From the NCBI GenBank assembly GCA_030158725.1, contig JAOASJ010000025.1, forward strand, positions 1 to 64,000: a stretch of DNA of 64,000 nucleotides, read 5' to 3'. The translations under genes were made by a program, and so were the position numbers. The stretch is from Bacteroidia bacterium (lineage in GTDB: Bacteria; Bacteroidota; Bacteroidia; NS11-12g; UBA955). The first letter of the stretch is position 1, and each line of letters opens with the position of its first letter. Positions 1 to 64,000 of the stretch are shown here, piece after piece. The notes beneath the pieces are model-generated. The model saw nothing but the letters and a program-made list of their open reading frames with translations. It did no database searches and was not told where the DNA came from.

Positions 1-56
1 CAAAAGAATTGCTCAATAAAGAACTTGCAAAAGAAGCTTTGGCTTTGTTGTGGTAA
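1..56 (+). CDS. C-terminal fragment of an unidentified protein
   Basis: The open frame beginning at base 3 encodes 17 residues ending KEALALLW, followed by TAA at 54-56. Its start lies outside the window. The helical, Lys/Glu/Leu-rich tail is too short to assign to a family. A promoter box for the next gene begins 22 bases after the stop, so this is probably the last gene of its transcript. Confidence 0.45.
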   Translation, partial: KELLNKELAKEALALLW

Positions 57-78
57 ATTGTAATTTTTAAATTTTGTG

Positions 79-86
79 TATATTTG
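79..86 (+). promoter_or_regulatory. -7 box (TATATTTG) for the barrel protein gene
   Basis: This is a perfect match to the Bacteroidota -7 consensus TAnnTTTG, with a TTG at 58-60 as a possible -33 half. Transcription should begin a few bases after 86. That excludes the upstream in-frame ATG at 76 and supports translation from the ATG at 106. Confidence 0.6.
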
Positions 87-105
87 TTTTGTAAAATACA
101 AAATT

Positions 106-759
106 ATGAAATCAATTAAGCACATCTGTTTATTTATAGCTTTAGTTTCTAGTGTATTAATATCAAATGCCCAATCCTTCAAAAAAGGAAGTTTTCTATT
201 AAGTATTTCCGAAGGCAGCACAAGGGCAAATTATTCAACCAGTAACAATTTTACGCATTCGATGGTCAATAGTGACATGGACGGTGTAAGAGACCCTCTC
301 TTTATTGAATACGGCATATCCAACAAATGGGGTATTGGTTTAAGCACCGGCAATGATTTATTTAATGTAGATTCTAAAAAGTTTTATGGATTTAACACAG
401 AAAATAACAAGCCATTAAGTGTTAAAACATCTGAATTTACTTTCGACTTGAATTACCATTTGTTCAGCAGTAAAAGAACAGATTTTTCATTATACGGTTC
501 TATTGGTTCCTTTGGGGTAAGCTATTCTGAAAAAGTTGGGAATGCCAATTACACTTACCAATCTAAAGGTGGCATTGTAAGAGTGGGTGGAAAATTGCGC
601 TACTATTTTTGGAAAAGACTTGGGGTAATGGCAATGTACAGTTTGTATTCAGCAAATTCATCGCCTGTAATTAGGCCTACTATAAGTGAAGCTCCAAATT
701 ACTCTACCCAAATAAAAGGCTCAGCATTTGAATTTGGCTTGTGTTTCAGATTCTTCTAA
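106..759 (+). CDS. secreted outer-membrane beta-barrel protein
   Basis: A 217-residue protein with an N-terminal signal peptide (KSIKHICLFIALVSSVLIS, cleavage near NAQ/SF). The rest alternates hydrophobic and polar residues and ends in Phe (GLCFRFF), typical of an outer-membrane barrel whose last strand is read by the BAM complex. Repeated short strands with Gly turns (KWGIGLSTG, FEFGLCFRF) fit an OmpW/OmpX-size barrel of about eight strands. No enzymatic motif is visible. An ATG at 76 would add 10 residues before the signal peptide, but it lies upstream of the likely transcription start. Substrate or partner is unknown. Confidence 0.7.
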   Translation: MKSIKHICLFIALVSSVLISNAQSFKKGSFLLSISEGSTRANYSTSNNFTHSMVNSDMDGVRDPLFIEYGISNKWGIGLSTGNDLFNVDSKKFYGFNTENNKPLSVKTSEFTFDLNYHLFSSKRTDFSLYGSIGSFGVSYSEKVGNANYTYQSKGGIVRVGGKLRYYFWKRLGVMAMYSLYSANSSPVIRPTISEAPNYSTQIKGSAFEFGLCFRFF

Positions 760-840
760 TTTTTTAAATAAAAATTAAAGCTATTTCAAAAAACATTAAC
801 TGTATAAGCGAAACTTATACAAAATTCCATTTCTTATCCG

Positions 841-848
841 TAGTTTTG
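841..848 (+). promoter_or_regulatory. -7 box (TAGTTTTG) for the Nfu gene
   Basis: Perfect TAnnTTTG match ending 26 bases before the ATG at 875, leaving a leader of about 20 bases. Confidence 0.55.
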
Positions 849-874
849 TAGAATAATTCTAAATAAGAAATAAA

Positions 875-1438
875 ATGAGTGATTTTGTAACTATATATGC
901 CGAAGCTACCCCTAATCCGGATAGTATGAAATTTGTTGTTAGTAAAATGATTTTACCTAACGACAGCGTCGATTATAGAACCCGCGAAAAAGCTGAAGGT
1001 AACTCGCCTCTTGCTGTTGAAATTTTTGATACTTTCAAATTTGCAAACGGTGTGTTTATCATGAATAATTTTATTTCTATTACCAAATTGCCAGATGAAC
1101 AATGGGTTGAGCATATTCCTGTAATCCGCGAATTCATCAAAAATTACATCGAAAATGGCAAAGAAATAATTTCAAGCAATAAAAATCTTACCCCTGAAGA
1201 AGAAGGTGAAATTGAAATAAAAATTAAACGTCTTTTAGATGACCATGTGAAACCAGCAGTTGAAATGGATGGTGGCGCAATTAGCTTCAAATCATTTAAA
1301 GATGGTGTGGTTACTGTGGTTATGAAAGGAAGCTGCAGTGGTTGTCCTTCTTCTACTTTTACCCTTAAAGCTGGTATAGAAAACCTACTTAAACGTATGG
1401 TTCCACAAGTAGAAACCGTTGAAGCTGAGGCTGAATAA
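875..1438 (+). CDS. NifU family Fe-S cluster carrier (Nfu)
   Basis: A 187-residue cytoplasmic Fe-S cluster scaffold/carrier that passes assembled [4Fe-4S] clusters to apo-enzymes. Residues about 6-92 form an Nfu N-terminal domain (EATPNPDSMKF near the start is its hallmark). Residues about 112-182 form the NifU C-terminal domain with MDGGAISF and the cluster-binding CxxC (C154-S-G-C157). Length and two-domain order match the usual Bacteroidota Nfu proteins. It has its own -7 box and is followed by a weak hairpin, so it is probably monocistronic. MiaB, encoded elsewhere in this window, is an Fe-S enzyme of the kind such carriers serve; a direct link is only inference. Confidence 0.92.
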   Translation: MSDFVTIYAEATPNPDSMKFVVSKMILPNDSVDYRTREKAEGNSPLAVEIFDTFKFANGVFIMNNFISITKLPDEQWVEHIPVIREFIKNYIENGKEIISSNKNLTPEEEGEIEIKIKRLLDDHVKPAVEMDGGAISFKSFKDGVVTVVMKGSCSGCPSSTFTLKAGIENLLKRMVPQVETVEAEAE

Positions 1439-1444
1439 GTCTTT

Positions 1445-1472
1445 CTAGTATTTTTATACTAGTTATTTTTTT
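1445..1472 (+). terminator. weak intrinsic terminator after the Nfu gene
   Basis: A perfect 7-bp stem (CTAGTAT / ATACTAG, loop TTTT) is followed by a T-rich run (1463-1472). The stem is AT-rich and short, so termination may be partial. Confidence 0.45.
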
Positions 1473-1520
1473 GATAAATAAATTTTTTGGTCAAAAATTG
1501 CTCTTGGCATGCTTTTTGAC

Positions 1521-1528
1521 TATTTTTG
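1521..1528 (+). promoter_or_regulatory. -7 box (TATTTTTG) for the lipoprotein gene
   Basis: TAnnTTTG match with a TTG at 1498-1500 at about 20-base spacing. It lies inside the longer reading frame that opens at 1471 and therefore supports the ATG at 1546 as the real start. Confidence 0.6.
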
Positions 1529-1545
1529 CACAATTACATACAAAT

Positions 1546-2112
1546 ATGCAAAAATCAAATTTACTATTTGCCCTAATTTTAGGTTTATCAGTTACTTTCA
1601 TTGCTTGTTCTAAAGAGGATAACGACAGCAACACAAACACAAATGTTACTTTGCCTGCCGGTGTTCAAGATACAGTAACCTCTTTCATGGTGTTCTTCAC
1701 CAATACCACAGATTCATCTGCTGAAGTTGCAAGTTACGACGATCCAGATGGTCCAGGTCCAAAACAACCAAACGTTGGTGGTGTTACGCTTAATAAAAAC
1801 TCTACTTATAAAGTAACTTTTTTTATTGAAGACGCTACCAATCCTTCACAAATTGCCTACTTGCATACCAAGATTAAAAACAATGGTAAGGACTATAAAA
1901 TTTGCACAAGCAACCCTTTGGGTATGAGTGTAACAGCAAAAGATTCTGACGGAACTTTCCCAATTGGATTGCTCAACGATTTAGTAACCACTGGCACACT
2001 TGGAAGCGATAACATGAACTTTACGGTTAAATACCAAAAAAGTGTAAAGAACGGCCAATGTTCTCCAGGTGTTGTTTATTACAGTTGTAATATTCCAATT
2101 AGCGTTCAATAA
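1546..2112 (+). CDS. lipoprotein of unknown function
   Basis: A 188-residue predicted lipoprotein. MQKSNLLFALILGLSVTF is a signal sequence ending in the lipobox FIAC, and the mature protein starts CSKEDNDSN. A Ser/Asn/Thr-rich linker precedes a beta-rich domain of about 150 residues. I do not recognise a family with confidence; small all-beta exported lipoproteins of this kind are common in Bacteroidota. The start is chosen at 1546 because the signal peptide begins there and the -7 box lies between it and the earlier ATG at 1471. It stands alone between two promoters. Confidence 0.65.
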   Translation: MQKSNLLFALILGLSVTFIACSKEDNDSNTNTNVTLPAGVQDTVTSFMVFFTNTTDSSAEVASYDDPDGPGPKQPNVGGVTLNKNSTYKVTFFIEDATNPSQIAYLHTKIKNNGKDYKICTSNPLGMSVTAKDSDGTFPIGLLNDLVTTGTLGSDNMNFTVKYQKSVKNGQCSPGVVYYSCNIPISVQ

Positions 2113-2140
2113 ATTTCCTTTTCAATTCTCTAATTTATTA

Positions 2141-2163
2141 ATCAGCACGTTTGATTTGCTGAT
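2141..2163 (+). terminator. possible weak terminator or operator hairpin upstream of thiL
   Basis: A perfect 7-bp inverted repeat (ATCAGCA / TGCTGAT, 9-base loop) sits between the lipoprotein stop and the thiL -7 box. It could end the upstream transcript, but it also covers the expected -33 region of the thiL promoter, so an operator role is equally possible. It has no proper T-run. Confidence 0.25.
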
Positions 2164-2170
2164 ATTTGTT

Positions 2171-2178
2171 TAGTTTTG
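2171..2178 (+). promoter_or_regulatory. -7 box (TAGTTTTG) for thiL
   Basis: TAnnTTTG match ending only four bases before the ATG at 2183, which predicts a leaderless or nearly leaderless thiL mRNA. Confidence 0.6.
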
Positions 2179-2182
2179 CATT

Positions 2183-3220
2183 ATGTTTGAAAATAGTGCT
2201 AGAACTGAATTAAGTGAACTAGGTGAATTTGCGCTGATAGATCATCTATCAAAAAACGTTAAAACTTTTAATTCCAATACCATTAAAGGCATTGGCGATG
2301 ATGCTGCTGTAATTGATAATGGCCAAACCTATAATCTACTAAGCACCGATATGATGGTAGAGGGTGCACATTTCGATTTAACCTATACACCACTCAAACA
2401 TCTCGGTTACAAAGCAGTTGTCAGCAACATCAGTGATATTGCTGCAATGAATGGAAAAGCTACCCACATTGTGGTTAGTTTGGCCATGAGCAACCGCTTC
2501 TCTCTTGAAGCTATTGAAGATTTATATGTTGGTATTCTAGCTGCTTGTAATCTGTATAAAGTTGATTTAATTGGTGGAGACACTACCTCAAGCTCTAAAG
2601 GTTTAATAATAAACATCGCTTGCTATGGTGAAGTAGCCAAAGAAAAAGTAACTTATCGTTCTGGTTGTAAAGAAGGCGACCTATTGGTTGTAACAGGTGA
2701 CCTAGGTTCAGCTTATTTAGGCTTACATATTCTAGAAAGAGAAAAACGAATTTTCCTTGAAAAGCCAGACTTTAAACCAGATTTAGAAGGCAATGATTAC
2801 ATCATTCAACGCCAATTAAAACCTGAAGCCAGAGTCGATATAGTTGAAATATTAAACGGATTAAACATAGTTCCAAGTTCTATGATAGACATTAGCGATG
2901 GTTTATCAAGTGAAATTCAACATTTAGCCAAACAAAGCAATGTTGGCTTTACAATTTATGAAGACAAATTGCCAATAGACCCTATCGCTTACCAAAGAGC
3001 CATAGATTTGGGAATTGACCCAACTGTTGCGGCCCTAAATGGAGGTGAAGATTACGAATTGCTATTTACAGTTTCGCAAGACCATTACGAAGTGCTTAAA
3101 AAAGAATTAGACTTAAGCATAATCGGTCACGCAGTTGCAGAACACGAAGGCTTGCATTTAATTAGCAAATCGAACAACAAACATAAATTAACGGCTCAAG
3201 GTTGGAATAATTTTTCTTAA
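2183..3220 (+). CDS. thiL: thiamine-monophosphate kinase
   Basis: A 345-residue cytoplasmic kinase making thiamine diphosphate from thiamine monophosphate and ATP, the last step of the cofactor pathway. It belongs to the PurM/ThiL-type ATP-binding superfamily. The visible motifs are in the expected order: GIGDDAAVI (N-terminal metal/phosphate site), STDMMVEGAHF, DIAAMNG, GGDTTSS, DISDGLSSE and LNGGEDYELLFT near the C-terminus. Length matches the family. A -7 box ends four bases before the ATG, so the mRNA is probably leaderless. panB follows 36 bases downstream, so two cofactor genes (thiamine diphosphate and pantothenate) may share a transcript. Confidence 0.95.
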   Translation: MFENSARTELSELGEFALIDHLSKNVKTFNSNTIKGIGDDAAVIDNGQTYNLLSTDMMVEGAHFDLTYTPLKHLGYKAVVSNISDIAAMNGKATHIVVSLAMSNRFSLEAIEDLYVGILAACNLYKVDLIGGDTTSSSKGLIINIACYGEVAKEKVTYRSGCKEGDLLVVTGDLGSAYLGLHILEREKRIFLEKPDFKPDLEGNDYIIQRQLKPEARVDIVEILNGLNIVPSSMIDISDGLSSEIQHLAKQSNVGFTIYEDKLPIDPIAYQRAIDLGIDPTVAALNGGEDYELLFTVSQDHYEVLKKELDLSIIGHAVAEHEGLHLISKSNNKHKLTAQGWNNFS

Positions 3221-3256
3221 GTTGAGCTCTGATTTTTTTAAACAATAAAATAAACC

Positions 3257-4078
3257 ATGTCGGTAACACCTAATAGACCAGCAAAACGCGTAACGGTCCA
3301 CACCCTAGAGGAAATGAAACAAAGAAGTGAAAAAATAAGCATGCTAACGGCTTATGATTTTTCACTTGCAAAAATAATTGATGACGCTGGTATAGATGTT
3401 ATCCTTGTTGGCGATAGCGCCAGTAATGTGATGGCTGGACACGAAACAACGCTTCCAATTACATTAGACCAAATGATTTACCATGCATCTTCTGTAATTA
3501 GAGCTGTTAAAAGAGCTTTGGTTGTGGTTGATCTTCCATTTGGTTCTTACCAAGGAAACAGCAAAGAAGCCTTAAACAGCAGCATTCGTATAATGAAAGA
3601 AAGTGGTGCGCATGCAATCAAACTAGAAGGTGGCGAAGAAGTTTGTGAATCAGTAAAAAGAATCATTAGTGCTGGTGTACCTGTTATGGGGCATTTGGGC
3701 TTAACCCCACAAAGTATTTATAAATTTGGAACCTATGCAGTTAGAGCCGTAGATAAAGATGAAGCAGATAAACTAATTAAAGACGCTTTGCTTCTTCAAG
3801 ATGCAGGTTGTTTTGCTTTGGTTCTTGAAAAAATCCCAGCTGAGTTGGCAGAGAAAGTAGCTTCAATGCTTAAAATTCCTGTAATCGGTATCGGTGCTGG
3901 CGGTGGCGTTGATGGTCAAGTATTGGTTCTTCATGATATGCTTGGAATTAATAAAGACTTTTCACCACGTTTTATGCGCCGCTATTTAAATTTATATGAA
4001 AATATAAAAACCAGCGTTGAGTCGTATATCACTGATGTGAAATCGAGTGATTTCCCGAACGAAAACGAACAATACTAA
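3257..4078 (+). CDS. panB: 3-methyl-2-oxobutanoate hydroxymethyltransferase
   Basis: A 273-residue cytoplasmic TIM-barrel enzyme that transfers a hydroxymethyl group from methylenetetrahydrofolate to 2-oxoisovalerate, giving ketopantoate, the first committed step to pantothenate and CoA. Family signatures are present: [30 protein letters not shown] (Mg-binding Asp and loop), [29 protein letters not shown], and the catalytic Glu region [11 protein letters not shown], then [16 protein letters not shown]. Full length. It follows thiL without a clear promoter of its own; an RDD-domain gene follows 8 bases later. Confidence 0.96.
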
Positions 4079-4086
4079 GTCTATAC

Positions 4087-4818
4087 TTGCAGACCATAGA
4101 AATCAATACTGCCCAAAATGTAAAAATTGATTATGAATTGGCCGGCATTAGGCATAGAATTTTTGCATTCTTAATTGATTTTCTTTTGATGTGCGCAATG
4201 CTAATTATAGCAATCGCAGTTTTTGACTTTGTTTTTATAAACATCCATGAACTCGTTATCGAGTTAATTGCCTTTATCATACTTAGCTTCTACTCCCTAT
4301 TTAGTGAAATACTATTAAAAGGACAAAGCCTTGGGAAAAAAGCTATGGGAATAAAAATTATCAAAATTAATGGCGCTGAACTTGAGTTTTATGATCTGTT
4401 TTGCCGTTGGTCAACCCGTTTAATTGATATATACTTATCATTGGGAGGAATTGCTTTTTTTCTAATTTCCAGCAATAAAAATGGACAAAGAATTGGTGAT
4501 ATTATTGCCGGCACTTGTGTCATTAAAACACTCAATACTTACCAATTTACACTGAATGATATTGAAAAACTAAATCAACGTTTTATTGAAACGGATAAAC
4601 TTAAATACCCGTTTGTAAAACGACTATCTGAACAGGATGTTTTATTGATTAAAAAACTTTTATTCAGGCTTAAAAAATACAATAACCAAGCCCATCAAAC
4701 TGCCCTTGACAAAATGATATTAAAAGTTGCTTCTTTACTTGAAGTTTCAGAAATACCAGAAGACAAGGAAAAATTCTTAAACCAAGTTATATCTGAATAT
4801 ATTATTCAAACCCGCTAA
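4087..4818 (+). CDS. RDD family integral membrane protein
   Basis: A 243-residue membrane protein. Residues about 1-18 (TIEINTAQNVKIDYELAG) are the typical lead-in of Bacteroidota RDD proteins. They are followed by Arg and two Asp near the first helices (RHRIFAFLIDFLL), two or three further membrane segments and GQSLGKKAMGIKIIK. A soluble helical tail starts near residue 150. Function is not established for the family. The only start matching the usual N-terminus is a TTG at 4087; it overlaps a near-consensus -7 box (TATACTTG), so the exact start is uncertain. It probably belongs to the panB transcript. Confidence 0.75.
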   Translation: MQTIEINTAQNVKIDYELAGIRHRIFAFLIDFLLMCAMLIIAIAVFDFVFINIHELVIELIAFIILSFYSLFSEILLKGQSLGKKAMGIKIIKINGAELEFYDLFCRWSTRLIDIYLSLGGIAFFLISSNKNGQRIGDIIAGTCVIKTLNTYQFTLNDIEKLNQRFIETDKLKYPFVKRLSEQDVLLIKKLLFRLKKYNNQAHQTALDKMILKVASLLEVSEIPEDKEKFLNQVISEYIIQTR

Positions 4819-4835
4819 AATTCTATTGTTTTAAT

Positions 4836-4843
4836 TACTTTTG
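4836..4843 (+). promoter_or_regulatory. -7 box (TACTTTTG) for the DMT transporter gene
   Basis: TAnnTTTG match ending four bases before the GTG start at 4848; predicts a leaderless transcript that begins at or near GTG. Confidence 0.5.
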
Positions 4844-4847
4844 TGCG

Positions 4848-5720
4848 GTGAAATTTGAACCCAAAACCATAATTACCCTCCTTTTCCTTGGTTTCGTGTG
4901 GGGCAGCGCTTTCATGTTAATGAAGAAAGGACTTGTTTCCTTTGAACCAATGCAATTGGCTTCTCTAAGGTTGGTCTTTGCCGGCAGTGTTGCAGTATTC
5001 TTCTTCTTAAAATCCTATAAACAATTAAGTTCTAAAGATTGGCTATATCTTTCCATTTCAGGAACCATCGGTAATTTTATACCTGCATATTTATTTGCTA
5101 GTGCTGGTGCTGATATTCCTAGTTCCTTGTCTGGTGCTTTAAATGCAATGACTCCATTTTTCGCCCTTATATTCGGCGTTATTTTGTTTTCACAGCTTTT
5201 TAAAGTCAAGCAATTTATCGGTATTCTTATTGGCCTAGTCGGTGCATTAATTTTAATTTTATCAAAAAGTAGTGCTGGTATTAGTTTTCAAACCAGTTAC
5301 ATTTTACCTTGTTCTAAAGTAATCTTGGCAGCCCTTTTATATGGCATCAATGTCAATGTAATTAAATCAAAACTAAACCACCTTTCGCCGATTGTAAATA
5401 GTATGGTTCCTCTTACCCTAATCGCCATACCTGCATTATGTATTGGTATTTACCACGGAGCATTTCAAACAGCCATGCAAGTCTCAGCTTTACCAGCTTT
5501 ATTATACATCTTAATTCTTGGTGTGATAGGTTCAGCTGCATCTTTAATTGTTTTCAATCAACTAATACAAAAAACCTCCGCTCTATTCGCAGCTTCGGTG
5601 ACATATCTTATACCCGTTTTTGCCTATATGTGGGGCCTAATTGATGGAGAACCTATAGGTGTGTTTCAACTTGGTGGAATGATGTTAATATTAGGTGGTA
5701 TCACCTTGACAAAAAAATGA
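4848..5720 (+). CDS. EamA/DMT-family permease
   Basis: A 290-residue inner-membrane protein of the drug/metabolite transporter superfamily, with about ten hydrophobic helices arranged as two five-helix EamA repeats. The first repeat starts LLFLGFVWGSAFMLMKKG and contains SLRLVFAGSVA. The second repeat begins near residue 150 and ends FQLGGMMLILGGITLTKK. Substrate cannot be told from sequence; relatives export amino acids or metabolites. It uses a GTG start right behind a -7 box, and its stop overlaps the following ATG by four bases, so it is translationally coupled to the rRNA methyltransferase gene. Confidence 0.85.
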   Translation: MKFEPKTIITLLFLGFVWGSAFMLMKKGLVSFEPMQLASLRLVFAGSVAVFFFLKSYKQLSSKDWLYLSISGTIGNFIPAYLFASAGADIPSSLSGALNAMTPFFALIFGVILFSQLFKVKQFIGILIGLVGALILILSKSSAGISFQTSYILPCSKVILAALLYGINVNVIKSKLNHLSPIVNSMVPLTLIAIPALCIGIYHGAFQTAMQVSALPALLYILILGVIGSAASLIVFNQLIQKTSALFAASVTYLIPVFAYMWGLIDGEPIGVFQLGGMMLILGGITLTKK

Positions 5721-7063
5721 TGCTTCCAAAAGAATTTATTGAACGAATGATTGGCCAATTAGGCCAAGAAGAATTTAATTTATTTCAACAAGCGCTGCTC
5801 CTTGATTCTCCTATTTCTATTCGTATAAATGCCAATAAATTTAAGCAGTCATTAAATTTAGAAAAAGTTTCTTGGTGTGATACAGGTTATTATCTAAACC
5901 AACGGCCTAATTTCGCTTCAGATCCACTTTGGCATGCTGGGGCATATTACGTACAGGAAGCAAGCAGTATGATGCTTGAGCAAGCATTTTTAAAAGCCAA
6001 AGAACTAATTCAAGGCCCACTTAAAATATTAGACCTTTGTGCCGCACCTGGAGGTAAATCAACCCATATAGCATCCCTATGTAATTCTGAAGATGTATTG
6101 GTTTGCAATGAAGTCATTAAATCGAGAGTTCCTATTTTAGGTGAAAACATAAAAAAACAAGGTTACTCGAATGTTATTATCACCAATGTAGATAGTAGTG
6201 AATTTGAAAAATTAGGTGGTGTGTTTGACATCATAGTTGTTGATGCACCTTGCAGCGGTGAAGGTCTGTTTAGAAAAGATTCACTTTCTATAAACGAATG
6301 GAATTTAGATAATATTCAAACCTGCGAGCTCAGACAAAAAAGAATCTTAGATTCAATTAGCAAATGCTTAAAACCTAATGGGATTATTATCTACAGCACA
6401 TGTACCTATAATCCTGGAGAAAATACCCAGCAAATTGAAGCGCTTATAAAACTTGGTTTTGAACCCATTAATTTTAATATAAACGGCAAAGAGAATTTTC
6501 ATTTTCAATGCATGCCGCATTATACAAAAGGAGAAGGTTTTTTCATTTCTATGCTTCAAAATAAAACGCTTGAAAATCCAGAAAGAGGAAATAAACAATC
6601 AAAATATTTAAAGTCTCTAAAAAAACAAGAAGAGTGGATGCAAGGTCTTCCTAAAGATATTGAATTGTATGGCTTCGAGAACAAAGTTCTGGGAGGAAAC
6701 AACAATACCTTTAGCTTCTTTAATGAAACCTTGTCTGGTGTATATTGTAATTCTATTGGGACAGAAATAGGGGAATTGAAAGAAAAAAGATTTGCGCCTA
6801 GTGAATACTTACCCTTTGCCCAATTCTTACAAGAAAGCGATTTCCCTATAGTTGAACTCGATCACCATGATGCTTTAAAATATTTAGCCAAGAACCCTAT
6901 AATGCATCAAAGTAACGAAAGAGGATACGTATTGCTTTCATTCAATTCTATACCTATTGGGTTTGGTAAGTTCGCTGGCAATAGAATCAATAACTTATTT
7001 CCTACTGAATGGAAATTACGCCTTATGCCACCTGAGGACAAATGGTTTACTCTGGCTAATTAA
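5717..7063 (+). CDS. RsmF-like rRNA cytosine-C5 methyltransferase
   Basis: A 448-residue SAM-dependent RNA m5C methyltransferase of the NOL1/NOP2/Sun family. After an N-terminal RNA-binding segment come motif I (DLCAAPGGKSTH, SAM binding), motif IV with a conserved Cys (DAPCSGEGLFRK) and motif VI with the catalytic Cys (YSTCTYNPGENTQQ). The C-terminal ~150 residues (from about 300) fit the PUA-like RsmF extension (FAGNRINNLFPTEWKLR at the end). The likely target is 16S rRNA, inferred from RsmF relatives. The start overlaps the transporter stop (ATGATG), so the second ATG at 5720 is an equally possible start. Confidence 0.88.
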   Translation: MMLPKEFIERMIGQLGQEEFNLFQQALLLDSPISIRINANKFKQSLNLEKVSWCDTGYYLNQRPNFASDPLWHAGAYYVQEASSMMLEQAFLKAKELIQGPLKILDLCAAPGGKSTHIASLCNSEDVLVCNEVIKSRVPILGENIKKQGYSNVIITNVDSSEFEKLGGVFDIIVVDAPCSGEGLFRKDSLSINEWNLDNIQTCELRQKRILDSISKCLKPNGIIIYSTCTYNPGENTQQIEALIKLGFEPINFNINGKENFHFQCMPHYTKGEGFFISMLQNKTLENPERGNKQSKYLKSLKKQEEWMQGLPKDIELYGFENKVLGGNNNTFSFFNETLSGVYCNSIGTEIGELKEKRFAPSEYLPFAQFLQESDFPIVELDHHDALKYLAKNPIMHQSNERGYVLLSFNSIPIGFGKFAGNRINNLFPTEWKLRLMPPEDKWFTLAN

Positions 7064-7129
7064 TCCACTTTTTTCAAAATTGTTCATATTAACACAAATG
7101 TGTTATTGCAAGTAAAAGGGCAATTACAA

Positions 7130-7137
7130 TATATTTG
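7130..7137 (+). promoter_or_regulatory. -7 box (TATATTTG) for the barrel protein gene
   Basis: Perfect TAnnTTTG. Its own TTG (7135-7137) is in frame with the gene and imitates a start codon; the real start is the ATG at 7150. Confidence 0.65.
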
Positions 7138-7149
7138 CTAAAAAAGTTT

Positions 7150-7851
7150 ATGAGACAATATTTATTAATTGCTTTATTTTTCTTGGCAAATATGCTGAAT
7201 GCTCAAGAGAAGATTTCAATATTGAATTTTCTTCAAGCCGGCGCAGTGCCTCAAACAATCAACGAAAGAGGAAAGAATTTAAACGCCTCTGGTTTGACCT
7301 TCAACTATATAAATTTTAAGGAACCTAGTTTCTTTAGGATGGATGCAACATGGTTGGCGCGGTATCTTCTAAACGGAGAAAAAGACACAAATAATTTTAA
7401 TGACACCAATAAAGTATTGGGAATGGATTTGCCTGTATTTACCGCAACCTATGGACGAAACATAATTAAGGGCGATAAATTTAGTATGGGATTAGGGATT
7501 AATTTAGACTCTAGAACTTTCTACAGTTCCCCTGCGCAAAAGGCAAAGAATATTATTGATGCTGCTAGCTTTGGATTGGTTGTAGGTATAAAAATTAAAC
7601 TTACAGAATGGCTAACCTATACTACCCTAGGTGGATATGATTATATGATTGTTGATGCAAATTATTCCAATAAAAATTCAACAGGAACTCAGATCTATCT
7701 GCAAAACAATTTTTCGTTTTTGTTAAAAGGAAAATTTGGAATCAACCTTCAACCTGATTTTAGCTTCAAACAGTTTGATAAAGCAGGTATTCTAGGCGGT
7801 CAGTTGTTTACTAAAAATATAAAAGTAGGATTGGCATACGCCATCAATTAG
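7150..7851 (+). CDS. secreted outer-membrane beta-barrel protein
   Basis: A 233-residue protein with a clear signal peptide (MRQYLLIALFFLANMLNAQ, cleavage after NAQ). The body consists of amphipathic strands with Gly/Asn turns (YGRNIIKGDKFSMGLGINL, GLVVGIKIKLTEWLTYTTL) and ends VGLAYAIN, consistent with a small outer-membrane barrel. No specific family is recognised and the cargo is unknown. The ATG at 7150 is preferred over an in-frame TTG at 7135 because that TTG is part of the -7 box. It converges on secG with 34 bases between the stops and no hairpin there. Confidence 0.68.
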   Translation: MRQYLLIALFFLANMLNAQEKISILNFLQAGAVPQTINERGKNLNASGLTFNYINFKEPSFFRMDATWLARYLLNGEKDTNNFNDTNKVLGMDLPVFTATYGRNIIKGDKFSMGLGINLDSRTFYSSPAQKAKNIIDAASFGLVVGIKIKLTEWLTYTTLGGYDYMIVDANYSNKNSTGTQIYLQNNFSFLLKGKFGINLQPDFSFKQFDKAGILGGQLFTKNIKVGLAYAIN

Positions 7852-7885
7852 GCATCAAATACCTATTAGAAACAAAAAGGAATAA

Positions 7886-8206
7886 TTACTTAACAGCTGG
7901 AGCTGGAGTAGGTTTTTGAGCTGGAGCATCCATCAATTCCTTCATTTTAGGATCTGATGTTACTTCACCACCTTTGGTAGATTTTTGTCCGTTGTATGAA
8001 CTTGCAGCAAGTGATACAAACAAAATCAATGCAGCGAAGATCCAAGTTAATTTTTCTACACCTTCAGATGTTCTTTGAACACCAAATATTTGATTGCTTG
8101 AAGAAAAGTTAGCCGCTAATCCACCACCTTTAGGGTTTTGAATTAAAACTATAACGATCATTAGGGCTGCTGCTATGATTCCGATAATTAATATGATACT
8201 TAACAT
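7886..8206 (-). CDS. secG: preprotein translocase subunit SecG
   Basis: A 106-residue inner-membrane protein that assists SecYEG in protein export. It has two membrane helices: residues about 3-22 (IILIIGIIAAALMIVIVLIQ) and about 55-70 (WIFAALILFVSLAA). Between them lies the conserved cytoplasmic loop NPKGGGLAANF and FGVQRT. A Lys/Pro/Ala-rich tail ends APAVK. Length is normal for Bacteroidota. It is the last gene of the miaB operon, two bases after the TPR gene, so export capacity is co-expressed with LptE. Confidence 0.93.
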   Translation of the reverse strand: MLSIILIIGIIAAALMIVIVLIQNPKGGGLAANFSSSNQIFGVQRTSEGVEKLTWIFAALILFVSLAASSYNGQKSTKGGEVTSDPKMKELMDAPAQKPTPAPAVK

Positions 8207-8208
8207 AG

Positions 8209-9480
8209 TTATTTCCTTTCTTTTTTGATTTTATCGATAAGGTCTGCAAAGAACGATTGTTTTGATGGATTTTGCAAACTTAATTTTTCGTAGGCTTTAA
8301 TGGCAAAGTCAAAATTTCCTTGCTGGTAATAGATTTCTGCCAATGTCTCTGAAACAAACTCTAAATCAAGCACTTCACTTCTTTTAGCCATATTTTCAGG
8401 ACTGAAAAATTCCTTCTTAGGCCTACTAATTTGAGGATTTATTGAAATGAACTTCTCTATAATATCCAAAGATTTTGTTACCTTTTCATTGGACTCAATG
8501 GCAATATCTTCTTCAAGCTCTTCTATAACTTCGGTAGTTTCAGCGGCATGTTTTGGGTTTTTTAGCCAAGAGAAAAAGTCTTTAGATGAATCCGTTTCAG
8601 GCAATGCTTGCTCTTCAGTTTGAGGAACAAATGTCTCAATGCTGTATACAGGATATTTTCTCAAATCAAGTTCTGAAATTTTATTCGATACTTCATGAAC
8701 TTCTTTCTCTATTTCCCTGTTTTCAGAGATCACTTCTGTTGCCTCGTCATTAATAAGTTCAACTTCAGCAATTTCCTCTTCAACTTCCTCTTCAGTGATT
8801 AATTCTATTTCTTGCTCTTGTTCTTGCTCTTGTTCTTGTTCTTGCTCTTGCTCTTGCTCTTGCCCTTGCTCTTCCTTAGCTATTTCTACTTCAGTCTCAA
8901 CTGTTGCAATTTGGCTTACTTCTGCTTCTTCATTTTGAACAAATGACTTGGTAAATGAAAACTCAGTTGCTATTTCTTCACCAATGATATCTTGCTCCTC
9001 AGGTGTATTTACAGTTTCATGAAGTTTGAATGTACCCTCAAATTCAAACGGTGTTTCAACCGCTTCATCTGAGCCTAATTCTAGTTCTTCTGACTCAATT
9101 TCTTCAGATTGAACTGATATTTCATCATCTGTCAAGAAAGCATCTAAACCAAGTTTTACTTCTTCAGTGTTTTTCTCCTCAGATACTGCAACTACAGGGG
9201 TTTCAGTTTCTTGGATAATTTCAGATTTTTCCTCCTTTACTTCAGGTATTTCTGAATGAATGAACTCATAAAGTATTTTTCTATCACGAACCCTTATAGC
9301 CGCTTGTCTAAGCATATCCTCAAACCTATAGTGGTTTGTTTGATAATAATATCTGGCTAAAATCTCGAATGGTTTAGAAAAATATGGATAATCTTTGGCC
9401 AATTGCCTTAAATCATCAACATCACTATTGTTTATAGTGACAGGGTTTCTGTATATTTCATTTAACCTTTCTTGATTCAT
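8209..9480 (-). CDS. TPR-containing protein with a Gln-Glu repeat
   Basis: A 423-residue cytoplasmic protein without signal peptide or membrane helix. The N-terminal ~75 residues are helical (LRQLAKDYPYFSKPFEILARYY). The middle ~250 residues are extremely acidic (Glu/Val-rich) and include an uninterrupted Gln-Glu dipeptide run coded by hexamer repeats. The C-terminal ~55 residues look like a TPR unit (LAEIYYQQGNFDFAIKAYEKLSLQNPS). The architecture suggests two structured ends joined by a disordered acidic linker, perhaps a scaffold. It is coupled between lptE and secG (gaps of 4 and 2 bases). Function is unknown. Confidence 0.75.
   Translation of the reverse strand: MNQERLNEIYRNPVTINNSDVDDLRQLAKDYPYFSKPFEILARYYYQTNHYRFEDMLRQAAIRVRDRKILYEFIHSEIPEVKEEKSEIIQETETPVVAVSEEKNTEEVKLGLDAFLTDDEISVQSEEIESEELELGSDEAVETPFEFEGTFKLHETVNTPEEQDIIGEEIATEFSFTKSFVQNEEAEVSQIATVETEVEIAKEEQGQEQEQEQEQEQEQEQEQEIELITEEEVEEEIAEVELINDEATEVISENREIEKEVHEVSNKISELDLRKYPVYSIETFVPQTEEQALPETDSSKDFFSWLKNPKHAAETTEVIEELEEDIAIESNEKVTKSLDIIEKFISINPQISRPKKEFFSPENMAKRSEVLDLEFVSETLAEIYYQQGNFDFAIKAYEKLSLQNPSKQSFFADLIDKIKKERK
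8811..8870 (-). repeat. hexamer microsatellite, ten CTTGYY units
   Basis: Ten tandem six-base units (CTTGCT with T/C variants, read on the + strand) code for alternating Gln and Glu in the TPR protein. Because the unit is two codons, gain or loss changes length without changing frame. Confidence 0.85.
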
Positions 9481-9484
9481 TTAA

Positions 9485-9994
9485 TTACCACTTTAATGCC
9501 ACTTTGTTAAATATCTCTTGTATAATTTGAGTGCTAACATCCTCAGAAAGTCGTCCTTCAATTGATTGAAATGTCTCACTTGCATCAAACTCCTGAAATT
9601 TACTAATAGATTCAGTAAAATTCATGTCTTTATGTTTTGGGCATTCAAATATAACTTTAACGGTCATAGTAAACCTATTCTTCAAGGAACCTGTATTGCT
9701 GCTGCTTGCCACTGATTCTGTTTTATATTCAGTAATAAATCCTGAAATTTTAAAATCGCCTTCAGGGCTAACAATCGCTAAAGAGGTTTCTCTAATAAAT
9801 TTATCCTTTAGTTGTTCTGTGAACTTTTGGCTCAAACTGGGGTTGACGTAAGACGCTTGATTTGCGAAATATTGAATACTAATATTCTGAACATCTGCCG
9901 GAATATTAATGCCTGAAAGGCTGTAACTACATGACTTACATCCGCTAATTACAAGCAAAGAGCACAACAACCATATAGATAATTTAAAGTTCAC
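9485..9994 (-). CDS. lptE: LptE-family LPS-assembly lipoprotein
   Basis: A 169-residue outer-membrane lipoprotein: the signal sequence ends in lipobox ISGC (Cys 19), followed by a beta-rich domain starting YSLSGINIPADVQNISIQYF, characteristic of the Bacteroidota LptE family. LptE plugs and assists the LptD barrel in inserting LPS at the cell surface. Further family features are LSQKFTEQLKDKFIRETSL and a C-terminal helix that ends TQIIQEIFNKVALKW. It sits in the miaB operon, two bases after the sigma-54 activator gene and four bases before the TPR gene. Confidence 0.87.
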   Translation of the reverse strand: MNFKLSIWLLCSLLVISGCKSCSYSLSGINIPADVQNISIQYFANQASYVNPSLSQKFTEQLKDKFIRETSLAIVSPEGDFKISGFITEYKTESVASSSNTGSLKNRFTMTVKVIFECPKHKDMNFTESISKFQEFDASETFQSIEGRLSEDVSTQIIQEIFNKVALKW

Positions 9995-9996
9995 TG

Positions 9997-11268
9997 TTAA
10001 ATAGATTCTAAGTTATATTGTTTAATTTTTCTATACAAAGTTCTCTCAGAGATTCCAAGTTCCTTTGCTGCTTTATTGCGTTTCCCTTTATTTCTTTGCA
10101 ATGCTCTTTTAATCATATCCAATTCTTGATCAGCAATAGTTAAGCTCTCTTGTTCATGGTCATCAAATGGCTGAACATCTATTACATTGCTGCGAATTAT
10201 TGGAGGAACGTTGTTATTACCGGTGTTACTAGGAATAATTACTGGCTTATCATAGGTTTCACCATAATAATTATCATTGTACAAAACATGCTTAATATCT
10301 TCTTGATTGTTTTGGATAAACTCATCGCGGTTTGTACTGTTTTCAACCAATCCAACCACTATACGTTTCAAATCACTGACATCTTTTTTCATGTCAATTA
10401 AAAACTTATAAAAAATATCTCTTTCACTCATGCCTTGCGATGACATGCCATCGGAAGATCCAAATGCTAAAGGTAAATTTTTATCTGATTGAGGTAGATA
10501 AAGATTTAATATTTCGGCAGTAATAGGACTGTTGTCTGCTTCCAATACACAGATTTGTTCAGTTATATTTTTTAACTGTCTGATATTACCCGGCCAATCA
10601 TAACTAGAAAGCAAATTCTGAGCATCTGCATCTAGCTGTACCAGTGGTGCATGGTTCTTTTCTGAAAAACTAGTAGCAAATTTTCTAAACAACAATGCAA
10701 TATCAGGCTTACGCTCACTTAATCTAGGAACTCTAATTGGCACTGTAGCCAAACGGTAATATAAATCTTCTCTAAATTTTCCTTGAGTTGCACGTTCCAA
10801 TAAATCCCTATTTGTTGCGGCTACAACCCTAACATTGGTTTTTAAAACTTTAGAAGAACCAACTTTTATAAACTCTCCATTTTCTAATATTCTCAATAAA
10901 CGGGCTTGCGTACCAAGTGGCAATTCTCCTACCTCATCTAAAAAGATTGTACCTCCACTAACCGATTCAAAATATCCTTTTCTAGCATCTGTTGCGCCAG
11001 TGAATGAACCTTTTTCATGTCCAAACAATTCAGAGTCTATAGTTCCTTCTGGTATAGCACCGCAATTGACTGCAATAAAATTACCATGTTTTCTTGAACT
11101 TAAAGCATGAATAATTTTTGAAAATGATTCTTTACCAACTCCACTTTCTCCGGTTATCAAAACACTCATATCCGTTGGAGCGACTTTCACAGCTGTCTCC
11201 AAGGCATGATTTAAAGCAGGTGAATTACCTACTATCTCAAATCTATTTTTAATTGCTTGAAGTTCCAT
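9997..11268 (-). CDS. sigma-54-dependent transcriptional activator lacking a sensor domain
   Basis: A 423-residue enhancer-binding protein that would remodel sigma-54 RNA polymerase. The AAA+ domain starts almost at the N-terminus: Walker A GESGVGKES, the sigma-54 contact loop as GSFTGA (usual form GAFTGA), Walker B region GGTIFLDEVGELPL, sensor and Arg-finger region WPGNIRQLKN. A ~120-residue linker follows, then a Fis-type helix-turn-helix (RNKAAKELGISERTLYRKIKQ) at the extreme C-terminus. There is no receiver, PAS or GAF domain, so regulation must act through expression level, a partner or the linker. It overlaps the miaB stop by one base (TAATG). Confidence 0.9.
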   Translation of the reverse strand: MELQAIKNRFEIVGNSPALNHALETAVKVAPTDMSVLITGESGVGKESFSKIIHALSSRKHGNFIAVNCGAIPEGTIDSELFGHEKGSFTGATDARKGYFESVSGGTIFLDEVGELPLGTQARLLRILENGEFIKVGSSKVLKTNVRVVAATNRDLLERATQGKFREDLYYRLATVPIRVPRLSERKPDIALLFRKFATSFSEKNHAPLVQLDADAQNLLSSYDWPGNIRQLKNITEQICVLEADNSPITAEILNLYLPQSDKNLPLAFGSSDGMSSQGMSERDIFYKFLIDMKKDVSDLKRIVVGLVENSTNRDEFIQNNQEDIKHVLYNDNYYGETYDKPVIIPSNTGNNNVPPIIRSNVIDVQPFDDHEQESLTIADQELDMIKRALQRNKGKRNKAAKELGISERTLYRKIKQYNLESI

Positions 11269-12683
11269 TAGTTTATAGCTTTTCCTATTAATGTTGTGCT
11301 TGTTACTCTTTCAATTATAACATCTACGTAATCTCCAATTTGATAATGCTCTTTTGGAAAAACAACCTTGATGTTTTGATCATTCCTGCCCGACAAATCT
11401 TCTTTGCTTTTCTTAGAAAAGGAATCAACCAACACCCTTACTTCCTTGCCAATAAATGTTTGATTGTTTTGCAATGATAATTGATTTTGCAAAGTAATAA
11501 TCTCTGTTAATCTGCGCGATTTGACTTCTTCAGGAACATCATCTGTCATTTTCTTTTGAGCCAAAGTACCAGGTCTCTCGCTATATTTATACATATAACT
11601 AAAACCAAATCTTGATAGGGCCATTAAACTCAATGTATCTTGATGTTCTTCTTCAGTTTCAGTACAAAAACCTGCAATTATATCACAACTAATCCCACAT
11701 TCTGGAATAATTTCTCTGATTGTATTAACCCTTTCCAAATACCATTCTCTTGTATAGGTTCTATTCATTGCCTCTAACACTCTTGTGTTTCCACTTTGTG
11801 CTGGCAAATGTATATACTTGCAAATATTATCGTATTTCTTAATGGTATAAATAACTTCGTTGCTAATATCCTTTGGATGAGAGGTGCTAAATCTCACACG
11901 CATATTTGGATCAACCAAGGCCACCATTTCCAACAACGCGGCAAAATTTATTGCATTATTCTTTTGTTCTTCGCTGGCACTTTTAAATTCTACTTTCGGA
12001 CCTCCACCAAACCACAAATAGCTGTCAACATTTTGACCCAACAATGTAATTTCTTTATATCCCGCAGCACTTAAATCTCTAACTTCTTGAACAATGCTTT
12101 CAGGATTTCTGCTTCTCTCTCTACCTCTAGTAAATGGAACCACACAGAAGGTGCACATATTATCACAACCCCTCATAATTGAAACAAAAGCTGAAACTCC
12201 ATTTGTATTCAAACGCATAGGAGAAATCTCCGCGTATGTCTCTTCCCTACTCAATAAAACGTTTATAGCTTTATTGCCATCTTCAACTTCTGCTACCAGT
12301 TTAGGCAAATCGCGATAAGAATCAGGACCAGCTACAACGTCAACCAATTTCTCTTCTTCCAATAATTTAGTTTTCAGTCTTTCAGCCATACAGCCTAATA
12401 CACCTATTATTAAATCTTGGTTCTTTCGCTTATTATTTCTTAATGCTTTTAATCGATCCCTTATTGTTTTCTCAGCATTATCTCGAATAGCACAAGTATT
12501 TAAGAAAATAACATTGGCTGCAAATTCATCATTGGTATGCGTATATCCATGCTCAGTTAAAATTGAGCCTATTATTTCACTGTCGCTAAAATTCATTGCA
12601 CAACCATAACTCTCAATATAAAATTGCTTTTTGAGTTCAGTTGTATTGCTTGATATTCCTTCTAAAACTTGAATTTCCTGCAT
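11268..12683 (-). CDS. miaB: tRNA-2-methylthio-N6-dimethylallyladenosine synthase
   Basis: A 471-residue cytoplasmic radical-SAM methylthiotransferase that converts i6A37 to ms2i6A37 in tRNAs. The N-terminal domain carries the three auxiliary-cluster cysteines in YGCAMN, NTCAIR and LGCMAE. The radical-SAM motif is GCDNMCTFC followed by [12 protein letters not shown]-terminal TRAM domain covers about residues 405-470. Full length. It is the promoter-proximal gene of the five-gene operon; its -7 box ends within eight bases of the ATG. Confidence 0.96.
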
Positions 12684-12690
12684 GGGAGGG

Positions 12691-12698
12691 CAAAGATA
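12691..12698 (-). promoter_or_regulatory. -7 box (TATCTTTG) for the miaB operon
   Basis: TAnnTTTG on the minus strand, seven bases upstream of the miaB ATG. It predicts a nearly leaderless mRNA for miaB, the activator, lptE, the TPR gene and secG. Confidence 0.6.
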
Positions 12699-12789
12699 AT
12701 ATTTACCTATGACATATTGGCAGAAAAATGATGGTTTTTTCGATTAAATCGATGTTTGAAAGCATCGATATCATTAATAAAATGGTGTA

Positions 12790-13203
12790 TTACTCCCATT
12801 GGTCGCGATCAGTCATGTCCTCAGGGGTTTCATGCTGATGACCTTCACAAGACAATTTTCCTTCAGCATTTTGCTGACCTAAAGTCCAATCGTCAGTTCT
12901 AGTGGTTTCGATATACAAATCACCTGATTTTCTGAATACTTGAACATGCAAACCAAAACTCTCATCAATAAGTTGTTCAAATGAATTTACAGTTGTCATG
13001 GCATCTATTTCAACTACACCTCCTTCTTTGTTCTTTAATAATGAACTTAAATTTTGTGCATTATCATACATACTAGCCTTGTTTGAACCACTTGATGCTG
13101 GGTGGGCACTTTCAAAAAATTCTATCTTAAGATATGGGAAATATCCATGAAACTGTTTCTTTAAATCTTGAACAGTCATGTTGGCTAAAATATTAATCTT
13201 CAT
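12790..13203 (-). CDS. conserved hypothetical protein
   Basis: A 137-residue soluble protein without signal peptide. It starts with a helix and strand (LKKQFHGYFPYLKIEFFE), then has a central segment (SFEQLIDESFGLHVQVFRKSG) and ends in a charged tail rich in Asp/Glu with two His (EGHQHETPEDMTD). I recall similar unnamed proteins across Bacteroidota, especially the FGLxVQVFRKSG...W motif, but no function. It has its own -7 box four bases before the ATG. It lies on the same strand as the glycan operon and between it and miaB, but is not coupled to either. Confidence 0.65.
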   Translation of the reverse strand: MKINILANMTVQDLKKQFHGYFPYLKIEFFESAHPASSGSNKASMYDNAQNLSSLLKNKEGGVVEIDAMTTVNSFEQLIDESFGLHVQVFRKSGDLYIETTRTDDWTLGQQNAEGKLSCEGHQHETPEDMTDRDQWE

Positions 13204-13207
13204 ACCA

Positions 13208-13215
13208 CAAAATTA
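13208..13215 (-). promoter_or_regulatory. -7 box (TAATTTTG) for the conserved hypothetical gene
   Basis: Minus-strand TAnnTTTG ending four bases before the ATG at 13203; predicts a leaderless mRNA. Confidence 0.55.
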
Positions 13216-13261
13216 GGTCCTAGTCTTGTGGCTTAAAGTGAGCAAAATCAGTATTTAAAAA

Positions 13262-15301
13262 TTACCTGATATTTAAACTGTATATCACACAACCTTTAAT
13301 AACATCGCCATTCCCTTCTTCACCGTTGAAAGCAAATTGAATTTTATTCTCACCTTCTTTAAATAAATTCGAGCTCACTTGAACTGTATTTATTCCAATT
13401 GAAGACGATTTGCCATTAGGTTTAATAGCAACTTGCTGATCATTGATTAATATAAAGGCTTCTACATCGCTATCGATACCTTCGGTAGTTAATAACAGGT
13501 TAACCATTGGTGGCAATGCTGCTTTATTAATATTTATACTCATTGGTAAAGACCCCATTTGGTTAGGGTTTTTTCCAAGTTCAACTACGAAACTGCTCTC
13601 GTATGACTTAGGTTTAGACTTATCCCAACTAAACACTTTAACAGCTCCATCTTCACAAGCTGAGAAGTGAAATTCAAAGTTCTGCTCAACAAACTGTTTT
13701 GCTCTTGGATCAGTTAATGCATTGTCAAAATAATAGTCTGCCAACAACCATCCTCTCTTGTTTTCATTATATGTTCTTACCAATTGCTCGTAGGTATTGG
13801 CGCTCAACTTTCTTTGGTCAGGTAAATTGCTCACATAGTCTTTGGTTTTTGCATCAAAGTGCATTTGTCTAAACCAAACAACCGAATCTAAACCTAAATA
13901 AAACCTTGGTGCAAATTGAACAGTTGCCATTATTACATCACCTTTTTGCATCCTGTCCTTAATAAACAAACAAGGCTGTTTCCAATTTACATAATGTATT
14001 TCTGAAATGCTTTTATCGACTATATTACCGTGGGTTTGAGTTTTAAGCATCTCACCTATTTCCTTCTTTTTACTCACTCCTACAATTAACACTATAAATG
14101 CAAGCGTGCACATTGATAAGTATGATTTTGAATTTTCATTAAAAGTATTACTTAAATACTTCATCAAACTAAATGCTATGTAATACAAGCTATAAGAAGC
14201 ACTTATTAAGAAAATAGGATAAATATACGTTAGATATTTTGCGTGTACTGGTTCCCTAAATACAAATGCCATCAATAAAAATGGAACCACGAAACTTGAA
14301 ATCAATAAATAAGCTAACTTTCTATTCTTAAGAAAAGCAAATATAAAACCGAACCAACCTAAATATTTAAGACCTTTAAAATCATTGTTGATGACGCCGG
14401 TATATACATCGAATGACTTATAAAATTTATCACCATCAACTGCAGCTATTGCCGCTTTTAAGTCTGGTAAAATCAATGTTGCCATATTACCCGGCAAGAA
14501 AATCTCTATGATAGGCCTCATCATCTTATTGCCTATAGGCGTTAACATGAATACTACTGCCACTACATTCAAATAAAACAACAAATTATATGCGTTGAAT
14601 TTTAATGGATTCGATTTCTTTGTTATCCAAGATTCAATAGCTACAAAGCTTCCATAAAATCCAGCACTAAAAATAAATAGAAAACAAATCAATTGACTCA
14701 ACATTGACAACAACAAGGCAATTAAAGTGAGCCATAAAAACTTAGGATTGATTCCGAATCTTGACCAAGCATTTTCTTGTTTAGATTTGACTTCCAACAT
14801 CATCCAAAAACTTAAAATTAATGGCACATAAAATGTCGAAACCATGCCATACGGACGGTCTACCCTACTCCAAAAAATTAAGTAAAGCGAAAAACAAACA
14901 AATATTGCGGCCATTAAGCCAACTTTGTAATTGGCTATTTGTTTACCTAAAACATAAGTAGCTGGAACCAAAGCGGCACCAAGTAAAGCTACAGGGAAAC
15001 GCATCGAAAACTCATTGTGGCCAAGCACGTAGGCAAATAAGGTATTCAACCAAGTTAATAAAATACCATTGTTTTCTCCATGTTTAAATTGCCCTTTTAT
15101 TGCAGCCAAAGCGTGCATATATTCATCTACCCATAAGGATAGAAATCCAAGTCTATACAAACGTAAAACCAATGCAATAACTGCAAATAATATTGCAATC
15201 TTTAGTGCATTCTTTTCAATAAATCCAGGGGTTAAAACTGTATTTTTATTCTGAATACTTGCCTTTGGATTGTTTATCTTATTGGTGTTTGCTTTTGCCA
15301 T
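13262..15301 (-). CDS. GT39-type membrane glycosyltransferase
   Basis: A 679-residue inner-membrane protein with about ten to twelve helices. It resembles the ArnT/PMT (GT39) polyprenyl-phosphate-sugar transferases: the conserved acidic residues follow the first helix in the periplasmic loop (LSLWVDEYMHAL), then MRFPVALLGAALVPATYVLGK and SRVDRPYGM. The C-terminal ~250 residues form a soluble periplasmic domain. It likely moves a sugar from a lipid carrier to a surface acceptor. The adjacent GT2 gene, three bases upstream, looks like the enzyme that charges such a carrier, so the two probably act in sequence. Acceptor and sugar are unknown. Confidence 0.8.
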   Translation of the reverse strand: MAKANTNKINNPKASIQNKNTVLTPGFIEKNALKIAILFAVIALVLRLYRLGFLSLWVDEYMHALAAIKGQFKHGENNGILLTWLNTLFAYVLGHNEFSMRFPVALLGAALVPATYVLGKQIANYKVGLMAAIFVCFSLYLIFWSRVDRPYGMVSTFYVPLILSFWMMLEVKSKQENAWSRFGINPKFLWLTLIALLLSMLSQLICFLFIFSAGFYGSFVAIESWITKKSNPLKFNAYNLLFYLNVVAVVFMLTPIGNKMMRPIIEIFLPGNMATLILPDLKAAIAAVDGDKFYKSFDVYTGVINNDFKGLKYLGWFGFIFAFLKNRKLAYLLISSFVVPFLLMAFVFREPVHAKYLTYIYPIFLISASYSLYYIAFSLMKYLSNTFNENSKSYLSMCTLAFIVLIVGVSKKKEIGEMLKTQTHGNIVDKSISEIHYVNWKQPCLFIKDRMQKGDVIMATVQFAPRFYLGLDSVVWFRQMHFDAKTKDYVSNLPDQRKLSANTYEQLVRTYNENKRGWLLADYYFDNALTDPRAKQFVEQNFEFHFSACEDGAVKVFSWDKSKPKSYESSFVVELGKNPNQMGSLPMSININKAALPPMVNLLLTTEGIDSDVEAFILINDQQVAIKPNGKSSSIGINTVQVSSNLFKEGENKIQFAFNGEEGNGDVIKGCVIYSLNIR

Positions 15302-15304
15302 TGC

Positions 15305-16063
15305 TTATTTAACAAAGAATCGTTTTACAATTAATATTAATGTGTTTTTAATGGTACGACTAACATTCATTTTACTCATGCCGCCCTTTTGATCGTATCT
15401 TAAAATTAAAGGTGTTTCACCAAATAATAGTTTTCTTCTACGCAACTTTAATAATATATCAACCAAACATTGGAAACCATCTTGGTCTACAAATCGGTCG
15501 CCATATTCAGCCATTGCATTTTTAAGTACATCAGCTCTTATTGCTCTATAACCACAAGTGTAGTCTCTTACACCTTTGATAGGATATGTTAATCTAAAAA
15601 TAATTGATGCTGTATAGCTCAGTAATTGTCTATACCATACCAAGCCTATAACTCTTGCGCCAGGCTGAAAGCGTGAGGCAATAACAACATCATGACCTTC
15701 AATAATCATTCTAATTAAACGCAAGATTAAACCAGGATTATGGGTAGCATCTGCATCCATGGTGATTATAATATCATTCTTACTAGAATATTGTACAGCG
15801 CGATATAAACCATCCCTTATCGTTGCACCAAGACCTAAATTTACTTCGTGAACCAACACCTCAATCGGCATTGTCTTGGCCATTTCCTCAACAATTGCTT
15901 GGGTATTATCTCTGCTTCCATCGTTAACAACAAAAACTTTATAGTTGATTTTGCTATCTTCTTCTAAAGCATATCGAATTTGGCTTAATAACTCACCAAT
16001 ATTTTCTTCTTCATTGTAGGCTGGCAAAACAACCAAAACCTCCCTCGATCTTTGCTCTTCCAT
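15305..16063 (-). CDS. GT2 glycosyltransferase, polyprenyl-phosphate sugar synthase type
   Basis: A 252-residue family 2 glycosyltransferase like DPM1. GT-A motifs are present: VVLPAYNEEENIG, VVNDGSRDNT, NLGLGATIRDGLY, the DxD-type TMDADATHNP, and YTCGYRAIR with a GDRFVDQDGFQ segment. No C-terminal membrane helices, so this is the short soluble type that acts at the inner membrane. It probably transfers a sugar from a nucleotide donor to polyprenyl phosphate for the downstream GT39 protein. A TTG at 16072 would add three residues and overlap the upstream gene; the ATG at 16063, one base past that gene's stop, is preferred. Confidence 0.87.
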   Translation of the reverse strand: MEEQRSREVLVVLPAYNEEENIGELLSQIRYALEEDSKINYKVFVVNDGSRDNTQAIVEEMAKTMPIEVLVHEVNLGLGATIRDGLYRAVQYSSKNDIIITMDADATHNPGLILRLIRMIIEGHDVVIASRFQPGARVIGLVWYRQLLSYTASIIFRLTYPIKGVRDYTCGYRAIRADVLKNAMAEYGDRFVDQDGFQCLVDILLKLRRRKLLFGETPLILRYDQKGGMSKMNVSRTIKNTLILIVKRFFVK

Positions 16064-16064
16064 T

Positions 16065-17060
16065 CTATTCAAAGTAATTTTTTAGTGATTTTACCTTATC
16101 GTAATTGTCTTTGTACCACTTAATCGTTTTCTCAAGCCCTTCTCTGATATTAACTTTTGGTGCATAGCCTAATTCACTTGCAGACCTAGAAAGATCACTT
16201 ACCCTATCTTTTACTTTATCCCAATTTCTTGCTGGCTTAAATACCAAATTAGATTGAGATTCGGCAACTTCCTTGATAATTTCAGCCATGTTCGCCACTT
16301 CTGTTTTACTACCAGTTCCTCCATTAAATATTTCACCATCTTTTGAAGGACTTAAAGCTGCACTTAACATTAAATCAATTAGGTCATCAACATATGTAAA
16401 GTCACGTGTTTCTTTACCTGTACCTGTGATAACCAAATCTTCTCCATTCAATGCTTTCTCAATAAAATTAGGAATTACATTTCTGTATTTACCTGCCAAT
16501 TCATATGGTCCATAGGTATTGAAAATTCTAATAGATACTGTAGGCACATGAAATAAATGCGCATAATACTGAGTGTATAACTCTGCAGTATATTTGTTGA
16601 TGCTATATGGTGTTTCAGATGGATAAATATAAACACCTTCATTCATATTTTCTGCAGTGCCATATACACAACTACTGCTCGCATAAACAAACTTCTTAAG
16701 GCTTTTGTGAAACTTTAAGATCTCTAATAAACTAACAGTTCCAACAATATTTGTCTGAATATCGCTAAAAGGATGGTCTACAGAATTCTGATTTGCAAAA
16801 TGCGCAGCCAAATGAAATACATAATCAAATTCATGCTGATTGATTACAAAATTTAACTTGTCCATCTTATCTATATCCATTCCTACAAAAGTAATTCTGT
16901 TGTCATCAGGCAGAAATACAGCCATTCCAGACGACTGATTATCCATGATTACAATTTTAGAAACTTCATTTTGCAATAATCTTCTCACAAGGTTATTTCC
17001 TATAAACCCTGCACCTCCGGTCACTAATATCCGGGCATTTCTGAATGCCGTATAATCCAT
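16065..17060 (-). CDS. NAD-dependent sugar-nucleotide epimerase/dehydratase
   Basis: A 331-residue extended short-chain dehydrogenase. It has the Rossmann motif GGAGFIGNNL, an Asp ending strand two (IVIMDNQSSG), VFHLAAHFANQ, the catalytic YxxxK as YSINKYTAE, SIRIFNTYGP and DFTYVDDLIDL. The family interconverts UDP- or GDP-sugars; the exact substrate cannot be assigned. The frame stays open upstream to 17216, but the alignment-typical start is the ATG at 17060 (MDYTAFRNARILVTGG). The longer version would also run through the divergent ctp promoter. First gene of the glycan operon. Confidence 0.87.
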   Translation of the reverse strand: MDYTAFRNARILVTGGAGFIGNNLVRRLLQNEVSKIVIMDNQSSGMAVFLPDDNRITFVGMDIDKMDKLNFVINQHEFDYVFHLAAHFANQNSVDHPFSDIQTNIVGTVSLLEILKFHKSLKKFVYASSSCVYGTAENMNEGVYIYPSETPYSINKYTAELYTQYYAHLFHVPTVSIRIFNTYGPYELAGKYRNVIPNFIEKALNGEDLVITGTGKETRDFTYVDDLIDLMLSAALSPSKDGEIFNGGTGSKTEVANMAEIIKEVAESQSNLVFKPARNWDKVKDRVSDLSRSASELGYAPKVNIREGLEKTIKWYKDNYDKVKSLKNYFE

Positions 17061-17141
17061 ACTTTTTAAAGTTCCGAAACTAAAATAAATAAATGGCTTA
17101 GACAAGCATATAATTTTTAAGTAAAATCTATCAAAATGAAC

Positions 17142-17149
17142 TATTTTTG
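17142..17149 (+). promoter_or_regulatory. -7 box (TATTTTTG) for the ctp protease gene
   Basis: TAnnTTTG match ending five bases before the ATG at 17155; near-leaderless transcript predicted. It lies inside the over-long upstream extension of the divergent epimerase frame, another reason to reject that extension. Confidence 0.6.
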
Positions 17150-17154
17150 TTTTT

Positions 17155-18792
17155 ATGTTTTCGAAGAAAAAACTGATTCTAAGTCTATTAATTTTAGGCG
17201 TTTTATTTGGCTTCAAACAAGCCGATGAATATTTTGAAATTAGTAAAAATCTTGAGATTTTTGGTGCCGTTTACAAAACCATCAACAATGAATATGTAGA
17301 CGAAGTAAATCCTGGTGATTTAATGAAAAAAGGCATAGATGCTATGCTCTCATCACTTGATCCATACACCAATTATTTCAATGAAAGTCAAGCTGAAGAA
17401 GCAATGATCAGACAAAGAGGTGAATACGGTGGAGTCGGCTGTAGAAGCAAAAGAATAGGAGATTTCATTTATATCACAGAGGTTTTTGAAGGCTTACCTG
17501 CTGACAAAGCCGGCCTAAGGGTTGGAGATAAAATCTTAGAAATTAATGGCAAAGCCTTTTTAAATAAAAATGATGAAGAACTCGGTGAAAACCTAAAAGG
17601 ATCGCCAGGAACAAAAGCAAGTTTATTGGTAGACCGTCAAGGAAGCCAAGTTAAAATTGAAATAACACGCGAGGAAATAAAAATCAAAAATGTTAGTTTT
17701 TATGGTCTCATAAATCCCAATACTGGATATATTAAACTTGACCATTTCATGAATGGAGCTGCCACTGAAATTAAAGAAGCTTTAATTAAAATGAAAGCTC
17801 AAGGCATCAAACAAGTTGTTTTAGATTTAAGGGACAATGGTGGTGGATTGCTGCATGAAGCAGTTAATATCGTTAATATTTTTGTAGCCATGGATGAACA
17901 AGTTGTCGTTTCTAAAGGGCGTTCTAAAGATGCTTATAGAGAATACAAAACCTTAGATCCACCTGTTGATCAAAGCATTCCACTTGTGGTTTTAGTCAAT
18001 GACCATTCAGCTTCTGCAAGCGAAATTGTCTGTGGCGCAATTCAAGACTTAGACCGCGGTATAGTTATTGGAAGAAATACATTTGGAAAAGGTTTGGTAC
18101 AAAACGTTATCCCTTTGGCCTACAGAAACCAAATGAAAATCACCATCGCTAAATATTATATCCCTTCTGGTAGATGTATTCAATTGTTAGATTACAGCAA
18201 CAAAGGAGCCGATGGAAAAGCCATTGCTATAGCTGATAGTTTGCGCAAAAAATTCAAAACCAGAAATGGTAGGGTTGTTTTAGATGGAGGTGGCGTAAGA
18301 CCAGATATTGCTGTTGATATAGCCAAACAAAGTAATATTGTCACTGCCTTAGAAAAAAGCAATTTAATATTTGAATTTGCCAACAAATACAGAAATGAAC
18401 ATCCCTCAATTGAAGCAATAGGAACTTTTAAAATAGATGACGAACTATTTAACGAATTTAAAACATTTGTGAATGGCAAAACTTTCTCATACAAAAGTGC
18501 AACAGAGCTTAGTATAGATAAACTCAAAGCCAGTGCGACTGATGATCATTTTAATGAATCTATAAAACTAGAAATTGAACAATTAGAAAAATCTTTATTG
18601 AAAGCTAAAAATATTGAAATAGAATCCAATAAGCTTGAGATAAAACAAATGCTTAAGCAAGAAATAGCCAGCAGATATTACTACGAAAAAGCCAATATTC
18701 TAATTAGCTTCTATGAAGATCCTGATATCCTAAAAGCTTTGGAAACATTTGCCAACACATTAAATTACATGCAAATTTTAAATAGAAAATAA
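17155..18792 (+). CDS. C-terminal processing peptidase (S41/Ctp), exported
   Basis: A 545-residue serine protease of the CtpA/Prc family. An N-terminal membrane anchor or signal (KKLILSLLILGVLFGF) is followed by a helical region, a PDZ domain (about residues 85-165: GGVGCRSKR, PADKAGLRVGDKILEING) and the S41 protease domain. The catalytic Ser-Lys pair is visible as S287 in SASASEI and K312 in TFGKGLVQ, 25 residues apart as in Ctp enzymes. A ~170-residue C-terminal helical domain follows. It would act in the periplasm on C-termini of envelope proteins. Its stop overlaps the next ATG by one base. Confidence 0.93.
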   Translation: MFSKKKLILSLLILGVLFGFKQADEYFEISKNLEIFGAVYKTINNEYVDEVNPGDLMKKGIDAMLSSLDPYTNYFNESQAEEAMIRQRGEYGGVGCRSKRIGDFIYITEVFEGLPADKAGLRVGDKILEINGKAFLNKNDEELGENLKGSPGTKASLLVDRQGSQVKIEITREEIKIKNVSFYGLINPNTGYIKLDHFMNGAATEIKEALIKMKAQGIKQVVLDLRDNGGGLLHEAVNIVNIFVAMDEQVVVSKGRSKDAYREYKTLDPPVDQSIPLVVLVNDHSASASEIVCGAIQDLDRGIVIGRNTFGKGLVQNVIPLAYRNQMKITIAKYYIPSGRCIQLLDYSNKGADGKAIAIADSLRKKFKTRNGRVVLDGGGVRPDIAVDIAKQSNIVTALEKSNLIFEFANKYRNEHPSIEAIGTFKIDDELFNEFKTFVNGKTFSYKSATELSIDKLKASATDDHFNESIKLEIEQLEKSLLKAKNIEIESNKLEIKQMLKQEIASRYYYEKANILISFYEDPDILKALETFANTLNYMQILNRK

Positions 18793-19625
18793 TGGATTTT
18801 ACTGATTATAGCATTTGGTTCTTTCTAGGAATAATACTTCTAGGGTTTGCTGGTGGATTTCTTGCAGGTATGCTTGGCGTAGGTGGTGGATTGGTTTTCG
18901 TTCCAGTATTTCAAGAAATTGTAAAAAACCATGCAATATCCGCTGATAAGGTTCCCTATGTTTTAGCAAATAGTTTATTAATTGTATTTGTTGTAGGTAT
19001 TAGTGGCAGCATCAAGCACATTAAAATTAAAAATACCAATCTGGCTGCGGCTTTAGCTACTGGACTAGCAGCTGTTTTTTCTTCCCTCTTACTTTCCTAT
19101 ATTTTAAGATACTTCCACATTAACGACCAGAAAATGTTTAACTATATTTTTTGTGCAATTTTACTTGTTACAGGTCTTAGAATGTGGTATGGCAAAGCCC
19201 CGAAAGGAAGTGTTGAAGATGAAACTATTACAATTCCAAAACTTAAAAACTTTATTCCAGCAGGGTTAATTGCAGGTTTAATTACAGCAATAACCGGCTT
19301 AGGTGGTGGTGTTATTTTAATTCCATACTTTAACAAAGTTCTAAAATTACCTATCAAATTTTCAACTGGATTATCGCTAACTGTTATTCCAATTATTGCG
19401 CTTCCATTGCTGCTATTTTATATGTTTAACAAACCTGAAATGGAGTTGTTTAAGGGACTTCAAACTGGTCACATTCTATGGCCAACTGTAGTGCCTATGA
19501 TTGTTGCTGCTGCTATTGCTTCTCCTTATGGAATAAAAACTGCACAGAAAATGAGTTCTAATACCTTGCTAATTATTTTCTTAATTTTTATTGCTGTTAA
19601 TATGACTAAAATTCTATTCTTTTAA
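18792..19625 (+). CDS. TauE/SafE family sulfite/anion exporter
   Basis: A 277-residue inner-membrane protein with about eight helices in two homologous halves, each opening with a Gly-rich motif: GFLAGMLGVGGGLVFVPVF near residue 20 and GLITAITGLGGGVILIPYF near residue 160. This internal duplication and the GxGGG motifs define the TauE/SafE family, which exports sulfite, sulfoacetate or related anions. The exact substrate is unknown. It is coupled to the ctp gene through a TAATG overlap, which is operonic but does not explain a shared role. Confidence 0.88.
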   Translation: MDFTDYSIWFFLGIILLGFAGGFLAGMLGVGGGLVFVPVFQEIVKNHAISADKVPYVLANSLLIVFVVGISGSIKHIKIKNTNLAAALATGLAAVFSSLLLSYILRYFHINDQKMFNYIFCAILLVTGLRMWYGKAPKGSVEDETITIPKLKNFIPAGLIAGLITAITGLGGGVILIPYFNKVLKLPIKFSTGLSLTVIPIIALPLLLFYMFNKPEMELFKGLQTGHILWPTVVPMIVAAAIASPYGIKTAQKMSSNTLLIIFLIFIAVNMTKILFF

Positions 19626-19641
19626 ACCCTAAATCATTTTC

Positions 19642-20037
19642 ATGAAAATAAAGACATTATTAATTTCCAGTTTGGCTTTTCTAAGCTTTACCACTTTTGA
19701 TCAAGATAAAATCAAAATTCAAATTATCAAACCAGTTGAAAAATGGGTTCACCAGCCTAAGGATACCATATGGATTGAGGCTGATGTTCGCTCAAGTGAA
19801 CAGCTACACAATATTTCAATAGAAGTTTTGAATCTAAATGACAGCATTGTTTTGTACAATAAAAACATACATACACACGCAAATGCTGCACATGTAAAAG
19901 AATTTTTTATCAATCCTTTACTAGAAAAAAAAGGTTTAAAATTGACCATCAAAACCAACGACCACGATGGTAAAATTACTGCTAGCCAAACCTTAAATTT
20001 TAGCACTGCGGCTAGAAAGAAGAAATCTAGTAAATAA
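19642..20037 (+). CDS. small secreted beta-sandwich protein
   Basis: A 131-residue protein with a short signal-like N-terminus (KIKTLLISSLAFLSFTTF) and one predicted Ig-like domain (IQIIKPVEKWVHQPKDTIWIEADVRSSEQLHN, then a central HTHANAAHV segment and KLTIKTNDHDGKITAS). It ends in a Lys/Ser tail. It vaguely resembles DUF4625-type domains; that link is weak. It is the third gene of the ctp transcript, and its stop is directly adjacent to the stop of the OstA-like gene on the other strand, with no base between. Confidence 0.6.
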   Translation: MKIKTLLISSLAFLSFTTFDQDKIKIQIIKPVEKWVHQPKDTIWIEADVRSSEQLHNISIEVLNLNDSIVLYNKNIHTHANAAHVKEFFINPLLEKKGLKLTIKTNDHDGKITASQTLNFSTAARKKKSSK

Positions 20038-21612
20038 CTACTTTTTCTTCTTCTTAGATTTTTTTGGCTTAGTACTTTCCTTTTTTATTTCAGTAGTAGT
20101 AACGCTTCTTTTTTCTTTACGCTTCAAAAAGTCTTCCATTAAAGGTTGCTCTTTTTTCAACCATTTTAAACCTGATAAAAACTTCTCTGTCTCTGGGAAA
20201 TCTTTAATTGGATACATCTTTCCATCTGGTTCAGCATAAAACTTAATACTACTTACTTTAGAGGAATCAAAACCAATATTCATCTTCCCACAGCGCACTT
20301 TATTGACACCTGTATATTCAGCAGAATCTGTCTCATTATTTCTAATATAATAGATGCTTTCAGCATTACCATCAACCAGCACTGAACTAAGTTTATTGTT
20401 TGAAAACTGATTGACCATTTTTCGCCCAGAAATTTGATTATATGTCTCCGATTTTATCTCTGAGGCTAAAAATGCATTTCCAAAAACATTCAATGTTTTA
20501 ATAGAGCCATTCCGAATGTAAATGCGCATGGTATCACCGGTTATTTGATTGCTAGAACTCCATAGAATAGGCGAATGGAACAGATGTATACTTGAATCCT
20601 TAAAATTATAAATCAATGAATCGCAGCGACCTTTAAAGTCTTTTTGTGAAATTGAAGTATGGTGAAAAGCCCTTAAATATCTATTGCTGGTATCATTGCT
20701 AAAATAAAGTGAATCAGCCATTAAATAAAAGGTGTCCTGGGGGTCTGTTTTTACTGCTAAAGGCAGCCCAGAGATTATACTCAACTTTTGATTCTGAAAA
20801 TATTGGCCATATTGACCAAATACTTCAAATCTTTCTGTGCTATCGTATAAATGAATATTTCCAATACCAATACCCTTGCCTATTTTTTTATCGTAAATTA
20901 AACTATCGGCTGAGATATAATTCGAATCGTTGTATATAGTAGCACCTTTGCTAAATTGAGCTTTTTCAGTTTTGGTATTATACCAACCATAATTACATAC
21001 TATCGTATTCTCATTGCTAATGATTTTGGTTGGGCCAAAGAAAAATGCAGTTTTTGAAGTAGAATAATAATCTAAAGTATCTGATTCCATTGTGTAATCA
21101 GGACTCTTTAAAACTACATTGTCTTTAAAATTAAATGAATTACTTCTCCTGTTGTAATATCCTCTTTTGCTTTTAAGGCGGGTGTTCTCATTTAAAATAT
21201 CAGCACCATTTGTATAATAGCCAACTTGATTCTGAATATTATAATTCAAAGAAGTAGTTAGCAAAGTCATTTGCTGGTCCTTTAAAATAACGCTTTTGCC
21301 TGTTACCTTGGCAATTTTGGTAGCTTCGTCATAAACTAAATAATCACCTCCAGAAAGCGTAAAGGTATCTGCTTGATAAATAAAAATATTTCCGAAACCT
21401 TCAATTATTCCATCGTCAATTTTTCGAATGGCACTATCACATTGAATGGTAACTCCATTGTGACGAATAACCACATCTTTAACTATATACAAATAATTCT
21501 TTATTTGATTTCCATACATTTTTTCACCACCCAATATTTCAACTTTTGCTTGACTAAACAATGAAATTTGAGCACCCAAAAACAATATTATTAATAGTTT
21601 ATACTTTTTCAA
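20038..21612 (-). CDS. OstA-like/LptA-family periplasmic LPS transport protein
   Basis: A 524-residue exported protein. The signal peptide (KKYKLLIILFLGAQISLFSQA) precedes a long series of short beta strands typical of the OstA/LptA beta-jellyroll: VVIRHNGVTIQCDSA, GGDYLVYDEATKIAKVTGK and RGYYNRRSNSFNFKDNVVL. The Lys-rich tail ends KKSKKKKK. Bacteroidota carry such large OstA-like proteins, thought to form part of the periplasmic LPS bridge; LptE encoded in this window would be the outer-membrane partner. The start is a TTG at 21612, the only codon giving an intact signal peptide. Confidence 0.8.
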   Translation of the reverse strand: MKKYKLLIILFLGAQISLFSQAKVEILGGEKMYGNQIKNYLYIVKDVVIRHNGVTIQCDSAIRKIDDGIIEGFGNIFIYQADTFTLSGGDYLVYDEATKIAKVTGKSVILKDQQMTLLTTSLNYNIQNQVGYYTNGADILNENTRLKSKRGYYNRRSNSFNFKDNVVLKSPDYTMESDTLDYYSTSKTAFFFGPTKIISNENTIVCNYGWYNTKTEKAQFSKGATIYNDSNYISADSLIYDKKIGKGIGIGNIHLYDSTERFEVFGQYGQYFQNQKLSIISGLPLAVKTDPQDTFYLMADSLYFSNDTSNRYLRAFHHTSISQKDFKGRCDSLIYNFKDSSIHLFHSPILWSSSNQITGDTMRIYIRNGSIKTLNVFGNAFLASEIKSETYNQISGRKMVNQFSNNKLSSVLVDGNAESIYYIRNNETDSAEYTGVNKVRCGKMNIGFDSSKVSSIKFYAEPDGKMYPIKDFPETEKFLSGLKWLKKEQPLMEDFLKRKEKRSVTTTEIKKESTKPKKSKKKKK

Positions 21613-21647
21613 ACTGAACGCAATAATCGGAATAAAAATCTATTTCT

Positions 21648-21655
21648 TACCTTTG
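21648..21655 (+). promoter_or_regulatory. -7 box (TACCTTTG) for tilS
   Basis: TAnnTTTG on the + strand, 14 bases before the tilS ATG. It is separated by a single base from a minus-strand box for the OstA-like gene. Confidence 0.6.
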
Positions 21656-21656
21656 T

Positions 21657-21664
21657 CAAAATTA
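21657..21664 (-). promoter_or_regulatory. -7 box (TAATTTTG) for the OstA-like gene
   Basis: TAnnTTTG on the minus strand, giving a leader of about 40 bases to the TTG start at 21612. With the plus-strand box at 21648 it forms a back-to-back pair that would share one melted region. Confidence 0.5.
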
Positions 21665-21669
21665 GTGCC

Positions 21670-22998
21670 ATGCTTTCTGATTTTGAAAACTACATTCAAG
21701 AAAATAAACTCTTTTCAAAGGAAGATAAGCTTTTACTCGCTATTAGCGGGGGTCAGGACAGTGTGTTTCTGTTTCATCTATTGTTAAAAGGTGGGTATAA
21801 ATTTTCAGTCGCCCATTGCAATTTTCAACTTAGAGGCGTTGACAGTAACTTAGATGAAGAATTTGTCAAAAGCCTCTGCGATGTAAATAAAATCAAATGT
21901 CATATCAAAGTTTTTGATACCAAACAAGAAGCTAAAAAGTTAAAATTAGGTACCCAAGAAATTGCTAGAAAGCTAAGATATGATTGGTTTGATGAATTGA
22001 AAAATTCAGAAGACTATAAGTTTGTATTAACAGCTCACCACTTATCGGATAATACCGAAACCGTGCTAATTAATATTATGAGATCTACCGGCATCTCTGG
22101 ATTGCATGGTATACAAAACAAAAACGGTTATCTCGTCCGTCCATTATTGTATTTAAATAGAGAAAAAATTCAGTCGTACATTAACTCTCTAAATATCGAG
22201 TTTAGACAAGATATTAGCAATGAAAGCGACGACTATTTGCGCAATAGAATAAGGCATCATATTGTTCCAGAATTCGAAAAAATAGAACCTAAGATTGATG
22301 AAATATTCTCTACCGTTTCCAATCATGTCAACGAATATGAAAGGTTAAGCGAGAACCTCATAACAAATTTATGGGATACAAATGTGACATCCATTAAGGA
22401 AGGATTTTATATTCCTGATTCTATGTTTAACAATATATCTCAATCAAATATCTTGTTATACTATTGCTTAAAAAAATATGGTTTCAATGCCTCAAACTTC
22501 AAAACCATAAGTGATATTTCAAGTTTTGAACTAGGTGCTGTATTGTTTTCTGAGGAATGGCAACTAACAAGGGAAAGAGATGGATTTGATCTTAGAAAAC
22601 GTGAAATAATGGAGACCTATTCAAAGAAAATACACTCTATTAACGAAATTGCTTTGTTTTCAAATACTGAAATTTCATTTAAAATTGTTCCAAAAAATGA
22701 AGTTGATTTTAATCAGGAAAATACACTCTTTTTTGATCTAAGTAAATGTCAATTTCCATTGGAAATAAGGACTTGGAGAGCATCAGATAAAATGCAACCA
22801 TTAGGCTTAAAAGGTCACAAAAAAGTAAGTGATATCTTAACTGATAAGAAAGTTAAGGCAAGCGATAAAAAAGCACAATTACTGCTTTTAGACGCTGTAG
22901 AAACCATAATGGCTGTATTGCCAAATACCTGCAGTGAAGTCCACAAAATTAGTCACGAAACGAATGAGGCTTTGGCAATCTGCTTGAAATACCTTTAA
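21670..22998 (+). CDS. tilS: tRNA(Ile)-lysidine synthetase
   Basis: A 442-residue cytoplasmic enzyme that attaches lysine to C34 of the tRNA-Ile CAU anticodon using ATP, allowing AUA decoding. The PP-loop ATP motif is LLLAISGGQDSVFLFHLL near residue 25. Family motifs are VAHCNFQLRG, GTQEIARKLRYDWF and LTAHHLSDNTETVLINIMR. The C-terminal TilS domain (about residues 345-440) includes IRTWRASDKMQPLGLKGHKKVSDI. Full length. It has its own promoter divergent from the OstA-like gene. Confidence 0.95.
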   Translation: MLSDFENYIQENKLFSKEDKLLLAISGGQDSVFLFHLLLKGGYKFSVAHCNFQLRGVDSNLDEEFVKSLCDVNKIKCHIKVFDTKQEAKKLKLGTQEIARKLRYDWFDELKNSEDYKFVLTAHHLSDNTETVLINIMRSTGISGLHGIQNKNGYLVRPLLYLNREKIQSYINSLNIEFRQDISNESDDYLRNRIRHHIVPEFEKIEPKIDEIFSTVSNHVNEYERLSENLITNLWDTNVTSIKEGFYIPDSMFNNISQSNILLYYCLKKYGFNASNFKTISDISSFELGAVLFSEEWQLTRERDGFDLRKREIMETYSKKIHSINEIALFSNTEISFKIVPKNEVDFNQENTLFFDLSKCQFPLEIRTWRASDKMQPLGLKGHKKVSDILTDKKVKASDKKAQLLLLDAVETIMAVLPNTCSEVHKISHETNEALAICLKYL

Positions 22999-23003
22999 AT
23001 TTG
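22996..23003 (+). promoter_or_regulatory. -7 box (TAAATTTG) for the T9SS metalloprotease gene
   Basis: TAnnTTTG overlapping the tilS stop codon (22996-22998) and lying 31 bases before the ATG at 23035. Confidence 0.45.
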
Positions 23004-23034
23004 TATTACACGTAAACTACATTATACTATACAC

Positions 23035-25737
23035 ATGAAAAAAATTTACTTACTTTTTTCCCTCTTAACAATTTCATTAAACGCCCTAAAATCAGAATGT
23101 GTTTTGGTGCCATTGAGTCTTGAAAACAGAGTTAATCCATCAACATTAATTGTAGAGGCAAAGGTTGGCACACAAGTTTCTTATTGGAATGCTGACCATA
23201 GTATGATTTTTACATCTCATGAATTGCTTTTAAGCAGTGTTTTCAAAGGTTCAGAATACTTAAAAGGAAACAAGATAAATATTATTACACTAGGTGGTCA
23301 AGTCGGTGATAAAGCCATAAAAGTTGAACCAGAACTTGAACTAGAATCAGGGGAAATCGGTATTTTTCTTCTAGTTCAAAAAGACGGTGAATGGGTATCC
23401 GAAAGCGGTCCACAAGGATTTATAAAAATTGATAAATATACAGGTGTTTCAAGTGATATATTCAACGTTTATCCTGCATTTAGCATTCAAAATAAAATTA
23501 AAAACTTAACAGGCTTGCCTAATGTTGAAATCAATGCTCTATTAACTAAAGTAACGATTAACAATAAAAGAGCTACCCCATCAATTAGTTCAATATCTCC
23601 CAAAACTTTATCAGCTGGAACCTCAACTGTATTAACAATTAAAGGTCTTAACTTTAAGCCAAGCATAGATACCAGCAGTGTTCAATTCAAAAATGCAGAT
23701 GATGGTGGAGCAAGTTATATCAAAGCTTTGAAAAGAGACTTTATATCTTGGTCTGATACAATGATTAAATTAATTGTAAGAACAAAAGCAGGAACAGGTA
23801 AAATAAGGCTTGTAGTTGCAGGCAATGGCATAACAACCTCAACTGATACTTTAAAAGTATCATTCGCTCATTTAAATGTTGTAAGTGGCGACTCAATAGG
23901 TTATGAAACCCAACAAATTGGCATGAATACAAGCAACGGTATTACATGGAAAATGAACCAAAGATTTTATGATTCTGCAGGAGCAAGAGGAGCTTTTATT
24001 AGAAGTCTAGAAAGATGGCGTTGTGGCACCTACATTAATTGGGATACTTTAGGACATGTTAAACATAGTTCTATAAAATCTGATGGTGTAAATATGTGTG
24101 CTTGGGACACTTTAAATAACATGCCGAATGGCGTATTAGCGCAATGTTTTAGCTATTGGTCTGGTTGTTTCAATCCTGGACTAAAATGGTATGTAAATGA
24201 ATTGGATATACGCTTCAGAATTAGACCTACTAATACAACTAATTGGAACTATACAACTGGACAAGCAAGCAGCAATCAATTTCATTTTGAATCAGTAGCT
24301 ACGCATGAATTAGGTCATGGCCATCAAATGGGACATGTTATTAATAGCGCAGTTGTAATGCACTATTCTATAGCTAATGGTCAAAACAAACCTAGTTTGA
24401 GTACTGATGATATTAATGCGGGAAACTATGTAATTAACAAAAGTGGAACATCTGTATGTGGTAAAAGTATTCATAGTAAACTGAATTCAGGTACTTGTGC
24501 AATTCTTGCACCGAGTGCAAATTTTAGAATTTCAAAAAATCCAGTCTGCAAAAATGAAGTAGTTACTTTTACAGATTCTTCAATAGGAAATATTTCAGCT
24601 TATGCATGGGATTTTGGCGCAAATGCTAGCCCAGCAACGGCAGTTGGTAAAGGTCCTCACAATTGTGTTTTCTCTGCAGGTGGTACAAAAACAATAAAAT
24701 TAACCATTACAACAATAACCGGTAATCTCGTTAAAACTAAAAATCTAACCGTACAGAATGACAGTAAAATGTATCCAAATTTTACCTATTTAGCGGCTGA
24801 AAAAGGAAATATAACCTTTACAAATTCCTCAAACAATCCAATAAGTGCTAAATGGTATTTTGGTGATGGCGACTCTAGTACAACAATTAGCCCTGCTCAT
24901 AAATATAATATCGGTGGGTCTTATAATGTTAAATTAAGTAGTTCAAATACCTGCAATACACGTGATACGACTATTAGCGTCAAATTATCTAATTTGAATT
25001 TCTATACCAATAAAGTCTCTGCTTGTATTAATGAGCCTGTTTATTATATTGATTCTAGTGATTCTTACGCAAGCAATTGGTCTTGGTCATTTCCTGGTGG
25101 ATTTCCTAGCACCGCAACAGGCAAAGGACCTCATAATGTTATTTACAACACACCTGGAAACAAAAACGCTTCTTTAACAATTTCATGTCCTGGAAACAAC
25201 AATACCAATCAATCATACACACGCAACAATCTTGTTAATATTGGAAATGATACCTTAACTGAAGCTTCATTTAATTACAGTTATTACGCAAATAACAAGG
25301 TAGGATTCATCAACCAATCAAGAGGAAGCAATCTAAATTATAAATGGTATTTTGGTGATGGAGACAGCAGCACAGAAAAAAATCCTGTTCATCAATATGC
25401 CAATGCAAATCTAAAAACAGTGAAATTAATTGTGAAAGGAAATTGTGGCACCAAAGACACAACAATTACCTTACGCGATTTTACTTTATTGAATCAAAAC
25501 AATATATTTTATATGGATTTTTACCCAAATCCAAGCTCTGACTATATTATGATTCAAAGCAATTTAGAACAAAAAATAAACGTAAAAATTACTGATGTAA
25601 GTGGTAAAATTGTTCTAGAATTGAATGCAAAGAATGGTGAAAAAATAGACCTTCAATCAATTTCTTCTGGTACTTATTTGGTTAAAATGAGCAGCGACGA
25701 GCTTGTTAAAAATCAAGTTTTACAGATTAATCATTAA
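23035..25737 (+). CDS. secreted PKD-rich metalloprotease with T9SS sorting domain
   Basis: A 900-residue exported protein. Order of parts: signal peptide (1-20), an N-terminal ~150-residue domain, an IPT/TIG domain (about 180-280), and a zinc metalloprotease domain with H424-E-L-G-H-G-H-Q-M-G-H434 and a downstream Met-turn V-V-M442-H-Y. Four PKD-like units follow (e.g. WYFGDGDSST twice, and two with WDFGA/WSFPGG...TGKGPHN). A T9SS type A sorting domain ends it (FYPNPSSDY...ITDVSGKIV...GTYLVKM). It would cross the outer membrane by T9SS and act at the cell surface or outside. The zinc motif has three His at metzincin spacing but Gln where Gly is usual. Substrate unknown. Confidence 0.85.
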   Translation: MKKIYLLFSLLTISLNALKSECVLVPLSLENRVNPSTLIVEAKVGTQVSYWNADHSMIFTSHELLLSSVFKGSEYLKGNKINIITLGGQVGDKAIKVEPELELESGEIGIFLLVQKDGEWVSESGPQGFIKIDKYTGVSSDIFNVYPAFSIQNKIKNLTGLPNVEINALLTKVTINNKRATPSISSISPKTLSAGTSTVLTIKGLNFKPSIDTSSVQFKNADDGGASYIKALKRDFISWSDTMIKLIVRTKAGTGKIRLVVAGNGITTSTDTLKVSFAHLNVVSGDSIGYETQQIGMNTSNGITWKMNQRFYDSAGARGAFIRSLERWRCGTYINWDTLGHVKHSSIKSDGVNMCAWDTLNNMPNGVLAQCFSYWSGCFNPGLKWYVNELDIRFRIRPTNTTNWNYTTGQASSNQFHFESVATHELGHGHQMGHVINSAVVMHYSIANGQNKPSLSTDDINAGNYVINKSGTSVCGKSIHSKLNSGTCAILAPSANFRISKNPVCKNEVVTFTDSSIGNISAYAWDFGANASPATAVGKGPHNCVFSAGGTKTIKLTITTITGNLVKTKNLTVQNDSKMYPNFTYLAAEKGNITFTNSSNNPISAKWYFGDGDSSTTISPAHKYNIGGSYNVKLSSSNTCNTRDTTISVKLSNLNFYTNKVSACINEPVYYIDSSDSYASNWSWSFPGGFPSTATGKGPHNVIYNTPGNKNASLTISCPGNNNTNQSYTRNNLVNIGNDTLTEASFNYSYYANNKVGFINQSRGSNLNYKWYFGDGDSSTEKNPVHQYANANLKTVKLIVKGNCGTKDTTITLRDFTLLNQNNIFYMDFYPNPSSDYIMIQSNLEQKINVKITDVSGKIVLELNAKNGEKIDLQSISSGTYLVKMSSDELVKNQVLQINH

Positions 25738-25825
25738 TTAATTAAAATTAAACGAAATTAAACGCCTGTAATTTAGGCTGTTATAAAATTAACAAAAAAA
25801 GTAAACAATAATTACTTAAAAAATA

Positions 25826-25833
25826 TACTTTTG
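25826..25833 (+). promoter_or_regulatory. -7 box (TACTTTTG) for the DUF2795 gene
   Basis: TAnnTTTG match 19 bases before the ATG at 25853. Confidence 0.55.
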
Positions 25834-25852
25834 CAAAAAATAGATTTTTAAA

Positions 25853-26074
25853 ATGTATTGGACCTTAGAATTAGTATCTTATTTAGATGATGCGCCATGG
25901 CCTGCAACCAAAGATGAGTTGATAGACTATGCTATTCGTTCTGGAGCACCAATGGAAGTTGTAGAAAACTTACAGGAGCTTGAAGACGATGGAGAACCAT
26001 ACGAAAGTATTGAGGAAATATGGGGTGATTATCCCACAGATGACGACTACTTCTTCCACGAAGACGAGCATTAA
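25853..26074 (+). CDS. DUF2795 domain protein
   Basis: A 73-residue acidic cytoplasmic protein filling one DUF2795 domain (WTLELVSYLDDAPWPATKDELIDYA, RSGAPMEVVENLQEL). The tail is strongly acidic (IWGDYPTDDDYFFHEDEH). The family is widely conserved in Bacteroidota and other bacteria, and its function is unknown to me; the small helical fold suggests protein binding. It has its own promoter. Its stop lies one base from the stop of the convergent Fic-fold gene. Confidence 0.85.
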   Translation: MYWTLELVSYLDDAPWPATKDELIDYAIRSGAPMEVVENLQELEDDGEPYESIEEIWGDYPTDDDYFFHEDEH

Positions 26075-26075
26075 T

Positions 26076-27332
26076 CTATCCGAAAAATGCTTTTTGACGC
26101 TTAGCCTTAACTTCTAATACCGGCTCTGGAGTCACAATTAATTTCTCAATTGGTACAATTGGGTTGGAGATTGATTGATTGAAAAATTCGTCAATTTTTA
26201 TATTGTTCTCATTCGAACGAACATTTTGAAACTTGTATAAATTATTCTTTTTGTTGTTAAAAGACGTGTTTAAATACAAACCAACTATTCCTTCAATTTT
26301 ACTTAATTCCAATACCTCAGATTCCATTAATACACTTATTGATTTCTTCTGTTGAAGTATATCAGTATGGTGACTTAATTCAAAAAAGTCAACGAATCCT
26401 TTATTTTGAATTTGCTTAATAATGCTATTGTTGGCTATACTGCCACTATCTATATTCAGATTCAACTTAAAGTTCTTGCTAAATATAAAATTAGATACAA
26501 TTTTTTGTTTTGAATTTAAACGTTTAAAGTTGATCTGTTCGTTATACAATTCTCTTAATTCAACTTTCATTGCAACCACATCTTCCTGAATTGAAGTAAG
26601 TAAACTTTTTATTGCCTTAATAGGATCCAATGTTTCCAAAGTCCAATTTTGATACAAGCTTGATTCCAAATCTAATTTTTGAAAGATATTTCCATATTGC
26701 TTCCAAAGTTGATAATTTAGATATAATAGAATTTGACGTTTATTCGAAAAACTGAATTTATTAAATGCATGCCAATCTAAAACGGAAAACAAGATGGTTT
26801 CAAGTGGCGAATACCCTTTAAAATCTTCCGCCCATTGTTCGAAAACAAGTTTTAAATCTTCAGGACATGATGCCGATTCTGGTGCTTGATTAGAAAATAA
26901 ATCAAAACTGTTATTTTGTTCTGCTTCTTCACTAAATAAAATACATTCATAAATTGATGATGTATTTTGTATAGTATGCAATCTAAAATTATCAATTGAT
27001 TTAAAATACTGCTCGGTTTCCTTTTTTATTAATATATTCCTACTAAGCTTCGTCTCCAAGTATTCTGGAATCAACAAAGTGTCAATGTTGGAATTAACCA
27101 AACAAGCATAATATGCAGATTTCTTTTTATAAGTCTTTTCTAAAAAGTTTCTTTTGAAAGTCTCGTTTAAGGGTATGTTTTTAAATAAACTTGAAATGGA
27201 TTCAAGTTCTTCATTTACCAACTTAAAATCGTTGGAAAATATCTTGTGTAACTGTTCAAAAATTAAATGATCCCTCATGGCTCTATGGCACAAAATTCGT
27301 TTACTTAAATCTAATTTTAAATCAATGTTCAT
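26076..27332 (-). CDS. degenerate Fic-fold protein, catalytic motif lost
   Basis: A 418-residue cytoplasmic protein that I read as a divergent Fic-family member. Residues 72-113 resemble the Fic N-terminal helix region, with CLVNSNIDT at the place of the usual SSxIEG-type segment. Residues 157-214 match the Fic core pattern (P-x-D-L...W...H-A-F then the HPFxDGNGR position): here it reads N191-K-F-S-F-S-N-K-R199, keeping F, N and R but losing His, Pro, Asp and Gly. The core ends ILLYLNYQLWKQYG. Residues 268-318 resemble the winged-helix tail of Fic proteins (INFKRLNSKQKIVSNFI...GFVDFF). Without the catalytic His it should not transfer AMP. The fold assignment is inference from pattern; function unknown. 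Confidence 0.55.
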   Translation of the reverse strand: MNIDLKLDLSKRILCHRAMRDHLIFEQLHKIFSNDFKLVNEELESISSLFKNIPLNETFKRNFLEKTYKKKSAYYACLVNSNIDTLLIPEYLETKLSRNILIKKETEQYFKSIDNFRLHTIQNTSSIYECILFSEEAEQNNSFDLFSNQAPESASCPEDLKLVFEQWAEDFKGYSPLETILFSVLDWHAFNKFSFSNKRQILLYLNYQLWKQYGNIFQKLDLESSLYQNWTLETLDPIKAIKSLLTSIQEDVVAMKVELRELYNEQINFKRLNSKQKIVSNFIFSKNFKLNLNIDSGSIANNSIIKQIQNKGFVDFFELSHHTDILQQKKSISVLMESEVLELSKIEGIVGLYLNTSFNNKKNNLYKFQNVRSNENNIKIDEFFNQSISNPIVPIEKLIVTPEPVLEVKAKRQKAFFG

Positions 27333-27645
27333 TTCATGTACGCTTCAAATTATTAACAAAAAAGATGACTATATTGTATAAATCAAATAAAACATTGATA
27401 TTAATACACACTTTGGTGTACAATAAAATAATCACCTTGAAAAGCTAGAGAATAACATTCTCATTTTTAGTCATTCATATTGAAACTCTAATGAATGACT
27501 AAATACATAATTTGGATACAAATATTCTAAATAGTAAGTACGCATTTTTTCTAATGTGTAAGCAATTCTTCAATTTTTGGTACATTGTTTGTAATACACT
27601 ACAAATCAAGTACTAAACTTTAAACTAAAAACTCTTATTTAATTA
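27333..27645. other. 313-base intergenic region with a perfect inverted repeat
   Basis: This AT-rich spacer separates the divergent Fic-fold and STAS/SEC14-like genes. It contains no convincing coding frame and no full TAnnTTTG box at the expected distances. Its only clear structure is the 13-bp inverted repeat at 27466-27503. Confidence 0.7.
27466..27503. repeat. perfect 13-bp inverted repeat (operator or hairpin)
   Basis: TTTAGTCATTCAT (27466-27478) and ATGAATGACTAAA (27491-27503) are exact reverse complements around a 12-base spacer. The arm centres are 25 bases apart. It sits midway between two divergent genes, where a dimeric regulator site would be expected, and is not followed by a T-run on either strand, so a terminator is less likely. 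Confidence 0.75.
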
Positions 27646-28032
27646 ATGGAATACACAAATAATGTTCTGAAACCGTTTCACATCACCGAAGATAAAATTC
27701 TGGAAGTTTTATATAAAGATGATGTTGTTGTTACCCTAGATGAAATGAAATTTCTATTAGATGATTTATATAAATTCACAGGCAAAAAGCGACTAAAACG
27801 TCTGATTGTAATCTCTAAAAATGCTAAAATGGATTTAGCAGCACGCATTTATCTTCAAGAAAGTAATAAAGACAACAAAGACCTCATTGCAGCTGAAGCT
27901 ATTGTGGTTTATTCACTGACACAAAAAATGACAACAAATTTTTATTTGAAATTCATTAAAGATATTTACCCTTCTAAATTCTTTACAGATATTGAAAAAG
28001 CCAGAGATTGGCTACACAAACACAATCAATAA
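27646..28032 (+). CDS. STAS/SEC14-like (DUF7793-type) protein
   Basis: A 128-residue cytoplasmic alpha/beta protein. The pattern of a short strand (ILEVLYKDDVVVTLDEM), helix, strand (KRLIVISKNA), helix, strand (AAEAIVVYSLTQKM) and then FYLKFIKDIYPSKFFTDIEKARDWL matches the small STAS/SEC14-like proteins common in Bacteroidota. These proteins usually have no known ligand. It is divergent from the Fic-fold gene across the inverted repeat and converges on hflX with a seven-base overlap of the coding ends. Confidence 0.65.
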   Translation: MEYTNNVLKPFHITEDKILEVLYKDDVVVTLDEMKFLLDDLYKFTGKKRLKRLIVISKNAKMDLAARIYLQESNKDNKDLIAAEAIVVYSLTQKMTTNFYLKFIKDIYPSKFFTDIEKARDWLHKHNQ

Positions 28033-29180
28033 TTCTCGGAAAAAAGCTCGACTATTTTTTGTTTAAAACCTAAAATATTGGTTTTACTAGTAGCGGAAAT
28101 AAATACTACTGGAGCGTGCTCCTTACTAATCCAACTTCTTTCAAATTCAGTAAGTACCGTATCAGGATTGCTCTCCAAATAAGCATCAATTTTATTAAAA
28201 ACCAATAGCGTTGGTTTGTCTTTAGCTCCAATCTCAAATAATGTCTGCTTTACCAATAACATTTGGTTTTCAAACTCAGGATTTGAAATATCAATTACAT
28301 GAATCAAAGCATCTGCCTCTATCACTTCTGCTAAAGTACTTTTAAAACTTTCAATCAATAATGTTGGCAGTTTTCTAATGAAACCAACCGTATCACTTAA
28401 AAGAATTGGAATATGTCTTCCTTCTGTTCTATGATCTTCTAAAACAACTTTACGAACTGTAGAGTCGAGGGTTGCAAATAATTTGTTCTCGGCTAAAATA
28501 TCTGCATTGCTCAATAAGTTCATTATTGTGCTTTTGCCAACGTTGGTATAACCAACCAATGCTACCCTTTTCTTATCAAATCTATTCTGCCTTTGAACAT
28601 AATTCTGTTTTTCAATTAAGGCCAAACGTTCTTGAAGTTTAGTAATATTGCTTCTAATAACCCTTCTATCCGTTTCAATCTCTGTTTCACCAGGACCTTT
28701 CATACCAATACCACCCTTTTGCTTTGATAAGTGGGTCCACATTTTAGTTAAACGTGGTAGCATGTACTGATTCTGAGCAAGCTCAACTTGGGTCTTGGCT
28801 TGTGCTGTTTTTGCATTTTTTGAGAAAATATCAAGAATTAACATGCTTCTATCAAGAATTTTGACATCTTTGATAACACGCTCAATATTCCTGATTTGAG
28901 AAGGACTTAACTCATCATCAAAAATAACCATATCCGCACCTTCAACTTTTACCATAGTTTCCAATTCGCCCAATTTGCCTTCTCCCAAAAAAGTTCTTGG
29001 ATCAGGATATTCTAAATTCTGGGTTATTCTCCCTTTAGTAATAGCTCCTGCAGTTGTTGTTAATGCTTCTAATTCGTCTAAATAATCCTTCAGATGATTC
29101 TCTCTATCACCTTTACGATGCACCCCAACTAGAATTGCTTTTTCGGTCTTAACATCGTTATAAAAATATGCAGGTTTCAA
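28026..29180 (-). CDS. hflX: GTPase HflX
   Basis: A 384-residue ribosome-associated GTPase that splits or rescues stalled 70S ribosomes under stress. The N-terminal HflX domain is about residues 1-190 and includes GGIGMKGPGETEIETDRR. The G domain follows: G1 GYTNVGKST, G3 DTVGFI, G4 NKID, G5 SATS. Full length for Bacteroidota. The start is a TTG at 29180 (KPAYFYNDVKTEKAILVG); no ATG gives the conserved N-terminus. A minus-strand -7 box lies about 30 bases upstream. Its 3' end overlaps the convergent STAS-like gene. Confidence 0.95.
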   Translation of the reverse strand: MKPAYFYNDVKTEKAILVGVHRKGDRENHLKDYLDELEALTTTAGAITKGRITQNLEYPDPRTFLGEGKLGELETMVKVEGADMVIFDDELSPSQIRNIERVIKDVKILDRSMLILDIFSKNAKTAQAKTQVELAQNQYMLPRLTKMWTHLSKQKGGIGMKGPGETEIETDRRVIRSNITKLQERLALIEKQNYVQRQNRFDKKRVALVGYTNVGKSTIMNLLSNADILAENKLFATLDSTVRKVVLEDHRTEGRHIPILLSDTVGFIRKLPTLLIESFKSTLAEVIEADALIHVIDISNPEFENQMLLVKQTLFEIGAKDKPTLLVFNKIDAYLESNPDTVLTEFERSWISKEHAPVVFISATSKTNILGFKQKIVELFSENY

Positions 29181-29191
29181 TAAATATTAAT

Positions 29192-29199
29192 TATTTTTG
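29192..29199 (+). promoter_or_regulatory. -7 box (TATTTTTG) for the secreted hypothetical gene
   Basis: TAnnTTTG on the + strand, 47 bases before the GTG start at 29247. It pairs with the minus-strand hflX box at 29210. Confidence 0.4.
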
Positions 29200-29209
29200 T
29201 AATCAACTA

Positions 29210-29217
29210 CAAACATA
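29210..29217 (-). promoter_or_regulatory. -7 box (TATGTTTG) for hflX
   Basis: Minus-strand TAnnTTTG, leader about 25 bases to the TTG start at 29180. The plus and minus boxes lie ten bases apart, so both genes start from nearly the same DNA. Confidence 0.5.
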
Positions 29218-29246
29218 GTATTTTAGCCCTTTATTTCCGGCATTTA

Positions 29247-30716
29247 GTGAAAATTTACAACAAAATAAATCGCCTCGCTCTGATTCTAACTTTCTTGGCT
29301 TTTTTAGCTTCACAAAATTGCTTTTCCCAACAAATCCTGTGGGCAAACAAAAACAACCTAGATAAAAAAACTGATTTCACTAAAGTTATTGGTCAAAATA
29401 AATTTGGAGTATACGTTCTAAAACATAGAAATAGCAGTTTTAGACGGTATTTTTTATTAGAATATTTTGATAAAAGAATGAATCTTTTAAAGAGTAAAAC
29501 CTTCAAAATACCTAATTCAGAATTAGAAAAAATAGTAGTTACTCCCAACAATATTATTGCTTTTTCTAAGGAATATTCAAAAGGAAATTTAAGTCGGTTA
29601 TTTTACCAAATCATAGATTCGAATTTTACCGCCTCTGAGGCACACACCATTGTGAATTTTGACAATCCAGACATTGAAATGTCAGATATTAGGATTGAAT
29701 ACAATTCAACAAAAAATAAATTTTTAATCTGGTATTTAAGCAGTGAAGATGGTAAAAGTAATTTGAACTCTTTTCTCTTGCACAATAGGAAAATAAGCAA
29801 AAACTTCACTCCGGCAATTAATTGCAAACTAGAGAATTTCTTCATTGGTGACGCTTTAATTGACGACACCGGAAACTTATATCTGATTTACTCAAAATCC
29901 GAAAAATTCAAAAGTAAATTGGCTATTGATTTTGAGCACCGTTTATATGCATTTAACCTTTCCAATAATTCAAATATAGATATTAAGATTAACGAGGATA
30001 ATACATTCTTAAGTGCCTATAAATTGTCCTATAACAAGGCATACTCTGAAGTTTTGGCCTTTGGATTGAATGGTGTTTCAGATGAAGACGAAAACAAAGG
30101 TTATTTTTCAATTAGAATAAAATGTTCCAATTTTAACGTCTTGTCTAAAATAAACAAAGACTTCGACCGCAAATTGGTGAGCCAAGTATTAGGTCTGAAA
30201 AACGAACAAAAAGGAGAACAACTCAATAAATTTAAAATAAAAAAAATAATACCCAAATTAGATGGGGGTATGTTAGCGATTTGCGAAAGGATGTTTATTA
30301 CGACTCAAAGTGACGTCTTCTACGTCAACGGAATTCCTCAAAGTACCTATGCTAGAATTTTTAATAATGATGAAGTTTTAGTACTAGATTTGGACTCTAA
30401 TGGCAATCCAAATTGGTTTGATATCGTCAATAAAAACCAATCCTCAATTAATGATGGTGGTTATTACAATGGAATCGTTATAATGGTTAACGATGCGGAA
30501 ATAAATATTCTATACAATGATAGGCTAAGCGCAAATGCTGACATTATACAAGTGAGTTACAAGGCAAATGGAGAACATTCTAAGAAAATATTGTTGAATA
30601 ATGACCAATATTACGCTTTGCTTATCCCCTCGGAATACAATCAGGTTACAGCCAACAGTATTGTCCTTCCTATCAATCAAAATCGAGATTTCACATTTAT
30701 AAAACTACTGTATTGA
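29247..30716 (+). CDS. secreted protein of unknown function, propeller-like
   Basis: A 489-residue exported protein. The GTG start at 29247 gives a good signal peptide (KIYNKINRLALILTFLAFLASQNCFSQ). The mature part is a series of short beta strands with repeats such as FGVYVLKHRN, FLIWYLSSED and NLYLIYSKSE, suggesting a beta-propeller; there is no T9SS tail. No family recognised. Its last codons overlap the start of the DUF6427-like membrane gene, so the two are co-translated and may work together. Confidence 0.65.
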   Translation: MKIYNKINRLALILTFLAFLASQNCFSQQILWANKNNLDKKTDFTKVIGQNKFGVYVLKHRNSSFRRYFLLEYFDKRMNLLKSKTFKIPNSELEKIVVTPNNIIAFSKEYSKGNLSRLFYQIIDSNFTASEAHTIVNFDNPDIEMSDIRIEYNSTKNKFLIWYLSSEDGKSNLNSFLLHNRKISKNFTPAINCKLENFFIGDALIDDTGNLYLIYSKSEKFKSKLAIDFEHRLYAFNLSNNSNIDIKINEDNTFLSAYKLSYNKAYSEVLAFGLNGVSDEDENKGYFSIRIKCSNFNVLSKINKDFDRKLVSQVLGLKNEQKGEQLNKFKIKKIIPKLDGGMLAICERMFITTQSDVFYVNGIPQSTYARIFNNDEVLVLDLDSNGNPNWFDIVNKNQSSINDGGYYNGIVIMVNDAEINILYNDRLSANADIIQVSYKANGEHSKKILLNNDQYYALLIPSEYNQVTANSIVLPINQNRDFTFIKLLY

Positions 30717-31678
30717 TACGTTTTTTTTCACATACCTTTAACCAAACTATTTTATTTCTATTTTTATTTACAATTGTAATTAGAACCACTGGGTTATTGG
30801 TGCCATACATAAACACCACACAAACAATCAATATTAGCTATTTATCAGAGTTTTTTAGATTGTTAAATTATTACCCAATTGTAGGATTTTCAATATCAAC
30901 CATATTCGTCTTTATTACCGGATTAATTTTTAATAGAATATGTGTTAAACATGAGCTAATTATCTTCCCATCTTATTTACCAGCTTATTTCTTTGTATTA
31001 TTAAATTCTGTTTTTGTTGACCAATTTTATGCAGGTCCAGTAATCTTCGTCAACTTTTTTATGATAGTTTCCTTGGGTGCCATTTTGAACTTATTTCAAT
31101 CTGAAAACCCAAGTATTGCTATATTTTCTGCTTCAACTTTGGCAGGTCTAAGTGCATTGTTAAATATGACTTATGTTGCCTTCTTTATAGTTGTTCTAAT
31201 CGGAATAAATATTTTTAGGCAATTTAATTTTAGAGAAAATATTTCAGCTTTAATTGGCTTTTTAATGCCCTTGTATGTTGGCACAATGGTCAATTACTTA
31301 ATCAACGGAAACTTTTTGCCGTTTTACCTCTTTTTCCCTGATTATGGAAATTTCAACAACCAATATTGGGCGCTTTATTCAGCACTCCCAAGTATTGGAT
31401 TGGTTGGTATATTGGCATTCTTTAGGATGTACAGAAACTTCTTTCGAAACTCCACAAAGCAAAGAAGATTTATACAATTTATGATGATTTTCCTCATCAC
31501 TACACTAGTTTTAGTAACCACAGGAAAACAAAATCCTAGGCAAGAATTCTCATTTGTTACGATACCCTTAGCCTACGCATTTACATTTTACTTTGCCAAT
31601 AGCAAAATAAACATACTAAAAGAAATAGTAAATATCCTTTTAATTATTTCCATCTTGTACTTTAGATGGTATCATTAA
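30713..31678 (+). CDS. DUF6427-like integral membrane protein
   Basis: A 321-residue inner-membrane protein with about nine helices. The order of motifs (IRFFSHTFNQTILFL at the start, a PSYLPAYFFVLLNSVF segment, VIFVNFFMIVSLGAI, NIFRQFNFRENISALIGFLMPLY) matches the Bacteroidota DUF6427 family, whose function is unknown. It starts with a TTG that overlaps the previous stop (ATTGA), so it is translationally coupled to the secreted hypothetical protein. No signal of transport specificity is visible. Confidence 0.6.
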   Translation: MIRFFSHTFNQTILFLFLFTIVIRTTGLLVPYINTTQTINISYLSEFFRLLNYYPIVGFSISTIFVFITGLIFNRICVKHELIIFPSYLPAYFFVLLNSVFVDQFYAGPVIFVNFFMIVSLGAILNLFQSENPSIAIFSASTLAGLSALLNMTYVAFFIVVLIGINIFRQFNFRENISALIGFLMPLYVGTMVNYLINGNFLPFYLFFPDYGNFNNQYWALYSALPSIGLVGILAFFRMYRNFFRNSTKQRRFIQFMMIFLITTLVLVTTGKQNPRQEFSFVTIPLAYAFTFYFANSKINILKEIVNILLIISILYFRWYH

Positions 31679-31679
31679 T

Positions 31680-32261
31680 TTATTTACCAATAGCCTTTAA
31701 AAACTCTGCATCACCAGGTTTCACATTTGAACCAAAATAATAAACCAATTCGCCAGTTGGACTAATTATAAATTTATTAAAATTCCATTTGATTTCAAAA
31801 TCACCTGAACCATTTAATGTTTTCTGGGTCAACCAAGCATATAAGCTGCTCTGACTTGAGCCTTTAACATCTAATTTTTCTGATAGTGGGAAAGTAACCC
31901 CATAATTCTTTTCGCAAAAACTTCCAATCTCCGCAGCAGTTCCTGACTCTTGTCCCCCAAACTGATTACATGGGCAACCTAAAACAACTATATTACTATC
32001 TTTGTATTTGCTATAGAACGCTTGTAAATCCTTGTATTGTGGGGTAAAGCCGCAAGCGCTTGCAGTGTTTACTATTACAACATATTTGCCTTTGTAATCA
32101 GACATTTTTATTACGCCTTTGCCATCCAAAGTATTCACACTTAGATCATAGAATGATTTTGTGCTATTGGTGGTAGTAGTGGCTTCTGCTTTTTTAGATT
32201 TTCCTACAAAGCAGGAAGTGATTAAACTTAGTATTCCCATTATATAAATTGTATTTTTCAT
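31680..32261 (-). CDS. lipoprotein glutathione peroxidase-family peroxidase
   Basis: A 193-residue exported thiol peroxidase. A signal sequence ending LITSC (Cys 17) makes it a lipoprotein, so it works in the envelope. The GPx fold shows the peroxidatic Cys in NTASACGFTPQY, the CPCNQFGGQE motif (Gln of the catalytic tetrad) and WNFNKF (Trp and Asn). Being the Cys type, it probably reduces peroxides with thioredoxin-like partners rather than glutathione; that is family knowledge. It converges on the DUF6427 gene with one base between the stops. Confidence 0.9.
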   Translation of the reverse strand: MKNTIYIMGILSLITSCFVGKSKKAEATTTTNSTKSFYDLSVNTLDGKGVIKMSDYKGKYVVIVNTASACGFTPQYKDLQAFYSKYKDSNIVVLGCPCNQFGGQESGTAAEIGSFCEKNYGVTFPLSEKLDVKGSSQSSLYAWLTQKTLNGSGDFEIKWNFNKFIISPTGELVYYFGSNVKPGDAEFLKAIGK

Positions 32262-32271
32262 AATTAATGAA

Positions 32272-32279
32272 CAAAAATA
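32272..32279 (-). promoter_or_regulatory. -7 box (TATTTTTG) for the peroxidase gene
   Basis: Minus-strand TAnnTTTG, ten bases upstream of the ATG at 32261. Confidence 0.55.
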
Positions 32280-32306
32280 GATAATAAGTGTTTTAAAAAA
32301 TGCAAA

Positions 32307-32747
32307 ATGGAAGAAAACGATGATTTTATTTATGATCCTTTAAAAAGCGATGCTATTTACCAAGGGGTAGATAAATTTTCGCCTATTCCTTTATCGGTTT
32401 CTTCCCCTAAGATAGAACCAATCGATAAAAGGCTTGTTAAAGCAACAGCTTTTGAAACCATGCAACTCCAAGCCAATCAACAAATATTAATGTTGAAAAA
32501 GCAAGCTGACTTGATTATAGAACAAGCTAGATTGATTGAGGAAAGATTGGTTATCTCAAGAAAAATTTATGAAGCAGATTTAAATTTTGAACCAGTAGTT
32601 GGAACAGTTTATCATGTTTATGAAAACAAAGGCAAAACTGTATTATCAATTATATCTCCAAATGAATGGGGTAAAAAACAAGCCTACGAAAGGCATGTTT
32701 GTTCGGCTAGATTATTAGCTGACAAAAGTTGGGAACTGTTGAAATAA
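32307..32747 (+). CDS. DUF2452 domain protein
   Basis: A 146-residue cytoplasmic protein. A disordered N-terminus is followed by a helix rich in Gln/Leu/Lys (FETMQLQANQQILMLKKQADLIIEQARLIEERL) with coiled-coil character, then a beta-rich end (GTVYHVYENKGKTVLSIISPNEW). This layout is that of DUF2452 proteins, found mostly in Bacteroidota; function unknown. It is divergent from the peroxidase gene. No clear -7 box is seen in its 45-base upstream gap. Confidence 0.8.
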   Translation: MEENDDFIYDPLKSDAIYQGVDKFSPIPLSVSSPKIEPIDKRLVKATAFETMQLQANQQILMLKKQADLIIEQARLIEERLVISRKIYEADLNFEPVVGTVYHVYENKGKTVLSIISPNEWGKKQAYERHVCSARLLADKSWELLK

Positions 32748-32774
32748 TTTAAAACACCAACTTAAATTATCCTA

Positions 32775-32782
32775 TATCTTTG
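32775..32782 (+). promoter_or_regulatory. -7 box (TATCTTTG) for the flippase cluster
   Basis: TAnnTTTG whose TTG (32780-32782) is in frame and imitates a start. Transcription beginning a few bases later leaves the GTG at 32789 as first codon. Confidence 0.6.
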
Positions 32783-32788
32783 TCCTCC

Positions 32789-34234
32789 GTGGGACTAATT
32801 CGCAAACTAGCATCTCAAACAGCAATTTATGGTCTAAGTTCAATGCTTGGCAGGTTTATCAATTTCTTATTGGTAATTCCTCATACCCAGTATTTAAAAA
32901 CAGTAAATGCATATGGTGATATAACTACCATATTTTCATTCATGGCCTTTTTTAATGTCATTTTAACATATGGAATGGAAACGTCCTATTTTAACTTCAT
33001 AAGAAATGGGAAAGATTCTAAATTGGTTTACAGCAACGCTCAAAAAAGCATATTATTTACTACCCTTATTTTTTCGATTTTTGTCTTCCTTTTTGCTGCT
33101 CAATGTGCCGAATTTATAGGATATAGAGGTCAAACAGAATATGTATACATTTGCCTAATATTTCTAGTTTTTGACACCTTATCTGCCCTTCCCTTTGCTA
33201 AACTTAGATATGAAGAAAAGCCCTTAAAATATGCAACTATTAAACTCATTAACATTGGGGTAAATATTTCTTTAAATTTACTTTTCTTAAAAGCTACTCC
33301 TCCTGTTTTTGCGCAACTTGACCAAGTTTCCTTAATACTTATTGCTAATGCAATTGCTAGTTTTATTTCATTTCTAATTTTAGCCCCAATTGTTTTTCAA
33401 ATTAACAAGCCTTTTGATACAACACTTTTTAAAGAGATGTTAAAATATGCTTGGCCCTTAATTTTTGTAGGGTTGGCGGGTATTGTAAATGAAACTCTAG
33501 ATAGAACATTGTTAAAAAAACTTTTGCCAGAAAGTGAAGGATCATATCAAAATGGAATCTATGGTGCTTTTTATAAACTGACAATGGTTATGACAATGTT
33601 CGTTCAAGCTTTTAGATTTGCTGCCGAACCATTGTTCTTCAAACAAAAGGAATCAAAAGACACTAGAGAAAATTATGCTTTAGTTATGTATTGGTTTATT
33701 GCTGTGTGCACTTTTATTTTCTTGGCTTGTGTATTTTTTATAGAGCCTTTGGCCCATTTATTTATCAAGAACCAAACTTTCTTCGAAAATCCTGATGGAC
33801 TCTATATTGTCCCAATTCTTTTATTGGCTAATATGTTTCTTGGGATTTACTATAACCTTAGCGTGTGGTATCGATTTACAAACAACACCCATTTAGGTGC
33901 AATATTAGCAATCTCAGGAGCGGCACTGACCATTATTTTGAATATCGCATTAATCCCTGTTTGGGGATTTGTTGCTTGTGCATGGATTACATTGTTGGTT
34001 TACGCATTAATGAGTATTGCTTCATATATCCTTGGCCATCGTTATTACCAAATCCCTTATTACTTAGGTAAATACGTATTATTAATACTAATTTCAATAA
34101 GTATTTGGTTGATATCTAAAGAGGTAATTTGTCAAATTCATGTCAAAAGCGTAGAAATAATAATATACTTAGTTCTACTTGCGTTGATGTTGTTGATAAT
34201 TTGGTTGTTACAACCTAAGCGAAAAATTACTTAA
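32789..34234 (+). CDS. oligosaccharide flippase (Wzx/MATE-like)
   Basis: A 481-residue inner-membrane protein with 12-14 helices of the polysaccharide transporter branch of the MOP superfamily. Typical features are [24 protein letters not shown] near the start, conserved charged residues in loops ([14 protein letters not shown]), and [13 protein letters not shown] before the last helices. It likely flips lipid-linked glycans or a lipid carrier across the inner membrane. The GTG at 32789 is chosen over an in-frame TTG at 32780 that lies inside the -7 box. It opens an envelope cluster and is followed after 20 bases by dut. Confidence 0.86.
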
Positions 34235-34239
34235 ATTTG
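34232..34239 (+). promoter_or_regulatory. -7 box (TAAATTTG) for dut
   Basis: TAnnTTTG overlapping the flippase stop (TAA at 34232-34234). Its TTG (34237-34239) is in frame with dut and imitates a start codon. Confidence 0.5.
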
Positions 34240-34254
34240 CCAACCTCTAGTATT

Positions 34255-34689
34255 TTGAAAGTTAAGATCATCAATCAAGGAGCTTATCCTATTCCATCCT
34301 ATCAGACAGAACAATCTGCAGGTGCTGATTTATATGCTAACATTTCAGAAGCTATAAGTATTAAACCATTTGAGCGCACATTGGTGCCTACTGGCTTAAT
34401 AATAGAATTACCCATTAATTTCGAAGCCCAAATCAGACCAAGAAGTGGTTTAGCTTTTAAACATGGTATCACAGTACTTAATTCGCCAGGAACAATAGAC
34501 GCAGATTACAGAGGTGAAATAAAGGTACTACTTATAAACTTAGGACAAGAAGAATATCAGATTCAACCTGGAGAAAGAATAGCCCAAATGGTCATTGCAA
34601 GTTGTGAACAAGCACATTTTACTGTTGAAACAGAACTTAGCACAACCGAGAGAGGCGCAGGTGGATATGGACATACAGGAAATAAATAA
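34255..34689 (+). CDS. dut: dUTP diphosphatase
   Basis: A 144-residue trimeric dUTPase that hydrolyses dUTP to dUMP, protecting DNA from uracil and feeding thymidylate synthesis (thyA is also in this window). All five motifs are visible: [39 protein letters not shown] and [10 protein letters not shown] (usual RGxGGFGSTG). The start is the TTG at 34255, which gives the typical N-terminus [17 protein letters not shown]. The TTG at 34237 adds six atypical residues and is part of a promoter box. It sits inside an envelope gene cluster. Confidence 0.93.
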
Positions 34690-34701
34690 TTTAGAATTTA
34701 A

Positions 34702-35709
34702 ATGAGTGGAATGAATATAATAATCCCAATGGCTGGCATGGGCAAACGCATGAGGCCTCACACTTTAACAATCCCTAAACCTCTAATCCCTATTGCTGGA
34801 AAGCCAATAGTTCAAAGATTGGTTGAAGATATAGCTGCTGTTTGCAACGACAAAATTAATGAAGTAGCATTCGTCATCGGAGACTTTGGCCATGAAGTAG
34901 AAATGCAATTATTAAGCATTGCAGAAAGTATTGGTGCTGAAGGAAGAATATACTACCAAGATCAAGCCCTTGGAACTGCACATGCTGTAATGTGTGCTAC
35001 TCCATCTTTGACTGGTGAAGTAATTGTTGCTTTTGCAGATACATTGTTCAAAGCTGAATTTGACCTAGATAAATCAGCCGATGGAACCATTTGGGTACAT
35101 AAGGTGGCAAACCCAAGTCAATTTGGTGTCGTAATGTTAGATGAAAACAATAACATTTCTGACTTTATTGAAAAACCTACTGAATTCATTTCTGATTTAG
35201 CAATTATTGGTATTTATTATTTTAAAGATGGCGATAATTTACTAGATGAGATTCAATATTTAGTTGATAATGACATCAAAGAAAAAGGTGAATATCAGCT
35301 TACAAATGCCTTAGAAAACATGAAGAATAAAGGCCTTGTGTTCAGACCAGGCGAGGTTGAAGAATGGCTTGATTGCGGAAATAAAGATGCAACTGTAAAT
35401 ACCAACCAACGTATTTTAGAAATAAAGAAATCTGAATTCGATAATTCTGCAATGAACACTAGCGGTGTAACCGTTATTGAGCCTTGTTTTATTGATGAAG
35501 ATGTTGTTTTAGAAAATTGCACCATTGGACCGCATGTTAGTATTGGAAAAAAGAGCAAAATTAAAAACTCTACTATTTCAAATAGTATCATTCAAACCAA
35601 TTGTGAAATTGAAAATACTTCATTTACAAACAGTTTAATTGGAAACCATGTGTCAATTAAAGGAAATTGTAATGAATTAAGTATTGGCGATTACAGCACA
35701 TTAAATTGA
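34702..35709 (+). CDS. sugar-phosphate nucleotidyltransferase with left-handed beta-helix tail
   Basis: A 335-residue cytoplasmic enzyme of the glucose-1-phosphate nucleotidylyltransferase family. It has the nucleotide-binding signature IIPMAGMGKRMRPHTLTIPKPLIPIAGKP, then DQALGTAHAV and a metal-binding Asp in FADTLF. From about residue 255 a hexapeptide-repeat beta-helix follows (VVLENCTIGPHVSIG, IKNSTISNSII). It makes an NDP-sugar for surface glycans; the exact sugar is unknown. The start could be the ATG at 34702 or the one at 34711 (NIIIPMAGMG). It is part of the envelope cluster, 12 bases after dut. Confidence 0.88.
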   Translation: MSGMNIIIPMAGMGKRMRPHTLTIPKPLIPIAGKPIVQRLVEDIAAVCNDKINEVAFVIGDFGHEVEMQLLSIAESIGAEGRIYYQDQALGTAHAVMCATPSLTGEVIVAFADTLFKAEFDLDKSADGTIWVHKVANPSQFGVVMLDENNNISDFIEKPTEFISDLAIIGIYYFKDGDNLLDEIQYLVDNDIKEKGEYQLTNALENMKNKGLVFRPGEVEEWLDCGNKDATVNTNQRILEIKKSEFDNSAMNTSGVTVIEPCFIDEDVVLENCTIGPHVSIGKKSKIKNSTISNSIIQTNCEIENTSFTNSLIGNHVSIKGNCNELSIGDYSTLN

Positions 35710-35715
35710 TCACCT

Positions 35716-37245
35716 TTGAAAATCAGATTTCATATTGCTTTCATGATTTTTATATCAGGAAGTCTTCTGTTTTCTGAAGGTTGCAAACTACTGCACAAAA
35801 AAAAAGTTAATTCTGATGCTTCAGGAAATACCCGTCAGGTAAATTTTGATGACTACTTTATTGATGCTTGTACACAATTTGGAAATGGAAATTATACTTT
35901 ATCAATAAAAAACCTTGAGAAATGCATAAGCCTTAATCCGAATGAAGCTTCAGTCTATTATCAATTAAGTAAAAATTATTACGAATTATCTGATCAAAAT
36001 CTAAGCCTTCAAAATGCCATTAAGGCCTATAATTTGGCACCAGATAATATCTATTATGGTTTGTGGTATGCAGAAAAATTAAGCACTATTGGAAACTTAA
36101 ATGAGGCCATTAAGGTTCTACAAAAAACATTCTCAAAGAATCCGAAAGATGAGCAAGTCTTAAAAGCCTTGGATGCCCTATTGGTTCGGAATGCAAACCC
36201 AATCCAAGATAGAATTGATTTGTGGCAAAAACACAAATTAAGTGCGGGTTATAAACTTAATTCCGCTCTAAAACTTATTGAATTCTATGTTCAAATAAAA
36301 GATTATTCATCGGCACATTTATTATATGATGAGATTAAAAAAGCAAGTCCTTTAAAATATAAATATTTTGTAGATGATGCCAATCTCTATCTTCAACAAA
36401 ATGATGAAGTACATGCGAATGAGAACTTTGATAAGGCTATTGCTTTGAATCCAACTAACTTCAATCTAAATTATTCCTTATTCAAATTAAAAGCAGCTAA
36501 AAAATTAACATCTGAGGCTAGTAACTATTTAACAAATGCATACTCTGATCCTTTAACAAGTTTGGATATAAAATTAGATGTGTGCAAACAAATTAATAAG
36601 AATTTAATTGAAGATACTTCTTATCTATTCTACCTTAAACCATTGGCTCAAAGCTTGGTTAAATTTTATCCTGAAAACCCAAAAGCCTTAATAGTTGCAG
36701 CTAATTATTTTGAACAGCGTAAATTGTTTAGCGATGCATTAAATTATTATTCAAAAGTAAATGAGCTTAGCCCAGGTATGTATGATGCTTGGCTTGGTGC
36801 ATTAAAAATGTCTTCTGAACTCAAACAGTATAACCAAACTATTGATATCGCAAATACAGCTCTTGAATATTATCCGAATGTTGCTCAAATTTATTTAGAA
36901 GCTTCTATGGCATACATTTCAATCAAAAATTATTCTAAGGCTATTGACTTTGCCAAAAATGGAGTGAGTTTTGCATTTGATCCTAAAGTTAAAAGCCAAT
37001 TACTACTTCAACAAGCAATCGCAAACTTTAAACTTAATCAATTTAAAGACGCGGAAACTAGCCTCAATGAGGCGCTTGTTTTTAACGATAAAGATGCCAA
37101 TATTTTTGACCTTTTAGGCAATGTGAATTATAAACTGAATAACGCTGAGAAAGCTCTTGAATATTGGAAAAAGGCTCAAAGTTTAGGATTGGTTTCCTCA
37201 GTATTAGATAAAAAAATAAAAGATGGTAAATATTTTGAGAATTAA
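35716..37245 (+). CDS. TPR-repeat lipoprotein
   Basis: A 509-residue predicted lipoprotein. A hydrophobic signal (FHIAFMIFISGSLLF) ends in SEGC, then a Lys-rich stretch and about ten to twelve TPR repeats (e.g. YTLSIKNLEKCISLNPNEASVYYQLSKNYYELSD). TPR lipoproteins of this kind act as scaffolds at the outer membrane. The start is a TTG at 35716; an ATG at 35743 also leaves a usable signal, so the first nine residues are uncertain. Its 3' end overlaps the DUF4292 gene by 23 bases, indicating tight coupling. Confidence 0.8.
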   Translation: MKIRFHIAFMIFISGSLLFSEGCKLLHKKKVNSDASGNTRQVNFDDYFIDACTQFGNGNYTLSIKNLEKCISLNPNEASVYYQLSKNYYELSDQNLSLQNAIKAYNLAPDNIYYGLWYAEKLSTIGNLNEAIKVLQKTFSKNPKDEQVLKALDALLVRNANPIQDRIDLWQKHKLSAGYKLNSALKLIEFYVQIKDYSSAHLLYDEIKKASPLKYKYFVDDANLYLQQNDEVHANENFDKAIALNPTNFNLNYSLFKLKAAKKLTSEASNYLTNAYSDPLTSLDIKLDVCKQINKNLIEDTSYLFYLKPLAQSLVKFYPENPKALIVAANYFEQRKLFSDALNYYSKVNELSPGMYDAWLGALKMSSELKQYNQTIDIANTALEYYPNVAQIYLEASMAYISIKNYSKAIDFAKNGVSFAFDPKVKSQLLLQQAIANFKLNQFKDAETSLNEALVFNDKDANIFDLLGNVNYKLNNAEKALEYWKKAQSLGLVSSVLDKKIKDGKYFEN

Positions 37246-38014
37246 GACAATAGGGGTCATTTGTGCAATTATCTTTCTAGCATCATGTGCTAGTAAGAAA
37301 AAAGCTGTTGCGCCTCCTATTGTTAAAATAGAGGTCGATTCTGCTATACACAATCCAACAGCTTCTGATATACTTTCTTTTACCCTAAAACCATGGACTT
37401 ATTTTTCCTCTAAAGTTGATTTTGAATTTAGACAAGATGATGGAAAGAAAATAAATGCAAATGGTAGCATTAGAATGTATAAAGATTCATTGATCTGGGT
37501 TTCTGCTGGAATGTTTGGAATTGAAGGTTATAGAATTTTAATTAACAAGGATTCCGTAATCATTCTGAATAAATTGGAAAAAAAGTACAACATCTATAAA
37601 ACCAGCGAATTTAAAGGTCTGTCAGATGTTCCGTTAACTGTTACTCAAATACAAAATATCATCATTGCAAATCCAATCTATGCTTTAAAACTATACAATA
37701 TTGTGATGCAAAATGATGCCCAAATTTCAATTCAATATCCTCAAGCAAAATATAATACTTCACATAGCTATAAAAAACAATCCTATACAATTGATTCTAG
37801 CAATTTAGTAGATAATTCAAACCCTAATTTTGCTAAAATTACATACTCAGAGTATGCTGTTTTTAATAACCATAATTTCCCAACTTTTACTTCTATCCAA
37901 TCTAAATTTAACAATAAAAATACTGAACTAGAATTAAAATATTCAGATATAGATTTTGAAACTTTACTAAGCTTTCCATGCATAATCCCTTCTTCTTATG
38001 AAAAAGCAAATTAA
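37223..38014 (+). CDS. DUF4292 lipoprotein
   Basis: A 263-residue exported lipoprotein. The signal ends in FLASC (Cys 22), followed by SKKKAVAPP and then a beta-rich domain with the DUF4292 pattern (YFSSKVDFEFRQDDGKKINANGSIRMYKDSLIW, GIEGYRILINKDSV). The family resembles LolA/LolB-like half-barrels and may bind lipids; that is inference from fold. It overlaps both neighbours (23 bases upstream, 17 bases downstream), so the TPR lipoprotein, DUF4292 and EnvC-like proteins should be made together. A TTG at 37235 is an alternative start. Confidence 0.83.
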   Translation: MVNILRIKTIGVICAIIFLASCASKKKAVAPPIVKIEVDSAIHNPTASDILSFTLKPWTYFSSKVDFEFRQDDGKKINANGSIRMYKDSLIWVSAGMFGIEGYRILINKDSVIILNKLEKKYNIYKTSEFKGLSDVPLTVTQIQNIIIANPIYALKLYNIVMQNDAQISIQYPQAKYNTSHSYKKQSYTIDSSNLVDNSNPNFAKITYSEYAVFNNHNFPTFTSIQSKFNNKNTELELKYSDIDFETLLSFPCIIPSSYEKAN

Positions 38015-39269
38015 TAAAATAGCGTTTATTGTTCTTTTCTTTTCTATTGCGCTCAATTCTCTTGGCCAAACTAAAAAAGACCTAGAAAAACAGCGTAAAA
38101 AAACTGAAGAAGAAATAGCGTTGACTAAGAAAATTCTTAAGGAAACTAAGAATAAGAAGCAGCAAAGCATAAGAGAGATTGTAACTATATCCAGATTGAT
38201 TGAGAAAAGAGAAGAATTAATAAATACCATTAACGAAGAAATTGTCTATGTCAACAAAGATGTTGAAGGCAAAAAAAATGATATTGAAATCCTGAACAAT
38301 CAAATTGACTTAGAAAAGAAGAACTATGCTAAAGCGATTGTACAATCATTCAAAAGCAAGAAAGTATATAATAATTCCTTATACCTATTTGCAGCAAAGT
38401 CTTTTAATCAGTTATTTCTTAGATTTAGATTCAGTGCTTACTTAAACGCAGCCCAAGAAAAGTTCTTGTTTAGAATCAATGAAAAAAGAACTGAATTAGA
38501 AAATATTCTTCAAGAATTATTGGGACTAAAAGTTTCAAAAGAAAAATTAGCGAATAATAAGAAATCTGAAGTTAAAGAACTTGAGCAAGATAAAAACGAA
38601 AAAAACAAAGTTGTTGTTGCTCTTACAGGTAAAGAGTCTGAACTAAAAAAGAACTTAGAAAAACAGAAGAAAGCGAAAGAAAATTTAAACGCTCAAATTA
38701 ATGCCATTATAGCAAAAGAGATTGCTGCTGCTAGAAAAAAAGCCATAGACCAAAGGTCATCGACAGCTAATAAGGATGGTAAAAACACGGAGAAAAACGG
38801 TTCACAAACTAAAACAGATCGTAATATTCCTAGTGTAACCCCTGAGGTTAAACAGTTGTCAGATAATTTTGCAGCCAATAAAGGGCGATTGCCTTGGCCA
38901 GTAGAAAAAGGATTCATTAGTGAACGATTTGGATCACATGCACATGAAAAACTTGACCAAGTTACTGTGCAGAACAATGGAATTGATATTCAAGCAAGCA
39001 GAGGCTCAAATGCTAGATGCATTCATAAAGGAACAGTTACTGCGATAATTAACATTCCTGGAATGGGTAAAGCGGTTATTGTAAATCATGGCGAATACTA
39101 TACAGTTTATTCTAAATTAAAAGATGTAAGTGTCAGCCAAGGACAAACAGTAACACTAAAACAAGTAATTGGTAGCATAGCCGAAGACGAAGATGGAGCA
39201 ACCGAAATTCATTTTGAAATTTGGTTTAATCAAGATAAACAAAACCCTGAGCTATGGCTCGCAAAATAA
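37998..39269 (+). CDS. EnvC-like murein hydrolase activator with inactive LytM domain
   Basis: A 423-residue exported protein. After a signal peptide (NKIAFIVLFFSIALNSLGQ) come about 220 residues of charged coiled coil, a Ser/Lys/Thr-rich linker and a C-terminal M23/LytM domain (about 290-420). The usual zinc ligands are replaced: the first His position reads N-N-G-I-D, the Y-x-H-L position reads VYSKLKD, and only the last His remains in EIHFEIW. This is the pattern of EnvC-type activators, which open amidases rather than cutting peptidoglycan. It probably acts at the division septum; FtsX is also encoded in this window. Confidence 0.87.
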   Translation: MKKQINKIAFIVLFFSIALNSLGQTKKDLEKQRKKTEEEIALTKKILKETKNKKQQSIREIVTISRLIEKREELINTINEEIVYVNKDVEGKKNDIEILNNQIDLEKKNYAKAIVQSFKSKKVYNNSLYLFAAKSFNQLFLRFRFSAYLNAAQEKFLFRINEKRTELENILQELLGLKVSKEKLANNKKSEVKELEQDKNEKNKVVVALTGKESELKKNLEKQKKAKENLNAQINAIIAKEIAAARKKAIDQRSSTANKDGKNTEKNGSQTKTDRNIPSVTPEVKQLSDNFAANKGRLPWPVEKGFISERFGSHAHEKLDQVTVQNNGIDIQASRGSNARCIHKGTVTAIINIPGMGKAVIVNHGEYYTVYSKLKDVSVSQGQTVTLKQVIGSIAEDEDGATEIHFEIWFNQDKQNPELWLAK

Positions 39270-39270
39270 A

Positions 39271-40128
39271 ATGGAATTAAAAGAAATTAAAACCGTAGGA
39301 ATAGCAGGAGCTGGAACCATGGGTGCTGGAATTGCTCTAGTTTGTGCTCAAGCCAGTTTTAAAGTCATATTATTTGATATTAACCAAACTGTGTTAGATT
39401 CTGCTCAAAAATCGAATTTAAGCATCTTAAACAAAATGCTTGAATCTTCAAGAATTGACCAAAATTTGTACAATTCAACTTTAGATAATATTACCTATAG
39501 TAGCGATATTTCAAATTTAAAATCTGACTTAATAATAGAAGCAATTATTGAAAAACCAGAAATTAAAATATCTCTATTTCAGCAACTTATAGATTTGAAT
39601 GGCATTGATACTATCTATGCAACCAATACATCATCTATTCCAATTACTCAAATTGCAGCTGGAATTAGCTTACCCCAAAATTTAGTCGGAATCCACTTCT
39701 TTAATCCTGCACACATTATGAAATTAGTTGAGGTTATTAAAGGGGCAAAAACAGATCAAAAAATTGTAGATCAGTCTGTAAATTTCGTGAAATCACTAAA
39801 AAAACAACCTGTTGTTGCTGCTGATGCTCCAGGGTTTATCGTCAATAGAATCGCTAGACTTTATTACGTTGAGTCATTAAAAGCATTGGAAGAAAATGTA
39901 TGTGATTTTGAAACTTTAGACAAAGTAATGGAATCGAGTGGTTTTAAAATGGGGCCTTTTAAATTGATGGACCTGATTGGTGTTGATACAAACTACTCGG
40001 TAACAGAAAGCCAATTTAAATTATTTAACTTCGAAGCACGTTTTAGACCTAGCAGAATACAAAAACAAAAAGTAGAGGCTGGTTTGCATGGAAGAAAAAC
40101 AAAAGGAGGATTTTACAACTATGAATAA
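39271..40128 (+). CDS. 3-hydroxyacyl-CoA (3-hydroxybutyryl-CoA) dehydrogenase
   Basis: A 285-residue NAD-dependent cytoplasmic dehydrogenase. N-terminal Rossmann motif GAGTMGAGIALVCAQ, then NTSSIPITQIA, VGIHFFNPAHIMKLVEVI (catalytic His with its Glu) and a C-terminal helical domain with APGFIVNRIARLYYVESLKAL and GLHGRKTKGGFYNY. It oxidises 3-hydroxyacyl-CoA to 3-oxoacyl-CoA in fatty acid or butanoate metabolism. The frame is open to 39193, but the ATG at 39271, one base after the EnvC-like stop, gives the usual N-terminus. It overlaps the next gene by eight bases. Confidence 0.92.
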   Translation: MELKEIKTVGIAGAGTMGAGIALVCAQASFKVILFDINQTVLDSAQKSNLSILNKMLESSRIDQNLYNSTLDNITYSSDISNLKSDLIIEAIIEKPEIKISLFQQLIDLNGIDTIYATNTSSIPITQIAAGISLPQNLVGIHFFNPAHIMKLVEVIKGAKTDQKIVDQSVNFVKSLKKQPVVAADAPGFIVNRIARLYYVESLKALEENVCDFETLDKVMESSGFKMGPFKLMDLIGVDTNYSVTESQFKLFNFEARFRPSRIQKQKVEAGLHGRKTKGGFYNYE

Positions 40129-40567
40129 ATTATTAATTTTAATACTAAGCTTGGCAATATTTGCCTCTTGTCAAAAAAACAATATAAACAACGACCCAAT
40201 CGCTGATGTTCCTGTTAATATAACCATCAATATGGCACTTCCATCATACAGCCATTTGCTCAATGAGGGAACATTTGTATACGAAAGTGGAGGTGTAAAA
40301 GGCGTTGTTGTTGTGCATTACCAAAACGATGAGTTTTATGCTTTTGATAGGGCCTGTAGTTTTCAACCGAGTACTTCTTGCGCAAAAATTGAGGTAGATA
40401 GTGCTTTCATGGTGTTTAGATGTGGGTCAACCCAAACCAGCGGATTTGAAAAATGTTGTGACTCAAAATTCTTTATGAATGGCCAAGTCCTTAATGGTCC
40501 TGCAACTTTTGGACTAAAACAGTATCAAGTTATCAAGAATGGGACGGAATTGTCTATTAAAAATTAA
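40121..40567 (+). CDS. Rieske-fold lipoprotein without cluster His ligands
   Basis: A 148-residue lipoprotein (signal LLILILSLAIFASC, Cys 14). The later part resembles a Rieske domain: VVVHYQNDEFYAFDRACSF, then CCDSKFFMNGQVLNGPATFGLKQYQV. The GPA...L..Y ending and the CC-x-S-x-F segment are typical. However, the two His that normally bind the [2Fe-2S] cluster (C-x-H and C-x-x-H) are absent; four other Cys lie in this region. Cluster binding is therefore doubtful. It is co-translated with the dehydrogenase gene through an eight-base overlap, although the compartments differ. Confidence 0.65.
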   Translation: MNKLLILILSLAIFASCQKNNINNDPIADVPVNITINMALPSYSHLLNEGTFVYESGGVKGVVVVHYQNDEFYAFDRACSFQPSTSCAKIEVDSAFMVFRCGSTQTSGFEKCCDSKFFMNGQVLNGPATFGLKQYQVIKNGTELSIKN

Positions 40568-40608
40568 AAAAAATTTAAAAAAATTCTTTCTAAAGTAAAA
40601 CCTTTTTA

Positions 40609-40616
40609 TATATTTG
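40609..40616 (+). promoter_or_regulatory. -7 box (TATATTTG) for the OmpA gene
   Basis: Perfect TAnnTTTG following an A/T-rich upstream tract (40561-40610). The leader is about 33 bases, longer than for most genes here, which fits a strongly expressed gene. Confidence 0.6.
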
Positions 40617-40654
40617 TCGGGTTATATCAACAAATCACTATTAAAAAGCAGCTT

Positions 40655-42190
40655 ATGATAAAGAGAAAATTACTAGTTACTATCATTGCATTCTTGTCTG
40701 TTAATCAGGCTTTTTCGCAATCTGCAGAGAGAAGACTTGGAATAGAAATCAACGGTGGAATTAATGAATACCAAGGTGATCTAGGATCTGCCTTGTTCTT
40801 TGCTAGAAAGCCTAATTACCAAGGAATTGGAGCCTCTATCAGTTATTACTTAACACCAAACATTGACCTTTCATTCTTCGGATCAGGTGGTGATGTTGGA
40901 TATTTTACAGCGCTTCCATATGTTGACCCTGAGTTTAAATATGTTCAATTCAGAACAAATCTTGCTACTGTTAATGGTGGAATTCGTTTCAAATTTTTAA
41001 AAGACAAACCTTTTACTCCATATATCATGTTGGGATTAGGTGGTGTATATTTACATAGCAATGTAAGCCGCGACCCTAATTCATATACTGGTGCTGCGGG
41101 TAATGCTGCTGCAGGTTTTGGTTTCCAATTTAATGTTAACGAAAAATTCGGTATTAGATTACAATCAATGTTCAACTATACCTTCAATGACATTTGGGAT
41201 GGTGAACCTTATGCTTACCTAACGCACACAAGAAACAAAAACAATGATTTGTTCGCATTTCACTCTTTAGGTTTCTTCTATAACCTTCCATATGGCGATG
41301 CTTCAATGGGTGGTGTTTCTCAAAAAGACAAAGACAAAGATGGTGTGCCTGATGCACTTGACAAATGTCCAAAAACTCAACCTTGGGAGCTACCTGTTAA
41401 CGAAGAAGGTTGCCCTAAAGATTCTGATTTGGATTCAATACCTGATTTCAAAGATTCTTGCCCATTCAACTTTGGTCCACGTAAATTCAATGGTTGCCCA
41501 GATAAAGACAACGATGGTATAATTGATAGCAAAGACCGTTGCCCTGAAAAAGCAGGTCCTGTAGAATTCCAAGGTTGCCCTGATACTGATGGTGATGGTA
41601 TCTTAGATATTGAAGATGCTTGTCCAACTGTAAAAGGTCCTAAAGAATACAATGGTTGCCCTGATTCAGATGGTGATGGTATCGAAGACAAAAAAGACAA
41701 ATGTCCAAATGTTGCTGGTGCTAAAGAAGGTGAAGGTTGCCCTGACTCTGATGGTGATGGTGTATATGACAACAGAGACGTTTGTCCTAAAGTTGCTGGT
41801 CCATCAACAAACAAAGGTTGCCCTGAAATCAAACAAGAAGTAGTTCAAAAAATTGCTTTAGCTGCTAAAGGAATCAACTTTGAAACAGGAAGTGATGTAA
41901 TTAAAGCTGAGTCATATGATGATTTAGATGCTTTGGTGAAAATCTTAAATGAATACCCTGAAGCTAACGTTTCTATTGATGGTCATACCGACAATGTAGG
42001 TGATCCTGCTAAAAACAAAGAATTATCACAAAAACGTGCAAACGCTGTAATGGCATACTTAATCAACAAAGGCGTATCTGCAATGAGATTAACTGCAACT
42101 GGTTATGGTGATTCTCAACCAATTGCTGATAACAAAACCAAACCTGGTCAAGCTAAAAACAGAAGAGTTGACTTCAAGTTAACTTACTAA
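40655..42190 (+). CDS. OmpA-family outer-membrane protein with thrombospondin type-3 repeats
   Basis: A 511-residue outer-membrane protein. Order: signal peptide (to AFSQ), an N-terminal beta-barrel (about 25-215), six calcium-binding TSP3 repeats (about 225-392; units such as DSDGDGVYDNRDVCP with GCP joints), and a peptidoglycan-binding OmpA domain (about 400-511; INFETGSDVI, IDGHTDNVGDPAKN, LSQKRANAV, GYGDSQPIADN). It links the outer membrane to the cell wall. Repetitive, uniform codon use, a long A-tract upstream and a strong terminator suggest high expression. Confidence 0.94.
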   Translation: MIKRKLLVTIIAFLSVNQAFSQSAERRLGIEINGGINEYQGDLGSALFFARKPNYQGIGASISYYLTPNIDLSFFGSGGDVGYFTALPYVDPEFKYVQFRTNLATVNGGIRFKFLKDKPFTPYIMLGLGGVYLHSNVSRDPNSYTGAAGNAAAGFGFQFNVNEKFGIRLQSMFNYTFNDIWDGEPYAYLTHTRNKNNDLFAFHSLGFFYNLPYGDASMGGVSQKDKDKDGVPDALDKCPKTQPWELPVNEEGCPKDSDLDSIPDFKDSCPFNFGPRKFNGCPDKDNDGIIDSKDRCPEKAGPVEFQGCPDTDGDGILDIEDACPTVKGPKEYNGCPDSDGDGIEDKKDKCPNVAGAKEGEGCPDSDGDGVYDNRDVCPKVAGPSTNKGCPEIKQEVVQKIALAAKGINFETGSDVIKAESYDDLDALVKILNEYPEANVSIDGHTDNVGDPAKNKELSQKRANAVMAYLINKGVSAMRLTATGYGDSQPIADNKTKPGQAKNRRVDFKLTY

Positions 42191-42210
42191 TTCTAGTTAT
42201 TACAATATTG

Positions 42211-42241
42211 AAAAGGCAGGATATTAATCCTGCCTTTTTTT
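42211..42241 (+). terminator. intrinsic terminator of the OmpA gene
   Basis: Perfect 12-bp stem AAAAGGCAGGAT / ATCCTGCCTTTT with loop ATTA, running directly into a T-run. The strongest terminator in the window. Confidence 0.92.
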
Positions 42242-42454
42242 ATGCCTTAATTTTTAATGATTATCAATCACAGATAATGCTTTAATTATATCTGTACTTA
42301 TCTTGTTTTTGATAATGTATAATTTCAATAAATGAATGCTAGATTCAAATCGAATTAAACATCACAATAAACATTCCTCTAAAACTTGATTTAGTTGGCC
42401 CTAAGTGCACTTTTGGATTCAAACCTTACAGACTATCAAGAACAAATAGAATAT

Positions 42455-42475
42455 CCTTAAATAGAAGATTTAAGG
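42455..42475. repeat. 8-bp inverted repeat
   Basis: CCTTAAAT (42455-42462) and ATTTAAGG (42468-42475) are exact reverse complements around a five-base loop. There is no T-run on the + strand; it lies just beyond the minus-strand terminator. Confidence 0.5.
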
Positions 42476-42480
42476 CATAA

Positions 42481-42510
42481 AAAAAGCCCCTATCATTTGA
42501 TAGAGGCTTT
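42481..42510 (-). terminator. intrinsic terminator of the Cys/Lys-rich peptide gene
   Basis: On the minus strand AAAGCCTCTATCA pairs with TGATAGGGGCTTT (one G-U pair, loop AAT region) and is followed by a T-run (A-run just left of 42486 on +). It lies 18 bases beyond the stop codon. Confidence 0.85.
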
Positions 42511-42527
42511 AATAATATTTTTAGCTA

Positions 42528-42854
42528 TTAATCTTTCTTTGTAGCAGCGTCTGTTTTCTTTTTGCAACAAGCAGAACCTTCTGATTTATCTTTATCGCAA
42601 GAACTTGAAGCTTCTTTTTTGCAACAAGACTTTTTAGCACATTTTTTTTCAGTTGATGCCGTAGTAGATTTCTTTGCAGTACTGTCATTTGTTACAACTG
42701 CAGGAGTTGATGCTTGATCAGCCGCTGGTTTAGCTACTTCAATTATAGATTTAGGCTTAGAATTAGTAGTAGTATTACCTGCTGCATTATCTTGGGCGCT
42801 AGCAGCAAAAGATAAGCCAGCTATTAGAGCGATACTTAGAATTAACTTTTTCAT
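42528..42854 (-). CDS. small exported Cys/Lys-rich protein
   Basis: A 108-residue secreted protein with a clean signal peptide (KKLILSIALIAGLSFAASAQ). The mature part has a Thr/Ser/Ala-rich disordered linker and then about 45 residues packed with Lys and seven Cys in the pattern KKCAKKSCCKK...SSCDKDK...ACCKKK. Paired Cys (CC) and many charged residues suggest metal binding or disulfide cross-linking, but I recognise no family. It is flanked by its own terminator and lies 36 bases after psd, so it may be read from the gdh-psd transcript or a weak local promoter. Confidence 0.6.
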   Translation of the reverse strand: MKKLILSIALIAGLSFAASAQDNAAGNTTTNSKPKSIIEVAKPAADQASTPAVVTNDSTAKKSTTASTEKKCAKKSCCKKEASSSCDKDKSEGSACCKKKTDAATKKD

Positions 42855-42890
42855 TTTATTTAATATTTTATATTTTAATTAGGTCAAAAA

Positions 42891-43547
42891 TCAAGCCAAA
42901 GTGGCAACAACTGTTTCCCCGCCTTTGGTCTTTTGTTGAAGAGAAACTTCAATCTTGGCACTTAAAGGTAGATATAAATCTATTCTAGAACCGAATTTGA
43001 TAAATCCCATTTCACCTCCTTGAGTAGCCATATCTCCTTCTTTTACATAGTATACAATTCTTTTCGCCAAAGCACCAGCAACTTGTCTGAACAATACTTC
43101 TGCTTTTGACCCTGCAATGACTACAGTAGTTCTTTCGTTTTCTGTAGATGATTTAGGGTGCCATGCTACTAGATATTTTCCTGGGTGGTATTTTGCATAC
43201 TTAACAATTCCAGATATCGGATTACGGTTAACATGCACATTTACCGGGCTCATGAAAATACTTACTTGACGTCGTTTATCTTTGAAATATTCAGTTTCTT
43301 CTACTTCCTCAATTACTACAACTTTTCCATCTGCAGGCGCAATTACATGATTCTCATTAATTACGGTATTGCGGAAAGGATTTCTGAAAAATTGAACGAT
43401 TAAGATAAAAAAGATTAAAGATATTGATAAAACTATTTTACCTACAATGTGCGTTTCGCCCAATAAAGATTGAACACCAATGTTAAGTCCAGCAAGGATT
43501 AACAAGGTAACTAAAATAATTTTATATCCTTCTCTATGAATTAGCAT
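42891..43547 (-). CDS. psd: phosphatidylserine decarboxylase family protein (short form)
   Basis: A 218-residue membrane-associated enzyme that converts phosphatidylserine to phosphatidylethanolamine. Two N-terminal helices (about 10-50) precede the catalytic domain. Family motifs: APADGKVVVIEE, FMSPVNVHVNRNPISG, YHPGKYLVAWHPKSSTENERT and the self-cleavage Gly-Ser in FIKFGSRIDLYLP, where Ser becomes the pyruvoyl group. It is the short, proteobacterial type II/archaetidylserine-like form usual in Bacteroidota. Its ATG overlaps the glutamate dehydrogenase stop by one base. Confidence 0.92.
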   Translation of the reverse strand: MLIHREGYKIILVTLLILAGLNIGVQSLLGETHIVGKIVLSISLIFFILIVQFFRNPFRNTVINENHVIAPADGKVVVIEEVEETEYFKDKRRQVSIFMSPVNVHVNRNPISGIVKYAKYHPGKYLVAWHPKSSTENERTTVVIAGSKAEVLFRQVAGALAKRIVYYVKEGDMATQGGEMGFIKFGSRIDLYLPLSAKIEVSLQQKTKGGETVVATLA

Positions 43548-44809
43548 TAGAATACTCCTCTGAATTTTTGTGTAGTAGCTACTTTATCAATAGCAACGAT
43601 ATACGCAGCTGTACGTAAACTTACAACATGCTTTTTACCTGTATCGAATACTACATCAAAAGCACTTTTCATAACTCTGTCGGCTCTTCTATTTACGCGC
43701 TCTTCTGTCCAGAAGTAACCCATTCTATTTTGAACCCACTCAAAGTATGAAACTGTAACACCACCAGCATTAGCCAAAATATCTGGAACTACAATAATTC
43801 CTTTGTCATTTAATATTTTATCAGCATTTGCACTTGTAGGTCCGTTAGCTCCTTCTACAATCAATTTAGCTTTAATATTTCCAGCGTTAGCATCTGTAAT
43901 CTGATCTTCCATTGCAGCAGGAACTAAAATATCACATTCTAACTCCAATAATTCTGCATTGCTAATATTTTTTCCTCCTGAGAACCCACCAAGATTGCCA
44001 TTAGCTTTAGAATAAGCCATTGCATCTTCAACACTTATACCTTCAGGATTGTAGTAACCGCCAGTCACATCTGAAATACCTACAATTTTAACACCTAGCA
44101 TTTCAATTAACTTTGCAGAAATTGAACCAACGTTACCAAAACCTTGAACTACACAAGTGCATTCTTCAGGTTTTAAACCCATTTTAGCTAAAGCTGAACG
44201 AGTACAAACCATTACACCTCTACCTGTTGCCTCAACTCTACCTAGAGAACCGCCCATTGAAATAGGTTTTCCTGTAATAACTGCAGGTGTATATTGTCCT
44301 TTAATTTTTGAATACTCATCTACAATCCAAGCCATTTCTTGCTGACCTGTGTTCATATCTGGAGCTGGAATATCTTTGTCTGGTCCAAATACATCACTCA
44401 TTGAAGCTGCATAAGCTCTAGTTAAACGCTCTAACTCACCTTTGCTCATAGATTTTGGGTCGCATTTTATGCCACCTTTACCTCCACCATATGGAATACC
44501 AACTACTGCTGTTTTCCATGTCATCCATGCTGCCAATGCTTTTACTTCATCCAAAGTAACATCCATTGAATATCTAATACCACCTTTAGATGGTCCTAGT
44601 GTAGTACTATGCTGAACTCTATGTCCTTCAAATACTTTTACTTTTCCGTTATCCATGATAACAGGTAAGTGAACAGTAACAATCTTTGCTGGATATTTTA
44701 AGGTGTCATAAGCTGATTCATCAAGGCCTATGATTTTAGCCGCTTCATCAAAACGTTTCATCATTGAATCCAATGGATTCAAATTGCTGTGAATGGTTGC
44801 ATTACTCAT
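43547..44809 (-). CDS. glutamate dehydrogenase (Glu/Leu/Phe/Val family)
   Basis: A 420-residue cytoplasmic enzyme interconverting glutamate and 2-oxoglutarate plus ammonia. Motifs: GPSKGGIRY, the catalytic Lys region GIPYGGGKGGIKCDP, APDMNTGQQEMAWI, the Rossmann motif GFGNVGSISAKL, and VEGANGPTSANADKIL. Length suits the hexameric ~420-residue class. The frame opens at 44863, but the -7 box (44842-44849) lies within that extension, so the ATG at 44809 is preferred. Followed by psd with a TAATG overlap, an unusual metabolic pairing. Confidence 0.92.
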   Translation of the reverse strand: MSNATIHSNLNPLDSMMKRFDEAAKIIGLDESAYDTLKYPAKIVTVHLPVIMDNGKVKVFEGHRVQHSTTLGPSKGGIRYSMDVTLDEVKALAAWMTWKTAVVGIPYGGGKGGIKCDPKSMSKGELERLTRAYAASMSDVFGPDKDIPAPDMNTGQQEMAWIVDEYSKIKGQYTPAVITGKPISMGGSLGRVEATGRGVMVCTRSALAKMGLKPEECTCVVQGFGNVGSISAKLIEMLGVKIVGISDVTGGYYNPEGISVEDAMAYSKANGNLGGFSGGKNISNAELLELECDILVPAAMEDQITDANAGNIKAKLIVEGANGPTSANADKILNDKGIIVVPDILANAGGVTVSYFEWVQNRMGYFWTEERVNRRADRVMKSAFDVVFDTGKKHVVSLRTAAYIVAIDKVATTQKFRGVF

Positions 44810-44841
44810 TTTTTTATTGTTTTTATAATAGTAAAGGGTTG

Positions 44842-44849
44842 CAAATTTA
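44842..44849 (-). promoter_or_regulatory. -7 box (TAAATTTG) for glutamate dehydrogenase
   Basis: Minus-strand TAnnTTTG, 32 bases upstream of the ATG at 44809 and inside the longer frame that starts at 44863. Confidence 0.55.
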
Positions 44850-44962
44850 GTCTTTTCAGACATTTAACAAATAAATATTATCCAAAAATATGTCTAAATT
44901 GTCTAAAATCAGTAATTTATTGACATTAGAAGTCAAAAATAGTATAGGTGAATCTAATATGA

Positions 44963-44970
44963 TATTTTTG
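44963..44970 (+). promoter_or_regulatory. -7 box (TATTTTTG) for leuS
   Basis: TAnnTTTG match 13 bases before the leuS ATG. Confidence 0.6.
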
Positions 44971-44983
44971 CAGTTCATTTAAT

Positions 44984-47731
44984 ATGGCTACTTACGAATT
45001 CAGAAGAATAGAAAAAGAATGGCAAGCATATTGGGCTAAGCACAATACTTTTAAAACCGAAACAATCTCAGTTAAGGAAAAATTCTATGTTTTAGATATG
45101 TTTCCTTATCCCTCAGGGGCTGGCCTGCATGTTGGACATCCACTTGGTTACATTGCAAGTGATATAGTTTCTAGATACAAAAGGCACACAGGCTTTAATG
45201 TATTGCACCCCATGGGTTATGATGCATTTGGTCTTCCTGCTGAGCAATATGCTATTCAAACTGGTCAGCATCCCGCCCTAACCACCGATGAAAATATAAA
45301 AAGATACAGAGAACAACTTGATCGAATTGGTTTTTCTTATGATTGGTCTCGTGAAATAAAGACTTGCGACCCAAATTATTATAAATGGACCCAGTGGATA
45401 TTCATTCAATTGTTCAATTCTTGGTATAATCCAAAAACCAATAAAGCCGAAAATATACAAACCTTAGTTTCAATATTTGAACAATCTGGTTGTGAAACGG
45501 AAGATTTGAGTTTTACTAAAGAAGATTGGTTAGGTTTTTCTGACAAAATCAAATCTGATATTTTACTTAAATACCGTCTTGCATTCTTGAGTGAGGCAAT
45601 GGTTAACTGGTGTCCTGAATTAGGAACTGTTTTGGCTAATGATGAAGTAAAGGATGGTCTAAGTGAAAGAGGTGGCTTTCCAGTTGAAAGAAAACTAATG
45701 ACTCAATGGAGTCTTAGAATTTCTGCTTATGCCGAACGACTGCTTACCGGACTTGATAAAATTGATTGGAGTGAAAGCCTAAAAGAAGCACAAAGAAATT
45801 GGATAGGTAAAAGTGAAGGCTGTTCTTTAAAATTCTTTTCTGAAAATACAGAAATTGAAGTATTTACAACACGTCCAGATACGATATTTGGTGTTACTTA
45901 TCTTGCAATAGCACCTGAACATCCAAGTTTGGATTTATTATGTGTCAACGGCTATAGAGAAGCAGCCCTCGACTATGCTGAAAAAGCAAAAAATAGAAGT
46001 GAAAGAGAACGTCAAGCTGAAGTAAAAAATATCACTGGGGCATTCACAGGCTCATTCGTAAAACACCCTTTTACAAATGAAGAAATTCCTATTTGGATTG
46101 CTGATTATGTTTTAGGTAGTTATGGAACAGGTGCAGTAATGGCCGTACCAGCTCATGATAGCAGAGATTATGCCTTCGCAAAACACTTTAAATTACCAAT
46201 TAAAGAAGTTGTAAGCGGTGGTGATATTTCTGAAAGTTCGTATGATGCTAAAATTGGTGACATAATAAATTCTGATTTCTTAAACGGATTATCTGTAAAG
46301 GATGGGATCAAAAGATCAATCAAAGAAATTGAATCCTTAAAGCTTGGTTTTGGTAAAACCAATTATAGATTAAGGGATGCTGTTTTTGGAAGACAACGCT
46401 ATTGGGGTGAACCTATTCCAGTTTTTTATGAGGATGGCATTCCAAAAGCTTTTGCTGAAAATGATTTGCCTTTAATATTGCCAGAAATTGATAAATACCT
46501 TCCAACTGAAAGTGGTGAACCTCCGCTAGCCCGCGCTGCAAATTGGACGTATAAAAATCATCCTATTGAAACAACAACAATGCCTGGTTGGGCAGGTTCC
46601 TCTTGGTATTTTTTAAGGTATATGGATCCATCAAACAAGGAAGGTATCGCATCCAAACAAGCATTGGAATATTGGAAAGATATCGATTTGTATATGGGCG
46701 GAAGTGAGCATGCTACAGGTCATCTTTTATACTTTAGATTTTGGACTAAATTTTTATATGACTTAGGAATTATTCCTTCTGATGAACCCGCCAAGAAACT
46801 TATTAACCAAGGAATGATTCAAGGTATGTCATGTTTAATTTATCGAGTAAATCAAACATCAAAATTTGTTTCACTTGCTCATAAAAATAAATATGAAACA
46901 ACACCAATACATATTGATATTAAACTGGTAAATTCTAGCAATGAAGTTGATTTAGATGCATTAAAAGCATGGAGACCAAGTGAGTTTGAAAATGCTGAAT
47001 TTGAACTAGAAAACGGAAAACTAATTTGTGGCACCGAAGTCGGTAAAATGTCAAAAAGATGGCACAACGTTGTAAATCCAGATGATGTTTGCAATGATTA
47101 TGGTGCAGATACGCTAAGATTATACGAAATGTTCTTAGGGCCTTTACAAGATGCAAAACCTTGGTCAACTCAAGGTATTGAAGGTGTATTAAGATTCTTA
47201 AGAAAATTCTGGCGTTTATTCCATAATAATGCAGAAGAAAATTTCAATATTTCACTGGAGACTCCTACCAAAGCTGAATTCAAAATTTTACATAAAACCA
47301 TTAAAAAAATTAGTGAAGACATTGATAATTTTTCATTCAATACTTCTGTTTCTGCGTTTATGGTATGTGTGAATGAATTGCAAGACTTAAAATGCAATAA
47401 AAGGGAAATATTAGAACCTCTTGTAATTTTACTTTCTCCTTTTGCCCCACATATTGCTGAAGAACTTTGGCTACTATGCGGAAATAAAGAAGGTGTTTCT
47501 TATGCCAATTGGCCAAAATTCAATCCTGAATTTTTAGTGGAAAATGAATTTAATTATCCTATCTCATTTAATGGAAAAGTTAGGTTTAATTTAAACTTCG
47601 CTTTGGATATTGATAATAAAGAAATGGAGTCTTCTATTCTCAATAATGAACAAACCAAAAAATATCTTGAAGGCAAAGAACCTAAAAAAATCATTATTGT
47701 TAAAGGCAAAATTGTAAATGTTGTAATGTAG
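44984..47731 (+). CDS. leuS: leucyl-tRNA synthetase
   Basis: A 915-residue class I aminoacyl-tRNA synthetase charging tRNA-Leu. HIGH-type motif in PYPSGAGLHVGHPLGY near residue 45; the CP1 editing domain (about 240-430) contains TTRPDTIFGVTYLAIAPEHP and GTGAVMAVPAHDSRD. FGRQRYWGEPIPV, PGWAGSSWYFLRYMD and GSEHATGHLLY follow. The KMSKR loop is in VGKMSKRWHNVVNPDD, and an anticodon-binding domain ends the protein. Full length. It has its own promoter divergent from gdh. Confidence 0.97.
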   Translation: MATYEFRRIEKEWQAYWAKHNTFKTETISVKEKFYVLDMFPYPSGAGLHVGHPLGYIASDIVSRYKRHTGFNVLHPMGYDAFGLPAEQYAIQTGQHPALTTDENIKRYREQLDRIGFSYDWSREIKTCDPNYYKWTQWIFIQLFNSWYNPKTNKAENIQTLVSIFEQSGCETEDLSFTKEDWLGFSDKIKSDILLKYRLAFLSEAMVNWCPELGTVLANDEVKDGLSERGGFPVERKLMTQWSLRISAYAERLLTGLDKIDWSESLKEAQRNWIGKSEGCSLKFFSENTEIEVFTTRPDTIFGVTYLAIAPEHPSLDLLCVNGYREAALDYAEKAKNRSERERQAEVKNITGAFTGSFVKHPFTNEEIPIWIADYVLGSYGTGAVMAVPAHDSRDYAFAKHFKLPIKEVVSGGDISESSYDAKIGDIINSDFLNGLSVKDGIKRSIKEIESLKLGFGKTNYRLRDAVFGRQRYWGEPIPVFYEDGIPKAFAENDLPLILPEIDKYLPTESGEPPLARAANWTYKNHPIETTTMPGWAGSSWYFLRYMDPSNKEGIASKQALEYWKDIDLYMGGSEHATGHLLYFRFWTKFLYDLGIIPSDEPAKKLINQGMIQGMSCLIYRVNQTSKFVSLAHKNKYETTPIHIDIKLVNSSNEVDLDALKAWRPSEFENAEFELENGKLICGTEVGKMSKRWHNVVNPDDVCNDYGADTLRLYEMFLGPLQDAKPWSTQGIEGVLRFLRKFWRLFHNNAEENFNISLETPTKAEFKILHKTIKKISEDIDNFSFNTSVSAFMVCVNELQDLKCNKREILEPLVILLSPFAPHIAEELWLLCGNKEGVSYANWPKFNPEFLVENEFNYPISFNGKVRFNLNFALDIDNKEMESSILNNEQTKKYLEGKEPKKIIIVKGKIVNVVM

Positions 47732-47794
47732 GTATATCCTATTATTGATGAAAATTTGTCATAAGCCAATATTTTAATTAATATTGAATTGTTT

Positions 47795-50545
47795 ATGAGA
47801 AAGTCTATTGTTTTTCTAATTAGTTTAATCTTTATAGCTGGGTCATGTTCTCTGCTTAAAAAGCATCACAATTTTGATGAAAAAGCCTATGAAAAAGCAC
47901 AATTAGATGCCTATTATTTGAGACTTCTAGCCGATCCTAAAACCGGCAAAATTCCTTTAAATATTAGGCAGAGTGAATTGGCTTTTGCCAGCAGTTTACC
48001 CAAATATTCGAACAACAAACGTTCAGATGATATATGGAAGTCAAGAGGTCCAAATAATCAAGGTGGAAGAACTAGAGCTATTGCTTTAGATGTCAATAAT
48101 TCCAATATTATTCTAGCAGGCTCAGCGACAGGTGGAATATATAAATCTATCGATGCGGGACAAACTTGGTTAAAAGCCAAATGTCCTGCAAATGCAATTA
48201 CTTGCATTGTTCAAGATACAAGAGCAGGAAAAACCAATATTTGGTACGCAGGGACAGGTGAACTATCTGGCAGTAGTGGAACAGCTACTGGGGCTTATTA
48301 CTACGGTCAAGGGATATTTAAAAGCACCGATGGTGGAAATACCTGGACAGTTATTCCATTTACCAATGGCGGCAGTACAACAACTTTCGATTCTGATTTT
48401 GATGGTGTTTGGAACATCGCAATAGACTTATCTAATAACACCGAAGATGAAATATATGCTGCTACATATGGTGGAATTTATAAAACCATAGATGGTGGAT
48501 TAAATTGGAAAAAGAAGAGATCAGGCTCATTGCCAAATTATTCATATTATACCGATGTGGCAGTCGACCAACAAGGAATTGTTTATGCAACTATGAGCAG
48601 TGAAAGTACCCATAAAGGTATATGGCGAAGTGTTGATGGTGAAGCTTGGATTAGTATAACTCCTGTTGGCTTTCCAAGTGTTTATGGTAGAATGTGTATT
48701 GGTATTGCACCTTCTGATCAAAACCAAGTTTATATTGTAGCAAGTAACACAACAAACTTTGGCTTCGTTAGTACCAATTTTCAAGGAACCAAGGAATGGA
48801 ATAGTTTATGGAAATATAATTACGTTTCTGGAAATGGTTCAGGTGCAGGCGGCCGTTGGGTAAATAGAAGTTCAAATATGCCTGATGCTGGTGGAGACTT
48901 TGGTTACTATAGTACACAAGGGGGATATGACCTTTACATTAAAGTAAAACCTAATGATACCAATGTTGTATTTATAGGAGCAACTAATTTATGGCGTAGT
49001 GATGATGCTTTTCGTAGCAATAAAAAAATAAATTGGATAGGTGGTTATGCAGTTAATACTTCTAGACCCGATTTTAAGTTGTATCCAAACCATCATCCAG
49101 ATAACCATCAATTGATATTTTACCCAAATAACTCTGATATAGCTTTAAGTTCTCACGATGGAGGAATAAGTTATACCAATAACATTATGGCTAATAATGT
49201 AAGCTGGGAGATTAAAAACAACAATTATATTACCTCGCAATTCTATACCATAGCAATAGACCATTCATTAGCATATAACAATAAAATTATGGGTGGGTTG
49301 CAAGACAATGGAACTCAGTTTGCCGATGTTTATGGTTTAGCCTCTTGGCAAATGAGTTTCAATGGTGATGGTTCATATTGTGCCTTTATTGATGGAACTA
49401 ATGAAATAATTGGCAGTGCTCAACAAGGTAGAATCGCGCATCTAGAATTAGATAATATTGGGCAACCAATTAAATATGCACGTATTGATCCAAAGCAATT
49501 AAACCGCGATAATTACGATTTTATCAACCCATTTGTTTTAGATCCAAATGATCAAAAAATAATGTATTTACCTGCTAAGAATAAGATTTTTAGAAACTTA
49601 AACATTTTCTCAAAGCCCTTAAATATAAACTTTGATAGTACCCGTTGGGATACACCTCTTTGGGAAGAATTAACCAATTGTACTCCACTAACTGGTCAAG
49701 AATTTTCAGCAATTTCTATCTCAAAAATCAATAAAAATACACTTTACTATGCCACTGACAAAGGACGCTTGTATAAGTTGAATAATTCAAATATTGGTCA
49801 ACCTTTCCCTAAAGAAATTACCGGTTCGAATTTCCCAAGCGGAAATATTAATTGTATAGCCCTCGATCCTAGTGATAGCAATAAAATTACTGTTGTATTT
49901 TCTAATTACAATATATTAAGTGTATTTACCAGTGACAATGCAGGTGTTTCTTGGACAAATATCTCTGGAAATTTAGAAGAAAATACAAATGGTTCCGGAT
50001 CAGGACCAAGTTGCCGTTGGGCTGCTGTTCTTAATCTTGAAAATGGGAGAAAATGTTGGTTTATTGCTACCAGCGTAGGTTTGTACGCAACAGATACATT
50101 GAATGGTATCCAAACAAGATGGATACAACAATCACCAAATGGAATAGGCAATAATATCGTGACTATGCTTGATACTAGAGAGTTGGATAATTTTATTGCT
50201 GTGGCTACACATGGCAATGGTGCATACAGTGCAAACATTTCCAATCCATGGCAAATTACGAACATTAATAAAAATGTTTTAAACTCAGATATCATAAACG
50301 TTTTCCCTAATCCATTGCCTTTGAATGAATCCTTGACAATAGTTTTAAAGAATAAACTTCCCTTAATTTCTGATATTACCATCACAGATATTTTAGGAAA
50401 TATAATTTCAAAACAATTCTATACCATAAATTCATTAAATCCTGAAAATATTAAAATACATTTCAATAATTTAAGTTCAGGAGTGTACTTTGTTAATATT
50501 GAGATAAATGGAGAGATTTATTGCCAGAAAATAGTTCGTCAGTAA
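47795..50545 (+). CDS. BNR/Asp-box propeller protein with T9SS sorting domain and lipobox-like signal
   Basis: A 916-residue exported protein. The signal (RKSIVFLISLIFIAGSC) ends in a possible lipobox (A-G-S-C). The body contains VPS10/sortilin-type beta-propeller repeats with Asp-box motifs: GIYKSIDAGQTWLK, GIFKSTDGGNTWTV, GIYKTIDGGLNWKK and GIWRSVDGEAW. A T9SS type A domain ends it (NVFPNPLPLNES...ITDILGNII...SSGVYFVNIE). Such proteins are surface-exposed and may bind or degrade glycans; no catalytic residues can be assigned. The ATG at 47795 is chosen over a TTG at 47789. Confidence 0.82.
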   Translation: MRKSIVFLISLIFIAGSCSLLKKHHNFDEKAYEKAQLDAYYLRLLADPKTGKIPLNIRQSELAFASSLPKYSNNKRSDDIWKSRGPNNQGGRTRAIALDVNNSNIILAGSATGGIYKSIDAGQTWLKAKCPANAITCIVQDTRAGKTNIWYAGTGELSGSSGTATGAYYYGQGIFKSTDGGNTWTVIPFTNGGSTTTFDSDFDGVWNIAIDLSNNTEDEIYAATYGGIYKTIDGGLNWKKKRSGSLPNYSYYTDVAVDQQGIVYATMSSESTHKGIWRSVDGEAWISITPVGFPSVYGRMCIGIAPSDQNQVYIVASNTTNFGFVSTNFQGTKEWNSLWKYNYVSGNGSGAGGRWVNRSSNMPDAGGDFGYYSTQGGYDLYIKVKPNDTNVVFIGATNLWRSDDAFRSNKKINWIGGYAVNTSRPDFKLYPNHHPDNHQLIFYPNNSDIALSSHDGGISYTNNIMANNVSWEIKNNNYITSQFYTIAIDHSLAYNNKIMGGLQDNGTQFADVYGLASWQMSFNGDGSYCAFIDGTNEIIGSAQQGRIAHLELDNIGQPIKYARIDPKQLNRDNYDFINPFVLDPNDQKIMYLPAKNKIFRNLNIFSKPLNINFDSTRWDTPLWEELTNCTPLTGQEFSAISISKINKNTLYYATDKGRLYKLNNSNIGQPFPKEITGSNFPSGNINCIALDPSDSNKITVVFSNYNILSVFTSDNAGVSWTNISGNLEENTNGSGSGPSCRWAAVLNLENGRKCWFIATSVGLYATDTLNGIQTRWIQQSPNGIGNNIVTMLDTRELDNFIAVATHGNGAYSANISNPWQITNINKNVLNSDIINVFPNPLPLNESLTIVLKNKLPLISDITITDILGNIISKQFYTINSLNPENIKIHFNNLSSGVYFVNIEINGEIYCQKIVRQ

Positions 50546-50606
50546 TTATAAATAAAGATTATATCTGATAATAAATTTAATTCGCTAATTCCGAATTAGA
50601 TTGTCT

Positions 50607-50614
50607 TATTTTTG
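50607..50614 (+). promoter_or_regulatory. -7 box (TATTTTTG) for the ABC exporter gene
   Basis: TAnnTTTG lying between an in-frame TTG at 50601 and the ATG at 50625; supports the ATG as the start. Confidence 0.6.
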
Positions 50615-50624
50615 CAGCCAAGAA

Positions 50625-52370
50625 ATGAGTATCCTTTTTAAATATCTAAAAAGACAATGGCCTACCCTTTTGTTAGCTCTATTTTTAGCTGCTATTAACC
50701 AGTCTTTCTCTTTATTAGATCCTCAGATTACTGGTAGAATTGTCGATGAAATTATTAATAAACATAGTGAATTAAGCAAAGAGCAATTCATATCACATGC
50801 ACTTTACCTAGTTGGTTTATCAATAGGTGTGACAATGGTTTCAAGAATTGCCAAAAATTTCCAAGATTACTACACCAATGTAATCGTTCTTAAAATGGGT
50901 GCTCAGATATTTTCTGATGGACTTAAACATTCACTAGAGTTACCTTATCAAGTTTTTGAAGACCAAAGAAGCGGTGAGACTTTATCTATTTTAGAAAAAG
51001 TTAGAACAGATTCTGAAAAATTAATTACTTCCTTCATTGGAATTTTATTCACTTCTATTGTAGGGATGATTTTTGTGATGATTTTTACAATTAGCGTTAG
51101 TTTTAAAGTAGCAATAGTTTATTTGGGGGCTATAATTGTAATTGGATTAATAAGTTCATTGTTAAGCAAAAAAATAAAAGTGATGCAGAAGGCAATCGTT
51201 GGTGAAACCACTTCATTGGCGGGAAGTACAACTGAAAGCTTAAGAAATATTGAACTAGTAAAAAGTTTAGGTTTGGCCAATCAAGAAATTGCAAGGTTAA
51301 ACAATACCACATTTAAAATATTAGGTTTAGAGCTTAAAAAAGTAAAATACATAAGAAGTTTAAACTTCTTGCAAGGAACAACTGTTCAATTTACAAGAAG
51401 CATTATGATTGTCGTTCTGCTTTATTTAATATTTAACCATACCTTATCTGCTGGGCAATATTTTACTTTCCTATTCTACTCTTTCTTTCTTTTTAACCCA
51501 TTGCAAGAGCTAGGTAATATAATTCTGATTCATCGTGAAGCAGAAGTGTCTTTAGATAATTTTAAGAAATTAATAGATACTCCAATAGACTATAAACCTG
51601 CAAAACCAAGAGTTCTTAAAGGCCTTGAGGATTTTGAATTTAGAAACGTTTCTTTTCAACATTTAAGCGCTAGAACACCTGCATTGACTGATGTTAGTTT
51701 TAAAGTACATAAAGGTGAAACTATTGCATTCGTTGGCCCTTCAGGTTCTGGAAAAACCACTCTTGTAAAATTATTGGTTGGATTATACCAAGCGCAAACT
51801 GGTAACATTTTTTACGAAGGTATTGATGCAAAGGAAATTGACTTAGATGAATTGCGTGAAAGAATCGGTTTTGTTACCCAAGACACACAATTATTTTCAG
51901 GCTCCATTAAAGAAAATCTGTTGTTTGTAGCCCCTAAGGCAAGCGATGAAGATATTATGAGATCACTTGATAGGGCTAGTTGCCAGAATCTATTAAAAAG
52001 AGCTGACAACGGAATTGATACAGTTATTGGTGAGGGTGGAGTGAAGGTTAGTGGTGGTGAAAAACAAAGATTATCAATCGCAAGAGCTCTACTAAGAAAT
52101 CCAGGCTTATTAGTATTTGATGAGGCAACATCTGCATTGGATAGTTTAACAGAGGATGAAATCACTCAGACGATTAAACAAATCAATGAAGACCATTCTG
52201 CAATAACTATTTTAATTGCCCATCGATTAAGTACCATAATGCATGCCAATAGAATTTATGTTCTTGAGCAAGGTAAAATCATAGAACATGGTAAACACGA
52301 TGAATTACTGGCTGAGAAAGGTTTGTACTATGCAATGTGGCGTCAACAAATTGGCGAAAGAAAATCTTAG
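50625..52370 (+). CDS. ABC exporter, fused membrane and ATPase domains (MsbA-like)
   Basis: A 581-residue half-transporter. Residues about 1-300 form a six-helix type I exporter domain (QWPTLLLALFLAAINQSF, LDPQITGRIVDEII). The nucleotide-binding domain shows Walker A GPSGSGKTTL, Q-loop FVTQDTQLFSG, signature VSGGEKQRLSIARALL, Walker B LLVFDEATSALDS and H-loop LIAHRLST. It would work as a homodimer in the inner membrane, exporting a lipid, peptide or drug; the substrate cannot be told, and MsbA-like lipid flipping is one option. Monocistronic by spacing. Confidence 0.92.
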   Translation: MSILFKYLKRQWPTLLLALFLAAINQSFSLLDPQITGRIVDEIINKHSELSKEQFISHALYLVGLSIGVTMVSRIAKNFQDYYTNVIVLKMGAQIFSDGLKHSLELPYQVFEDQRSGETLSILEKVRTDSEKLITSFIGILFTSIVGMIFVMIFTISVSFKVAIVYLGAIIVIGLISSLLSKKIKVMQKAIVGETTSLAGSTTESLRNIELVKSLGLANQEIARLNNTTFKILGLELKKVKYIRSLNFLQGTTVQFTRSIMIVVLLYLIFNHTLSAGQYFTFLFYSFFLFNPLQELGNIILIHREAEVSLDNFKKLIDTPIDYKPAKPRVLKGLEDFEFRNVSFQHLSARTPALTDVSFKVHKGETIAFVGPSGSGKTTLVKLLVGLYQAQTGNIFYEGIDAKEIDLDELRERIGFVTQDTQLFSGSIKENLLFVAPKASDEDIMRSLDRASCQNLLKRADNGIDTVIGEGGVKVSGGEKQRLSIARALLRNPGLLVFDEATSALDSLTEDEITQTIKQINEDHSAITILIAHRLSTIMHANRIYVLEQGKIIEHGKHDELLAEKGLYYAMWRQQIGERKS

Positions 52371-52429
52371 ACTTCTCTTATTTCATTGAAAAATATTTTC
52401 AATCATTACACTTATTAGAAATAATAAAA

Positions 52430-52437
52430 TAGATTTG
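52430..52437 (+). promoter_or_regulatory. -7 box (TAGATTTG) for the prolyl oligopeptidase gene
   Basis: TAnnTTTG match ending five bases before the ATG at 52443. Another ATG at 52439 is out of frame; initiation on a near-leaderless mRNA must choose between them. Confidence 0.55.
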
Positions 52438-52442
52438 TATGC

Positions 52443-54581
52443 ATGAAACTTCAATATACTATTGCAGCAATCTCTATTTTAGCCTCAAGTCTTGCATTTA
52501 TGCAGCCTGATAAACCCAAAAATAAAATTATGACCTACCCCCAAACGGAAATAATCCCTGTAAATGATACCTATTTTGGAACTGAAATTGTCGATCCTTA
52601 TAGATGGTTAGAAGATGATCTAGATCCTAAAACTAAAAATTGGATTTCTAGACAAAATGAAAATACTTACAGTTATTTATCACAAATTCCTTACCGTGAA
52701 ACAATCAAGAAAAACCTAGAAAAGATATGGAACTACGAACGTTTTTCGGCACCATTTAACGAAGGAAACTATACCTATTTTTATAAAAATAATGGTCTGC
52801 AAAATCAAAGTGTACTTTACAGACAAAAAAACAATGAAGATGCTTTAGTTTTCTTAGATCCAAATACCTTTTCAAAAGACGGAACGAGCTCACTCTCAGA
52901 TGTAAGTTTTACAAAAGATGGAAGCATACTTGCCATACAAATAAGTGAAGGTGGAAGTGATTGGCGAAAAGTGATTGTAATGAATTCAGAAACTAAAGAA
53001 AACATTGGAGATACTTTGATTGATGTTAAATTTAGTGGCATTTCATGGAAAGGAAATGAAGGATTTTTTTATAGTAGTTATGACAAACCTACAAAAGGGA
53101 GTGAATTATCTGCTATGACTAACCAACACAAGCTTTACTTCCACAAATTGGGAACTAAACAATCTGAAGATAAATTAATTTTCGGAGGAAGTGAAACCCC
53201 AAGAAGATATATAGGAGGTTATGTAACCGAGGATGAACGTTTTTTAATCATATCAGCCGCTACTTCTACCAATGGAAATGAATTATACATTAAAGATTTA
53301 AGTGAAATCGAAAGCAAAATACTACCCTTAGTATCACATTTCAATAACAACAACGATGTAGTGCATTCAGAAGGAAATACTTTATATATCCTAACCGATA
53401 TGGGTGCTCCAAATATGCGTTTAGTGAAAACTGAATATTTAAAAGATCAAGGTTTTTCTGAGTGGTCAGATGTTATTTCTGAAACAAAAATGCCTTTAAG
53501 TATCAGCACAGGCGGCGGTAAATTCTTTGCATCCTATATGAAAGATGCATGCTCACAATTGCTACAATATAATATTAATGGTACACTTGAAAGAGAAATC
53601 ATATTACCTGGCAAAGGAACAGCAGGAGGATTGAGTGGAAAATGGGAAGAAAATGTACTTTACTATACATTCACAAGTTATATCTATCCTCCAACTATTT
53701 TCTCTTACAATGTAAATGATGGTGGTTCAAACTTATTTAAAAAAGCAGGCGTACAATTCGATCCAAGTCAATATGAGTCTATTCAAGTTTTTTATGAAAA
53801 TGAAATAGACCATACTAAGATTCCAATGATGATTACTTGCAAAAAAGGCATCAAAATGGATGGCAAAAATCCGACTATGCTATACGGTTATGGCGGATTT
53901 AATGTTAGTCTTACGCCATCGTTTAGCACAGCCATGCTCGCTTGGTTGGATGCTGGTGGAATATACGCTGTACCTAATATTAGAGGTGGTGGCGAATACG
54001 GAAAGGATTGGCATGATGCCGGAATACAAATGAAAAAACAAAACGTATTTAATGACTTTATAGCAGCAGCAAATTATCTAATAAATAAAAAATACACCAG
54101 TTCTTCATTCTTATGTATTTCTGGTGGCTCAAATGGTGGTTTACTTGTTGGTGCTTGTATGACCCAAAGACCTGACTTATTTAAAGTGGCTTTACCAGCA
54201 GTTGGTGTTTTAGATATGCTTCGTTACCATAAATTTACTGCAGGTGCAGGTTGGGCATACGACTATGGTACTGCAGATGATTCAAAAGAAATGTTCCAAT
54301 ATTTATTAAAATATTCGCCTTATCACAACTTAAGTAAAGGTAAAAAATATCCGGCAACTATGGTCACAACCGGCGATCACGATGACCGTGTGGTACCTGC
54401 ACATTCATTCAAATTTGCAGCTAAATTACAATCAGTTAACGATGGGCCTAATCCAACATTAATTCGAATTGAAACAAATGCTGGTCATGGTGCTGGAAAA
54501 CCTACCAATATGATTATTGCTGAATACGCTGATAGATTTGCATTCGCACTCTGGAATATGGGTATTACTGAATTGAAATAA
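52443..54581 (+). CDS. exported prolyl oligopeptidase (S9A)
   Basis: A 712-residue serine peptidase that cuts small peptides after proline. A signal peptide (LQYTIAAISILASSLAF) indicates export to the periplasm or beyond. The N-terminal part contains VDPYRWLEDD and a seven-bladed propeller gate. The C-terminal alpha/beta hydrolase domain holds the triad S563 (GGSNGG), D647 (DHDDRVVP) and H682 (NAGHGAGKP), with R649 as the likely substrate-binding Arg. Spacing agrees with known S9A enzymes. It ends at a bidirectional terminator. Confidence 0.95.
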   Translation: MKLQYTIAAISILASSLAFMQPDKPKNKIMTYPQTEIIPVNDTYFGTEIVDPYRWLEDDLDPKTKNWISRQNENTYSYLSQIPYRETIKKNLEKIWNYERFSAPFNEGNYTYFYKNNGLQNQSVLYRQKNNEDALVFLDPNTFSKDGTSSLSDVSFTKDGSILAIQISEGGSDWRKVIVMNSETKENIGDTLIDVKFSGISWKGNEGFFYSSYDKPTKGSELSAMTNQHKLYFHKLGTKQSEDKLIFGGSETPRRYIGGYVTEDERFLIISAATSTNGNELYIKDLSEIESKILPLVSHFNNNNDVVHSEGNTLYILTDMGAPNMRLVKTEYLKDQGFSEWSDVISETKMPLSISTGGGKFFASYMKDACSQLLQYNINGTLEREIILPGKGTAGGLSGKWEENVLYYTFTSYIYPPTIFSYNVNDGGSNLFKKAGVQFDPSQYESIQVFYENEIDHTKIPMMITCKKGIKMDGKNPTMLYGYGGFNVSLTPSFSTAMLAWLDAGGIYAVPNIRGGGEYGKDWHDAGIQMKKQNVFNDFIAAANYLINKKYTSSSFLCISGGSNGGLLVGACMTQRPDLFKVALPAVGVLDMLRYHKFTAGAGWAYDYGTADDSKEMFQYLLKYSPYHNLSKGKKYPATMVTTGDHDDRVVPAHSFKFAAKLQSVNDGPNPTLIRIETNAGHGAGKPTNMIIAEYADRFAFALWNMGITELK

Positions 54582-54584
54582 AAT

Positions 54585-54620
54585 AAAAAATGCTGAGTAT
54601 TTATTTACTCAGCATTTTTT
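54585..54620. terminator. bidirectional intrinsic terminator
   Basis: A perfect 15-bp stem (AAAAAATGCTGAGTA / TACTCAGCATTTTTT, six-base loop) with A- and T-runs at both ends. It serves the convergent prolyl oligopeptidase (+) and proS (-) genes. Its right arm ends two bases from the proS stop. Confidence 0.92.
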
Positions 54621-54621
54621 C

Positions 54622-56094
54622 TTAATAAGCCTTAGCAAATAAGACCCTTTGTTTCGAAGGATTTCCTGTTAAAACACATTTTCCTTCTTCTTGAATATTA
54701 TCTAAAGGTATACATCGAATTGTTGCCTTTGTAAGCTCTTTGATTTTCTCTTCTGTCTCGCCTGTTCCATCCCAATGCGCAGAAATAAATCCTCCTTTTG
54801 AATTAAGAACTTCTTTAAATTCATCCCAAGAGTTTACAGTATGGATATTCTCGTCTCTAAACGATTTAGCACGCTCATAGATAGCGCTTTGAATTTCGTT
54901 TAATAAATTTTTTATATGCAAATCAATGCCATCAATACTGGTTACAGATTTCTCTTTTGTATCTCTTCTTGCTAACTCTACAGTACCGTTTTCAATGTCT
55001 CTAGGACCAATTGCAATGCGCAACGGAACACCTTTTAGTTCCCATTCTGCAAATTTATATCCTGGCTTATATGTATCTCTATTATCAAATTTAACCGATA
55101 AGTCTAGATCCTCTAATTTTAGTTTAATTTGTTCAGCTGCAGCTTCAACTTTCTCGCGTTCTTCATCGCTCCTATAAATAGGTACAATAACAACTTGAAT
55201 TGGCGCTAAACTAGGCGGTAATACTAGACCCTCATCATCACTATGAGCCATTATTAAAGCGCCAATTAATCTGGTTGAAACACCCCAACTAGTTGCCCAA
55301 ACATGTTCTAATTTGCCTTCTTTAGTTTGAAATTTGACATCGAATGCCTTAGCAAAATTTTGACCTAAAAAATGCGATGTGCCCATTTGCAAAGCTTTTC
55401 CGTCTTGCATTAAACCTTCAATACAATAAGTTTCTACTGCACCCGCAAAACGCTCATTTTCAGTTTTAACTCCACGAATAACTGGAACTGCTAAAAATTT
55501 CTCAGCAAATTCAGCATAAACATTTAACATTTGTTTTGTCTCAGCAATTGCCTCATCAGAAGTTGAATGGGCAGTATGTCCTTCTTGCCACAAAAATTCT
55601 GAAGTACGTAAAAACAGTCTTGTACGCATCTCCCAACGCATAACATTGGCCCATTGGTTTATCAATATTGGTAAGTCTCTATAACTTTGAATCCAACCTT
55701 TATAGGTATTCCAAATAATTGCTTCACTAGTAGGTCTAATAATTAATTCTTCCTCTAGTTTAGCATCTTCGTCTACTACTATTTTTCTATTTTCATCAAC
55801 TTTAAGTCTATAATGCGTAACAACAGCACACTCTTTTGCAAATCCTTCTGCATTTTTTTCTTCTTTTTCAAAAAACGACTTGGGAATTAATAGAGGAAAA
55901 TATGCATTAACATGCCCTGTCTTCTTGAACATTTTGTCCAATTGAGCTTGCATTTTTTCCCAAATTGCATAACCATAAGGTTTAATTACCATACAGCCTT
56001 TCACATCTGCATGCTCTGCCATATCAGCGTTTTTAACAAGGTTGTTATACCACTCGCTGTAATTCTCACTTCTTTTTACTTTCTCAAATGCCAT
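54622..56094 (-). CDS. proS: prolyl-tRNA synthetase, eukaryote/archaea type
   Basis: A 490-residue class II synthetase charging tRNA-Pro. It is the short form without the bacterial INS editing insertion. Class II motifs are visible: motif 2 region [29 protein letters not shown] with [12 protein letters not shown] before it, and motif 3 region [21 protein letters not shown]. An anticodon-binding domain follows (VVIVPIY), then the zinc-like C-terminal extension ending RVLFAKAY. The frame opens at 56133, but the ATG at 56094 ([17 protein letters not shown]) is the usual start; the -7 box lies in the extension. Confidence 0.96.
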
Positions 56095-56116
56095 ATATAA
56101 ATTGGAATGTTTTTTG

Positions 56117-56124
56117 TATCTTTG
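56117..56124 (+). promoter_or_regulatory. -7 box (TATCTTTG) for the Tyr/Ser/Gly-rich lipoprotein gene
   Basis: Plus-strand TAnnTTTG, leader about 50 bases to the ATG at 56178. It faces a minus-strand box six bases to its right. Confidence 0.5.
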
Positions 56125-56130
56125 ATACTG

Positions 56131-56138
56131 CAAAGGTA
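56131..56138 (-). promoter_or_regulatory. -7 box (TACCTTTG) for proS
   Basis: Minus-strand TAnnTTTG, 36 bases upstream of the proS ATG at 56094. The two boxes form a second back-to-back pair in this window. Confidence 0.55.
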
Positions 56139-56177
56139 TTCACTTAAGACCAAATGCACCTAAAAAAATACAGCCAT

Positions 56178-57068
56178 ATGAAACAAATCATTTTTGCATC
56201 GGTTTCAATTCTTATTTTTAGTTCTTGTACCATACAAAAACAAGCCTCAAACGTAGCAGGTAGAAGCGACGAAGTCTATTTTACACCAAACGATACAAGG
56301 AAAAAAACTGATGAAGTAAATTCTTCCATCAGTCAAAATAATTATCAAAATCAAAACAACCAGAATAGCAATGCAGGTAATTATACCAATAGCTATTCAA
56401 ACAGATTTAGAAATTTTGGGAGTTCTAGAAGATTTAGTTATGACAATTATCAACCAAGCCTAGTACCTAGCTTATCGTATAATAATTATACAGGATATAG
56501 TTTAGGACTTAGCTATGTAGACACTAGATTCGGCTATTCAAGTGGCTTTAACAGTCCTTTTTCAATGTATTACGGTTATAATATGCCTTACTACAATCCT
56601 TTTTACTCTTATGGTTGGGGGAACTCTTGGATGAATGGATACTATCCATACTATACATTTAATCCATATTTCTACAATCCTTGCTCATACTATTATGGTT
56701 TTGGATATGGATATTACAATCCATATTATAGAAATTACTATTACAATAATTTTTATAATAACAACAATAATAGTTACTACAGAAATCCTAGTAATCCCAA
56801 TTACGCAAGAAGAACAGGTAGTACCAATAACCAACCAACTAGTACAACAAGAACATCTCAGCCACAAAATTCATCTACTTCTGGAAGTAACAATAGTAGC
56901 AGTGGAAACACTTGGTACAATGGTGGAAATTCAGATAGAGGTAGTTCAAGTGGAAGCAGTGGATCAGGTAGCTCATCAAGTGGAGGGTCTTCTGGTAGCA
57001 GCGGATCTTCTGGTGGAAATAGTGACAGAGGATCATCTGGCAGTTCAGGTAGTACACGAAGAAGATAA
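56178..57068 (+). CDS. low-complexity Tyr/Asn- and Ser/Gly-rich lipoprotein
   Basis: A 296-residue lipoprotein (signal QIIFASVSILIFSSC, Cys 17). Three compositional zones follow: an Asn/Gln/Ser-rich segment (about 40-90), a Tyr/Asn/Phe-rich segment (about 95-210, tens of Tyr in short motifs such as NPFYSYGWGNSW and YYNPYYRNYYYNNFYNNN), and a Ser/Gly-rich tail with RGSS repeats ending STRRR. No folded domain is recognised. Such sequences are prion- or silk-like and could self-assemble at the cell surface. The ATG at 56178 starts the signal peptide; an ATG at 56154 adds eight residues. It is probably co-transcribed with the FadL-like gene 13 bases downstream. Confidence 0.7.
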   Translation: MKQIIFASVSILIFSSCTIQKQASNVAGRSDEVYFTPNDTRKKTDEVNSSISQNNYQNQNNQNSNAGNYTNSYSNRFRNFGSSRRFSYDNYQPSLVPSLSYNNYTGYSLGLSYVDTRFGYSSGFNSPFSMYYGYNMPYYNPFYSYGWGNSWMNGYYPYYTFNPYFYNPCSYYYGFGYGYYNPYYRNYYYNNFYNNNNNSYYRNPSNPNYARRTGSTNNQPTSTTRTSQPQNSSTSGSNNSSSGNTWYNGGNSDRGSSSGSSGSGSSSSGGSSGSSGSSGGNSDRGSSGSSGSTRRR

Positions 57069-57081
57069 TTAAGACTTAAAC

Positions 57082-58617
57082 ATGTTGAAATTAGATATTA
57101 AATTATTTGTACTAACGTACTTGGTTTGTTTTTCCGTAAAGTCTCAAAACGAAATAGATGTTGTTAGGTACTCCATGCAAACCATAGGTAGTACAGCCAG
57201 ATCATACGGTGTAGCGGGAGCATTTGGTGCCATTGGTGCAGATGCTTCTTGTGCTGGAATTAATCCTTCTGGATTGGCCCGTTTTCGTAATAGTTCACTA
57301 AATTTAAGTGCAAGCTTTTACAATGCTAAAAATAACGCAACATATATCGGTCAAACTTTTAATGACAATAAGTTCAATTTTAATATCCCAAATTTAGGCT
57401 TAATTGTAAATATCCCTGCAGCCGACTATACAAATAAAAAGCCAACTGGATTTGTCAATTTTGTTTTTGGTTTCAACATCAATAGATTGAATAACTACAA
57501 TATGCGTAGTTTGTTTTCTGCAGATAATAAGGAAAGTAGCATTACCCAAGACTGGGCTCAAAGAGCAAATAGCACCAATGATATTCCCGCTAATTTTTCA
57601 AGGTATTCATTAGAGCATTTAGCCTACCAAACATGGGTGCTTGATAAAGATACTTTATCATCAACTCCCGCATATAAATCAGCTTACGGGAAAAATGCAG
57701 CAATTAATGTTAATCAACAAGGAAGCTTAATTACAAAAGGCGCTTTGAATGATTATAATTTTAGTTTTGCTGGAAATTATAAGCACATTTTACTTTTTGG
57801 TATATCCTTAGGTGCTAAGAGTGTTCGTTATGTTCAAAACAATAGTTTCAAAGAAAAAGACAATAAACCTGTAGTAAAAAACTATGAAGATATTGACTAT
57901 GTAATTTTAGATCAATACCAAAGAACCAATGGAATTGGACTGAATGCAAAGTTTGGTGTCAACATTGCTCCGAATGAATTTGTTAGAATTGGATATGCTT
58001 ATCATTCACCTACACTTTTCAACCTAACAGATTCTTACAGTTATACACTTACTTCAAAATTCGATTTTCAAGCGCGTGACCAATTTGGCGACCTTAGAGA
58101 AAACTCAACCGCAACAACTGAAGCAACCATATATAAATATAAGATTTCAGTTCCAGGAAGGCATGTATTTAGCCTAGGAGCTGTAAATAAAAATTTAGGG
58201 TTTTTATCACTGGATATTGAATCTGTTAATTACAGCCAATCCTATCTTTATGCAAAAGACTATCCTTTTACTGACGAAAACTTAAATATTAAGAAATCCA
58301 TGAATCCAAGCGTTGTAAATCTTCGCTTAGGAGGGGAATTAATTCAAAACCAATTCCGAATTAGAGCTGGATATGCCCGATATCCATCAACATATCGAGA
58401 AGGTGCTGTTCCTTATGTAAAAAGTTTAGTTAACAACATCTACACTTTAGGTTTAGGTATAAAAGAAAAAAGATATTCATTTGATGTGGCTTATGTAAAT
58501 AGTGGTTATGCCAATTACTTCGTTCCTTATACATTAAACAATGGAGTTTCTTATGCAATCACCAATAATGTTCGCACAAGTAATATTGTAATTTCAGCTA
58601 GTTTTTTAATAGATTAA
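57082..58617 (+). CDS. FadL/OmpP1-like outer-membrane transport protein
   Basis: A 511-residue outer-membrane barrel. A signal peptide (FVLTYLVCFSVKSQ) is followed by the N-terminal plug-like region of FadL relatives: STARSYGVAGAFGAIGADASCAGINPSGLARFRNSSL. The remainder consists of alternating strands with FVRIGYAYHSPTLF and a C-terminal strand ending SFLID. The family moves hydrophobic compounds through the outer membrane; several Bacteroidota members have other roles. No specific substrate can be assigned. It lies directly behind the low-complexity lipoprotein gene. Confidence 0.82.
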   Translation: MLKLDIKLFVLTYLVCFSVKSQNEIDVVRYSMQTIGSTARSYGVAGAFGAIGADASCAGINPSGLARFRNSSLNLSASFYNAKNNATYIGQTFNDNKFNFNIPNLGLIVNIPAADYTNKKPTGFVNFVFGFNINRLNNYNMRSLFSADNKESSITQDWAQRANSTNDIPANFSRYSLEHLAYQTWVLDKDTLSSTPAYKSAYGKNAAINVNQQGSLITKGALNDYNFSFAGNYKHILLFGISLGAKSVRYVQNNSFKEKDNKPVVKNYEDIDYVILDQYQRTNGIGLNAKFGVNIAPNEFVRIGYAYHSPTLFNLTDSYSYTLTSKFDFQARDQFGDLRENSTATTEATIYKYKISVPGRHVFSLGAVNKNLGFLSLDIESVNYSQSYLYAKDYPFTDENLNIKKSMNPSVVNLRLGGELIQNQFRIRAGYARYPSTYREGAVPYVKSLVNNIYTLGLGIKEKRYSFDVAYVNSGYANYFVPYTLNNGVSYAITNNVRTSNIVISASFLID

Positions 58618-58660
58618 GTTTCTTCGCTATCTAAAAATAGTCTGTTTCAGTAGATTTTAG

Positions 58661-58668
58661 TATTTTTG
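58661..58668 (+). promoter_or_regulatory. -7 box (TATTTTTG) for purM
   Basis: TAnnTTTG match eight bases before the purM ATG; near-leaderless mRNA predicted. Confidence 0.6.
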
Positions 58669-58676
58669 CAGGGTCC

Positions 58677-59849
58677 ATGAAACCTACCGATAAATACGCA
58701 GAAAGAGGCGTTTCTTCTCAAAAAGAAGACGTACATAAAGCAATTGCTCATATTGATAAGGGATTATTCCCACAAGCTTTCTGTAAAATTATTCCCGATG
58801 TTTTAGGCAATGATCCTGAATACTGTAATGTCATTCATGCTGATGGTGCTGGAACCAAAAGCAGCTTAGCATACTTATATTGGAAGGAAACTGGTGATAT
58901 TTCCGTATGGCGTGGAATTGCTCAAGATGCAATTGTCATGAACATAGATGATTTACTTTGTGTTGGAATAACTGATAACTTTTTACTTTCAAGTACCATT
59001 GGTAGAAATAAAAAAAGAATTCCTGGTGAGGTTATCGCTGAAATTATTAATGGTACAGAAGAATTTATCGAATCTCTAAAAGAACATGGCATAAATATTA
59101 TTAGTGGTGGCGGTGAAACTGCTGATGTTGGTGACTTAGTAAAAACGATTATAGTTGATAGCACAGTTACAGCCAGAGCGAAAAGAAGTGATATTATCTC
59201 AAACCATAAAATAGAAGATGGAGATGTTATTATTGGTTTAGCCTCTGATGGTCAAGCAAATTACGAAAAAAATTACAACGGAGGAATGGGTAGTAATGGT
59301 TTAACTAGTGCTAGACATGATGTATTTGATAAAGAGTACCGCAGTAAATACCCTGAATCTTTTGATGACTTATTGTCTCCAGAACTTGCCTATACCGGAA
59401 ATTTAAAATTAACCTCAAAAGTAGATGGTATAAGTCTAGATGCTGGCAAAATGGTGCTTTCTCCTACACGCACTTATGCTCCAATAATTAAATCTATACT
59501 AGCCGCTCATAAAGACAATATTCACGGTATGGTGCATTGCACAGGTGGTGCGCAAACTAAAGTATTGCATTTTATCCAAGCGCCGCTTCATATTATCAAA
59601 GATCAACTATTCCCTACTCCTATCTTGTTTAAAACCATACAAGAGCAAAGCGGAACTTCATGGGAAGAAATGTACAAAGTATTTAATATGGGACACCGTC
59701 TTGAAATTTATGTTAAACCTGAGTTTGCAGATCAAATCATACAAATATCAGAATCATATGGTGTAGCGGCAAAAGTAATTGGAAGGGTTGAAAATTCAAG
59801 CCATAAGCATGTGAGCATCATTGGTGAAAATGGCAATTTTGTTTACTAA
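58677..59849 (+). CDS. purM: phosphoribosylformylglycinamidine cyclo-ligase (AIR synthetase)
   Basis: A 390-residue cytoplasmic purine biosynthesis enzyme that closes the imidazole ring (FGAM to AIR with ATP). Features: YAERGVSSQKEDVHKAI near the start, HADGAGTKSSLAYLYW, GIAQDAIVMNIDDLLCVGITDNFLLSSTIGRN, GGGETADVGD and GLASDGQANYEKNYNGGMGSNGLT. The order and length (about 40 residues longer than E. coli PurM) match the Bacteroidota version. It shares its fold with ThiL, also in this window. Monocistronic by spacing and its own promoter. Confidence 0.9.
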   Translation: MKPTDKYAERGVSSQKEDVHKAIAHIDKGLFPQAFCKIIPDVLGNDPEYCNVIHADGAGTKSSLAYLYWKETGDISVWRGIAQDAIVMNIDDLLCVGITDNFLLSSTIGRNKKRIPGEVIAEIINGTEEFIESLKEHGINIISGGGETADVGDLVKTIIVDSTVTARAKRSDIISNHKIEDGDVIIGLASDGQANYEKNYNGGMGSNGLTSARHDVFDKEYRSKYPESFDDLLSPELAYTGNLKLTSKVDGISLDAGKMVLSPTRTYAPIIKSILAAHKDNIHGMVHCTGGAQTKVLHFIQAPLHIIKDQLFPTPILFKTIQEQSGTSWEEMYKVFNMGHRLEIYVKPEFADQIIQISESYGVAAKVIGRVENSSHKHVSIIGENGNFVY

Positions 59850-59924
59850 TTAGCATATTTCTTAATAGCTTATTCTAATAGTATATATTGCTAATCTTTA
59901 TATAAAATTATATATTGATTAGTT

Positions 59925-59932
59925 TATTTTTG
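59925..59932 (+). promoter_or_regulatory. -7 box (TATTTTTG) for the PD40 protein gene
   Basis: TAnnTTTG match 20 bases before the ATG at 59953. Confidence 0.55.
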
Positions 59933-59952
59933 CAGTCATTTTATAGCACAAC

Positions 59953-61014
59953 ATGCAAAAATTACTAGGCTTAATATTATTAGTTCCAATCTCTGCTTTT
60001 TCTCAATTTAAAGACACCACTAAAAAAGAATCTCATCTAGTTAATATTCAACAATTGAGCTTCGGTGGGGATAATGCTGAAGCCTATTTTAGCTTTAATG
60101 GTCAATTTTTAAGTTTCCAATCTAATAATTCTAAATGGGGATTAAAATGTGATCAAATCTTCTCAATGAATATAAAAAAGGCAATAAAACAAAAAAGTTC
60201 TTATATGCCTCAACTTATCAGCACAGGTAAAGGAAGAACTACTTGTTCTTATTTTATGCCAAACGATAAGTCTATATTATTTGCAAGCACCCATCATCAT
60301 ATGGATACTTGTCCTGCAGTGGCTCCATACAATCCAAAAGCAAAATATGTTTGGCCTGTATATCCTGAATTTGATGTGTTTATTTCTAATACTAAAGGAA
60401 AAATCATCCAACAATTAACTGATACGTTTGGTTATGATGCTGAAGCAACGGTAAGTCCTAAAGGAGATAAAATCGTTTTTACTAGCACAAGAAGCGGCGA
60501 TTTAGAACTTTGGACTATGAATATAGATGGTTCCGGCTTAAAACAAATTACCACAGGATTAGGTTATGATGGTGGTGCATTCTTTTCACCAGATGGCACA
60601 AAGCTCGTTTTTAGAGCCTCAAGACCAAAAACAGATGAAGAGGTAAAGGAATATAAAGATTTACTTGCACAAGGCTTAGTAGCCCCTACCAATATGGAAA
60701 TTTATGTATGTGACATAGATGGAGGAAACCTAAAACAAATTACCCATTTAGGTAAAGCGAATTGGGCCCCATTTTTTAGTCCTGATGGCAAGAAAATTAT
60801 ATTCTCTAGTAACCATGCATCACCGCGTGGATATTCATTTCAATTGTATATGATTAATTTGGATGGGACTAATTTGACTCAGATTACAACTGAAAGCAAT
60901 TTTAATGCTTTTCCAATGTTTAGCCCTGATGGTAAAAAACTGGTTTGGAGTAGCAATAGAAACAATGGTGGTACAAGAGATACCAATTTATTTATCGCAG
61001 ACTGGATTGACTAA
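59953..61014 (+). CDS. exported TolB-like PD40 beta-propeller protein
   Basis: A 353-residue exported protein with signal peptide (QKLLGLILLVPISAFSQ). It contains about five PD40/WD40-like repeats, each with an F-SPDGKK-type turn: FSFNGQFLSFQSN, VSPKGDKIVFTSTRSG, FSPDGTKLVFRASRP, FSPDGKKIIFSSNHA and FSPDGKKLVWSSNRN. The fold resembles the propeller of TolB; a Cys/His-rich insert near residues 105-125 (THHHMDTCPAVAP) is unusual. Role unknown; peptidoglycan or protein binding in the periplasm is plausible. It converges on uppP with two bases between the stops. Confidence 0.8.
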   Translation: MQKLLGLILLVPISAFSQFKDTTKKESHLVNIQQLSFGGDNAEAYFSFNGQFLSFQSNNSKWGLKCDQIFSMNIKKAIKQKSSYMPQLISTGKGRTTCSYFMPNDKSILFASTHHHMDTCPAVAPYNPKAKYVWPVYPEFDVFISNTKGKIIQQLTDTFGYDAEATVSPKGDKIVFTSTRSGDLELWTMNIDGSGLKQITTGLGYDGGAFFSPDGTKLVFRASRPKTDEEVKEYKDLLAQGLVAPTNMEIYVCDIDGGNLKQITHLGKANWAPFFSPDGKKIIFSSNHASPRGYSFQLYMINLDGTNLTQITTESNFNAFPMFSPDGKKLVWSSNRNNGGTRDTNLFIADWID

Positions 61015-61016
61015 AG

Positions 61017-61823
61017 CTAGTTTAAAGCCAATAATATTAATAAACCCGCAAGTATCCGATACCATCCAAAGGGTTTAAATCCATATTTATTTAATATTCC
61101 AACAAAGGTCTTAATGGCAATTAATGCAACAATAAATGCAATTATATTTCCGGCGATAAATAAAGTAATATTGCTTGAATTAGATAATATCATTTCATAA
61201 CCCTTTTTCTCACCCAAGGGTAATTCCCAATCTTTCAAAAAGATTGAGTAGGCAGTCACTGCAAACATCGTTGGCACAGCTAAGAAAAACGAAAATTCTG
61301 CGGCTAACTTCCTGTCAAGCTTTTGTTGCATTCCACCTATTATTGATGCTGCTGAGCGGCTAACCCCTGGCATCATAGCCAAACATTGCCAAAAACCTAC
61401 AGTAATTGCATTTCTATATGAAATTTGCTCATCAACCGTCTTCGTAGGACTCTGAAAAAATTTATCAATAAATAATAGAAACACACCACCTACAATCATA
61501 GTAATAGCAATTGGTATTGGCTTTTCTAAAACTGCCTCTATTTTATCGTCAAATAAATATCCAAGCACCAAAGCTGGAATGACGGCAAAAGCCAATTTGA
61601 AATAAAACTTAAGATTGTTTAGATTAAAAAATTTCTCTCTATAGGCCACAACGACAGATAGTATAGCCCCAAATTGAATGGATACTTGAAACATTTTTAC
61701 AAACTCGTCCTTTTCAATACCAAGGAAAGAACTGGTAAAAATCATGTGAGCTGTTGAAGAAACAGGCAAATATTCTGTTAATCCTTCTACAACAGCTATT
61801 ATAATAGCATCTATTAAATTCAC
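61017..61823 (-). CDS. uppP: undecaprenyl-diphosphatase
   Basis: A 268-residue inner-membrane enzyme (BacA family) that dephosphorylates undecaprenyl diphosphate, recycling the lipid carrier for cell wall and surface glycan synthesis. Motifs: EGLTEYLPVSSTAHM (Glu-rich motif and Ser) and MPGVSRSAASIIGGM (catalytic Arg/Ser), plus about eight helices. The start is a GTG at 61823 overlapping the DUF3098 stop by four bases. It forms an operon with ftsX and the DUF3098 gene, a gene order typical of Bacteroidota. Confidence 0.95.
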   Translation of the reverse strand: MNLIDAIIIAVVEGLTEYLPVSSTAHMIFTSSFLGIEKDEFVKMFQVSIQFGAILSVVVAYREKFFNLNNLKFYFKLAFAVIPALVLGYLFDDKIEAVLEKPIPIAITMIVGGVFLLFIDKFFQSPTKTVDEQISYRNAITVGFWQCLAMMPGVSRSAASIIGGMQQKLDRKLAAEFSFFLAVPTMFAVTAYSIFLKDWELPLGEKKGYEMILSNSSNITLFIAGNIIAFIVALIAIKTFVGILNKYGFKPFGWYRILAGLLILLALN

Positions 61824-62095
61824 TTAGAATCTTCTTGTGCTTCTTGAGTCTTAGGGGTGTATAAAATTGAAAAAACACCTAAACCGAAACCTAACAATAC
61901 AATAATAGGAGCTACTGTTATTTTTATTGGAGCATCAAATGGTAGGTCTTTGCCGCTTCCCATAACAATAAAACCAATTACAATTACAAGCACACTTGCA
62001 ATAAGAAGAATATAATTCTCTTTCTTAAATACCATAGTTGGAACTGCTTTTTTTTCTGGCTGTTTTACGATTTTTGATTTATTTGGTGCTGCCAT
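61820..62095 (-). CDS. DUF3098 small membrane protein
   Basis: A 91-residue inner-membrane protein with a basic N-terminus (APNKSKIVKQPEKKAVP) and two helices (about 29-46 and 62-78) flanking GSGKDLPFDAPIKITVAP. This matches the DUF3098 family, regularly found between ftsX and uppP in Bacteroidota. Role unknown; the fixed position suggests help with division or lipid-carrier recycling. It is six bases after ftsX and overlaps the uppP GTG. Confidence 0.88.
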   Translation of the reverse strand: MAAPNKSKIVKQPEKKAVPTMVFKKENYILLIASVLVIVIGFIVMGSGKDLPFDAPIKITVAPIIVLLGFGLGVFSILYTPKTQEAQEDSK

Positions 62096-62101
62096 ATTAT
62101 T

Positions 62102-62980
62102 TTAATAAAGTTGGTCTATTTTTAATTTTAAATATCTTTTGGTCGAGAAAAATACACTAATCAATGAAATTAGTAGGGCCAAAACTAATAAAAATCCTGC
62201 TAAACTTGCATACTGAACGATAAATATTTGCCAGTTATTTTGTTGAAGATACGTTTCAACCACATAAACAATACCTGATAACATTGAAATTGCAAGAAAA
62301 ACCGATAAAAGAGCATATATTGAATACATGCCCAAGAAAGGTCTAATTATAAACCAATCCGATGCCCCTACATATTGCATACTCTTAATAATAAATCGTC
62401 TTGCAAACATATTTATTCTAACAGTGCTGTTAATAAGTGCCAAAGCTATAATTAGAAAAATGATAGCCAATGCAAGTAAAATGAATTCAACGGTCTTGAA
62501 GTTTTTATTTATCTGAGTTAAAAGATTTTTCCCTAAATCATCTTTAGCATATTTTACATCATCAACATTAGGTAGCAATCTTAATTGCTTTTCAATTATA
62601 TCCATCCTGCCCTCCTCAGCATATTCCGCTTTAATGTTTAACTGCAAAGTATGTGGAATTGGATTATATCCTAAAGTTTTTATGAAATCATTTCCAAGTC
62701 GTTTAATTTCCTTTCTTGCAGCTATTTCTCGGTCAATAAAGACTGTTGAATTTACAAAAGATAATTTCTTAATTTGACCTTCAATTTGTTTAGCATCATT
62801 AGTTGTTGTTGAATCGGTATAAAATACAAATACTTCAAAATTTTGCTGATAAAACTGAGCCAAATGCTTCGCATATATAGAAACTACCCCCAATAAGCCA
62901 ACAATAAATAAGACCAATGTCATACTGATAATTGTAGGCCAAAATGACGTTCGCTTTTTATATGTTTTTTCTTGTTTCAA
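62102..62980 (-). CDS. ftsX: cell division protein FtsX
   Basis: A 292-residue inner-membrane protein with four helices (about 25-45, 170-195, 215-240 and 262-282) and a periplasmic domain between the first two. Family features: TFWPTI-type entry (RTSFWPTIISMTLVLFIVGLLG), an extracellular domain with LPNVDDVKYAKDD, and TVRINMFARRFIIKSMQYVGAS in the cytoplasmic loop. FtsEX transmits division signals to EnvC-type amidase activators, one of which is encoded at 37998. The frame opens with a TTG at 63001, but a -7 box overlaps that region, so a TTG at 62980 (KQEKTYKKRTSF) is preferred; this choice is uncertain. Confidence 0.87.
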   Translation of the reverse strand: MKQEKTYKKRTSFWPTIISMTLVLFIVGLLGVVSIYAKHLAQFYQQNFEVFVFYTDSTTTNDAKQIEGQIKKLSFVNSTVFIDREIAARKEIKRLGNDFIKTLGYNPIPHTLQLNIKAEYAEEGRMDIIEKQLRLLPNVDDVKYAKDDLGKNLLTQINKNFKTVEFILLALAIIFLIIALALINSTVRINMFARRFIIKSMQYVGASDWFIIRPFLGMYSIYALLSVFLAISMLSGIVYVVETYLQQNNWQIFIVQYASLAGFLLVLALLISLISVFFSTKRYLKLKIDQLY

Positions 62981-62989
62981 AATCTTTGA

Positions 62990-62997
62990 CAAATTTA
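62990..62997 (-). promoter_or_regulatory. -7 box (TAAATTTG) for ftsX
   Basis: Minus-strand TAnnTTTG lying ten bases upstream of the TTG at 62980. If used, it allows the ftsX-DUF3098-uppP genes to be transcribed apart from thyA. Confidence 0.4.
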
Positions 62998-63016
62998 GCA
63001 ATATTTCTCAGATTGC

Positions 63017-63814
63017 CTATACTGCAACTGGTGCTTTAATTGCAGGATGTGGATTGTAGTTTTCTAATGTAAAATCTTCATATTTAAAATCAAATATTGA
63101 TTCAACATTACTGTTAAGTTTCATTGTTGGATAAGCATTAGACGTTCTTGATAGTTGCAATTCAACTTGTTCAAAATGGTTGGTGTAAATATGAGCATCT
63201 CCAAATGTATGAACGAAATCTCCATATTTCAAGCCACAAACTTGAGCCAACATCATAGTTAATAACGCATAAGACGCAATATTGAAAGGAACACCTAAAA
63301 ATATATCTGCACTTCTTTGGTATAATTGACAAGATAATTTTCCATCTGCTACGTAAAATTGAAACATACAATGACAAGGTGCCAATGCCATTTTTGGCAA
63401 GTCTGAAGGATTCCAAGCAGAAACTATCATGCGTCTACTATCAGGATTTGTCTTTAATGTTTTTACAATATCACTTATCTGGTCGATAACTTGTCCATCT
63501 GGACTTGCCCAACTTCTCCATTGCTTTCCATATACAGGCCCTAAATTACCTTGCTCATCCGCCCATTCATCCCAAATACTTACACCATTTTCTTTTAAAT
63601 ACGCAGTGTTAGTCTCTCCTTTTAAAAACCAAAGAAGTTCATGTATGATTGATTTCAAGTGTACTTTTTTAGTTGTTATCAATGGAAACCCTTCATTAAG
63701 GTCAAATCTCATTTGATACCCAAAAATACTCTTGGTTCCTGTTCCTGTGCGATCACTTTTTAGTGTGCCATTTTCATAAACATATTTTAGAAAATTTTCA
63801 TACTGATTAAGCAT
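63017..63814 (-). CDS. thyA: thymidylate synthase
   Basis: A 265-residue cytoplasmic enzyme that methylates dUMP to dTMP with methylenetetrahydrofolate. Features: [20 protein letters not shown] (phosphate-binding Arg), [10 protein letters not shown], the active-site Cys in [32 protein letters not shown] and HIYTNHFEQ. Length equals the E. coli enzyme within a residue. The frame opens six codons earlier, but a -7 box separates that codon from the ATG at 63814, which gives the usual start. dut, which makes its substrate, is encoded elsewhere in the window. Confidence 0.97.
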
Positions 63815-63818
63815 GTAA

Positions 63819-63826
63819 CAAAAGTA
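63819..63826 (-). promoter_or_regulatory. -7 box (TACTTTTG) for thyA
   Basis: Minus-strand TAnnTTTG four bases before the thyA ATG; leaderless mRNA predicted. Confidence 0.6.
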
Positions 63827-63886
63827 AGACAATAATTAATAAGCATATACACAGATTTTAAACCTTGATAAGGCCATCTATAAACA

Positions 63887-63911
63887 AAAAATGCCCCTAT
63901 GGGGCATTTTT
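63887..63911. terminator. intrinsic terminator of the partial gene at the window end
   Basis: A perfect 11-bp stem (AAAAATGCCCC / GGGGCATTTTT, loop TAT) with A/T-runs on both sides. It begins 18 bases beyond the stop of the minus-strand gene entering at the right edge. Confidence 0.92.
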
Positions 63912-63928
63912 CAAAAAACGATAGTTGA

Positions 63929-64000
63929 CTACCAAAGTTGATCTTTATACAGTTCAGCAGATGGAGTTCCTACTCGCTGACAGTTCATTTCATGATCTGT
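63929..64000 (-). CDS. C-terminal fragment of an unidentified protein
   Basis: A minus-strand frame entering from the right edge codes for 23 residues, including QRVGTPSAELYKDQLW, then TAG at 63929-63931. The perfect terminator just downstream supports it as a real gene end. Too short to assign. Confidence 0.55.
   Translation of the reverse strand, partial: TDHEMNCQRVGTPSAELYKDQLW

Follow-up and report, generated by a model that had tools for sequence, protein, structure and literature searches.

Fic enzymes attach AMP to other proteins. The window (the whole stretch of 64,000 nucleotides analysed here) carries a minus-strand ORF, first annotated at 26076–27332 and encoding 418 aa, which the earlier note read as a Fic-family protein that has lost its catalytic motif while the rest of the chain stays intact. 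Does this protein indeed descend from Fic proteins, is its gene still maintained and, if so, what might it do?

The pseudo-Fic gene and its chromosomal site

The true start of the gene is probably at 27278 and not at 27332, because the relatives begin at the residue that corresponds to Met19 of the window ORF (AMRDHL...). The features referred to below, with residues counted along the 418-aa ORF, are:

26076..27278, minus strand: pseudo-Fic gene, probable extent (400 aa from Met19)
27009..27131, minus strand: most conserved block, residues 68–108, over the position of the Fic inhibitory helix (identity of 0.75 in the genus), VNSNIDTLLIPEYLETKLSRNILIKKET
26736..26762, minus strand: NKFSFSNKR, residues 191–199, at the position of the Fic catalytic motif (from the union alignment)
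26502..26522, minus strand: RLNSKQK, residues 271–277, conserved linker before the winged helix (from the alignments)
26265..26468, minus strand: degenerate winged-helix segment, residues 289–356, without NRKTIQRDF (placed by the C-terminal profile match to relatives)
26079..26096, minus strand: QKAFFG C-terminal tail, residues 413–418 (identity of 0.83)
25853..26074, plus strand: DUF2795 gene, convergent downstream neighbour (PF11387, E 1.4e-19)
28026..29180, minus strand: hflX GTPase gene, upstream of pseudo-Fic on the same strand (from Pfam)

The pseudo-Fic gene is under purifying selection: dN/dS between the window gene and its nearest relative is 0.056 (0.014 for hflX and 0.087 for tilS, the two comparison genes), which rules out a decaying pseudogene. 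All 17 genomes of the genus carry exactly one copy. Mean pairwise identity within the genus is 0.40 for the whole protein, with large differences between its segments: residues 68–108 reach 0.75 and the last six residues 0.83, the old catalytic loop stands at 0.54, and the winged helix and the C-terminal linker fall to 0.27 and 0.26, respectively.

The stop codons of pseudo-Fic and of the convergent DUF2795 gene lie 1 nt apart. DUF2795 is found convergent and downstream at 16 of the 17 loci of the genus (the other one is ended by the contig end) and at 4/4 other loci of the window’s own family, f1, as well as in other families of the class (25/31 loci in f12 and 5/5 in f40). Upstream on the same strand, hflX is present at 15/17 genus loci, 3/4 other f1 loci and 4/5 f40 loci. 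As these neighbours are shared, synteny backs the orthology across families independently of sequence similarity. The motif-less gene was detected in 52 of the 58 f12 genomes sampled at E <1e-49, well separated from the next match (3.6e-19). Neither family profile found relatives on viral contigs, which leaves a phage origin without support. Finally, in six other f1 genera sampled (g2, g4, g5, g6, g16 and g19; loci L247–L256, L259 and L262) DUF2795 is directly convergent with hflX, and pseudo-Fic is cleanly missing. Loss is the simpler reading of this absence, since f40 shares the three-gene order, and having been lost there the gene would not be essential in these sister genera.

Several of the surrounding genes deserve a mention in their own right. 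The DUF2795 protein, small and of unknown function, shows 83–100% identity across the f1, f40 and f12 orthologues, a very high figure for such a protein, and it is present in 67 of the 70 genomes of the family. Some but not all genomes of the genus have a DUF7793 gene (27646–28032, plus strand; PF25056, E 1.6e-20) between pseudo-Fic and hflX. Past hflX, two conserved plus-strand genes (29247–31678), encoding a 489-aa protein without a Pfam match and a 321-aa DUF6427 protein, hold the same place in the genus and in f40. At 23035–25737 on the plus strand lies a gene for a 900-aa secreted-looking protein that, judged from the translation alone, has a HELGHGH metalloprotease-like site, PKD-like repeats and a sorting-type C-terminal domain.

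Descent from Fic proteins and the old motif positions

Direct searches do not reveal what the protein is. A Pfam scan of the window protein matched no family up to E 10; the 17-member genus alignment (A1) matched only chance families, with no PF02661 in any member up to the same limit; and a search of the genomes with PF13784 gave no match in the window’s own genome. The NCBIfam scan returned nothing meaningful, an acyl-carrier-protein match being dismissed as chance (E 0.007; 16.5 bits where the cut-off is 65), and the own-family profile found only chance matches in the PDB. Compared directly with active Fic proteins by hhalign, the own family scored 0.7% (A1 against A2, an alignment of 11 active Fic proteins) and 0.2%.

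The connection runs through relatives. Searching the genomes of the class with a wider own-family alignment (A3) retrieved proteins of ~360–440 aa in families f12, f36, f40 and f59, most of the matches aligning mainly in the C-terminal half. An alignment of these relatives (A5) matches the own family with an hhalign probability of 98.9% (E 1.6e-17, 350 columns) and active Fic proteins with one of 99.2% (E 2.9e-19, 275 columns that take in the core and the winged helix). In order to exclude a link made by the winged helix only, we scored the segments separately against one reversed and 15 column-permuted decoys. The N-terminus plus core of the own family scored 46.0 against A5 (decoys up to 19.3), and that of A5 scored 92.4 against Fic (decoys up to 16.1); the C-terminal parts scored 88.4 (98.5%; decoys up to 15.3) and 59.6 (decoys up to 16.8), respectively. 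Compared directly with Fic, the own family remained inside the decoy range for the N-terminus plus core and barely above the decoys for the C-terminal part. Furthermore, the A5 profile matches solved Fic structures (4rgl at E 9e-8 and SoFic at 1.4e-4), and PF02661 matches 8 of the 15 A5 relatives, albeit weakly (best 7e-5). In a maximum-likelihood tree, which is unrooted and has some long branches, one branch (100/98) splits all 31 active Fic proteins from all motif-less ones, a topology that is compatible with a single loss of the motif but does not prove it. Taken together, the profile chain with its decoys, the synteny and the tree support common descent with Fic proteins, established indirectly through the relatives, from an ancestor that probably combined a Fic part with a winged helix; the earlier assignment to the Fic family thus holds. 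As for the fold, the Fic_N-like N-terminal helices and the C-terminal winged helix of the window protein are matched by remote homology to A5, both over the whole chain and by segments, and a Fic fold is presumed on this basis; an AlphaFold model built from three close sequences was unusable (pLDDT of 33).

What became of the motif positions could be read from a MAFFT alignment of 66 proteins (own family, relatives and active Fic), made without guidance from the motifs. Here NKFSFSNKR falls exactly under HPFLDGNGR of active Fic, and NSNIDT falls under SSRIEG, so that both sites proposed from the single sequence (the former at HPFxDGNGR and the latter, within CLVNSNIDT, at an SxxIEG-like position) were placed correctly. 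Against HPFx[D/E]GN[G/K]R, the window protein lacks the His, the Pro, the Asp and both Gly. The missing His is a feature of the homologues as well: the catalytic His and an intact DGNGR part are absent from 35/35 aligned motif-less members. One relative from another family (L068) reads GPWGMANGR at the motif position and is, by its sequence, an intermediate. The proposal that F, N and R of the motif are kept stands for the Arg, since R199 is the only residue of the old motif invariant in the genus, but for the other two it partly reflects the window sequence alone: at the first F, 11 of 16 genus members have F, three have Y and two have N, and the N is kept in 6/16. Around the old motif, every genus member has W187, R199, N206 and E223, and nearly every one has H188; between families the residues at the old catalytic loop vary. 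The class II inhibitory motif, (S/T)xxxE(G/N), was not found in the window protein, which has NSNIDT; the relatives L062 and L068 have NALEGN and TALEGV at this position.

The winged helix and the C-terminal tail

The winged helix of the relatives is that of a recognisable DNA-binding family: it matches HTH_11 in 14/15 of them (best 1.6e-8) and HTH_DeoR in 13/15, and the recognition helix NRKTIQRDF is present in 14/15 when conservative changes are allowed. This signature is absent from the window protein and from every f1 member, and the window protein matches neither HTH_11 nor HTH_DeoR. A transcription regulator, as suggested, is therefore a better description of the relatives in other families, with their DeoR/HTH_11 recognition helix, than of the window protein, which has lost the signature. 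The L-N-x-x-Q-K site singled out earlier is real (RLNSKQK here, with LNPRQKN as its counterpart in other families), but it precedes the winged helix.

At its very end, after a variable linker, the protein reads KAFFG in nearly all members of the genus, the genus pattern being (R/K)xKAFFG. In the window’s own genome, K-x-F-F-G followed by a stop codon is encoded once, at the pseudo-Fic gene; the few additional DNA matches elsewhere in the genus do not end any ORF over 40 aa. The five f40 orthologues sampled (L135–L139) all carry a C-terminal tail peptide as well, QISLFG, QMNLFG or QESLFG, and f12 members have no such QxxLFG tail. The consensus peptide that binds the beta sliding clamp, QLxLF, is often found at C-termini (PMC4549789). 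The f40 peptides are close to it, and the genus tail fits it only partly. MutS proteins of these genomes, assigned by position and motif, have QLTMFG or QLQMF at their clamp site.

A probable binding protein and its alternatives

We consider it most likely, with a probability of roughly 0.62, that the pseudo-Fic protein acts by binding and not by catalysis, as a regulator or scaffold. The proposed course of events starts from a Fic plus winged-helix protein whose AMP-transfer motif would have been lost before the families with the DUF2795 neighbour separated, the gene having presumably been inherited vertically at one chromosomal site ever since. In the relatives the product would most likely be a DNA-binding regulator whose dead Fic domain serves for sensing or interaction. 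In the window lineage, where the DNA-reading helix has been lost too, a non-enzymatic binding or scaffold protein is the most likely outcome, one that may contact a partner through the conserved block of the former inhibitory helix and present KAFFG as a short C-terminal docking peptide. Catalysis would thus have gone first and the DNA-reading signature second, with constraint now falling on the inhibitory-helix block and the tail. Several points count against this reading: Fic and the own family do not match when compared directly, the AlphaFold model is too poor to reveal a Fic bundle, genes that converge may lie side by side without working together, and several sister genera have lost the gene.

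The first of these points also feeds the suspicion that the resemblance to Fic is accidental and that an unrelated helical family merely shares a winged helix with the relatives, as the missing Pfam match and the C-terminal bias of the class-level matches might suggest. We regard this as highly improbable, given that the N-terminus and core score far above the decoys (46 against a maximum of 19.3) with the winged helix left out, that the relatives occupy the same genomic position and that the unsupervised alignment matches both motif sites. A second alternative accepts the descent and holds that the protein is still an enzyme, with a Fido active site rebuilt along the lines of AvrB or Doc, so as to bind a nucleotide and modify a protein by means of different residues. 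The invariant W187, R199, N206 and E223 and the nearly invariant H188 would suit such a site, and AvrB itself, though it has no such motif, retains the fold and binds ADP (PMC2686095); nevertheless, the old loop is conserved only moderately and less than the inhibitory-helix block (0.54 and 0.75), the Asp and the glycines of the anion hole have been lost, and the loop residues differ between families, which together make a surviving enzyme unlikely.

The high conservation of the inhibitory-helix region could instead mean that the protein regulates, or serves as antitoxin to, an active Fic protein of its own cell, and inhibition of one Fic protein by another in heterologous pairs is documented in Campylobacter fetus (PMC5651007). 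The glutamate of the inhibitory motif is absent, however, and the supposed targets are patchy, with 0 to 7 PF02661 matches per genus genome: six of the 17 genomes, the window’s own included, have none and yet keep the pseudo-Fic gene. One of them, G008, is 98% complete and has no Fic enzyme that PF02661 can detect. We therefore reject this as the main role, and think it the least probable of the alternatives in any form. The tail, finally, invites a more specific proposal, namely a factor of DNA metabolism that docks on the beta sliding clamp by its tail and recruits cargo with its dead Fic body. In its favour are the likeness of all five f40 tails to QLxLF (PMC4549789), the use of QLTMFG or QLQMF by the MutS proteins of the clade and the conservation of the genus tail at 0.83. 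Against it, the Gln is found in only 9/16 genus members (others have KK, PK, AK or RK), the second position holds a Lys, such a tail is missing from f12 members, and the tail may bind something else. Docking on the clamp is thus a lead and not a result, and the proposal built on it is a doubtful one.

Comparison with known systems places the proposed non-catalytic binder as follows. SoFic (PDB 3eqx/3zcn) and PDB 4rgl share its layout, in which N-terminal helices bearing the inhibitory position are followed by a Fic core and a winged helix, the profile likeness to them running through the f12, f40, f36 and f59 relatives; unlike these, the window protein has no HPFx[D/E]GN[G/K]R, no inhibitory Glu and no recognition helix, and its gene is single-copy, at a fixed locus and by all appearances vertically inherited, where the SoFic/4rgl type has patchy copies. 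DUF1612 (Rhizobium y4cF) also joins a remote Fic-like N-terminus to a winged helix (PMC2686095) and is likewise recognised by remote homology alone, but it belongs to other taxa and no DUF1612 match was obtained among the members scanned; this comparison is by description only. AvrB belongs to Fido by descent and, like our protein, is without most of the motif, but it still binds ADP and has an inserted lobe (PMC2686095). A precedent for a non-catalytic Fic role is provided by Bartonella BepC, whose Fic-domain effect is independent of the catalytic His (PMC7842913); BepC, however, still has the motif, is injected as an effector and carries a BID domain; pseudo-Fic, encoded on the chromosome of an uncultured member of the Bacteroidota, has no such domain. 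The likeness to DeoR/HTH_11 regulators concerns the winged helix of the relatives and not that of the window protein, and the effector domain would be Fic-derived rather than sugar-phosphate binding.

As a rule, Fic proteins are toxins, effectors or modifiers of patchy occurrence. The catalytically dead Fic lineage described here is now single-copy and positionally fixed (17/17 genomes of the genus and 52/58 sampled f12 genomes), and it is missed by current family models; we found no report of such a family in the literature, a weak indication as subscription papers were outside the search. Living relatives appear to form a graded series, from active Fic through motif-less, DNA-binding proteins to motif-less ones in which the DNA-reading helix is lost, and the natural deletions between DUF2795 and hflX offer ready-made comparisons. 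In its boldest form, which we hold only tentatively and judge improbable as a whole, the path would lead from an AMP-transferase through a DNA-binding regulator to an adaptor that neither catalyses nor reads DNA, using its inhibitory-helix surface and docking by its C-terminal peptide to a piece of core machinery, for instance the sliding clamp. If the tail is a docking peptide, a modifying enzyme would have been turned into an adaptor.
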